Of a stretch of 39,650 nucleotides of DNA, positions 1 through 39,650 are shown one piece after another. Origin of the DNA: Bacteroidota bacterium (lineage in GTDB: Bacteria; Bacteroidota; Bacteroidia; NS11-12g; UBA9320). The stretch lies in the NCBI GenBank assembly GCA_018700895.1, contig JABIUV010000032.1, positions 1-39,650 on the forward strand. The letters are read 5' to 3'. The notes under the pieces were generated by a model. The model saw nothing but the letters and a program-made list of their open reading frames with translations. It was not told the origin of the DNA and ran no database searches. The position numbers were made by a program, and so were the translations under genes. Numbering within the stretch: the first letter of the stretch is position 1; each line of letters opens with the position of its first letter.

Positions 1-1
1 C

Positions 2-202
2 TTCAAGGTAAGAGAAGGACAAGATTGGACTAAAGCAAGTTTTGGTTACCCACAAGTAACTATGGCTGGTGACGGTGCTGGCGATTTTGAAACCAACGGT
101 GACGGTAACTTCGTTCCTAAAGTAGATGGCCAGAAGTATGACATCACTTTCTCTATAGATGCTGCTTCAGATACTAAAGTATTCACAGCTACTAAGAAAT
201 AA
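2..202 (+). CDS. SusE/SusF-like starch-binding protein, C-terminal end (partial)
   Basis: This frame is open from the left edge and gives 66 residues before TAA. It starts FKVREGQDWTKASFGYP and ends with alternating hydrophobic beta-strand residues and FTATKK. The pattern of an FK(F/V)R strand, an aromatic/Gly loop, a Gly/Asp-rich turn and a final Tyr-x-Ile-x-Phe strand resembles the last carbohydrate-binding domain of SusE/SusF outer-membrane lipoproteins. Those proteins hold starch at the cell surface. The neighbouring maltose phosphorylase and GH13 genes support the call, and susC/susD homologues would be expected just outside the window. The gene is followed at once by a strong terminator. 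Only about 66 residues are visible, so the family call is tentative. Confidence 0.55.
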   Translation, partial: FKVREGQDWTKASFGYPQVTMAGDGAGDFETNGDGNFVPKVDGQKYDITFSIDAASDTKVFTATKK

Positions 203-228
203 GTTAGTTAAACCATAAGCTATGGAAA

Positions 229-256
229 GGCTGCTCCCTCTGGAGTAGCCTTTTTT
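229..256 (+). terminator. Rho-independent terminator after the SusE-like gene
   Basis: The stem GGCTGCTCC pairs with GGAGTAGCC (one G-T wobble) around a CTCT loop and is followed by six T. It lies 26 bases after the SusE-like stop codon and would end that operon. Confidence 0.85.
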
Positions 257-321
257 ATGCTTACCGCTTTCCAGGCGTATTGAACTCCGATTAACCTTAA
301 GATTTCTCCATATGTATTCTG

Positions 322-329
322 TATACTTG
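322..329 (+). promoter_or_regulatory. TAnnTTTG-like -7 box for the 334 lipoprotein
   Basis: TATACTTG matches the Bacteroidota -7 consensus TAnnTTTG at all fixed positions but one. Only four bases separate it from the ATG at 334, so the transcript would be leaderless or nearly so. No convincing -33 TTTG is seen. Confidence 0.45.
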
Positions 330-333
330 CAGT

Positions 334-807
334 ATGAAATATAGCATCGCCATTTTACTCATCACGACACTATTAGTATCCTGCAAAAGCAAAAATACCG
401 CTCGTACCATAAAGTTCAATGTGGATAAGACTGAAGATTATTGTGGAGGAGCATTTCCTGAGGAAGAAATACTAGCCGAGTTTAGAAAACCAAAACCTTA
501 CAGTGGCAAACTCTATGTGCATAGCAAAGAAGACCGAATAGATGATGGCATTGAGCTCGTATTTGTGGAAGGCAAATGCACTGCAAGCGGTTTTAGTGAT
601 GGGATATATTACGTATTCTTACAGCCTAAGATGACGCCAAAAGATCACATTGAAAACCAAAAATTACTTGAACAGGGGATTGATATCGGTTGCCTAGAAG
701 GAGAAAATATGCGTGCCTCATTACGTTTTGAAATTGTCCCAAGCACTAAATCTATCTCAGCACAAGTACACTTCATTTGTGACCCGTGCACACCACCAAG
801 ACCTTAA
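334..807 (+). CDS. Small lipoprotein of unknown function
   Basis: This is a 157-residue protein with a clear lipoprotein signal: hydrophobic residues 5-16, then LVSC with the acylated cysteine at 17. The mature part holds five further cysteines (about 37, 81, 119, 147 and 150), including a CDPC near the C-terminus, so disulfides are likely in the cell envelope. I do not recognise the fold. The ATG is fixed by the signal peptide and by a -7 box four bases upstream. The gene stands alone between the SusE terminator and the convergent CotH-like gene, whose stop lies only three bases beyond its own. It is not obviously part of the sugar locus. Confidence 0.8.
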   Translation: MKYSIAILLITTLLVSCKSKNTARTIKFNVDKTEDYCGGAFPEEEILAEFRKPKPYSGKLYVHSKEDRIDDGIELVFVEGKCTASGFSDGIYYVFLQPKMTPKDHIENQKLLEQGIDIGCLEGENMRASLRFEIVPSTKSISAQVHFICDPCTPPRP

Positions 808-810
808 GTT

Positions 811-3069
811 TTAATAGATACGCAGTACTCGCTTAATGTGTGATTGCTGTACACCTACAAGCTTGAGTATGTACACACCAGTAGGATAGCTACTCAGGTC
901 TATTTTATAATCCTGTACTTTCTTTTTGGCAACCAACATGCCAGCAAGGTTATATACGTGTACTTCCGTTATTCCAATTGCATTTTGCAGACTAACCGTG
1001 CCCGATGTTGGGTTAGGATACAGGCCTATTTCGTTAGTGGATGGCATAAACACGCGAGTTATACCCGTATTAGATGCTCGAGGAGTAGGTTCTTGAAAAA
1101 ACTGCCACGCTTCTCCCCCATCTGTACTCCTTCCCCACGAAATGTCCGTGGTCTGCTCGTCATACTGCACCCAGTCTATCAATTCCCCTTGTGCATCAAA
1201 CAACGCCACCTCATCGCCAGCCTTACCCAGTTTGAAATTGGCGTGTAATGGCCCATCGTCTTCATCATCATCTGCCCATATCAGGTGAAAGGATTTTGCA
1301 GCCACCGTACCCAAACTGAGCGGATACTTACGTGGCTTTTGTAGGTCATCTGTGAGAAATAGTAATCCTGAATTTACAAACCCATCACCATCGTAGTACA
1401 ACTCTATCCAATCTTCTGCCTTGCCTTCCTCATCGGTTATGCCTTCCTCGTTATCAGCCTTCAGTTCATTGATATAAAATGGTAAATCATATCTTCTCTT
1501 TTGTATGGTATACATATCACACGAGGGCAACTGCGAAGTCACTCCAGCACTATCCGTCATACGGAATAAAAAAGCCAATGTATTGAACCCCGACGGCCAA
1601 TGTAGCGTAAGAGAATAGGTATTATCCTCAGCAGTCGGTCGGAGCGTATCCGCCCATATAGCCGACTGTGCATCCCAATTATACATCACCTCTGCAGCAC
1701 GCATTGGAAAGTCACCTTTGGAGTTTAGTAAAAAGGTAACCGAATCGTTGACATAGTCTATTTCGTGCGTATACCAATATGGAATTGGTCCCGTGTTCGT
1801 AACAACATCTAGTTGATTATAACAAGCAGTTACTCTCTTGGCTATGTAATCTTTTATCCCATAGTCTACGTGATCTCTACTAAAGAAACTAAAGGCATTA
1901 TTGAAATCTAAATCCGTATATCCATAATCGTAGGTTCGGTATTCGTCTTCTAACGCGGCATCTTTTATTAAGCCTCTAAAGGAGTCTATCTTAGGGTTCA
2001 TAGTGGCAGGATTGAAATACTCATCCATCGTGTTTCGAAGAATAGCGGTGAACTTTGCTCGGTATCTAGGGCGTGCTATTATTTTATCAAATAGCGGTCT
2101 GCCGGTATTCCCTTTGCTCCAGGTGTACACGTCTCGGTCACTCCAATCTCTGCCTACGAAGTCTATCCCCAAGGTATTGTCCAAGTCATAGGGTATATAC
2201 TCAAATAGGTTGGTACGTGGATTATGATAAAGATAAAAATTATTCATGTTGTAATTGGGCCCATCCCAGTTGCCCGTAAGTACATCCATTGCCACACACT
2301 TGAGGTAGCTATTTACGTTAAACACATTTTCAAGTGCACACTCAAATTTATTATCGGCGGTATTATTCAATACATCTATAAATGTCGCCAAATCTTGGTA
2401 ATCCGTGCTCCCAAGCGGTTTTTTTAACTCATAGTAGCTCAATTTATAATTACCCGCTGCTGCTCCACGATACGCCAAGTTTGCTCCGTAAAAACATTTG
2501 TATAGATTTCCTTTAGAGCCAAATCGACTTTGGGTAAACTCCTCATCTATATGCTCCACATTAGCATACAACCCAAAGTAATTGCCGTTGATATACAGCC
2601 TCACATGATTAGCACGCGAAGCAGGCACTTCCATATATCGGAGTAGGTCAAAACACAATTTGCTCCTACTGATAGAAGGATCATTGTGCTCTCCATTTAG
2701 ATTCATTTTTTCTAGTCCGTAGTAATCCTGTCCATCCATATACTCATTGAATGAGACCTTGAATGATTTTTTGGAAGCCTTACGAGAGGTATTCCCTCTC
2801 AGCCGAAAGCCTACGTGAGTAAGCGTATCTCTCACGGTGCCATTATCAAACACAAATGTAGCTTGGTAGTGGTAGTCGCTATAGATGTTGCTTGGGTCTA
2901 GTAAAGCGTCAAGCGAATCCGCATTGAGTGTAATAAACACAGATGGCAGCACATCATCTCGGAACACTTCACCTTTGGCGGGAAATGATTGTTGGGCGGT
3001 GAGGCTGAGGGAAGATAGTAAGACCGCTAGAAAGCAAATTTTTCTAGGCTGATTCATCTGCAGTTTCAT
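811..3069 (-). CDS. CotH-family protein with lamin-tail domain and T9SS sorting domain
   Basis: This 752-residue secreted protein starts with a signal peptide ending near TAQQ (the start could also be Met5, position 3057). Residues about 30-420 match the CotH family, an atypical protein-kinase fold: FRLRGNTSR, the SKKSFK strand, INGNYFGLYANVEHID and the acidic YIPYDLDNTLG segment. Residues about 545-670 look like a lamin-tail domain (FYINELKADNE, DWIELYY). The end, from GLYPNPTSG, is a type A T9SS C-terminal domain, implying export to the cell surface or medium. The 5' end overlaps the transporter gene by 26 bases, so it is the third gene of the regulator-transporter operon. Its substrate is unknown, and a CotH protein in a maltose operon is unexpected. 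Confidence 0.88.
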   Translation of the reverse strand: MKLQMNQPRKICFLAVLLSSLSLTAQQSFPAKGEVFRDDVLPSVFITLNADSLDALLDPSNIYSDYHYQATFVFDNGTVRDTLTHVGFRLRGNTSRKASKKSFKVSFNEYMDGQDYYGLEKMNLNGEHNDPSISRSKLCFDLLRYMEVPASRANHVRLYINGNYFGLYANVEHIDEEFTQSRFGSKGNLYKCFYGANLAYRGAAAGNYKLSYYELKKPLGSTDYQDLATFIDVLNNTADNKFECALENVFNVNSYLKCVAMDVLTGNWDGPNYNMNNFYLYHNPRTNLFEYIPYDLDNTLGIDFVGRDWSDRDVYTWSKGNTGRPLFDKIIARPRYRAKFTAILRNTMDEYFNPATMNPKIDSFRGLIKDAALEDEYRTYDYGYTDLDFNNAFSFFSRDHVDYGIKDYIAKRVTACYNQLDVVTNTGPIPYWYTHEIDYVNDSVTFLLNSKGDFPMRAAEVMYNWDAQSAIWADTLRPTAEDNTYSLTLHWPSGFNTLAFLFRMTDSAGVTSQLPSCDMYTIQKRRYDLPFYINELKADNEEGITDEEGKAEDWIELYYDGDGFVNSGLLFLTDDLQKPRKYPLSLGTVAAKSFHLIWADDDEDDGPLHANFKLGKAGDEVALFDAQGELIDWVQYDEQTTDISWGRSTDGGEAWQFFQEPTPRASNTGITRVFMPSTNEIGLYPNPTSGTVSLQNAIGITEVHVYNLAGMLVAKKKVQDYKIDLSSYPTGVYILKLVGVQQSHIKRVLRIY

Positions 3070-4408
3070 TCCAGAGAGGTTCCTCTACTCTAAGAGTTGC
3101 CAAAGCAGCCAGAATAAACAAGCCCCCTCCAACTATGGCGACATAATTCATTGCGTAGCTCCCAAATAACGATTTTACAATAGGTCCACTGATTATTCCG
3201 CTTAGAATTTGAGGCAGAACTATGAACATATTGAATATCCCCATATAAACACCCATTTTTGCAGCGGGCAATTTATCTACTAACAAGGCATATGGCATAG
3301 ACAAAATACTGCCCCAAGCAAGTCCTACTCCAATCATCGATATCCATAAGAAGTCTGGATCAGGAATAAATCTCATAGAGATCAAACCTAACCCTCCTGC
3401 GATTAACGAAAATACATGGACAAATTTCCGAGACGTTTTTTTGACAAACCTATGTAATAACAAAGCATAAATAGCTGACACCCCATTATAGATACCAAAT
3501 AGTACGCCTACCCAATCTCCTGCGTTATTAAAAAGCGAACTTGACGTATCTGTAGGTAACGTTCCAAAATGATGCGTCGCAACTCCTGACGTAGTGTACA
3601 CCCACATAGAGAAAAGACCAAACCACGAGAAAAACTGAACTACTCCAAGTCGTTTCATTCTTAGAGGCATGTTTTTTATATTCTGAACTATGTCTGACAA
3701 CCACCATCCTGCTTTAGTTTGAGTTTCTATTTCGTCAAATGAATTTAGTTCCTCTGGGCTAAACTCCTTTGTTTTGATAATGGTTAATACAATAGTCGTG
3801 ATTAACATTACTGCACCAATGTAAAATGAGTATTTTACATTATCAGGCACAAACCCCTTGGAAGCTGTATTAGAAACATGATACCAATTGTGCAAAATCG
3901 AAGGAAGCCAAGAACCAACAACCGCACCAATACCTATCAATACAGTTTGAACCGCAAAACCTTTGGTTCTTTGGCTATTTGGCAGCATATCGCCCACAAG
4001 TGCCCTAAAAGGTTCCATTGCGATATTAAAACTTGCATCCATGAATGCCAAAAATACGCCTGCAAATACTAGCGTATAAGCCGTTCCTTGTAAAATCCCA
4101 TTCGCATTGGGCAATAAAATCAAACCAATAGCAGCAAGAATTGCCCCTGCGAAAAAATAGGGTTTTCTTCTGCCCCATTTTCCCCAAGTCTGATCACTAT
4201 AATGCCCAATAATAGGTTGAACCAAAAAGCCTGTAATAGGAGCTACAAGCCAGAACCAAGATAATTCTTCTACTGACGCCCCAAAATTACTTAGTATTCT
4301 ACTTGCATTTCCGTTTTGCAATGCAAAACCACCTTGAATTCCTAAAAAACCGAGGGTCATAAAATAAATTGAGCTAGTGCTCATTTTAGGTTTTGCACCT
4401 TTCATCAT
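3044..4408 (-). CDS. GPH/SLC45-type sugar:cation symporter, probable maltose transporter
   Basis: This 454-residue protein has about 12 hydrophobic segments and the hallmark loop between helices 2 and 3, GHYSDQTWGKWGRRKPYF. That loop is typical of the glycoside-pentoside-hexuronide and sucrose/SLC45 transporter group within MFS. The predicted role is inner-membrane uptake of maltose or short maltodextrins. The substrate is inferred from the maltose phosphorylase in the divergent operon. The ATG lies two bases after the stop of the upstream regulator and the 3' end overlaps the CotH gene, so co-transcription is near certain. Met9 (MSTSS) is an alternative start. Confidence 0.88.
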   Translation of the reverse strand: MMKGAKPKMSTSSIYFMTLGFLGIQGGFALQNGNASRILSNFGASVEELSWFWLVAPITGFLVQPIIGHYSDQTWGKWGRRKPYFFAGAILAAIGLILLPNANGILQGTAYTLVFAGVFLAFMDASFNIAMEPFRALVGDMLPNSQRTKGFAVQTVLIGIGAVVGSWLPSILHNWYHVSNTASKGFVPDNVKYSFYIGAVMLITTIVLTIIKTKEFSPEELNSFDEIETQTKAGWWLSDIVQNIKNMPLRMKRLGVVQFFSWFGLFSMWVYTTSGVATHHFGTLPTDTSSSLFNNAGDWVGVLFGIYNGVSAIYALLLHRFVKKTSRKFVHVFSLIAGGLGLISMRFIPDPDFLWISMIGVGLAWGSILSMPYALLVDKLPAAKMGVYMGIFNMFIVLPQILSGIISGPIVKSLFGSYAMNYVAIVGGGLFILAALATLRVEEPLWNETADESA

Positions 4409-4410
4409 AT

Positions 4411-5157
4411 CTAATAAAATTTAAAATTATTCTTACTTGCGTTATCAAACTCTTTTTTTACAAATGTGTAAAGTCGTGCTGGCTTATGTGGCACGCCCTC
4501 TTGATAGTTTTCCGTCTCCTTTAAGAAACCTGTTTTCAACATTTTACGCCTAAAATTACGTCGATCTATATCACCTCCCATAATCTCATTGTACAAGGTG
4601 TACAACTGATGCAGCGAGAACTCTTTGCCTAATAATTTAAACCCTACGGGCTCACGATATAGCTTATTACGTAATTTGGTAATCGCACCATTCAGTATTA
4701 CGTTGTGATCAAAACCTAACTCGGCTACAGTGTCGTAATCATGCCAAAGCAGATGCTTGGCAAACCCTGCTGGTTTTATTTTATAATTCTTAATATTCAC
4801 AAGAGCAAAATACCCGATAGTTATAACCCGTGCATTAGGCTCTAGTCGTATGGCCTTAAGCCAATTCTGGTCGCGTTCTTTCAGCAATCTCTTCGGGCTA
4901 CCAAATGCACCTATTTGCTCCAAAAAAATATTACGTAATCCCGTGAGATTAGTAAGTACTCTTGCGGCGGCATCGTCTAACTCTTCATTATCAAAAATCA
5001 AGTCTCCAGGCAACACCAATGTATCATCACCCTCCACCAGATTGTCCCTCAAATCACGCTGTACCAACAGCACTTTCAAATCTGACCCATCAAAACCAAA
5101 AACCACACAATCTACCGAGACATTCGGGTTGGCTTTTTTCTGGAATACTATACTCAT
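4411..5157 (-). CDS. NrtR/AraR-like transcriptional regulator with degenerate Nudix domain
   Basis: This 248-residue protein has an N-terminal Nudix-like domain (about 10-150) and a C-terminal winged-helix region (about 155-240) of the type in NrtR and Bacteroides AraR regulators. The Nudix box around PGDLIFDNEELDDAAARVL keeps its Gly but has lost the REUxEE catalytic glutamates (ARVLTNLTG instead). It should therefore bind a sugar or nucleotide effector rather than hydrolyse one. It is divergent from the kinase-phosphorylase operon, with a palindrome between the two. It leads the transporter operon with a two-base gap. It is probably the local maltose-responsive repressor, and autoregulation is likely. 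The effector is not visible from sequence. Confidence 0.85.
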   Translation of the reverse strand: MSIVFQKKANPNVSVDCVVFGFDGSDLKVLLVQRDLRDNLVEGDDTLVLPGDLIFDNEELDDAAARVLTNLTGLRNIFLEQIGAFGSPKRLLKERDQNWLKAIRLEPNARVITIGYFALVNIKNYKIKPAGFAKHLLWHDYDTVAELGFDHNVILNGAITKLRNKLYREPVGFKLLGKEFSLHQLYTLYNEIMGGDIDRRNFRRKMLKTGFLKETENYQEGVPHKPARLYTFVKKEFDNASKNNFKFY

Positions 5158-5210
5158 TTATTGCGATATTTTCTTAATTTAGAGTGGTAAAATTAGCTAT
5201 TTTTTTCAAA

Positions 5211-5225
5211 GTGTAATTTTTACAC
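5211..5225. promoter_or_regulatory. Palindromic operator GTGTAA-TTT-TTACAC
   Basis: A perfect inverted repeat with 6-base arms and a 3-base centre directly abuts the -7 box at 5226. It lies between the start codons of the divergent regulator (5157) and kinase (5256) genes. Its symmetry and position fit a repressor site for the Nudix-like regulator. The binding partner is inferred from the neighbourhood. I saw no second perfect copy in the window. Confidence 0.65.
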
Positions 5226-5233
5226 TAAGTTTG
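5226..5233 (+). promoter_or_regulatory. -7 box TAAGTTTG of the kinase-maltose phosphorylase operon
   Basis: This is an exact TAnnTTTG match 22 bases upstream of the ATG at 5256. The palindrome at 5211-5225 ends at the base before it, so a bound regulator would block polymerase. A T-rich stretch at 5201-5206 sits where a -33 element would be. Confidence 0.6.
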
Positions 5234-5255
5234 CTTGTAAATATTTAATAATAAG

Positions 5256-6116
5256 ATGATTTTAGTTGCCGATAGTGGTTCTACAAAGTGTGATTGGATA
5301 GCGATAGACGAAGCTGGCAATCACCACAATACAAACACGATGGGTTTCAACCCATTTTTTCATAGTTCAGAACTCGTTGAACAGAAACTCAACGAGAATG
5401 AGTTCTTTGGAGAGGTCAAAAATAAGGTATCTGAAGTTTACTTTTATGGTGCAGGATGCTCTAGTGCAGCTCGTAATGAGATTATCGCCAAAGGTTTACG
5501 TGCTTTTTTTTGCCAGGCAAGCATCGTGCTTGTAGATCACGACCTCACAGGTGCTGCTCTTGCTACCTGCCAAGGCGAGCCAGGCATCTCTTGTATACTA
5601 GGCACGGGATCTAACTCATGCTATTTTGACGGCAGTATCGTACACGAGGAAGTACCTGCCCTAGGTTACATATTGGGTGACGAAGGAAGTGGATCTTATT
5701 TTGGTAAAAAAATGCTAGCCGATTGGCTGTACCATCGTATGCCCGAAGAACTAGCCACCTCATTTGGCAAGGAGTACAATCTGAGTAAAGAAGGTATTTT
5801 TGAGGCGATACATAAGAAAGATAATCCTAATGTGTACTTGGCAAGTTTTATGCATTTTGTAGGCACACACAAAAACCATCCTTATTTTAAAGATATGATG
5901 TACGAGGGCCTTGCAAAATTTACAAATATCCATATTAGGTGTTATGATAATTTCAAGGACGTGCCTGTTAATTTTGTAGGGTCAGTAGCCTTTCACTTTC
6001 AAGAAATATTACAGGAGGTAGCTACCAATTATAATTTTACTTTAGGAAAAATAGACAAGCGGCCAGTAGACCCATTGGCCGAATACCACACAACCAAAAA
6101 TCATCAAGCATTATGA
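5256..6116 (+). CDS. BadF/BadG-family sugar kinase (GlcNAc-kinase-like), possible glucokinase
   Basis: This 286-residue protein belongs to the ASKHA BadF/BadG/BcrA/BcrD group used as hexose and N-acetylhexosamine kinases. Visible motifs are the phosphate-1 loop VADSGSTKCDW (5-14), the DHDLTGA segment with the likely catalytic Asp96, phosphate-2 LGTGSN (115-120) and GDEGSGSYFG (141-150). It is the first gene of the maltose phosphorylase operon and overlaps the next gene by four bases (ATGA). Phosphorolysis of maltose leaves free glucose, so a glucose kinase role is the simplest reading. GlcNAc kinase is the main alternative. The operator/promoter at 5211-5233 probably controls it. Confidence 0.82.
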   Translation: MILVADSGSTKCDWIAIDEAGNHHNTNTMGFNPFFHSSELVEQKLNENEFFGEVKNKVSEVYFYGAGCSSAARNEIIAKGLRAFFCQASIVLVDHDLTGAALATCQGEPGISCILGTGSNSCYFDGSIVHEEVPALGYILGDEGSGSYFGKKMLADWLYHRMPEELATSFGKEYNLSKEGIFEAIHKKDNPNVYLASFMHFVGTHKNHPYFKDMMYEGLAKFTNIHIRCYDNFKDVPVNFVGSVAFHFQEILQEVATNYNFTLGKIDKRPVDPLAEYHTTKNHQAL

Positions 6117-6763
6117 GTTTAAAAGCCTGTATATATGACCTAGACGGTGTGATAACCGATACAGCAAAGTATCATTTCGAAAGCTGGAAATGGGTTGCTG
6201 AACAATTGGACTACGACCTAACCGAAAAACAAAATCTGAAGCTAAAAGGTGTAGGACGTAAAGAATCCCTCGACAAGATATTAGGCTGGAGTAAAGCTCG
6301 TATATCTGAAGCGGAGAAACAAAACTTACTCTACAAAAAGAATCAAATGTACCTCGAACAGATAGACGCAATGTCGCCAAGTGAGGTATTTGATGGTTTC
6401 AAGGCATTTAATGCAAAGGCAAAACAAGCCGGGATAACAGTGGCTATCGGTTCTAGTAGTCGAAATGCTATACGCATTATTGACAAACTAGACTTGGTAT
6501 TGGATTTTCATGCCATCGTAGATGGTGGAATGACACCCAACTCTAAACCCGAACCCGACATTTTCTTAATGGCTGCCGAAAAATTGCAAATAGCCCCTGC
6601 TGAATGTCTAGTTATAGAAGATTCACAGGCTGGCCTAACAGCCGCAAAAAAAGCAGGAATGAAAAGCGTAGCTTTTGGCAATGATAAAGGTCTGAAAGGA
6701 GCACAACTCCAAATTAAAAATTGGCTCGAAGCCGATTTAGAAAAATTTAACTCTATTTTTTAA
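6113..6763 (+). CDS. pgmB: Beta-phosphoglucomutase
   Basis: This 216-residue HAD-superfamily enzyme has motif I DLDGVITDT, with nucleophile Asp9 and acid/base Asp11, followed by the helical cap. It also has the Ser-rich IGSSSRNA motif II, Lys in SKPEPDIF and the acidic EDSQAGLTAAKKAG motif. Length and motifs fit beta-phosphoglucomutase, which converts beta-D-glucose-1-phosphate to glucose-6-phosphate in the cytosol. It sits directly between the kinase (ATGA overlap) and maltose phosphorylase (13-base gap), the enzyme that makes its substrate. That context makes the specific call secure. Confidence 0.93.
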   Translation: MSLKACIYDLDGVITDTAKYHFESWKWVAEQLDYDLTEKQNLKLKGVGRKESLDKILGWSKARISEAEKQNLLYKKNQMYLEQIDAMSPSEVFDGFKAFNAKAKQAGITVAIGSSSRNAIRIIDKLDLVLDFHAIVDGGMTPNSKPEPDIFLMAAEKLQIAPAECLVIEDSQAGLTAAKKAGMKSVAFGNDKGLKGAQLQIKNWLEADLEKFNSIF

Positions 6764-6776
6764 TCCCCCTTAGTAG

Positions 6777-8993
6777 ATGAAAAACTACGTCAAACATCAC
6801 CCCTGGAATATCATAGAAGAAGGTTTTGACCCCACTTTAAACCGCGTTTCAGAAAGTATATTTAGCATAGGCAACGGCAAATTTGGTCAACGTGCCAATT
6901 TTGAAGAAAAGTATAGTGGAGATACGCTACCCGGCAATTATGTCGCGGGCGTATACTATCCCGACAAGACTCGTGTAGGATGGTGGAAAAATGGATATCC
7001 CAAATATTTTGCCAAAGTACTGAATGCTCCTAACTGGATGCGAATCAACATACGCATTGCAGGTTATTCGCTTGACTTAGCCCGATGTGAGGTACAAGAG
7101 TTTAGCCGAACGCTCGATATGCAGAAGGGAATTCTTACTCGTGCATTCAAGGCAAAACTACAAAACGGCATTACTGCTACAGTAAAAGTAGAACGCTTTT
7201 GTAGTTTACATACAAGCAATCAGGCGGCGTTCAGATATTCTATCACCTTAGACCAAGATTCTACCCTGCGTGTGTCATCTTATATAGACGGCAATATCGT
7301 AAACGAAGACTCTAATTACGACCAAAAATTTTGGACAGGAATATTAGCAAAAGCCGACCAGAATAGTTCGTTACTCATCACAGAAACCAAGAAAACGGCT
7401 TTTCAAGTGGCGGTTCAGACCTACACCTCTGTTTTTGTAAACGGAAAGGAACAAGAATTCACAGAGAAAATAGTAAAGACCAAGCGTACCAAAGTTACAG
7501 CAGAATTTGAAGCAAAAGGTGGACAAGAAATTGTAATAGACAAACGAGCTGCTATTATTTCGAGTTTGGACGTACCAATAGCAGACTTAGAGACCGTAGC
7601 GAGAGAAAGTTGCCGAGTAAACTATCGCACACCATTTGAGGAGTTTAAGGCAAACCACATCGCTGCTTGGGCCGCTAAGTGGGAAGAAAGCGACATTACC
7701 ATAACAGGAGATGTATCTGCACAACAGGCTATTCGTTTCAATATATTTCAGCTCAACTGTACGTACAGCGGTGAAGACGAACGACTAAATATCGGACCCA
7801 AAGGATTTACAGGAGAAAAATATGGAGGGAGTACCTACTGGGACACAGAGGCCTATTGTCTACCCTTTTACCAAGCTACAGCAGAACCACAAGTAGCACG
7901 TAATCTCCTTATATACAGACACAAACACCTTCAAAAAGCGATTGAAAATGCCAAAAAACTAGGATTCTCTTGTGGTGCTGCATTGTATCCTATGGTTACT
8001 ATGAACGGCGAGGAGTGTCATAACGAATGGGAAATTACCTTTGAGGAGATCCATAGAAACGGAGCTATTGCTTATGCCATTTATGACTATATCAATTATA
8101 CAGGCGATCAAAAGTATTTGGCCGAATACGGCTTAGAAGTACTGATAGGCATTGCTCGTTTTTGGGCTCAGCGTGTGAACTGGAGTGAGCATCAGCAGAA
8201 GTATGTAATGCTAGGTGTTACCGGGCCTAATGAATTTGAGAATAACGTAAACAATAACTGGTACACCAACAAAATCGCTGCGTGGTGTATGGACTACTGC
8301 CGCGAATCTATAAATTGGGTAAAAGAAAATCACCCAACGGACTATAGCCGTATTGTAGAGCAATCTACCTTTAACGAGGCGGAGATGACAAAGTGGAAAG
8401 AGATATCGGACAAGATGTATTATCCATACTCGGAAGAATACGGTGTTTACCTACAGCAAGATGGATTCCTAGATAAGGAGCTCATTCCAGTAGCCGATTT
8501 ACCCGAAACACAACGCCCTATTGTAGAGCATTGGAGTTGGGACAAGATACTGCGTAGCTGCTACATCAAGCAAGCAGACACGCTTCAAGGCTTTTACTTC
8601 TTTGAGGATGAGTTTACCGACAAGGAGCACAAAACACATTACGATTTTTACGAGCCATTAACTGTTCATGAATCATCGCTAAGTCCTTGTGTGCATTCTA
8701 TTCTCGCTGCCAAACTGGGTGATGAAAAACGAGCGTATGAATTCTATCTTAGAACTGCTCGACTTGATCTGGATGATTATAATAATGATACACGAGACGG
8801 TCTTCATATCACAAGTATGGCAGGTACTTGGATGAGTATTGTAAAAGGATTTGCAGGTATGCGAGTAAAAGATGGTGAACTAACCTTCAAGCCGTTTTTA
8901 CCCGAAAACTGGGATAGTTTCTCTTTCAAAATACGATTTAGAGGAGAGGTAAAACAGGTAACAGTCAATAAAGATGGGCTGAACATAGACTAG
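6777..8993 (+). CDS. GH65 maltose phosphorylase
   Basis: This 738-residue cytosolic enzyme has the GH65 layout: an N-terminal beta-sandwich (about 1-290), an (alpha/alpha)6 barrel and a small C-terminal beta domain. The catalytic acid is Glu486 in TGPNEFENNVNNNWYTN, very near its position in characterised maltose phosphorylases. The substrate/phosphate region GSTYWDTEAY is present. The reaction is maltose plus phosphate to glucose plus beta-glucose-1-phosphate. The adjacent beta-phosphoglucomutase and sugar kinase handle both products. Kojibiose or trehalose phosphorylase would be alternatives within GH65, but the starch-processing neighbours favour maltose. No signal peptide is present, in line with a cytosolic role. 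Confidence 0.93.
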   Translation: MKNYVKHHPWNIIEEGFDPTLNRVSESIFSIGNGKFGQRANFEEKYSGDTLPGNYVAGVYYPDKTRVGWWKNGYPKYFAKVLNAPNWMRINIRIAGYSLDLARCEVQEFSRTLDMQKGILTRAFKAKLQNGITATVKVERFCSLHTSNQAAFRYSITLDQDSTLRVSSYIDGNIVNEDSNYDQKFWTGILAKADQNSSLLITETKKTAFQVAVQTYTSVFVNGKEQEFTEKIVKTKRTKVTAEFEAKGGQEIVIDKRAAIISSLDVPIADLETVARESCRVNYRTPFEEFKANHIAAWAAKWEESDITITGDVSAQQAIRFNIFQLNCTYSGEDERLNIGPKGFTGEKYGGSTYWDTEAYCLPFYQATAEPQVARNLLIYRHKHLQKAIENAKKLGFSCGAALYPMVTMNGEECHNEWEITFEEIHRNGAIAYAIYDYINYTGDQKYLAEYGLEVLIGIARFWAQRVNWSEHQQKYVMLGVTGPNEFENNVNNNWYTNKIAAWCMDYCRESINWVKENHPTDYSRIVEQSTFNEAEMTKWKEISDKMYYPYSEEYGVYLQQDGFLDKELIPVADLPETQRPIVEHWSWDKILRSCYIKQADTLQGFYFFEDEFTDKEHKTHYDFYEPLTVHESSLSPCVHSILAAKLGDEKRAYEFYLRTARLDLDDYNNDTRDGLHITSMAGTWMSIVKGFAGMRVKDGELTFKPFLPENWDSFSFKIRFRGEVKQVTVNKDGLNID

Positions 8994-9058
8994 TACGTTC
9001 AATTACTGAAGCGTTTAACATTGTTCTGCAATGCTAGTGACTTAAAATAAAAATTGGA

Positions 9059-11299
9059 ATGAAGAATATTATAGTAATACTATTTATCTTATTGCTTGCC
9101 ATGAGCTGTAACCAAAGTGGTACAAAGCGAAGCGATAGCAAGATTTTTGGGTTAGCATCACCGATTCAATTGGTAGGTGATACGACAGAGGTTTTCTTAT
9201 CCGATTATTTTATGGATGAGGTTAGCGTAGACTCAATCATAAGCGATGATGAGGCCTTAGAAGTAAGCAATGATGGAGACAACATATTTTTGATTACCGA
9301 TGGAGAAACACAACCCGTTAGTAATCTTACGGTATATGCGGAGGGTATTCCACATGCGTTTTTGGTGAAAGGAACAGACCTCCAAGAAATAGATTTTCAA
9401 GTCAATACGCAAGGAATATTTTATAGCAATTTTCGTGTAAAAGGAGAGTTTAATAATTGGGATATAAATGGCAGTAATCCTTTAAGAAATTGTGGAAATG
9501 ATAGCTATTATCTTTTCTTAAACCTCAAACCCGGTAAATACCAATACAAACTAGTAGCCGATGGCCAAGAAATAGACGACCCGAGCAACCCTGTAAAAGT
9601 AAGTAACGGAATGGGTGGATTCAACAACGTATTGGAAGTAAAAGGACCAAGCAAAGATGAATTGCCATCTATATCTACAGATTCGTTTACCAAAACAGAA
9701 ATCATCATTTCATCTATAAAGACAGAAGGAGTCTATGCCTACTGGAATAACTTTAGAATAGAAGCTAAAAAAGAGGGTAACAAGTTCAAGTTGCTCATCC
9801 CACCATTTGCTAAGTATGAGGCTCGCTCACACATTCGAGTGTTTGGATATAATGATGTAGCTGCGAGTAATGACCTCCTTTTTCCATTAGCCAAGGGGAA
9901 AGTGATCACTGACCCAAGCAAGCTGAACAGCAACGATTGGCACAGTAGCGTTATGTATTTTATGATGGTAGACCGCTTTGTGAATGGTGACAAAAGCAAT
10001 GATGAACCTGTGAACGACCCCGCTATTTTACCCAAGGCTCAATATTACGGAGGTGATATCGCTGGCATCACTCAAAAAATAAAGGATGGCTATTTCCAAG
10101 AACTTGGAATTAACACCATTTGGATCTCTCCTATTACTCAAAATCCTACCGATGCTTGGGGTCAATTCAATGATCCAGACACTAAATTTAGCGGATATCA
10201 CGGCTATTGGCCTATTACGAGTACTAAGGTAGACTACAGGCTTGGTTCACCAGAGGATGTGAAGGAAATGCTACGTGTAGCTCATAACAATGGGCTGAGC
10301 GTGTTACTAGATTATGTGGCCAATCATGTACACGAGCAGCACTCGGTTTACCAAAAACACAGAGACTGGGTAACTCCGCTTTACCTCCCAGATGGAACTA
10401 TGAATACCGAAAAGTGGGACGAGCATAGGCTGACCACTTGGTTTGATACTTTCTTGCCTACACTAGATCTTAGAAAACAAGAAGTAACCGATTTTATTGT
10501 AGATTCTGCACTACATTGGATTACGGAGTATGATTTTGATGGTTTCCGACATGATGCGACAAAGCATATACCAAACAACTTTTGGCGAACGCTCAATAAG
10601 AAAGTCAAGAAGGTAAGCCAAGAGAAAGGCAAATACATTTACCAAATAGGTGAAACCTACGGCACACATGACCTAATCAATAGCTACATCGGTTCTGGGT
10701 TGCTAGATGCTCAGTTTGATTTCAATATGTATGACAATGCTCTTCCTGTATTTGCCACAGAAGATGAACCTATGACCAGACTTGGCGAAGCACTGGAAGC
10801 AAGTCTTAGCACTTATGGATACCATCACTTAATGGGCAATATCACTGGTAATCAGGATAAACCTCGTTTTATGAGTTACGCAGATGGCACCTTAGACTTT
10901 AACACACCCTGGATGGAATACAAACGTGTGGGCTGGAAACAAACCATAGAAGTACAGGACTCTCTCGCTTACCAAAGAATGGCTATGTTCAATGCCTTTA
11001 ATATGACGATTCCTGGTATACCAATTATTTACTATGGAGATGAAATAGGAATGGCTGGAGCCGGTGATCCGGATAACCGCAGGATGATGCGTTTTGAAAA
11101 CTTAAAAAAACAAGAAGTAAAGTTGCAAAAAGAGATTGCAGGGCTTATTCAACTAAGAAACGAAAACTTGGCGTTGGTCTATGGTGATTTTAAGATCATA
11201 AAAAACACAGATAAGAAATTTACCTATTCACGAAAATACTTTGACAATGAAGTAACTATAACATTGAATAAAGAAGATTGGACATATTCCATCAATTAG
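9059..11299 (+). CDS. GH13 alpha-amylase/neopullulanase-like lipoprotein (SusA-like)
   Basis: This 746-residue lipoprotein has hydrophobic residues 4-14, then AMSC with Cys17. A CBM48/AMPK-like early-set region lies around residues 120-200 (VKGEFNNWDING, YQYKLVADG). The GH13 barrel starts near SSVMYFMMVDRF. Conserved regions are DYVANHVH (I), FDGFRHDATKH with nucleophile Asp499 (II), QIGETYG with Glu532 (III) and ITGNQDKPRF with Asp600 (IV), so all three catalytic carboxylates are present. It should cut starch or maltodextrins in the periplasm or at the outer membrane and feed the transporter. It follows maltose phosphorylase by 65 bases on the same strand and is probably part of the operon. 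Confidence 0.92.
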   Translation: MKNIIVILFILLLAMSCNQSGTKRSDSKIFGLASPIQLVGDTTEVFLSDYFMDEVSVDSIISDDEALEVSNDGDNIFLITDGETQPVSNLTVYAEGIPHAFLVKGTDLQEIDFQVNTQGIFYSNFRVKGEFNNWDINGSNPLRNCGNDSYYLFLNLKPGKYQYKLVADGQEIDDPSNPVKVSNGMGGFNNVLEVKGPSKDELPSISTDSFTKTEIIISSIKTEGVYAYWNNFRIEAKKEGNKFKLLIPPFAKYEARSHIRVFGYNDVAASNDLLFPLAKGKVITDPSKLNSNDWHSSVMYFMMVDRFVNGDKSNDEPVNDPAILPKAQYYGGDIAGITQKIKDGYFQELGINTIWISPITQNPTDAWGQFNDPDTKFSGYHGYWPITSTKVDYRLGSPEDVKEMLRVAHNNGLSVLLDYVANHVHEQHSVYQKHRDWVTPLYLPDGTMNTEKWDEHRLTTWFDTFLPTLDLRKQEVTDFIVDSALHWITEYDFDGFRHDATKHIPNNFWRTLNKKVKKVSQEKGKYIYQIGETYGTHDLINSYIGSGLLDAQFDFNMYDNALPVFATEDEPMTRLGEALEASLSTYGYHHLMGNITGNQDKPRFMSYADGTLDFNTPWMEYKRVGWKQTIEVQDSLAYQRMAMFNAFNMTIPGIPIIYYGDEIGMAGAGDPDNRRMMRFENLKKQEVKLQKEIAGLIQLRNENLALVYGDFKIIKNTDKKFTYSRKYFDNEVTITLNKEDWTYSIN

Positions 11300-11330
11300 T
11301 TTAATAGAAGTATTGAATATTTACAAAAAA

Positions 11331-11401
11331 AATGAACTACAAAGATTCAAAGATCGCAAAGGGTATTAAAACATACTCTGGGTATTCTGTGTCTCTGTGG
11401 T
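11331..11401. repeat. Dispersed intergenic repeat of the CTCTGTGTCTCTGTGGT type
   Basis: The gap between the two amylase genes contains AACTACAAAGATTCAAAG, then ATCGCAAAG, followed by a CTCTGGGTATTCTGTG and TCTCTGTGGT segment. I recall this pair of modules as a widespread low-complexity intergenic element in Bacteroidota and other phyla, often near GxxExxY genes. Only one copy is in this window, so its repeat status rests on recall. Confidence 0.4.
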
Positions 11402-11423
11402 AAAAATCAATAAAAAACACACC

Positions 11424-12836
11424 ATGAAAAAGTACATATATATTTTACTAGCTGCAGGACTTGCAGCGTGCAATGCTGCCGAGAAAAAAGAAGAAAAAAC
11501 AGCAACTGTGCTCCCATCTGAATGGATACAAAATGTAACCATTTACGAAGTGAATGTAAGGCAATATACACCGGAAGGAACGCTCACTGCTTTTGAGGCT
11601 AGGCTACCTAAGCTTAAAGAATTAGGGGTAGACGTATTATGGTTTATGCCCATACAACCCATAGGCAAGCTCAATAGAAAAGCAGTAGGTGACACCTTTG
11701 TTCAAGATTTACCTAATCCCGATTACGACAAATACTGGGGCAGCCCTTATTCCATTGCCGACTACAAAGCGGTAAATCCACGATATGGCTCCGTAGAGGA
11801 CTTCAAGAGGATAATAGCAAAGTGTCACGAAATGGATATGAAGGTGATACTTGACTGGGTAGGCAATCATACTGCTTGGGATAATGCTTGGGTTACAGAG
11901 CACCCAGAGTGGTACACGCACGATAGCACTGGAAAAATAACCGACCCAATAGGTGAAGACGGTAAAAGCTGGGGATGGACCGATGTAGCAGACCTTAACT
12001 ATGATAATCAAGACATGCGTGCTGAGATGATTAAGAGTATGAAATTTTGGGTAGAAGAGTGTGACCTCGATGGTTTCAGATGTGATGTAGCTATGGAAGT
12101 TCCTACCGATTTTTGGAATGAAGCACGTACGACACTAGACCAAGTGAAGCCCATGTTTATGCTTGCCGAAAGCGAAACACACCAACCCGCTCAATTTGAC
12201 TCTGCTTTTGATGCGTATTACGGATGGGAAATGCACCACGTTTTTAACAAATTATATTCGGGCGAAGTGAAGGCCGCTGAAATAAAACGCGTTATGACTG
12301 AAAAAGATAGCATCAATGGCTCAGACGTATTTCCTATGAATATGATCACCAACCACGATGAAAACAGTTGGAATGGTACGATTGACGAACGCCTCGCAGA
12401 AAGTTGGAAGGCAATGGCTGTGCTCTCTTATACCCTCAGAGGAATGCCACTTATATATAGCGGACAAGAAGCTGGACTTAAGCACCGCCTAAGTTTTTTT
12501 GCCAAAGATTCTATAGATTGGGATGCACCAGAAGCAGCGGAATATTTTGCATTCTATCAAATGCTGAACGCACTAAAGGAACGGGCAGAGCTCGCTACAA
12601 ACAGTCCCATCAGTTTTCCTGCGGAGTATCAAAGCACCAATACCGTTACGATAGATAGAGGAGTAAACCAAAGTCTTAGAGTAGTAGTCAACTTTGGACC
12701 AGATAACCTACCTCATGAGGATTCAAAGCCAACGAATGGATATAGAATAATAAAGGCAGGTAATTATGATTACACTACCGGTGTGTTAGATAAGTACGGC
12801 TACCTTATCCTAGAGAAACCAATAGAGGCCAACTAG
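11424..12836 (+). CDS. GH13 alpha-amylase lipoprotein
   Basis: The ATG at 11424 gives 470 residues beginning MKKYIYILLAAGLAACN, a lipoprotein signal with acylated Cys16. A GTG further upstream in the same frame lies inside repeat sequence and is rejected. The GH13 barrel starts at once (TIYEVNVRQYTPEG). Conserved regions are ILDWVGNHTAWDN (I), LDGFRCDVA with nucleophile Asp221 (II), LAESET with Glu249 (III) and ITNHDENSW with Asp312 (IV). There is no CBM48 domain, so it is a compact amylase that differs from the preceding one. It probably acts in the periplasm on maltodextrins and is the last gene of the maltose operon. Confidence 0.92.
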   Translation: MKKYIYILLAAGLAACNAAEKKEEKTATVLPSEWIQNVTIYEVNVRQYTPEGTLTAFEARLPKLKELGVDVLWFMPIQPIGKLNRKAVGDTFVQDLPNPDYDKYWGSPYSIADYKAVNPRYGSVEDFKRIIAKCHEMDMKVILDWVGNHTAWDNAWVTEHPEWYTHDSTGKITDPIGEDGKSWGWTDVADLNYDNQDMRAEMIKSMKFWVEECDLDGFRCDVAMEVPTDFWNEARTTLDQVKPMFMLAESETHQPAQFDSAFDAYYGWEMHHVFNKLYSGEVKAAEIKRVMTEKDSINGSDVFPMNMITNHDENSWNGTIDERLAESWKAMAVLSYTLRGMPLIYSGQEAGLKHRLSFFAKDSIDWDAPEAAEYFAFYQMLNALKERAELATNSPISFPAEYQSTNTVTIDRGVNQSLRVVVNFGPDNLPHEDSKPTNGYRIIKAGNYDYTTGVLDKYGYLILEKPIEAN

Positions 12837-12976
12837 TAATAGTATATTAGCAAAGAGTAGCATCGCTAAAATTTTTAAATGTTTCGTATTCATAAGAGCA
12901 TAACTTAATTAGTAGCCTACGAAGTTATTTAGATGAACAGCAGCATCCGAAATTACGTTGTAATAAAAGTATAATC

Positions 12977-13417
12977 TTGAACAAAACAGAAATATACCAA
13001 AACCTAATAAAACAAGCTAAAGCTCTTATTGACAAACAAGTAGATGATGTAGCCAATATGGCAAATCTTTGTACCCTTATGTATGAGCATATACCTCATC
13101 ATTGGATTGGTTTTTATCGCGTACAAGAACAATATCTAGTGCTTGGCCCATATCGAGGCCCCGTAGCTTGCACAAGAATTGCGTATGGTAAGGGTGTTTG
13201 CGGTACCGCTTGGCAAGAGCTTAGCACCCAGATAGTTGCAGATGTACATCAGTTTGACGGACATATTGCTTGCAGCTCAGCTTCTAATTCCGAAATTGTG
13301 ATACCCTGTATCAGAAACGGAGAAGTATTTGCAGTGTTAGACATAGATAGCGATGCGTTTGACACCTTTGACGAAACGGATGCTAGGTATCTAGAGGAAC
13401 TGGTTTCATACTTATGA
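12977..13417 (+). CDS. msrC: Free methionine-R-sulfoxide reductase (GAF-domain)
   Basis: This 146-residue single GAF domain matches the fRMsr/YebR family. It has GPYRGPVACTRI, GKGVCGTA and DGHIACSS, with the three family cysteines at 65, 75 and 99. Their spacing of 10 and 24 is the same as in the E. coli enzyme. It reduces free (not protein-bound) Met-R-sulfoxide in the cytosol using thioredoxin. The start is TTG: in-frame stops lie just upstream and the next ATG would cut into the domain. The stop overlaps the next gene's ATG by four bases, so the two are translationally coupled. Confidence 0.9.
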   Translation: MNKTEIYQNLIKQAKALIDKQVDDVANMANLCTLMYEHIPHHWIGFYRVQEQYLVLGPYRGPVACTRIAYGKGVCGTAWQELSTQIVADVHQFDGHIACSSASNSEIVIPCIRNGEVFAVLDIDSDAFDTFDETDARYLEELVSYL

Positions 13418-14760
13418 GCTTCTCACAGCAATATACCAAATGGTTTAAGAGGTTATTGCCTTCTCCTTTTAGTATCGCTATACTTCTTACCATTTTTGTA
13501 TTCGTAGTATCGTGGTATCACTCACCTAAGTCAGGATTCGAACTTTTAATCGACTGGCAGAAAGGCCTATGGTCGAGCAATCTGCTTGCATTTGCATTCC
13601 AGATGATGCTTATGCTCGTACTTGGACACACCTTGGCATTAAGCAATACGGTAGACCGTCTGATAATCAAGATTATTTCACCGCTCAAATCTACCGCTCA
13701 AGCGGCAGCTGTAGTAACGTTCACCACCATTATTGTGGCATTTTTCAATTGGGGATTAGGACTCATTTTCGGGGCAATACTCGCTCGTAAAGTCGGTGAG
13801 TCTTTTACCGATAAACAATTACCGCTTAACTACCCATTGGTAGGTGCTGCTGGCTATGTAGGTTTGATGGTGTGGCACGGAGGTATCTCGGGGTCGGCAC
13901 TCAGTAAAGTAGCAGAGCAAGGCCACTTGAAGGCCTTAGGCGGAGATGCTAGTCTTCCTCAAGCCATATATTATGGAGAAACAGTATTTAGTTCCATGAA
14001 CATTACGGCCTTTGCTTTATTAATCATATTGATTCCCGTCGTTTTTTATATCATAGGTAAGAAAGGTTCAGAATATGTACCTAAATTGAGCATATATAAA
14101 ACTTCGGGAAATAATGGAATGCAAACGGAAGGTGCAGAACGAGTAGACGAATCCAAGCTATTGAGCAACAGCATTGGCATTCTATTGGTGCTACTAGCAG
14201 GTTACGTTGCAGTAACTTATGACGGTGCATTCTTAGGTTTCATCACGCCCAATTATATCAATTTCAGTCTCTTAGCCCTTTCCCTATTACTACATCGTAA
14301 TTTTAAGGCATTTTTAACCGCCGTGGACGACGCCATAAAGGGAGCTTCTGGCATTTTGATACAGTTCCCGCTATACTTTGGTATACTTACACTTATGCAA
14401 AGTGGTGGTCTCATAGCGCTGCTTTCAGAATGGTTCATTTCCGTTGCTACGCCCCACACACTTCCTTTATTCACTTTTATCAGTGCCGGAATAGTAAATA
14501 TTTTCGTACCTAGTGGTGGCGGGCAATGGGCCATACAAGGACCTATTATTATAGAAGCGGCTACCAAGCTCCACGTTCCGCTACCTAAAATGATAATGGC
14601 ACTTGCTTATGGCGATCAACTTACTAATATGCTCCAACCTTTTTGGGCTTTGCCCTTACTAAGTATCACTGGTTTAAAGGCTAAAGATATACTCCCATAT
14701 ACACTGGTCCTATTTCTGATAGGATTGATTGTGTTTGTGAGTGTTTTATTGATCTTTTGA
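13414..14760 (+). CDS. atoE: AtoE-family short-chain fatty acid transporter
   Basis: This 448-residue integral membrane protein has about 11-12 hydrophobic segments. It matches the AtoE/short-chain fatty acid carrier family. Visible family features are FFNWGLGLIFGAILARK, VGLMVWHGGISGSALSK near the middle, and the C-terminal VPSGGGQWAIQGPI, which resembles the Asn/Ser-Gly-rich reentrant motifs of the wider group. Predicted substrates are butyrate, acetoacetate or similar short acids. The ATG overlaps the msrC stop (ATGA). No catabolic partner such as AtoDA is nearby, so the substrate is uncertain. Confidence 0.85.
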   Translation: MSFSQQYTKWFKRLLPSPFSIAILLTIFVFVVSWYHSPKSGFELLIDWQKGLWSSNLLAFAFQMMLMLVLGHTLALSNTVDRLIIKIISPLKSTAQAAAVVTFTTIIVAFFNWGLGLIFGAILARKVGESFTDKQLPLNYPLVGAAGYVGLMVWHGGISGSALSKVAEQGHLKALGGDASLPQAIYYGETVFSSMNITAFALLIILIPVVFYIIGKKGSEYVPKLSIYKTSGNNGMQTEGAERVDESKLLSNSIGILLVLLAGYVAVTYDGAFLGFITPNYINFSLLALSLLLHRNFKAFLTAVDDAIKGASGILIQFPLYFGILTLMQSGGLIALLSEWFISVATPHTLPLFTFISAGIVNIFVPSGGGQWAIQGPIIIEAATKLHVPLPKMIMALAYGDQLTNMLQPFWALPLLSITGLKAKDILPYTLVLFLIGLIVFVSVLLIF

Positions 14761-14803
14761 TATACAGATTCAACGAGTGTAAATTCAAGGTTAAGTTAGC
14801 TCT

Positions 14804-15463
14804 ATGATGAGTGACCATTTTAGAATAGGCCGTATACGACAGGCAGAGAAACCTTATCTTCGCATTGTGCAATCTAAAACTACACTTGGCCTAGAGATGG
14901 CAACTGACCCACGCTGGGTCAACATAGCCGAAAAGAGCATTGAATTTATACTCACCGACCACGCTTGGTGCGAGCAGAAAGCAGCCACTCACGGCATTAG
15001 TATCATTAGTCGGTTCAGTAAATACGCCGACATAGTAGATGTGATTACTCCTATAGTAGCGGAGGAATGGGGACATTTTAGAAAAGTCCTCAAAGAACTC
15101 AAAAAACGTGGTTACGAACTTGGACCACAACGCAAAGATGAGTATGTGAATAAGCTAAATGCATTCGTAAAAAAAGGAGACCACATAGAAAAACAACTTG
15201 TAGAATACCTCTTAGCATTCGCCATGATAGAAGCACGCAGCTGTGAGCGATTCAGACTACTAAGCATTCATATGACAGATCCCGAACTTCAAAAATTTTA
15301 TCACGAGTTTATGGTAAGTGAGGCCGGTCATTACAGAGCGTTTTTAGACCTCGCCAAAAAATACTCAACCGAAGAACACGTCAGTAGCCGATGGGCAGAG
15401 TGGGTTGCCTTTGAAGCTGAGATGGTCAAAACCTTGGAAATACGAGGAGATAGAATGCACTAA
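14804..15463 (+). CDS. miaE: MiaE-like tRNA hydroxylase (2-methylthio-N6-isopentenyladenosine)
   Basis: This ferritin-like di-iron protein has iron-ligand patterns EEWGHFRK, EARSCERFRLL and SEAGHYRAFLDL. The family core LEMATDPRWV and TDHAWCEQKAA are clear. MiaE hydroxylates the isopentenyl group of modified A37 in certain tRNAs. The listed start is the outermost ATG. Family members start just before the LGLxxATDPRW core, and a -7 box at 14855-14862 followed by an in-frame GTG at 14867 suggests the true protein is about 198 residues (MQSKTTLGLEM). Its end faces the ribosomal-protein operon across a shared hairpin. Confidence 0.88.
   Translation: MMSDHFRIGRIRQAEKPYLRIVQSKTTLGLEMATDPRWVNIAEKSIEFILTDHAWCEQKAATHGISIISRFSKYADIVDVITPIVAEEWGHFRKVLKELKKRGYELGPQRKDEYVNKLNAFVKKGDHIEKQLVEYLLAFAMIEARSCERFRLLSIHMTDPELQKFYHEFMVSEAGHYRAFLDLAKKYSTEEHVSSRWAEWVAFEAEMVKTLEIRGDRMH
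14855..14862 (+). promoter_or_regulatory. Possible -7 box TATCTTCG for miaE
   Basis: The box has one mismatch to TAnnTTTG, and four bases separate it from the GTG at 14867. The same octamer precedes the TPR lipoprotein gene at 19736-19743 (minus strand). It lies inside the longest miaE frame and so argues for the shorter start. Confidence 0.4.
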
Positions 15464-15486
15464 GGACCAAGGTTACGAGCATAAAA

Positions 15487-15514
15487 AAAGTCCCTCACAA
15501 AGGTGAGAGACTTT
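15487..15514 (-). terminator. Terminator hairpin between convergent miaE and rplT
   Basis: AAAGTC-C-CTCAC pairs with GTGAG-A-GACTTT (one internal mismatch) around an AAAG loop. Reading leftward it ends in a run of T (the A-run 15483-15489 on the plus strand), so it mainly terminates the rplT operon. It may act weakly on miaE. Confidence 0.8.
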
Positions 15515-15543
15515 AGTATAATGTTTTAGCTTATTTTTAAAAT

Positions 15544-15891
15544 TTACTTTTTAACTTTCTTTACGATTGCTTCAAAAGCTTCTGGGTGATTCATTGCTAA
15601 GTCAGCAAGAACTTTTCTATTAAGCTCTATACCTTTTTTGTGCACAGCACCTATAAACTGAGAATAGCTCATTCCGTGTAATCTGGCTCCAGCATTTATT
15701 CTAGTAATCCATAATCTACGGAAGTTTCTTTTCTTATTTTTTCTATCTCTGTATGAATATTGCCACGCTTTTTCTACTGCGTTTTTGGCTACTGTCCATA
15801 CATTTTTTCTTCTACCAAAGAATCCTTTGGCGTGTTTCATCATTTTTTTGCGTCGTCTCCTAGAGGCAACTGCGTTTACTGATCTTGGCAT
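15544..15891 (-). CDS. rplT: 50S ribosomal protein L20
   Basis: This 115-residue basic protein starts [16 protein letters not shown] and contains the conserved [22 protein letters not shown]-type (here [10 protein letters not shown]) and [14 protein letters not shown] segments of L20, an early-assembly 23S rRNA binder. It is the last gene of the thrS-infC-rpmI-rplT operon. In other bacteria L20 represses this operon by binding leader RNA. Here an 88-base spacer with two small hairpins separates it from rpmI. Confidence 0.97.
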
Positions 15892-15919
15892 TTTGTTTTT
15901 TCTTTTTTTAAACTAGGCG

Positions 15920-15979
15920 TTCCGATGAGTCGGAATCTTTTTAGGCCCGAATAATGGTTAAACTTTTCGCTGCTGCGAA
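15920..15979 (-). promoter_or_regulatory. Two small hairpins in the rpmI-rplT spacer
   Basis: Immediately after the rpmI stop the minus strand has TTCGC-AGCA-GCGAA, then about 30 bases on TTCCGA-CTCA-TCGGAA. They may influence processing or rplT translation. There is no T-run strong enough for a convincing terminator. Confidence 0.4.
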
Positions 15980-16180
15980 TTACTTTCCGATTCTTAACAA
16001 GAATTTGATGTTGCTCTCATCCGCTGGATGAACCAAACCACTGTGTCTAAGAGCAAGTTTTCTTTTCTTAGACTTCTTTGTCAAGATGTGACGCTTGTAA
16101 GCGTGCTTTCTTTTGATTTTACCGGTTCCAGTGATTCTGAATCTCTTCTTGGCACTAGAGTTGGTTTTCATTTTTGGCAT
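15980..16180 (-). CDS. rpmI: 50S ribosomal protein L35
   Basis: This 66-residue, very basic protein starts [24 protein letters not shown] and has the conserved [20 protein letters not shown] segment split across its middle. Length and sequence are standard for L35, a large-subunit protein. It lies 20 bases downstream of infC and upstream of rplT, the classical order, and is co-transcribed with them. Confidence 0.97.
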
Positions 16181-16200
16181 CTCTGTTCTTTCTTTTAAAT

Positions 16201-16737
16201 TTATTTTGGTGCTAAAACTATTATCATTTTCTTGCCTTCCATCTTAGGCAATTGCTCAAGCTTTGCTACTTCTTGCAGTTTTTCTGCAAACTGAAGTAAC
16301 AATAACTCTCCTCGTTCTTTAAATACGATGGTACGTCCTCTGAAGAAAACATAGGCTCTTACCTTATGTCCTTCTTCCAAGAATTTTTCTGCGTGTTTCA
16401 ACTTGAAGTTAACATCGTGTTCGTCCGTATTGGGACCAAAACGAATTTCCTTGATATCCGTCTTAGATTGAGTCGCTTTAAGTTCTTTGGCCTTTTTCTT
16501 TTGGTCATACAAAAACTTACGGTAATCTATCACTTTACACACGGGCGGGTTAGCTTTGGGCGAAACTTCTACTAGGTCTAACTCTTGCTCCACTGCCATT
16601 TTCAAAGCTTCCTTTAAATCTGTAATTCCTTGCTCTACATTGTCGCCAACGAGACGTACAGGATCAGCAATGATATTCTCATTGATTCTGTGGGGATCTT
16701 TTACTCTACCCCTAAACGGTCTTCTTTTTCTCTTCAA
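16201..16737 (-). CDS. infC: Translation initiation factor IF-3 (TTG start)
   Basis: This 178-residue protein has both IF3 domains. The N-terminal domain carries the HRINENI segment and [18 protein letters not shown]. The C-terminal domain carries [21 protein letters not shown]-type sequence and [12 protein letters not shown]3 binds the 30S subunit and proofreads initiation. The start codon is TTG at 16737: between the upstream in-frame stop and this codon there is no ATG, GTG or ATT, and the next Met is inside the first domain. A non-AUG start is typical of infC and is linked to autoregulation in E. coli (AUU there). The start lies seven bases after the thrS stop. Confidence 0.96.
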
Positions 16738-16744
16738 GTATGTC

Positions 16745-18676
16745 TTATTCTTTTGTTAATAGTGAGTTGAAGTAATCTACAAACTCATCTAATTTAAATT
16801 TGCCGACGTCGCCATCGCCTTGAACCCTAACCGAAACCTCCTCGTTTTCAGACTCTTCCTCTCCTACGATTATCATCACAGGAATTTTAGAAGCCCAAGC
16901 ATCGCGGATTTTACGGCCAATTTTCTCGGCTCGCTCGTCTACAAGGCCGCGAATATCGTGTTTATTAAGGAATTTTAAAACTTTATCTGAGTAATCGTGG
17001 TACTTTTCACTGATAGGCAAAATGGCCACCTGCTCCGGACTAAGCCACAATGGGAAATTTCCCGCGGTATGCTCTATCAATATACCAATGAATCGCTCCA
17101 TACTCCCAAATGGTGCACGGTGTATCATTACCGGTCTATGTTTCTCATTATCAGAGCCTATGTATTCCAACTCAAAACGCTCAGGCAAGGTGTAATCTAC
17201 CTGAATAGTTCCTAGCTGCCAGCTACGTCCTAGAGCATCTTTCACCATAAAATCTAGCTTAGGACCATAAAATGCTGCTTCACCATAAGCGGTTACGGTT
17301 TCCATTTCGCGTTCGGCTGTAGCTTCTATGATGGCTTTCTCTGCTTTTTCCCATACATCATCTGTACCGATATACTTCTCCTTATTATCCGGGTCACGAA
17401 GAGATATCTGAGCGGTAAAGTCTTTGAAACCAAGCTTACCAAACACCTCCATAACCAAGTCTACTACATCTACGAACTCTCCTTTCAACTGATCTGGAGT
17501 ACAGAAAATATGGGCATCGTCCTGCGTAAACCCACGCACTCGCGTCAGTCCATTGAGCTCCCCGCTTTGCTCATAACGATATACCGTTCCAAACTCTGCT
17601 ACACGATATGGTAGCTCCTTGTAACTCTTTGGCTTGAACTTATATATCTCACAATGATGTGGGCAGTTCATGGGTTTGAGCAGAAACTCTTCGTCCATTT
17701 TAGGAGTTTTGATTGGCTGAAAAGAATCCTCACCATACTTCTCATAATGACCAGACGTCACGTACAACTCTTTGTTCCCGATATGCGGCGTAACTACCTG
17801 ATGATAACCACGTTCTACCTGAGCCTTACGCATAAAATTCTCCAATCTTTCGCGGATAGCAGTGCCCTTAGGCAGCCATAGAGGTAGCCCTGCCCCTACT
17901 TTTTCACTAAAGGTAAAAAGCTCCAGCTCCTTACCAAGCTTTCGGTGGTCTCTTCGCTTCGCCTCTTCTAGCAGCTCGAGGTGTTCCGTAAGCATTTTTG
18001 CCTTGGGAAACGAAACCCCGTAGATACGTGTTAACGATTTATTACTCTCATCGCCTCGCCAGTATGCTGCTGCTACATTGAGTAGTTTTACCGCTTTGAT
18101 GTCCTTGGTACTTTGTATGTGTGGCCCACGGCATAAGTCTGTAAAATTACCTTGGGTATAAAAAGTGATGGAACCATCTTCTAAACCATCAATCAAATCT
18201 AATTTATACTCATCGTCTTTTTCCGTAAAGTATTTTACGGCGTCTGCTTTACTGATTTCTTTTCGGTCAAATGAATTTCCTTGGCTCGCCAGTTCTTTCA
18301 TTTTCTTCTCTACTTTTTCAAAATCATTAGAGGAGAAGCTATGGTCACCAAAATCTACATCGTAGTAAAAACCATTATCTATAGCAGGACCTATTCCTAA
18401 CTTGACTCCAGGATATAGAGCTTCTAATGCTTCAGCCAAAAGATGCGAACTACTGTGCCAGAAGGTTTTTTTGCCTTCCAAATCATCAAATTTGAGCAGT
18501 GCTACATTCGAATCTTCGTTGATAGGTCGGGTTAAGTCCCATACTTCATCATTTACTTTGGCACTTATCACCACACGAGCCAATCCTTCGCTGATGCTTT
18601 TGGCTACGTCCAATGCCGAGATACCTTGAGGCAATTCTCTTACGGAACCATCTGGTAATGTTATCTTTATATTCAA
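16745..18676 (-). CDS. thrS: Threonyl-tRNA synthetase (TTG start)
   Basis: This 643-residue enzyme has the full class II ThrRS layout: TGS domain ([14 protein letters not shown]), the editing/SAD domain with [13 protein letters not shown], the catalytic core with zinc-ligand Cys338 in [10 protein letters not shown], motif 2 near [20 protein letters not shown], motif 3 [18 protein letters not shown] and the anticodon-binding domain. It charges tRNA-Thr in the cytosol. Homology places the start at the TTG at 18676, since no in-frame ATG precedes the TGS domain. It lies 26 bases after the TPR lipoprotein gene and seven bases before infC. Confidence 0.97.
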
Positions 18677-18702
18677 TTTACAACTAATAATAAGGTTAGT
18701 AT

Positions 18703-19728
18703 CTACTTTAATTTGCCGAGACGAGCTAGCCCATCTTTTGCGGCCTCAAAATTAGGGTCTATTTGCAAACATTTTCGATAATTTTCAGTTGCTTTTATTT
18801 CATTGCCTTGCAGCTCCATGCACTGACCAATTCTATTGTAAGATTTTGCCACTTCAGGTATCAACCTTACGCATACTTCAAAATGCTGAATAGCCTTTTT
18901 GTAATCGCCATTAGTAGCAAGAATATTTCCGGCGTTGTAATACGCATTAAAACTCGCAGGGTTGGCATCTATCGTCTTCTGATAGTCCTTCATAGCTTTT
19001 TCATTATCCCCCATTTTTTGATAAAGCAATCCCCGAGCGTAGTACGCCTCGGAACTGGTAGGGTCTGTGTTAATAGCTTTCTCGTAGTTTTCTAGTGCTT
19101 GGGCCTTATCACCTTTAGCTTCATAGAGCAACCCTAGTTGCATACTGCTGTTATAATCTGCACCTAGCAACTCCACTGTTTTATCAAAATACTCTAAAGC
19201 CGCGGCTGTATCACCGTCTTCTTTATACAGCATCCCGCTAAAGAAATGTCCTTGGGCGTGTTGAGGACTTAGGTTCAGTAGCTTACCGAAACGCAATTTA
19301 CTTTTATCAAACTGACGTACGAAGTATAGAAACTGTGCCGTTTTGAATACTGCCACCACATCGTTGGGATTTACTTTCTCTGCTTGCTCATATTGTTCCA
19401 GGGCTTTTGTAGTCTGATTATCAGCAAAATAAGTATCGCCCAACTCGTAGTAATAGTTACACTTATCACCGTCTAAAGCGATTGCTGCCTGATAATCGAG
19501 AATAGCCAAATCATACCGCTTCTCCTTATTGAGCACGGCAGCCCGTTGTACAAAATACTCTGGATTGTTGGGGTTTTGATCAATTTTCTTGCTCCACTCT
19601 CGTGCCTCTAAACTGATAGTGGTATCCTGTGACAGACTAGCTTGCTCACTTCCTATCCACTGACAGCCCGTGGCAAAAATGCCGTACAAAGCAACACAGA
19701 CAATTGTTATTAAAATACTATTTCTCAA
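18703..19728 (-). CDS. TPR-repeat lipoprotein
   Basis: From the TTG at 19728 the protein has 341 residues: [22 protein letters not shown] as a lipoprotein signal (cysteine 22), then about nine 34-residue tetratricopeptide repeats with the usual W/Y-G-A-P spacing (for example [33 protein letters not shown]). The frame is open further upstream (ATG 19794), but that would bury the signal peptide behind 22 residues and would cross a -7 box. TPR lipoproteins act as scaffolds in the periplasm or outer membrane, and no specific partner is visible. It heads the thrS-infC-rpmI-rplT operon. Confidence 0.85.
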
Positions 19729-19735
19729 GGTAGTG

Positions 19736-19743
19736 CGAAGATA
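19736..19743 (-). promoter_or_regulatory. -7 box TATCTTCG for the TPR-thrS operon
   Basis: Seven bases separate this one-mismatch TAnnTTTG box from the TTG start at 19728. The same octamer occurs before miaE. The hmgA promoter lies about 115 bases away in the opposite direction. Confidence 0.45.
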
Positions 19744-19856
19744 TAAAAATGTATGATGGTTTGGCATACGGACTTGAGCAACCACCCTTGGCAATTCACC
19801 ACAGCATAGAACAAATGATTTTTAACTAAAGCAATACATTATTGATGTAAGCTCTC

Positions 19857-19864
19857 TATTTTTG
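19857..19864 (+). promoter_or_regulatory. -7 box TATTTTTG for homogentisate dioxygenase
   Basis: This is an exact TAnnTTTG match with seven bases (AACCCGT) before the ATG at 19872. The same octamer and spacing occur before folD and the 35600 gene, which suggests a leaderless or near-leaderless mRNA. Confidence 0.6.
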
Positions 19865-19871
19865 AACCCGT

Positions 19872-21026
19872 ATGCCACATTATCATAAGCTAGGAACTAT
19901 ACCGCCGAAGAGACACACCCAGTTCAGACGACCAGATGGTGAATTATACAAAGAAGAACTTTTTAGTACAGAGGGATTTAGCAACAGCTATAGCTTATTG
20001 TACCATCATCATCCACCTACGGCCATTCTGAAGGTAGACAAACCCATAAACCTTAAGCCCGAACTGGCAGGTGATATGGAGATGCTACATCGTAGTTTCC
20101 AAAATTTCAATGTAGCGGAACAAGACGATTACTTAGAAAGTCGTGTTATACTGCTCACCAACAGCGATTTGCAGATATGCATGTCGCGGCCACGTAAGAG
20201 CATGACAGACTACTTTTACAAAAATGGCGATAGCGACGAGGTCATATTTGTACACGAAGGCAGTGGCACTTGCCGTACCAATTACGGTGAGTTAACGTTT
20301 AAATTTGGTGACTACTTGATCATCCCTCGCGGGGTGATTTATCAGATGGAATTTGATTCGGAAGACAATAAACTGATGATAGTAGAGAGCCACAGTCCTA
20401 TCTTATATCCGCGTAATTATGTGAGTAAAAGTGGCCAACTATTGGAGCACTCCCCCTATTGTGAGCGAGATATAAAACAGCCCGAAAATCTACAAACGAT
20501 TGTAGAAGAAGGCGAGTTTCTGATTAAAACCAAAAAAGAAGACAAGCTATATCCTTATACGTACAAGTATCACCCATTTTGCCTCATTGGCTGGGACGGC
20601 ACACATTATCCATTCATCTTCAGCATACACGATTTTGAACCCATAACGGGGCGTATCCATATGCCACCACCAATACACCAAACCTTTGAAGGACATAATT
20701 TTGTGATATGCAGTTTTGTTCCTCGTCTGTTTGATTATCACCCACTTAGCATCCCTGCACCTTACTGGCATAGCAATATAGATAGCGATGAAGTGATGTA
20801 CTATGTAGATGGACAATTTATGAGTAAAGGACACGTAGAAAAAGGGCAGATGAGCCTTCACCCCGGAGGCATACCACATGGCCCTACTCCTGGAGCACAA
20901 GAGAAGAGTATTGGCAAAAAAGAGACAGGCGAGCTCGCTGTAATGATAGACACTTTCAAACCACTGAAGGTAACCAAGGCCGCTCTTGATTTAGAAATAA
21001 AAGATTATCATTTGCATTGGTTGTAG
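19872..21026 (+). CDS. hmgA: Homogentisate 1,2-dioxygenase
   Basis: This 384-residue double-cupin enzyme matches the shorter homogentisate dioxygenases. It has the N-terminal HKLGTIPPKRHTQFR, HEGSGTCRTNYGEL in the first cupin, and the C-terminal iron-site region SDEVMYYVDGQF followed by HPGGIPHGPTPG. It opens the homogentisate ring with O2 in tyrosine/phenylalanine breakdown (cytosolic Fe(II) enzyme). The usual partners (HPPD, fumarylacetoacetase) are not in the window. It has its own promoter at 19857 and is followed 31 bases later by the YeeE/YedE pair, an odd neighbour. Confidence 0.9.
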   Translation: MPHYHKLGTIPPKRHTQFRRPDGELYKEELFSTEGFSNSYSLLYHHHPPTAILKVDKPINLKPELAGDMEMLHRSFQNFNVAEQDDYLESRVILLTNSDLQICMSRPRKSMTDYFYKNGDSDEVIFVHEGSGTCRTNYGELTFKFGDYLIIPRGVIYQMEFDSEDNKLMIVESHSPILYPRNYVSKSGQLLEHSPYCERDIKQPENLQTIVEEGEFLIKTKKEDKLYPYTYKYHPFCLIGWDGTHYPFIFSIHDFEPITGRIHMPPPIHQTFEGHNFVICSFVPRLFDYHPLSIPAPYWHSNIDSDEVMYYVDGQFMSKGHVEKGQMSLHPGGIPHGPTPGAQEKSIGKKETGELAVMIDTFKPLKVTKAALDLEIKDYHLHWL

Positions 21027-21057
21027 TTGCTCCAATTATCATTAGTAAACCATACTT

Positions 21058-21621
21058 ATGTTAGAAATTTTAAAAAACCCTTGGCCCTGGTATATATCAG
21101 GCCCACTTATTAGTCTTACCATGGTAATATTAATGGTGTTAGGCGGACACTTTGGTATAAGTTCTACGTTGCGTTCCATCTGCAGTATATTGGGTGCTGG
21201 CAGAGTGGCTGAGTTTTTTAGGTTCGATTGGGAAGCTCAAGGTTGGAACCTCGTATTCGTATTGGGTGCCATTTTCGGCGGTTTTCTTGCCTCTCATTTT
21301 CTTACGGCAAATACAGCTTTTACTATTCACAGAGATACCATAGAGGCACTAAAAGCTTTGGGCATCTCTTTCCAAAACGAGTACTTACCGACAGACATAT
21401 TTAACTGGGCAAGCTTAGCATCACCCAAGGGGATATTAATCATGGTCTTAGGTGGATTTATGGTTGGGTTTGGCACTCGCTGGGCAGGAGGATGTACTTC
21501 AGGCCACGCTATGAGTGGATTATCTAACCTTCAGATACCATCTTTGATTGCAGTCATTGGATTTTTCATTGGAGGATTGATAATGACCCACTTTATTTTT
21601 CCATTTATCTTCAGCTCGTAG
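21058..21621 (+). CDS. YeeE/YedE-family transporter subunit (first half)
   Basis: This 187-residue membrane protein has about five hydrophobic helices. Its signature is GFGTRWAGGCTSGHAMSG, the cysteine motif of the YeeE/YedE (TsuA-like) family, whose characterised members import thiosulfate through conserved cysteines. In many bacteria both halves are fused. Here they are separate genes, this one carrying the GCTSGH half. It is six bases from the next gene. Sulfur-compound uptake is predicted from the family. The exact substrate is unknown. Confidence 0.85.
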   Translation: MLEILKNPWPWYISGPLISLTMVILMVLGGHFGISSTLRSICSILGAGRVAEFFRFDWEAQGWNLVFVLGAIFGGFLASHFLTANTAFTIHRDTIEALKALGISFQNEYLPTDIFNWASLASPKGILIMVLGGFMVGFGTRWAGGCTSGHAMSGLSNLQIPSLIAVIGFFIGGLIMTHFIFPFIFSS

Positions 21622-21627
21622 TAACTT

Positions 21628-22044
21628 GTGAAAAAACTTTTTCCATTCTTTTTAACCGGCATCTTTTTTGGTATTGTGATGTACAAATCCGAGGCTATAT
21701 CTTGGTTTCGAATTCAGGAGATGTTCCGATTTGATTCGTTTCACATGTATGGCATCATAGGCTCAGCTTTAGGATGCGGTCTACTCATAATGCAAGCAGC
21801 CAAAAGAGGTATTATTAGAGATATAAACAGTGAGAATATAATAGCAAAGAATAAAGAGAAGGGCGTTTACCGCTACTTGTTTGGCGGCACCATATTTGGT
21901 ATGGGTTGGGCACTGACTGGAGCTTGTCCTGGACCCTTGTACATACTACTAGGTAGTGGATACAGTGTATTTATCGTGGTAATACTGTCTGCTATGTTAG
22001 GGGTGCTTTCTTACGGCCTTTTGAAGGATAAGCTCCCTCATTGA
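21628..22044 (+). CDS. YeeE/YedE-family transporter subunit (second half)
   Basis: This 138-residue membrane protein with about four helices carries the partner motif GMGWALTGACPGPLY, the second conserved cysteine site of the YeeE/YedE fold. It starts with GTG at 21628 (VKKLFPFFLTGIFFG), six bases after the first half, so the two are expected to be co-translated and to assemble as one transporter. A link to sulfide or thiosulfate handling is inferred from the family. Confidence 0.85.
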   Translation: MKKLFPFFLTGIFFGIVMYKSEAISWFRIQEMFRFDSFHMYGIIGSALGCGLLIMQAAKRGIIRDINSENIIAKNKEKGVYRYLFGGTIFGMGWALTGACPGPLYILLGSGYSVFIVVILSAMLGVLSYGLLKDKLPH

Positions 22045-22070
22045 GTTATGCTCCTATGTAGCAGTATTCA

Positions 22071-22091
22071 AGTCATATAAAATCAAATTTA
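22071..22091 (+). repeat. Direct repeat copy 1 (upstream of the ECF sigma gene)
   Basis: AGTCATATAAAATCAAATTTA lies 19 bases before the sigma factor start. A copy lacking one base (22641-22660) lies directly before the next gene. The shared core TATAAAATCAAATTTA is 16 identical bases. Confidence 0.7.
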
Positions 22092-22110
22092 CTAGGTAAA
22101 TCGTAATCAA

Positions 22111-22629
22111 TTGACCTTCGAGCAACTATATAAACTACACACGGACTTGGTGTACAACCTTGCACTCCAGTACGTGCAAAATACTGCGGATGCCGAAGAG
22201 ATAGCTCAAGATGTATTTATGTCTGTTCACAAAAACATGCATAAGTTCAAGGGGAAATCGAGTGTAAAAACATGGATATATCGAATAACGATTAATAAAT
22301 CCCTTGATTTCATAAAAGCAAAGACCAGAACCAAACGAAGTTTTTTTTTCAACTCCAAAAGATTAGACGACCCAGATACGCATATCAATGTATCTGATTT
22401 TGACCACCCGGGAGTTTTGCTCGAGCAAAAAGAGGAGATGAAGAGGATATTTGATTGTATAAATGAATTGCCCGAGCGACAGAAAACTGCTCTAATTTTG
22501 CTAAAAATAGAAAACAAAACACAACAGGAAACTGCTAATATTATGGATTGCACGGTAAAATCCATAGAATCTTTATACCAACGAGCCAAAAATAAATTGA
22601 CCCAAAAATTGGCCGAAACGAAGGAATAA
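22111..22629 (+). CDS. ECF-type RNA polymerase sigma factor
   Basis: This 172-residue sigma-70 ECF protein has region 2 (DLVYNLALQYVQNTADAEEIAQ, WIYRITINKSLDFI) and region 4 with a helix-turn-helix (QQETANIMDCTVKSIESLYQRAK), joined by a charged linker. It starts with TTG at 22111. The gene begins a tightly packed operon whose products are a small membrane protein, a His-rich periplasmic protein and the MbnP/MbnH pair, so it probably directs an envelope metal response. A run of nine T lies in the linker region. The next gene may encode its anti-sigma partner, though no zinc-binding anti-sigma motif is seen. Confidence 0.92.
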   Translation: MTFEQLYKLHTDLVYNLALQYVQNTADAEEIAQDVFMSVHKNMHKFKGKSSVKTWIYRITINKSLDFIKAKTRTKRSFFFNSKRLDDPDTHINVSDFDHPGVLLEQKEEMKRIFDCINELPERQKTALILLKIENKTQQETANIMDCTVKSIESLYQRAKNKLTQKLAETKE

Positions 22630-22640
22630 CGAGTAAACAA

Positions 22641-22660
22641 AGTCTATAAAATCAAATTTA
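22641..22660 (+). repeat. Direct repeat copy 2 (between sigma factor and next gene)
   Basis: AGTCTATAAAATCAAATTTA ends two bases before the ATG at 22662 and matches copy 1 (22071-22091) except for one missing A. The two copies sit upstream of successive genes, 570 bases apart. Confidence 0.7.
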
Positions 22661-22661
22661 A

Positions 22662-22904
22662 ATGGAACTTTTAGATAACATAAAAAAAGTGACTGCCCCC
22701 GATGCCTTATGGCACAAAGTGAATGAGCGAGTACACAAGCAACAAGCCGACATCGTCCCCATGCACAACGTAAGAGCAATAGCTGCTGCAGTAGCGTTAT
22801 TGTTTATTGCTAATGTAGTTTTTGCGGTGCAATGGACTAATACAACAGACGAAGTCAGTTTAGAAGAAATAATCCCAGAGGAAAACTACTCGCTTTATGA
22901 ATAA
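22662..22904 (+). CDS. Small single-helix membrane protein, possible anti-sigma factor
   Basis: This is an 80-residue protein with a charged cytosolic N-terminus (about 1-34), one transmembrane helix (about 37-55, IAAAVALLFIANVVFA) and a short acidic outer tail. It has no recognised domain. Position right after an ECF sigma gene and this topology fit a minimal membrane anti-sigma factor, but it lacks the usual zinc-anti-sigma fold motif. The end overlaps the following gene by eight bases. The function is an inference from context. Confidence 0.75.
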   Translation: MELLDNIKKVTAPDALWHKVNERVHKQQADIVPMHNVRAIAAAVALLFIANVVFAVQWTNTTDEVSLEEIIPEENYSLYE

Positions 22905-23364
22905 GACGAAGTTATACGGAATATTAGCCATCATACTCCTACTAATTAATGTTGCAATGGGAGTCTTCATATTGACTGCCAAGGACAAGCAACCTCCGAT
23001 GAGGGAAAATGGTCCCAAAAAACTAATTATGGAGCGACTTGCTTTTGACAAAGAGCAGAAAAAAGAGTTTAGAGTGATGGTAAGGAATCATCAGGAAAAA
23101 ATGCACGAACATCGCGAGGCACTCATGCAGGCTAAAGTTCATTTGCACCAGCATCTCAAAGGAGATAATCACGCAGATATAGACTCACTTACCACTGCTA
23201 TTGGTCATATACATAGTGAAATGGAGGCACTGCATTACGCCCATTTTCTTGATATCAAAGCTATTTGCAAACCCGAGCAAATGAATAACTATATCTTACT
23301 CGTAGACGACCTCAAAGATATCTTTGAAAAAAGAAGAGCAAAACCAAGACGAAAAGGCCGATGA
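22897..23364 (+). CDS. CpxP/ZraP-like His-rich periplasmic protein with N-terminal anchor
   Basis: This 155-residue protein has an N-terminal transmembrane anchor (about 7-27) and then a highly helical, charged, histidine- and methionine-rich domain (HQEKMHEHREALMQAKVHLHQHL, then IGHIHSEMEALHYAHF). This is the style of the Spy/CpxP/ZraP/CnrX periplasmic metal-sensor or chaperone group. There are at least a dozen His residues. It overlaps the genes on both sides (8 and 4 bases). It may sense metal and control the sigma factor, as CnrX-type proteins do. The family assignment rests on composition and helix pattern, so it is moderate. Confidence 0.75.
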   Translation: MNKTKLYGILAIILLLINVAMGVFILTAKDKQPPMRENGPKKLIMERLAFDKEQKKEFRVMVRNHQEKMHEHREALMQAKVHLHQHLKGDNHADIDSLTTAIGHIHSEMEALHYAHFLDIKAICKPEQMNNYILLVDDLKDIFEKRRAKPRRKGR

Positions 23365-24035
23365 GAACGGCTATCATAATCGTGATAACGTTTCTGAGTA
23401 TCATTCAGAGTATAGCTCAAACCTCTCAAAACAAAAATACTCATAGTCTAAAACTGTTGCCAGTATATAAAGGTGAACCCTCGGAGCCGGACTCTACTTA
23501 TGAAAAGAAATACCACATAGAAAAGCTGCGATTTTACCTATCGGACCTCATCATTTTAAATGAGCAAGACAGTATCGTTTATACGCATCAGGCAAAAAAC
23601 ATACTGATAGATATCGCCAAACCGGAGTCCTTATTAATTTTATTCCAAGATTCATTATTAGTATCTAAAAAGTATAAAATGCAATTTGGTATTGGCGTAG
23701 ACAGCACCACCCACGCACGGGGAGCAATGGAAGGAGATTTAGACCCTGTGAATGACATGTACTGGACGTGGCAAAGTGGCTATATCAACATAAAACTAGA
23801 GGGTAATATTACGCACAACGCGAACAAAGAACAATTTGAATACCACATTGGTGGATACACGGGCAACAGAAACGCTTACAGAAAAATAAGACTACCCTAT
23901 AACGGCAATCTTTTCATTCATCTGGATCAGCTATTATCCCAAATGTTAGGCAAGCAACAACACATTATGAGTCCGGGAAAGGACGCCACCGACTTTGCTG
24001 ACATTTTTGCTAGATGTATGAGTCATACTTTTTGA
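23361..24035 (+). CDS. MbnP-like copper-binding periplasmic protein
   Basis: This 224-residue protein has a signal peptide (about 1-20, ending SIAQ). It contains the MbnP pattern: a beta-strand start (LKLLPVYKG), KLRFYLSDL, GVDS, GDLDPVNDMYWTWQSGYINIKLEG, then FEYHIGGYTG and a late His/Met segment. In MbnP a conserved tryptophan is oxidised to kynurenine by the di-haem enzyme MbnH and helps bind Cu(I). The candidate residues here are Trp135 and Trp137. The next gene is an MbnH-like enzyme overlapping this one, the usual arrangement. Copper binding is inferred from the family. It overlaps the upstream gene by four bases. Confidence 0.82.
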   Translation: MRTAIIIVITFLSIIQSIAQTSQNKNTHSLKLLPVYKGEPSEPDSTYEKKYHIEKLRFYLSDLIILNEQDSIVYTHQAKNILIDIAKPESLLILFQDSLLVSKKYKMQFGIGVDSTTHARGAMEGDLDPVNDMYWTWQSGYINIKLEGNITHNANKEQFEYHIGGYTGNRNAYRKIRLPYNGNLFIHLDQLLSQMLGKQQHIMSPGKDATDFADIFARCMSHTF

Positions 24036-25057
24036 AAAAAACGATTTACATAGCACTAATCTGCTCGTGTATAGCGAGTACCTACATGGCATACGATGTG
24101 CCAGCTCATTTCCCCCTGCCTATTTATGAGCGAGAACTCGCTCAAGCAACTTCAGCAAAAATCGATCTCGGGCGAGCTTTATTCTATGACCCGATCTTAT
24201 CGGCAGATAGCACTATATCTTGTGCTAGTTGCCACTCGCCTTACAATAGCTTTGCCCATACGGACCACGAGGTAAGTCATGGCATACACGACAGTATTGG
24301 AACACGGAATGCTCCCGCTCTATTCAATTTAGCTTGGCAACCCTTGCTGATGTGGGATGGTGCTAGCAATCACCTAGATATGCAAGCTCTTGCTCCTATT
24401 ACCCATCCTGGCGAAATGGCCGAAAGCATAAAACATCTAATGGTGAAACTTAAGCGAAGCACTATTTACACTGCTCTTTTCAAAAAAGCATACGGCATAG
24501 ACACTATCACCAGCCAAAAAATGCTGCAAGCTTTAACGCAGTTTCAATTGAGTTTAATATCGGATCAAGCCAAGTATGACAAAGTAAAACAAGGTAATGA
24601 TACCTTCACTATACAGGAGCAAGCGGGGTATTCACTATTTCAGGCTAAGTGTAATGCGTGCCATACCGAACCACTTTTTAGCAATTACGCGTTTCGTAAC
24701 AATGGTCTATCTCCGGACACAGCTAACTATGACCTAGGTAGATATAGGGTGACAAAACAAACACAAGATAGCTTTCTGTTCAAAGTACCGACCTTGCGTA
24801 ATTTGAGTTACACTTATCCCTACATGCACGACGGACGATTCAGACGACTAAACCAAGTCTTAAATCACTACACCGCTATAGATAATCAAAATGTCCATAT
24901 ATCTCACGAGTTATCATCGGGCGTGAAACTAACATCCAATCAAAAAGCAGATTTAATTGCATTCTTACTTACACTAAATGACAAGTCATTTATACTAAAC
25001 CAAGATAACAAATTTCCAAGATCCATATTACTCCCAACGAAGGAGAATCAGCATTAG
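24014..25057 (+). CDS. MbnH-like di-haem enzyme (MauG/cytochrome c peroxidase family)
   Basis: This 347-residue exported protein has an N-terminal hydrophobic segment (about 10-27) and two CxxCH haem-binding sites, CASCH at 70-74 and CNACH at 213-217. It also has the family features DLGRALFYDPILS, RNAPALFN, FKVPTLRNL and YMHDGRF. MbnH enzymes belong to this family and oxidise a tryptophan of the partner MbnP to kynurenine. Classic cytochrome c peroxidase is the alternative, but the preceding MbnP-like gene supports MbnH. The ATG at 24014 overlaps the mbnP-like gene by 22 bases. A TTG at 24032 would give a four-base overlap and a cleaner signal peptide. Confidence 0.88.
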   Translation: MYESYFLKKTIYIALICSCIASTYMAYDVPAHFPLPIYERELAQATSAKIDLGRALFYDPILSADSTISCASCHSPYNSFAHTDHEVSHGIHDSIGTRNAPALFNLAWQPLLMWDGASNHLDMQALAPITHPGEMAESIKHLMVKLKRSTIYTALFKKAYGIDTITSQKMLQALTQFQLSLISDQAKYDKVKQGNDTFTIQEQAGYSLFQAKCNACHTEPLFSNYAFRNNGLSPDTANYDLGRYRVTKQTQDSFLFKVPTLRNLSYTYPYMHDGRFRRLNQVLNHYTAIDNQNVHISHELSSGVKLTSNQKADLIAFLLTLNDKSFILNQDNKFPRSILLPTKENQH

Positions 25058-25085
25058 AACGTCAAAAGAACTAAAATCCTATAAA

Positions 25086-26447
25086 ATGAGAAAAACATCA
25101 ATACTCGTACTCATACTTGCCAGCACATTTGCCAAGGCACAGCTGAGTCCAGCTATCACCTCTTGGCTACAAAACACAACCGAAACGGGAACCTACTACC
25201 CAAAAGGCAACACAACACTTACCGAAAATAACATCTTGGTAAACTGCCAAAAAGTAGAATACTCAGACGAATATGTGTACGTCACGGCTACGGGAATACC
25301 TGCGTATCCAACAGGGCCATTTTCTGACGGAAACCCGAGTAACGCCGAAAACCAAAGTGGTATATACCAAATCCCACTTAGCCCAACCAAAAACGAAGGA
25401 ACACCAGACGCAACCACAGGAAATAACATTGGGATTTTTATAAACGGTGTAGCTCTATTTGACTATAGAGATGGCGTAGCTTGGAACCCTACGACCAATG
25501 CTCTTTGCGGCGGACCGGGCAATCCTCCTTGTCCTGGCGGACCAGGTACCTTACAAGACTGGAACAGAGATGCCATCCCTGCAGAGATGGGCGGTTTTGA
25601 CTGTGCGAAAGGACACCCTGCCAAGGGCAACTATCATCACCACCAAAATCCATCCGCTTTCAAACTAGACAAAGATGTCTTATCTGACATTTGCAACCTG
25701 TATGATGCGGAAGGGTTGTATGCTATAGATGCAGAATCACATTCTCCGCTTATAGGATACGCGTATGATGGGTTTCCGATATACGGTGCTTATGGCTACG
25801 CCAAAAAAGATGGCTCCAGCGGTATCACACGCATAAAATCTGGCTATCATCTTAGAAACATAACAGCACGGACTACGCACGCAGATGGGAGTTCGGTAGA
25901 CGATGGCCCAGATGTGGGTGCCACTTACTTCTTAGGCTATTTCAGAGAAGATTATGAGTTTGTTGCTTCTACAGATGAAGATGTACTAGATGAGCACAAT
26001 GGCCGATTTTGTGTGACGCCTGAATATCCCGACGGCACGTATGCCTACTTCTGCACGGTAGATGAGAATTGGAATTCAGCTTATCCGTATGCCGTGGGTC
26101 CAACATTCTATGGTAGCAGAGAAGACAGGAAGGTAACTAGCGTAAATGAAACCACAACAGTATATACACCGAGTACTAATGCAGTAGATGTATTAGGTCA
26201 AGCAAGTATCCATATTTACCCAAATCCTGCAAGTGACTTAATCGCCATACAGCTAGGTGGACTTACCCGCTCTGAGGTAAAAATCACCTTGACAGATATG
26301 GATGGTAAAGAAATAAGTACCACCTCTATCCCAAAAGGCAGTACGATTGCATATTATGATGTACAAGCGGTATATGAAGGCACGTATATCCTACGCTTTG
26401 AGGATGGAGTAAGTACCATTACCAAAAAGGTTAGCATAAAACGATAG
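25086..26447 (+). CDS. YHYH-domain secreted protein with T9SS sorting domain
   Basis: This 453-residue protein has a signal peptide (about 1-19, ending AKAQ) and a YHYH-type domain. Its motif is KGNYHHHQNPSAF, followed by YAYDGFPIYGAYGYA and an FCVTPEYPDGTYAYF segment. A Pro/Gly/Cys loop (CGGPGNPPCPGGPG) precedes it. The C-terminus, from HIYPNPASD, is a type A T9SS domain, so the product goes to the cell surface. It follows the MbnH-like gene by 28 bases and ends at a terminator, so it is the last gene of the sigma-MbnP/MbnH operon. The YHYH domain has no settled function. The clustered His and the operon suggest metal or copper contact. Confidence 0.88.
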   Translation: MRKTSILVLILASTFAKAQLSPAITSWLQNTTETGTYYPKGNTTLTENNILVNCQKVEYSDEYVYVTATGIPAYPTGPFSDGNPSNAENQSGIYQIPLSPTKNEGTPDATTGNNIGIFINGVALFDYRDGVAWNPTTNALCGGPGNPPCPGGPGTLQDWNRDAIPAEMGGFDCAKGHPAKGNYHHHQNPSAFKLDKDVLSDICNLYDAEGLYAIDAESHSPLIGYAYDGFPIYGAYGYAKKDGSSGITRIKSGYHLRNITARTTHADGSSVDDGPDVGATYFLGYFREDYEFVASTDEDVLDEHNGRFCVTPEYPDGTYAYFCTVDENWNSAYPYAVGPTFYGSREDRKVTSVNETTTVYTPSTNAVDVLGQASIHIYPNPASDLIAIQLGGLTRSEVKITLTDMDGKEISTTSIPKGSTIAYYDVQAVYEGTYILRFEDGVSTITKKVSIKR

Positions 26448-26471
26448 ATTGGCTTTCGCATTTTGCTACGG

Positions 26472-26502
26472 AACCACTTTGCGTATGCGAGGTGGTTTTT
26501 TT
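26472..26502 (+). terminator. Terminator of the sigma-MbnP/MbnH-YHYH operon
   Basis: AACCACTT pairs with AGGTGGTT (one G-T wobble) around a TGCGTATGCG loop and is followed by a T-run. It lies 25 bases after the YHYH stop codon. Confidence 0.8.
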
Positions 26503-26508
26503 GTGGGT

Positions 26509-26516
26509 TATATTTG
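26509..26516 (+). promoter_or_regulatory. -7 box TATATTTG for the phosphatase-like gene
   Basis: This exact TAnnTTTG match comes directly after the terminator, with 11 bases before the GTG start at 26528. Confidence 0.55.
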
Positions 26517-26527
26517 TAGTACCATTA

Positions 26528-26869
26528 GTGAAAAGTAAACACACGCAGATCCTATTTGTATGCTCTGCGAATAAGGAACGTTCTAAAACAGCCGAAGACT
26601 ATTTTGCAGAAGGTTATCCAGATTTCGAATTTCGTTCTATTGGGACGAATCAAAAGATATGCAGTCAAGAAGGAACTTTCTATCTCAATGAGGAGCACCT
26701 CACTTGGGCAGATACCATCTATGCAATGGAACAAAAGCATAAGAAGGAAGTCTTACGTTTTTCTAAATCTGTGAGTAGCAAAAAAGTAAAAATGCTTAAT
26801 ATCCCTGACCATTTCACCTATTACCAAAAAGAATTGTTGGAGTTATTGGCGGAGAAGGTGGGGTTTTGA
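26528..26869 (+). CDS. Small LMW protein-tyrosine-phosphatase-like protein
   Basis: From the GTG at 26528 the product has 113 residues beginning MKSKHTQILFVCSANKERS. The P-loop CSANKERS follows the C-x5-R-S pattern of low-molecular-weight phosphatases (Cys12, Arg18), and TIYAMEQKHKKEV plus a late Asp (IPDHFTYY) fit the short Bacteroidota variant of the family. The upstream part of the frame overlaps the terminator and promoter, so the longer start is rejected. Its substrate is unknown. Three bases separate it from the next gene. Confidence 0.82.
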   Translation: MKSKHTQILFVCSANKERSKTAEDYFAEGYPDFEFRSIGTNQKICSQEGTFYLNEEHLTWADTIYAMEQKHKKEVLRFSKSVSSKKVKMLNIPDHFTYYQKELLELLAEKVGF

Positions 26870-26872
26870 ATT

Positions 26873-27307
26873 ATGTGTAATTTCAAGCTAAAGCTCTCTA
26901 TTGGTCAAGCAACATTTATAAAACTTGCTTGGCTTAGCTTTTTGGTAATTTATTTTTACAGTACTCTTTGGGGAGCTAGTCTCTATGGAGTTGGGTATAT
27001 GTGTTACTTACTTGAGAGTCTTAAAATTAACTCTAAGATCTTATATCCAATTATATCATATCTACTTTCTTTTATTGGACTCTATATGATTTTCAAGAAA
27101 AAAGTGTCTACGTTTTTAACATTAATCCTACAAGACCTAATCTTAGTCATACCCGCATTTCATTTTGCATTTCAACTCACTACGGATTTAGATATAGGAA
27201 TGGATAGCTTCGAAAGCGTTTATATTAGCCTTTTGCCTATGGCGTTTATTGTTATTGCCTTGATATCTTTCAACGACTATCTAAAAACGAGTCTAATAAG
27301 ACCCTAA
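26873..27307 (+). CDS. Small membrane protein of unknown function
   Basis: This is a 144-residue protein with four hydrophobic helices (about 14-36, 53-72, 80-100 and 113-133) and few charges. I recognise no family. It lies three bases after the phosphatase-like gene, so the two are probably co-transcribed. Its end overlaps the convergent queE gene by four bases. It seems richer in AT and in common Lys/Ile/Leu codons than its neighbours. Confidence 0.7.
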   Translation: MCNFKLKLSIGQATFIKLAWLSFLVIYFYSTLWGASLYGVGYMCYLLESLKINSKILYPIISYLLSFIGLYMIFKKKVSTFLTLILQDLILVIPAFHFAFQLTTDLDIGMDSFESVYISLLPMAFIVIALISFNDYLKTSLIRP

Positions 27308-27903
27308 TCCACCCCCAAGTACTTATGCGTCTGCAGACTCACAAACCAATTGGGATGTTGGAGCACATAGTCAAAAATGATTTTCTCGGTCACTTCACGC
27401 TTGTCCCACTCGGGTTGCAGGTACAGTTTGCAGGTGTCTGGTACCATTTTTTGGTGTTCTTCAGCCCATGCAATATCACTTTTATTAAAAACGACCACCT
27501 TAAGCTCGTCCGCTTGTATAGCAGCTGATGCTATTGGTGCTTTAAATTTCTTTGGCGAGAAGGTCACCCAATCAAAATGTCCTACTAGCTCATACGCTCC
27601 ACTCGTTTCTATGTGTACTCTGAATCCTTCTTTTTTGAATGCCTCTGTAATTAGCGTAAGGTCATACATAGCTGGTTCGCCACCCGTGAGTATCAATATT
27701 CTACTCGGATGTTTTAGGGCTTCAGTAAGCAAAAAGTCGATTGATTTTTTAGGATGTTTATCGGCATCCCAACTATCTTTCACATCACACCACACACAAC
27801 CCACATCACACCCACCTAAGCGAGTGAAAAAAGCCGGTTGCCCAGCATATACTCCTTCTCCTTGTATGGAGTAGAAGTATTCCATCACTGGAAATTCCGT
27901 CAT
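27304..27903 (-). CDS. queE: 7-carboxy-7-deazaguanine synthase
   Basis: The ATG at 27903 gives 199 residues beginning MTEFPVMEYFYSIQGEG. The radical SAM cluster is GGCDVGCVWC, the CX3CX2C form at Cys32, 36 and 39. VKDSWD and TGGEPAMYDL follow, the latter being the SAM-binding GGE motif. QueE converts carboxy-tetrahydropterin to 7-carboxy-7-deazaguanine for queuosine in tRNA. The frame is open upstream, but that part overlaps folD and is not conserved. The start overlaps the folD stop by four bases (ATGA), so the genes are translationally coupled. No other queuosine gene is in the window. Confidence 0.93.
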   Translation of the reverse strand: MTEFPVMEYFYSIQGEGVYAGQPAFFTRLGGCDVGCVWCDVKDSWDADKHPKKSIDFLLTEALKHPSRILILTGGEPAMYDLTLITEAFKKEGFRVHIETSGAYELVGHFDWVTFSPKKFKAPIASAAIQADELKVVVFNKSDIAWAEEHQKMVPDTCKLYLQPEWDKREVTEKIIFDYVLQHPNWFVSLQTHKYLGVD

Positions 27904-28775
27904 AGATTTAGTTTCTTTTTGTAACTCTTGAGTGTATTGTGAAGTAAGCCATAACGAGTCATAGGCCCTACTCCTCCGGGCACTGGAGTAATAGCACCAC
28001 ACTTTTCTTTTACAGTCTCATATTCCACATCACCTTTTAGCAGGTAGCCTCGTTTATTATCCGCATCTACGCGAGTTATTCCTACATCTATAATAGTAGC
28101 TCCTTCTTTTACCATATCAGGTTTTAAGAATTCCGGTATTCCTACTGCCACTATCACGATATCAGCATTACGGGTATATGTCCCTACATCTGGCGTATGT
28201 CTGTGGCATACTGTTACGGTGGCATCTCTACCACTTTGACTCATCAGTATACTCATAGGGCGACCAACTATATTGCTTCGTCCTATTACTACACAGTGTT
28301 TACCTTTGGTTTCCACACCGTATTCTTCTAGCATCATGATAACCCCAAAAGGTGTTGCACTTATGTACGTATCCTCATTGATGGAAAGCTTACCAACGTT
28401 TAATGTATGAAACCCATCCACATCTATATCTGGGTCGATAGATTCGATGATTTTGGTAGCGTTAATATGTTTAGGAACTGGGAGTTGTACAATTAGTCCG
28501 TCTATTTGCTCATTTTTATTGATGGTGTTTATCAAGTCTAGAAGTGATTCTTCTGAGGTATCAGCACTTCGTTTGTACACACTAGACTCAAAACCTACAT
28601 ACTCACAATCTTTCTCTTTACTATTGACATAAGTCTGACTAGCACCGTCTTCCCCTACCAAAATAGCTGCCAAATGAGGTGCTCTATGCCCTGCTGCTCG
28701 CAGTTGAGTTACTTCATCTTTCACCTTACCTCTTAGTTGCCGTGCAAGTGCCTTCCCATCAAGTATTGTTGTCAT
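27900..28775 (-). CDS. folD: Methylenetetrahydrofolate dehydrogenase/cyclohydrolase
   Basis: This 291-residue enzyme matches FolD. It has the active-site segment YVNSKEKDCEYVG with the catalytic Lys, GLIVQLPVPKHIN, CVVIGRSNIVGRPMS (nucleotide-binding) and the C-terminal PVPGGVGPMT. It interconverts methylene-, methenyl- and formyl-tetrahydrofolate in the cytosol. A TATTTTTG box with seven bases before the ATG (28783-28790) is its promoter. It is followed by queE with a four-base overlap. Confidence 0.96.
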   Translation of the reverse strand: MTTILDGKALARQLRGKVKDEVTQLRAAGHRAPHLAAILVGEDGASQTYVNSKEKDCEYVGFESSVYKRSADTSEESLLDLINTINKNEQIDGLIVQLPVPKHINATKIIESIDPDIDVDGFHTLNVGKLSINEDTYISATPFGVIMMLEEYGVETKGKHCVVIGRSNIVGRPMSILMSQSGRDATVTVCHRHTPDVGTYTRNADIVIVAVGIPEFLKPDMVKEGATIIDVGITRVDADNKRGYLLKGDVEYETVKEKCGAITPVPGGVGPMTRYGLLHNTLKSYKKKLNL

Positions 28776-28782
28776 GAGCCGT

Positions 28783-28790
28783 CAAAAATA
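28783..28790 (-). promoter_or_regulatory. -7 box TATTTTTG for folD-queE
   Basis: This is an exact TAnnTTTG match on the minus strand, seven bases before the folD ATG at 28775. The octamer and spacing are the same as for hmgA and the 35600 gene. Confidence 0.6.
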
Positions 28791-28835
28791 GGACATAATA
28801 TCCCCACAGAGAAGCGATGCAAATAACTTTCGGTG

Positions 28836-28843
28836 TATTTTTG
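28836..28843 (+). promoter_or_regulatory. -7 box TATTTTTG for the lipoprotein-subtilase operon
   Basis: This is an exact TAnnTTTG match 13 bases before the ATG at 28857. It is divergent from the folD promoter 45 bases away. Confidence 0.55.
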
Positions 28844-28856
28844 CGATTATCAGCAT

Positions 28857-29555
28857 ATGCGAATATTTACAATTGTACTACTCTTAGCCTTTGTCACTTT
28901 CGGATGCAAAAAAAATGAGGTAGCCCCAAATAATAGCACCTCATATGATTACTACCCCATTGATGTAGGTCACAACTGGATTTACCTAGTAGACAGCATC
29001 GTATTACATGGTAACGAAACACAGAAGCCTGACACTTTCTCCTACCATGTAAAAATTACAATTGACACAACTTTCCTAGGAGCAGATGGAATTACAAACT
29101 ATAAAGTCACTAAAAGTATTCAACGGTCTAATCAAAGTGAGTTCATATTTGGCTCTAACTTTTCCGTACAAAAGAACAGTGCTGGAGTTACTCATAATAT
29201 ACAAGACAGGCGTTTACCCATCCTTACATTCCCAATAATTGAGAATAAAGAATGGAACGGAAACTTATATACTGAGAAGGATGAGTGGAACATATATATT
29301 AGAAGCACACAAGAATTGGAGTGTTACTATACAAACTCGCACGAAGAATTTACACATAATAGTACAACATATGATAGCACATGTACCGTAGTGAGATTCA
29401 AAGAGAGTAACATCGTAAATGAGAGACAATCATTAGAAGTATATGCCAACCATATTGGCCTTGTTTATAAGCGTTTCGAAAACCAAGAAAACAGACACAC
29501 TGACGACCCAAAGGGTTGCATTTACACTTACAGCTTACTATCCTTTGAAAAATAA
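28857..29555 (+). CDS. Lipoprotein of unknown function (tandem paralog 1)
   Basis: The ATG at 28857 gives 232 residues with a lipoprotein signal MRIFTIVLLLAFVTFGCKK (Cys17). An upstream ATG at 28833 in the same frame lies before the promoter box and is rejected. The mature part is beta-rich: YYPIDVGHNWIYLVDS near the N-terminus, FPIIENKEWNGN in the middle and ANHIGLVYKRF near the end. The next protein has the same three landmarks, so they look like diverged tandem duplicates. I cannot assign a family. Its stop overlaps the next start by 11 bases. Confidence 0.82.
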   Translation: MRIFTIVLLLAFVTFGCKKNEVAPNNSTSYDYYPIDVGHNWIYLVDSIVLHGNETQKPDTFSYHVKITIDTTFLGADGITNYKVTKSIQRSNQSEFIFGSNFSVQKNSAGVTHNIQDRRLPILTFPIIENKEWNGNLYTEKDEWNIYIRSTQELECYYTNSHEEFTHNSTTYDSTCTVVRFKESNIVNERQSLEVYANHIGLVYKRFENQENRHTDDPKGCIYTYSLLSFEK

Positions 29556-30204
29556 GCTCGCCATATTATTTATTTTCCTCTCACTTGTGAGTTGCACGCG
29601 GGTAAAAGATGCCCCTGCCGAACAAGCTTCTTATCTTCCACTTAGTATTGGTCAATATTCTGTTTTCCAAGTGCGAGAACTCATCCACAATGATTTTCTG
29701 GAACGTACTGACACCTTAGATTGTCTTCTCCGCGAAACGGTAATAGACACCCTGCGTGATAACGCTAACAATTTACTATATAAAATAAGCAGAGAACAAA
29801 GCTCAGATTCTGGCTTCTCTTGGGATGCTCTCAGCTTTGCTTATGATTACATTAACACTGATTTAGCAGCCCGTTTAGTAGATGATAAACGATATATTTT
29901 GCATAGCTTTCCATTGACGGAACGTAAAACGTGGGATGTGAATGAACTCAATATTTTGGAGACTAAAACTGCCCACTACTGCGACATAGATCAATCGCAC
30001 ACTCTTGCATCTGAAAATTATGCCCAATCGCTAAGAGTGGACCTAGGCAATGACGTTGACCCATTTTTTCAAAAGATAGAGGAAGAGTATTATGCCCGAG
30101 GCGTAGGACTCATAGAACGAACCATCATTAATGTTGAAACACAACCTAACAAATACAAAAAAGGCAATGAACTCATACAAACTCTGCTTATTACTAATCG
30201 CTAG
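29545..30204 (+). CDS. Lipoprotein of unknown function (tandem paralog 2, TTG start)
   Basis: The TTG at 29545 gives 219 residues with signal MKNKLAILFIFLSLVSC (Cys17). The ATG at 29443 would place 34 residues before the signal, so it is unlikely. YLPLSIGQYSVFQV, SFPLTERKTWDVN and GVGLIERTI parallel landmarks of the previous protein. The gene overlaps that one by 11 bases and the subtilase by 38 bases, so all three are coupled. Function is unknown. Possible roles include surface proteins that work with, or are cut by, the protease. Confidence 0.8.
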   Translation: MKNKLAILFIFLSLVSCTRVKDAPAEQASYLPLSIGQYSVFQVRELIHNDFLERTDTLDCLLRETVIDTLRDNANNLLYKISREQSSDSGFSWDALSFAYDYINTDLAARLVDDKRYILHSFPLTERKTWDVNELNILETKTAHYCDIDQSHTLASENYAQSLRVDLGNDVDPFFQKIEEEYYARGVGLIERTIINVETQPNKYKKGNELIQTLLITNR

Positions 30205-31852
30205 TCTAGCATCGAGCACCTCGTTATTCGCTCAATCACGGACCTACATCATTAAATTTGGAGACAAGCCCCCTACCCCCTCAGCCGAAAGCACGTTGAG
30301 TAAAAAGAGCTTAGAACGCCGAGCAAAATTTAAGATCGCCCTCAACACAGAAGATCTACCCGTAAACAAGGACTACGTAGCAGCCATTTCGGGGATAGGT
30401 GGCATAAGTATGCGCTACAGCCTCAAATGGCAAAATGCCGTGGTAGTAAATGCGACAAGTCATGCTATAGATTCCGCCAAAACATTATCATTCGTAAAGT
30501 CGACAGCTTACGTAGGACGATCTAAACCAAACTATGCACCCGAAAAGGCACAATTTGTATCCCCAGTTGTCAAATTAAAGGAGAGTACTATGAACACAGC
30601 ACAGCTAACTGCGGTAGACTATGGTGCCTCATACTTTCAAAATCAACAGATAGAAATAGATCATTTACACCAAGCGGGTTTTGATGGGGCGGGTGTTACA
30701 GTGGCGGTATTAGACGCTGGTTTTAATTCCATTCATAAAATTCCATCATTTCAGAAACATCAGGCCAATGGACTGCTAACCTTTGGATATGACATAGCCG
30801 GATTAGATAATGAACTTAACATACAAGATAATCACGGTACAGCAGTAAGCTCGTGTATTGGCGGATATGATTTGGGCAACTATATAGGCAGTGCTCCTAA
30901 GGCACATCTTGTGCTTTTCCGAACAGAATTTGCCGATACGGAGTATCCCATAGAAGAATTAAATTGGTGTAAAGCAGCTGAATTAGCCGATAGCATTGGC
31001 GTCGATATGCTCACCTCATCACTGGGTTACAATCAGTATGATGACAAAGCACTGAGTTACACCCATACCGACTTAGATGGCAAAACATCATACATAAGCC
31101 AGGCGGCTCGTACTGCAACTCAAAAAGGAATCATTGTGCTAAACAGTGCAGGAAATTCGGGAAATAATAAGTGGCGTAAAATAGGTACCCCAGCCGATGC
31201 TAGCGAAGTCCTTTCGGTAGGTGCAGTAAACAAAGTAGGCAGACCGGGCAGATTCACTAGCCAAGGATATAATGCATTAGGACAAGTGAAGCCCGACATT
31301 TCGGCCTTGGGTGTACTGGCTACAGTAGCAAGTCCAAGCGGTGCTTACTACCAAGGCAATGGCACGAGTTATAGCACCCCTATAGCCGCAGGAGGAGTAG
31401 CGTGTTTGATACAGGCTTTCCCAAACATACACCCAGATACCATCAAAAATGCGATACGACTTACGGCCACTAAAAGCATAATGCCAGATTCATTTGTTGG
31501 ATATGGTATAGTACAATACTACACGGCTTATCGCTACTTATCCCAAAGAAGCCAGTCAGATGCAAAAGCAGAAATACTAAGCCAATCAGACACTTTTATA
31601 AATATATATACGGCTAATGCTACAGAATTATCTTATGACTTATATCGACATAAGAAGTTACTCTGGATATTCCCATCTAAGAAAAAAGTAATCAGCAGCA
31701 CAATAACGTGCTGCAATCGTTTTCTGCGTATAAACTTACGTGATAGCAGAATTAAATGCAATGAAAAGTTCAGCCTAAAGGTAACTTTAAATTCTTCTGG
31801 CGGTACCCAAACACTCAGCTCAACTGGCAAAGTAGGCTGCACTGCTGAATAG
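30167..31852 (+). CDS. Subtilase-family (S8) serine protease
   Basis: The ATG at 30167 gives 561 residues with a signal peptide ending SLFAQ. A propeptide-like region (RTYIIKFGDKPPTP, LERRAKFKIAL) is typical of Bacteroidota S8 proteases. The catalytic triad is Asp183 (VAVLDAGFN), His223 (DNHGTAVSS) and Ser401 (GNGTSYSTPIAAGG), with the oxyanion Asn in LNSAGNSGN. It should be active outside the cytoplasm. After the catalytic domain about 90 residues form a Cys-containing tail (STITCCNRF, KCNEKF, KVGCTAE) without the YPNP-type T9SS domain often seen in these enzymes. It overlaps the upstream lipoprotein gene by 38 bases. Confidence 0.92.
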   Translation: MNSYKLCLLLIASLASSTSLFAQSRTYIIKFGDKPPTPSAESTLSKKSLERRAKFKIALNTEDLPVNKDYVAAISGIGGISMRYSLKWQNAVVVNATSHAIDSAKTLSFVKSTAYVGRSKPNYAPEKAQFVSPVVKLKESTMNTAQLTAVDYGASYFQNQQIEIDHLHQAGFDGAGVTVAVLDAGFNSIHKIPSFQKHQANGLLTFGYDIAGLDNELNIQDNHGTAVSSCIGGYDLGNYIGSAPKAHLVLFRTEFADTEYPIEELNWCKAAELADSIGVDMLTSSLGYNQYDDKALSYTHTDLDGKTSYISQAARTATQKGIIVLNSAGNSGNNKWRKIGTPADASEVLSVGAVNKVGRPGRFTSQGYNALGQVKPDISALGVLATVASPSGAYYQGNGTSYSTPIAAGGVACLIQAFPNIHPDTIKNAIRLTATKSIMPDSFVGYGIVQYYTAYRYLSQRSQSDAKAEILSQSDTFINIYTANATELSYDLYRHKKLLWIFPSKKKVISSTITCCNRFLRINLRDSRIKCNEKFSLKVTLNSSGGTQTLSSTGKVGCTAE

Positions 31853-31883
31853 CCCAATCAGAAAACGCTTATTCGTTCATTTC

Positions 31884-34800
31884 CTATTCGTTTACCACGG
31901 ATTTTGAAATGACTCCCCCATCGGTAACAATGCCCAAGAAATAGTTCCCCTTAGCAAGTCCTCTGAGCGGTACAGCCATTATCATTTTATTTATACCTGT
32001 TGCCTTCCAAACCTCTACTCCCATGGAGTTAGTTAATGAAACATTTTGTATGGGCTCTTGTGAATCAATTTCAATAAAATCAGATGACGGATTGGGATAG
32101 ACCGAAACGGTCGCATTTAAAACATTATCTGCACTCAATCCCTGCACAAAGTTAAAGGTAGTAATAATCGTATCGTTTTTCAGGATTTGATCGTCTAGGT
32201 TATCTACATTAAACTCTGCCGTAGCTTGAGACACATTAGGGTAACTCAGCGAACTATCAAACTCCACTAATGCACGATCACCCGCAGCCAAATCAATGGT
32301 TTTTCTATCACGATATATGGTAATCAAACCTACTTTTACATCACAAAGAACCTCTACGCCCACTAAGTCACTTAGTCCTTCATTTTTGAAATAAGCCATT
32401 GGCTTATAGATTGACTTTTTATAAATATTCTCTCCATTGAGTGGTGCGAGTACTTCATCTACGGCTAAGTCTCTCCTTACAGCTATGACGAAGGTGGTAG
32501 ACAACACATTATTAGCAGCATTATCATCTGTCGTAACCAGTCTGCTCGTGAATGTATAATTCCCGCCCACATTCCAAGACCAGACGGTTGTAGCCGAAAC
32601 ATCGAGCAACTCATTCGGATTAATCTGATTTACAAAGATGGTATCTCTGTGTATTTCAGCTCCTACCGCTTTGGTCATTGTTACTGCTATTCGTATATCA
32701 AACAAGGTATCGAGTCCCAGATTTTGGATGCGGAGACTGGGCACTGTTTCTTCTGATAACTCTAGTGTATCTATAGGCGAGTTATGCTGCAGTACGGATA
32801 AATCCCTCTGGTAGCGAGTTATGTAAGTACTTCTTAAAGTATCCGTCTGAGAACGTTCAGTCTCATCTGCCCAATCATTGGTTACAGTGACATAATAATC
32901 TCCCAAGGTTATAAAATCCAAGGTGTTGTACAAAAAGGTATCTCTTTCACCACTGGACAGATTCACATTTATCACGTCGGTGTAAACCGCAGTTGCCGTA
33001 TTATCTTCTATGCGAATAGTAACTGGAGCACCAACAGCATCATTGAGCCCAGAATTCTGAATTACTACCTCACAGGGTGTTGACGGCGTGCCGATTGGTA
33101 TTATTCCTTTAGGATGAAGTATTTCTATCAATTTCAAATCATTATCTGCCGAAACACGGAAGGTTGTTATCATCGTGTCATTGCTTCTCAACTGGTCATC
33201 AGCGATATAAACAATAGCTCTGAAGGTATAATCTCCAAACGAATCTAGTAAAAACGGATCGAACAAGACCTGCTTAATGCTGAAAAACGGGATAGCCTTA
33301 TGCAGCGAGTCGTAATATATCCTAGCACCGTCTTCTGTAAAAATCGCAACTTCTAGTACGACTGAATCTTGATCATTTCTCCCATCGTTTAGAAGATTCA
33401 CAAAAGGTGTTATGGTTGTATTCTTAGCATAATTAGCCCCTTCGCTAGGCTCAGATATACTGGTTATCAGTACATCATCTCTTTTCACACCTACTATAGG
33501 ATAAGCAAAGGCGGTATCATTGATAGGGAAACTATCTATTGCCAACTGCGTATAAGCTCTCATAGTATACTCCCCATTGAGTGGGAGGTAAAGCGTATCA
33601 AAAGCGACGATTTGCGTAGTGCGAGCTCCGAGGTTGTAATTTTTAGTCTGTGAATGCACGATTTGATTGCCACTGTTTAATAAGTCTACCGTAACAGGTA
33701 AATCTACGTGAGACCTCACACCATAATTGGCCAATCTTATTGCCGGTTGAATAGGGTCTCTGTTAATATCAAAAGATTCACCATTCTGTGGTGAAAAAAT
33801 CTGATCTACAGCTACATCGTAGTCCTTTATAAAATAGAATTCTATCTCTGATTGGTTGTTATCTAAAACACTATCTAGTCCGAGTAACGTGGTAACTCTA
33901 AATCGATAATTGCCCAATCTGAACCTCGATATTTTACCAAAATCAACCACAGCAGTATCTCCCGCTAGTATGCTTACCAACTGCTCTTTCGTTGTTTCTA
34001 ATCTATTAAACTGATTATAAAGCTGGCCTCGCACTAAGAAATTGCCCTGATTCTGATACCCATAGTTAATCACACGAGCAATTAAGCTCACCGAATCGCT
34101 AGGACTGTATTGTATACTATCTCCTTGTTGTGGTGATATGAAATCAAGCACGGCAACATCATTGGCTACCTGTAAGCGTGGACGTATATTAAAATTGAAG
34201 TTGAAACCTGGGTCAAAATTTACCCAAGAGGTATCTCCTGCGGGTGCAGCAAAATAGAAGGTATGCGGTCTAACTGGGGATTCTTCTTGGAAGGTAAATG
34301 AAACATTGTCGCCACTCGTTTGCCTTATCCCAACAAAATAGCCACCACTCACAGCAATACGTGGAAGTACTGGCATAATAAAAGTCCCATTGATAGCCAT
34401 ACTAGTATCTGAAACAAATAGCTCCGTTCCCGGTAGTCCATTCACTCCATCATCGTCCCATACCAACAGCTGAAATGGTTCTCCTGCTTGGTTAAAATCT
34501 ACCTTAATCTGATTGATGTAAGATGTACCTCCCACATAAAACTTAGCTACAAAATCACCCGTACTACCATTGAAACCAATGCCCCCGCTGGAGCCTGCAA
34601 AGGGATCATTATGTGAGTAGCGATTATAATTCACTGTGCGGTCTTTGGTCAAGCTATCATTATCTGCGTTAGCATCCGAAGCTACCTTTACGACAAGGGT
34701 TTCTGTGCCTAAATTAACAGGTTCGTAGTTCGGAAAAATCACCATTTGACTCGCGTAAGGGGCTAATGCTGTTACTATCAGACTGTCTCGATAAGAATTT

Positions 34801-35600
34801 GCTCCTCTGGCTGATAGGTATACTTTGGTATTAAGTAAAGAATCTTTACCGACGTTACTTATTACTGCTTTGATAGAGTCTGCTCTATTCATCAAAGTGG
34901 GCACAGTACCTAGAGCATACATTCTGTTTACCTCTAAGTCATTATTATGTTTTGGGTGATAAAGTTTTAGTGTTGGTTTAAAAATAGACGTACGGTTAGT
35001 CATGCTATCTATACCATTATTACTAATGTCGTATATAAACTTGCTTTCATTATTGGATACGAAACCCGGAACAGAAAACCCAGTTTCTACATACCATTGC
35101 ATAATGGCTGCCTGATTAGTACTTTGCACGTAGGATACAAATACTTGCAAATTCACCTTACCTCCTGTAGTATCCCAATGGTAGGGTTCGTTGAAAAGAA
35201 AGAGCACTTCGCCGGGGGTATTGCCAATGAGACCTTTGGGGTTGTCATTATACACCTCTACCAATCCTTGTCGGCTTGCACTATCCCAGTTGAGAGCCGC
35301 GGTATCAAAACTTGCGTTTGCAGAAGCCCCAATTAAAATTCGCATATTGCAATTACCCCGTAGGGAGTCAAATGAGTCAAAAAAGAATGAGAGTGCACTG
35401 ATAGAATCATTATGCTCCAGATTGGTAAGCGTAGCCGCTGGATACGTAAAAGCAAATTTGGAGTAAGAACTGGGAACAGTGTCCGTTCTTAGAGGACCAA
35501 AATTAGCACTACCTAATAGGCCATTTCCTATCTGTGTGTACTGACCAAACAGAAAAACATTGGACAACATCAAGAGACTAAGCAGTACTTTTTTCACCAT
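31884..35600 (-). CDS. Large CARDB-like repeat protein with T9SS sorting domain
   Basis: This 1238-residue secreted protein has a signal peptide (about 1-19, ending FGQ), an N-terminal beta-rich region (about 20-340), and then six to seven repeats of about 110-125 residues. Each repeat starts like DVAV-x-x-I-x-x-P-x-x-G ([50 protein letters not shown]) and has a N-x-G-x-x-D core typical of CARDB/Ig-like adhesion modules. The C-terminus, from VYPNPSSDF, is a type A T9SS domain. It is probably a surface or matrix adhesin. It has its own -7 box and is divergent from the DUF255 gene. Confidence 0.88.
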
Positions 35601-35607
35601 ACGTGAC

Positions 35608-35615
35608 CAAAAATA
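35608..35615 (-). promoter_or_regulatory. -7 box TATTTTTG for the CARDB-like gene
   Basis: This is an exact TAnnTTTG match on the minus strand, seven bases before the ATG at 35600, the same layout as for folD and hmgA. Confidence 0.6.
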
Positions 35616-35657
35616 CTAAAATATTACGGGCAATGGTCGTGATGCAGAATATTGACG

Positions 35658-35665
35658 TAATTTTC
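35658..35665 (+). promoter_or_regulatory. Possible -7 box TAATTTTC for the DUF255 gene
   Basis: One mismatch to TAnnTTTG, nine bases before the ATG at 35675. It supports that start over the in-frame ATG at 35603. Confidence 0.4.
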
Positions 35666-35674
35666 CAGCGTTTT

Positions 35675-37765
35675 ATGACAAGAATATCCCTTTTGCTTGG
35701 CAGCCTACTCGCACTCTCATGGGTAAGTTGCGGCCCAAGGAAAGAAAACAGCCCTATGCACAGCCATACCAACGAACTAATAACAGAAACAAGCCCCTAC
35801 TTATTACAACATGCACACAATCCTGTAGATTGGCACGCATGGAATGTAGAAAACCTGAATGAGGCAAAAAAACTCGGCAAACCACTCTTAATCAGCATCG
35901 GATACAGCAGCTGCCACTGGTGCCACGTGATGGAGCACGAGAGTTTTGTAAACGAAAAAATAGCTGAGTACATGAACGAGCATTTTTATTGCATAAAGGT
36001 GGACCGCGAAGAACGACCCGATGTAGATGCTATTTATATGACTGCAGCTAATATCATTACGGGTAGCGGAGGATGGCCGCTTAATTGTTTCGCACTTCCC
36101 TCTGGCAAGCCTTTTCACGCAGGAACCTATTATCCGCCAGTTGGATGGCTCAAGTTACTCCAAACGGTGAGTGACCAATATTCCAACAATAGAGAAAAGT
36201 TAGAAACGTATGCCAATAAGCTAACGCAAGGTATTAGGCTACAAGAAACTGCCATTAGTGACAACCCAAGCGAGTCATTAGACAAAACCATTCCTGTAAA
36301 AGCAGTGGAAGGCTGGAAGAATAATTGGGATACGGAAGAAGGCGGAATGGCTAAAGCTCCAAAGTTTCCGATGCCTTCTAACTACGAATTTCTACTGAAC
36401 TATAATAAACACATAAACGACCCGTACACCGAAGCATTCCTAAAAACAACGTTAAATAAAATGGCCTACGGTGGTATTTTAGACCAAATAGGTGGCGGGT
36501 TTAGTCGGTATAGTGTAGATGAACTTTGGAAAGCTCCTCATTTCGAAAAAATGCTGTATGACAATGCTCAGCTACTAAATCTATACGCCAAGGCGTATCA
36601 ACGGTACGAAAATGACGAGTATATCACTGTAATCAATAAAACGATTGACTGGCTCCAACAAGATATGCTAAACGAGAGCGGCCTCTTTTATGCTGCTCTA
36701 GACGCCGATAGCGAAGGCGAAGAGGGGAAATACTACGTTTGGAAATCAGAGGAGCTAAAAACAATATTGGGAAATGATTATCCCCTAGCAGCAGTGTATT
36801 ATGAGGTGGATGGTAAAGGACTATGGGAACACGGAAACAACATCCTCCTACGAGAACATAGTGATGAATACATCGCCCAAAAGTTTGGTATTACAAACGA
36901 TGAACTACGTAACAAAATAGAGAAAATTAATGCCAAACTATTAGAGCAAAGAGCAAAAAGAGTAGCTCCCGGACTGGACGATAAATGCCTCACAGCGTGG
37001 AACGCCATGCTCGTAAGTGGGCTATTAGAATCCTATAAAATAACTCAAAACAAGAACCATAAGAAACTAGCAATCAATTGTTTAAACACCTTAATAAATA
37101 AGCAACTAAAACCAAACGGGATGTGGCACACTTACAAAGAAGGCACATCCACCATAGAGGGAATGTTAGATAGCTATGCGTTTATGATTCAGGCGTGCTT
37201 AGATGGTTTTTACATTTCAGGAGATGGGCAGTATTACACCACTGCCGAGTTACTATTATCACAAGCCATCGAGAAATTTTATGATGCGGACAAAGGCCTC
37301 TTTTACTTTAACCAAGAAAACGAACTCATCATACGCACGAGTGAAGTGTATGACAACGTAATACCTGCTACCAACTCTGTGATGGTAAATAACCTTGCCC
37401 AACTTGGACTACTCCAAGGCAATAACACTTACCTACAGATGGCCGAGGAAATGATAGGCAAAGTACAAGCTAACATCGCCCAATATCCGAGTGGTCACAG
37501 CAACTGGGCAACGGCACATCTCGTTTTTTCTCAACCATTTTATGAAATAATAGTAGTAGGTGAAGATGCCGAAACACTAGCTAACAGCTTGCAAGGCAAA
37601 GATCTAACCAACTGTATCATAGCTTATTCCCAAAAATATTCGTCACTCCCTATGTTTGCAAACCGATATAAAAATGGAGAAACAAATATTTATGTTTGCC
37701 AACGAGGCGCCTGTAAGCTCCCCATAAAAACAGTAAATGAAACCCTACAATTAGTAGACCAATGA
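35675..37765 (+). CDS. DUF255/YyaL family thioredoxin-like protein with lipoprotein-type signal
   Basis: The ATG at 35675 gives 696 residues. The first part, [20 protein letters not shown], reads as a lipoprotein-like signal (Cys19). The DUF255 thioredoxin-like domain follows: [20 protein letters not shown], then [15 protein letters not shown] with Cys80-x-x-Cys83, then an (alpha/alpha)6-barrel region with GGIYDQIGGGF-type sequence (here [17 protein letters not shown]), [12 protein letters not shown] and [11 protein letters not shown]. Many relatives lack a signal and start near the HETSPYLLQ motif, so export would be a variation. The biochemical role of the family is poorly defined. Its stop overlaps the methyltransferase ATG by four bases. 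Confidence 0.88.
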
Positions 37766-38556
37766 GTAAGGAATATTTTGAAATAAACAAAGAATTATGG
37801 AATGCTAAAACGAGCATTCACATAACGAGTGATTTTTATGAAATGGAAGACTTTATGGCGGGTAAAAACACGCTAAAACCCATTGAGATGGAATTACTAG
37901 GCGATGTGAGAGGCAAAAAGATATTGCACCTCCAATGCCACTTTGGTCAAGACACGCTTAGCCTAGCTCGTATGGGTGCTCAAGTTACCGGGGTAGATAT
38001 ATCCGATACCTCTATTGATAAAGCTAGAGAACTAAACACCCAGCTAGGTTTAGATGTCAAATTTGTTTGTTGTAATTTGTACAGCACCAAAGAGCATTTA
38101 GATGAAGAATTTGATATCGTATTCACCAGTTATGGCACGATAGGTTGGTTGCCCGATATGGATAAGTGGGCCGACATAGTAAGTCACTATTTGAAGCCCT
38201 ACGGCAAATTTATTTTTGTAGAACTGCACCCGGCTGTATGGATGTATGATGCTCATTTTAAGACCCTCGAATTCTCCTATTTCAATAAAGAAGCTATCAT
38301 AGAACTCAATAATGGAACCTATGCCGACCACGAGGCTGAGATAGCTATGCAAGAAGTAGGCTGGAATCATCCACTTTCTGAAGTATTCACCTCTTTAATG
38401 AGCAAAAGACTGACGATAGACCACTTCGAAGAATTCGACTATTCGCCACACAATTGTTTCTTAGGTATGACAGAGCGATCACCAGGCCAATTCGTTGTGG
38501 AACACATAGGTGACAAACTGCCGATGACCTATTCATTGGTAATGACCAAAAAATAA
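37762..38556 (+). CDS. SAM-dependent class I methyltransferase
   Basis: This 264-residue soluble protein has the class I Rossmann methyltransferase motifs: [21 protein letters not shown] (motif I), [17 protein letters not shown] (motif II with the acidic residue binding ribose) and [17 protein letters not shown] (post-I/motif IV region). The substrate is unknown. Several Bacteroidota proteins of this type remain generic. The ATG overlaps the stop of the DUF255 gene (ATGA), which suggests coupled expression. Confidence 0.88.
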
Positions 38557-38607
38557 AAGCTGACCACTTTTTTTTGGAATCTAACATACATACCCTTCAC
38601 TCCTAAG

Positions 38608-39381
38608 TTGAAACAAAACGAAACCATAGCTCCGCGTTCATTAAAATACATCACCTGCTTGGAGATGGTACAAATCGTCCTTGAGCGTGAACTAAGGACC
38701 GAGATGGATCACGATTTATTCAATCATCTGGGGCTTGCATCGTGCTTTATGGATCAATATTTAGATGAATTGACCTATGAGCAACAAGTAAACTTTCGCA
38801 GTTATTATACTGAACTGTATGAGTCGCTGTGGGAATGTGTTTCGTATGAGCAATTTTACGAAAGCATTAAAAACTTCATTGCAAACCACGCCTTATTTCT
38901 ACCCAGCAATGCTTTACGAGTAAGCGAAGTGTACGCACTTATAGCTTACTGCAAGTCACTTGGCATAAAGGAAGACTTAAAGAATTTTGGTTATGAGATT
39001 ATTTCGTGTGCTATTGCAAAGCATAAGGCAATTAAAAGCACCGAGATCAGAAGTATACTGGTAAGCGAGGGAGAAGCAGTATTGCAATTACTAAATGTAT
39101 TGCTTACCAACGCTTACGGTGAAAATCCCACGTTTTCAAATACATTAAACTATCTGAAACACTTAGAGCATATCTTAAATTTAGGGGATGATACCTTAGA
39201 CGTAAAACAGGATAAGATTAGAGGTAAATTAAACAAAGCAGTTTCGTGGACACATCGTATTTATTTAGCGAAATATCTTTTCGTCAAAATAATAAAAACC
39301 ATTGCCCAACATCCTATGAAATCTGCCTATTACTTCCCTGTTCTTTCATTTTATTATTTCAATAAAACAAGGTTGAGATAA
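38608..39381 (+). CDS. All-helical protein with Asp-rich motifs, possible class 1 isoprenoid-synthase fold
   Basis: This 257-residue protein starts with TTG at 38608 (MKQNETIAPRSLKYI). It is almost entirely alpha-helical. An acidic motif MDQYLDEL lies near residue 50 and a second, LNLGDDTLDVKQDKIRGKLN, near residue 190. The spacing and the D-x-x-x-D/DDxxD patterns recall the two metal-diphosphate sites of class 1 isoprenoid synthases (squalene/phytoene synthase-like fold). The second motif is the stronger hint. It could instead be an unrelated helical protein. It lies 51 bases after the methyltransferase, and no terpenoid genes are near. Confidence 0.7.
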   Translation: MKQNETIAPRSLKYITCLEMVQIVLERELRTEMDHDLFNHLGLASCFMDQYLDELTYEQQVNFRSYYTELYESLWECVSYEQFYESIKNFIANHALFLPSNALRVSEVYALIAYCKSLGIKEDLKNFGYEIISCAIAKHKAIKSTEIRSILVSEGEAVLQLLNVLLTNAYGENPTFSNTLNYLKHLEHILNLGDDTLDVKQDKIRGKLNKAVSWTHRIYLAKYLFVKIIKTIAQHPMKSAYYFPVLSFYYFNKTRLR

Positions 39382-39650
39382 GCACACACCTTCTACTCGG
39401 CACCAACCTAATGGTCATAGATCAATATCGCATGAGCAAACTGATTAAGACGATTTGCGTCGGCGAATCTGTGTTCTATATCTTCAGTGCATTGTACCTC
39501 ATTAGGCTTTACCACATTCTAGATTCCAAGGGCTAGCCTTGGAATGACGAAACAACACGTAGGGCAAAAAGAGATTCTTCGCTTTGCTCTGAATCAGATA
39601 ATGACCATTGACCTCAAAATTACAAAATAGCTCTCTGTACCTTGTTGTCA
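39382..39650. other. Gene-poor right edge with REP-like hairpin
   Basis: I see no convincing gene in these 269 bases. A minus-strand frame is open from the right edge to a stop at 39502, but its last third translates the hairpin repeat and it resembles no family I know. A gene continuing beyond the window cannot be excluded. Confidence 0.5.
39523..39545. repeat. REP-like hairpin ATTCCAAGG-GCTAG-CCTTGGAAT
   Basis: This is a perfect 9-base inverted repeat with a five-base loop, flanked as TAG-ATTCC ... GGAAT-GACGAA. The outer ATTCC/GGAATGACG frame is typical of REP-type intergenic palindromes in many bacteria. Only one copy is in the window, so repeat status is inferred. Confidence 0.55.

Follow-up and report, generated by a model that had tools for sequence, protein, structure and literature searches.

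Six consecutive genes on the forward strand of the analysed window (39,650 nucleotides of contig JABIUV010000032.1, from a Bacteroidota bacterium) suggest a dedicated copper-handling system that does not require methanobactin. In our reading, which we hold at roughly even confidence, the array (positions 22111-26447) is a metal-inducible operon for copper handling at the cell surface, controlled by a CnrYXH-like circuit, in which a kynurenine-containing MbnP would supply or buffer copper for an exported YHYH-domain protein. We infer that copper is the metal of this operon.

Operon layout and the sigma/sensor circuit

All six open reading frames were found as described in a first-pass annotation of the window, which had proposed a single operon closed by a terminator. 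They overlap or are separated by short gaps (+32, -8, -4, -22, and +28 nt, from the sigma-factor gene to the YHYH gene) and end at a strong terminator hairpin. This intrinsic terminator (26466-26506, + strand) consists of a 12-bp stem and a U7 tract; absent from a consensus terminator scan, it was recovered by folding (-21.2 kcal/mol, z -3.7), and none of 200 shuffled sequences was equally good. A 16-bp repeat, TATAAAATCAAATTTA, is a candidate promoter or leader element, with one copy 5' of the sigma-factor gene (22076-22091, + strand) and one 5' of the putative anti-sigma gene (22645-22660). It had two exact matches in the window, a number reached in 0 of 100 shuffles (two mismatches allowed) for a motif that was picked after inspection, and it was not found upstream of the sigma genes of relatives.

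The first gene (22111-22629, + strand, TTG start) encodes an ECF sigma factor of 172 amino acids (TIGR02937, 6.8e-32; Pfam Sigma70_r2, 5e-18, and Sigma70_r4_2), which takes a CnrH-like place in the circuit and holds the same place upstream of MbnP, MbnH, and YHYH genes in relatives. The second gene (22662-22904, + strand) encodes a membrane protein of 80 amino acids, with approximately 40 residues inside the cell, one transmembrane helix, and a C-terminus that reads LY(x)E in relatives. It matched no Pfam family and showed no sequence match to CnrY or to any solved structure, and its matches to NCBIfam anti-sigma models were weak (E 0.002). Its CnrY-like topology and its position make it a putative anti-sigma factor.

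The third gene (22897-23364, + strand) encodes an anchored, His-rich periplasmic protein of the CnrX/NccX/Spy (Metal_resist) superfamily, whose PF13801 match (1.4e-5) fell just under the Pfam cut-off. A profile of its family matched Spy (2e-5), NccX (3.5e-5, over the full sensor length), and CnrX (1e-3). Among relatives, H65, H116, and C124 were conserved in 27, 20, and 24 of 29 sequences, respectively, and this set of residues is compatible with a site for Cu(I) or Zn(II). H116 is the retained equivalent of CnrX ligand H119, whereas the Met123 position is not Met and C124 is new; the sensor may therefore act like CnrX without being a Ni/Co-type CnrX.

An ECF sigma factor, a single-helix putative anti-sigma factor, and an anchored Metal_resist sensor thus stand side by side, as in the CnrYXH and NccYXH modules of Cupriavidus, to whose sensors the present one is homologous. 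The circuit differs from these modules in its order (sigma, anti-sigma, sensor), in the lack of Met123, and in its conserved H65/H116/C124. It would also control MbnPH-YHYH genes, whereas CnrYXH/NccYXH drives an RND pump. The earlier view of a self-contained sigma/metal-sensor circuit was thereby upheld; the proposed likeness to ZraP gave way to CnrYXH/NccYXH as the best match. In circuits of the CnrX type, metal binding leads to release of the sigma factor (PMC7689651). By analogy with CnrYXH, metal in the periplasm would bind the anchored sensor, the one-helix protein would free the ECF sigma factor, and the latter would transcribe its own operon.

The MbnP-MbnH pair

The fourth gene (23361-24035, + strand) encodes a secreted MbnP. 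Profile searches placed it within the MbnP family (PF20243, 4.9e-33; 115.1 bits against a gathering cut-off of 27), as the first-pass annotation had predicted; the NCBIfam equivalog model TIGR04052 (MbnP_like_WxW) scored 32.8 bits against a cut-off of 140, so that the protein is a family member at the Pfam level and not an equivalog. Searches of the PDB with phmmer or an 18-sequence profile found no MbnP. A fold search with the AlphaFold model (pLDDT 91.7) succeeded and gave MbnP of Methylosinus trichosporium (7l6g) as its only strong match (Z 16.1, rmsd 3.2 over 197 residues; next entry Z 3.8). W135 and W137, in the motif MYWTWQSGY, and H162 were conserved in 54/54 relatives, and M203 in 49/54; H162 and M203 are candidate copper-site residues. 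Through a paralogue profile, the WxW motif aligned, weakly, with WNW of 7l6g. From the presence of this motif, W135 is the predicted kynurenine precursor. No relatives of this MbnP were found on the plasmids searched.

The fifth gene (24014-25057, + strand) encodes a di-haem enzyme of the MbnH/MauG type (CCP_MauG, PF03150, 1e-51) with haem motifs CASCH and CNACH. It scored below the cut-offs for both TIGR04039 (196.2 against 362.85 bits) and the MauG model TIGR03791 (192.4 against 443.85 bits). Since the TIGR04039 cut-off was missed, the protein is called MbnH-type rather than an MbnH equivalog. One rival reading takes the di-haem protein for a standard H2O2-removing cytochrome c peroxidase that lies beside MbnP by coincidence; the best matches in a single-sequence phmmer search, which were peroxidases, would fit this view. 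In a profile search, however, MbnH (6e1c) ranked first with 211 bits, ahead of peroxidases (approximately 199) and MauG (155). Tyr286 moreover aligned with the axial Tyr of 6e1c and with Met in 1iqc and 3o5c; this Tyr in place of the peroxidase Met ligand, as well as both haem motifs, was present in 49/49 relatives, and the MbnH gene overlaps or abuts the MbnP gene at nearly all loci. These observations largely refute the peroxidase reading, which we regard as highly improbable, and they bear out the earlier assignment to MbnH. Gln124, Pro128, and Glu134 were conserved in 47-49 of 49 relatives.

In methane-eating bacteria, MbnH reportedly converts a tryptophan of MbnP to a copper-holding kynurenine. 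We infer an analogous Trp oxidation in the partner MbnP here. MbnH would oxidise the first Trp of WxW (W135) to kynurenine, which, with H162 and probably M203, would form a Cu(I) site. So equipped, MbnP would act as a copper buffer within the periplasm or the outer envelope and hand copper to, or shield, the T9SS-exported YHYH.

Gene order across genomes and the YHYH protein

A search for the gene order in other genomes, called for in the first-pass annotation, revealed it in many relatives across Bacteroidota, and also in Ignavibacteriota and Kapaibacteria, a recurrence far beyond chance. Neither this search nor the profile search with MbnP, both named by the first-pass annotation as possible refutations, overturned its proposal. 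In 67 YHYH loci the upstream DNA was long enough for counting; 61 of them had both MbnP and MbnH, directly adjacent in 51, with a median MbnP-MbnH gap of -4 nt. The trio of sigma factor, one-helix protein, and sensor preceded the triad at 25 of the 55 testable loci, roughly half, including two further families from a phylum-wide sample (L143, L146). Loci L057 and L060 are relatives in the cultivated type strains Neolewinella persica and N. agarilytica. In the MbnH tree, YHYH-linked sequences formed one clade (SH-aLRT 99), outside which the same genome's TonB-linked paralogue fell. Literature searches yielded no paper linking YHYH with MbnP.

The sixth gene (25086-26447, + strand) encodes the YHYH-domain protein (PF14240, 2.5e-56; 191 bits against a cut-off of 25), with a signal peptide and a T9SS C-terminal sorting domain (Por_Secre_tail, PF18962, 4e-12). 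Its AlphaFold model, based on 52 sequences, was poor (pLDDT 58). D172, H177, H184, H186, D228, and D302 were conserved in all far members examined, and this universal Asp/His cluster is likely a metal site. The protein shares the D...H...YHxH...D core of PF14240; its clade differs from the family at large in reading YHHH rather than YHYH, in additional H219 and H304, in a length of approximately 450 residues with a T9SS tail, and in mostly adjoining MbnPH. In the phylum sample, about 5 of 16 full-length YHYH proteins were linked to MbnPH, and many YHYH proteins occurred without it. A published prediction describes YHYH as a Zn-dependent hydrolase (PMC7824862).

The first-pass annotation had suggested that YHYH could be a metal donor or a further MbnH substrate. 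Neither role gained support: the family is broad, its Asp/His site also occurs without MbnPH, and the published prediction is of a hydrolase. A role as second MbnH substrate or kynurenine cuproprotein would fit the direct adjacency at 51 of 67 loci and the conservation of W133, which was 0.96 in linked YHYH proteins and which was missing from far unlinked ones. However, W133 was also conserved at 0.71 in near YHYH proteins without local MbnPH; W159, the sole universal Trp, was retained in 0.8 of far YHYH proteins and is thus probably structural; and YHYH leaves the periplasm via T9SS. We consider this role very unlikely. A bolder reading, which we hold to be rather unlikely, makes the YHYH proteins of this clade surface copper enzymes of a new class that could be assembled only with the kynurenine-based chaperone pair MbnP/MbnH; the pair would hand over copper ahead of T9SS export or oxidise a Trp of YHYH directly.

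Copper handling and related systems

Elsewhere, MbnPH-like genes occur amid copper genes (PMC9426467), and several relatives insert T9SS multicopper oxidases in the operon (L042-44, L051, L085, L097, L128), as well as a redoxin. A genome search ruled out a client multicopper oxidase of the Cu-oxidase_3 type in the window's own genome, so that the copper link through multicopper oxidases comes from relatives only. The methanobactin synthase MbnB was absent (0 PF05114, MbnB_TglH_ChrH, matches in the whole, 100% complete genome), in agreement with the earlier proposal of a system without methanobactin.

Copper acquisition under scarcity, with the operon switched on at low copper and MbnP and YHYH scavenging at the surface, would parallel methanotroph CorA/CorB and MopE and would fit the sorting of YHYH to the surface. 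Those methanotroph systems are repressed by copper and pair a di-haem protein with a surface-associated Cu(I) protein that contains kynurenine (PMC3912023). A sensor of the CnrX type is activated by metal (PMC7689651), which points to induction with metal available, and the operon contains neither a TonB receptor nor an importer. A second MbnPH pair in the same genome adjoins a TonB receptor (L045) and therefore looks more like an acquisition version. Acquisition, one of the functions first proposed, thus appears rather unlikely for the present operon.

Envelope defence against metal stress, in which MbnP would sequester excess Cu(I) and YHYH would be a separate, co-induced Zn hydrolase remodelling damaged surface polymers, is consistent with CnrX-like sensing, with the published hydrolase prediction, and with sulfatases as recurrent neighbours. 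Cassettes of the same type also control a different, shorter YHYH without MbnPH (L150) and a T9SS phosphoesterase (L042/L043). The operon, however, has no efflux pump or CopA, and the genes for MbnP, MbnH, and YHYH are linked so tightly that co-induction by itself seems too little to account for it; we regard this explanation as possible but unlikely.

Among the closest known systems is the 'metallo-mystery pair' MbnH/MbnP of M. trichosporium OB3b (TIGR04039/TIGR04052; 6e1c, 7l6g), with which the present pair shares the MbnP fold and WxW motif, a di-haem partner with a Tyr ligand, and overlapping genes. In contrast to that pair, identity of MbnP is approximately 12% across the fold, both NCBIfam cut-offs are missed, methanobactin genes and a TonB receptor are lacking, the pair has its own sigma circuit and a YHYH partner, and its MbnH falls in a clade separate from the TonB-linked copy of the genome. 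In MopE/SACCP and CorA/CorB, a di-haem protein likewise has as its partner a kynurenine-containing Cu(I) protein that reaches the cell surface by export (PMC3912023), but these systems are copper-repressed, no CnrYXH-type circuit was reported for them, and MbnP is not markedly similar to MopE/CorA in sequence (PMC3621798).

For the role of the many MbnPH pairs outside methanotrophs, the operon offers a setting that spans the phylum, is regulated, lacks methanobactin, and has a third partner in constant association. Copper sites built with kynurenine have, to our knowledge, been demonstrated in methanotroph proteins alone. The third partner links a predicted, enzyme-made copper site to the functionally uncharacterised YHYH domain, and thereby names what to measure.

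Organization and conservation of the six-gene operon

Six rightward open reading frames, which overlap by 4–22 nt or are separated by gaps of at most 32 nt, fill positions 22111–26447 of the forward strand. They encode an ECF sigma factor, a one-helix putative anti-sigma factor, a sensor, MbnP, an MbnH-type di-haem enzyme and a YHYH protein. Folding of the 3′ end yielded a hairpin with a U tract (−21.2 kcal/mol, z −3.7). ORF layout and hairpin together bore out the rightward operon with a terminator that had been proposed in the first-pass annotation. An HgmA-like dioxygenase gene and a split YedE-type transporter form the upstream flank and a low-molecular-weight phosphatase-like gene the downstream flank; these flanking genes have no evident metal role. 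At three loci of the same genus (L032, L033, and L039), a VTC–DUF4956–DUF2490–CotH block, located directly 5′ of the operon, stands in place of the YedE pair that adjoins the HgmA-like gene in the window.

The complete six-gene order was found again within the same genus and family. A YHYH profile search yielded 80 genome loci, 67 of which had enough upstream DNA; these 80 were the best YHYH matches, and counts based on them describe the linked YHYH clade rather than the whole YHYH family. MbnP and MbnH genes were present near YHYH in 61 of the 67 testable loci, while the order MbnP–MbnH–YHYH was directly adjacent in 51. A sigma-sensor cassette was located 5′ of MbnP in 25 of 55 testable loci. 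In a sample of 198 genomes, spread evenly over the phylum, YHYH was detected in 23 genomes and MbnP in 51. About 5 of the 16 full-length YHYH genes in this sample adjoined MbnP, and two of these in addition to the window (L143 and L146) showed the whole six-gene order. Conservation of the operon, which the initial reading of the DNA had named as a check, is firm.

Identity of the MbnP–MbnH pair

Assignment of the gene at 23361 to MbnP was supported by a score of 115 bits against the Pfam MbnP model (cut-off 27), as well as by its predicted fold. For an AlphaFold model based on 48 sequences (pLDDT 91.7), MbnP of M. trichosporium (7l6g) was the sole good match (Foldseek E 2e-6; VIA Z 16.1, 197 residues), with the second-ranked entry reaching a Z of 3.8 only. 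The score against the NCBIfam equivalog for MbnP was far below its cut-off. Among 54 relatives, W135, W137, and H162 were invariant and M203 was present in 49; the MSP motif that holds M203 is mostly absent from a paralogous MbnP group linked to TonB receptors. Manesis reportedly described in 2021 that MbnH of M. trichosporium converts the first Trp of the WxW motif to kynurenine, and that a His and a Met are Cu(I) ligands. That work is cited in PMC9426467. By homology, kynurenine is probably formed on the window MbnP as well.

In the di-haem enzyme, both haem motifs, Q124, P128, E134, and Tyr286 were conserved in the alignment of relatives. The Gln-Pro-Glu spacing is typical of MauG. The position of Tyr286 is occupied by Tyr in 6e1c and by Met in peroxidases, and 6e1c was also the best PDB match of the enzyme profile. 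We take this entry, whose record reads ‘di-heme enzyme’, to be MbnH of M. trichosporium. These two observations upheld the earlier MbnH-like call, and the identity of the MbnP/MbnH pair is considered firm. The label ‘MbnH-type’ is used because the enzyme scored below both the MbnH and the MauG cut-offs of NCBIfam.

In an MbnH tree, constructed by a quick method and including some long branches, all 55 YHYH-linked rows were placed on one side of a single branch (SH-aLRT 99), separate from 19 other MbnH rows that included the second copy of the window’s own genome. This copy belongs to a second MbnP–MbnH pair (L045, G000:C46:7439-12714), in the gene row TonB receptor – HMA/MauE fusion – MbnP – MbnH – HMA protein, which is a more familiar copper-type setting than that of the window operon.

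The sigma factor, one-helix protein and sensor

A sensor profile built from 29 sequences matched Spy, NccX, and CnrX, with the NccX match spanning the full length, membrane anchor included. The window module consists of the same parts as CnrYXH (ECF sigma factor, one-helix protein, and sensor), a system in which the sigma factor is freed when CnrX binds metal (PMC7689651). The equivalent of CnrX H119 is retained as H116, whereas Met123 is not retained in the window-type sensor; H65 (27/29) and C124 (24/29) are new conserved candidate ligands. That copper is the sensed metal, and that copper is handed over to YHYH, are both guesses that we put forward tentatively.

An exact 16-bp repeat, TATAAAATCAAATTTA, occurs before the sigma gene (22076–22091) and again before the anti-sigma gene (22645–22660); it was not found 5′ of the sigma genes of relatives. 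The TTG start of the sigma gene (22111) is kept across genera in one sub-lineage (L033, L037, L039, L040, L042–L044, L051, and L127), and TTG occupied the aligned start position in 12 of 43 sigma genes. This conserved start perhaps keeps sigma levels low. At L150, genes for a sigma factor, a one-helix protein, a sensor and an LTXXQ protein form a cassette that is followed by a short YHYH gene, and MbnP and MbnH are absent, indicating that YHYH can be placed under this sensor module without the MbnP–MbnH pair.

The YHYH protein and the proposed role of the operon

D172, H177, H184, H186, D228, and D302 are retained throughout the YHYH family, far members included, while the clade linked to MbnP and MbnH has the motif YHHH and the additional residues H219 and H304. 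YHYH has been predicted to be a Zn-dependent hydrolase (PMC7824862). Operons of relatives variously contain further genes for T9SS multicopper oxidases, for sulfatases, for a redoxin or for a second short YHYH, and L133 shows a YHYH – multicopper oxidase – redoxin – sulfatase row without MbnP and MbnH. These neighbors hint that YHYH belongs with exported metalloenzymes.

Several variants of the gene row were observed. In Neolewinella/Lewinella loci L057, L060, and L065, one or two short YHYH paralogues are located between MbnP and MbnH or 5′ of MbnH, as is a DUF6702 protein in L057. Tandem YHYH pairs occur at L055, L071, L074, L080, L117, and L128, and in L144 MbnPH-like genes flank YHYH on both sides.

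No gene of the MbnB family (methanobactin synthase) was found in the window’s genome and methanobactin is therefore not involved, in agreement with the original proposal. The best-supported reading is that metal would induce expression of the operon and that the resulting kynurenine-MbnP would buffer copper, or hand it over, within the envelope; its client would be YHYH, a metalloprotein destined for export.
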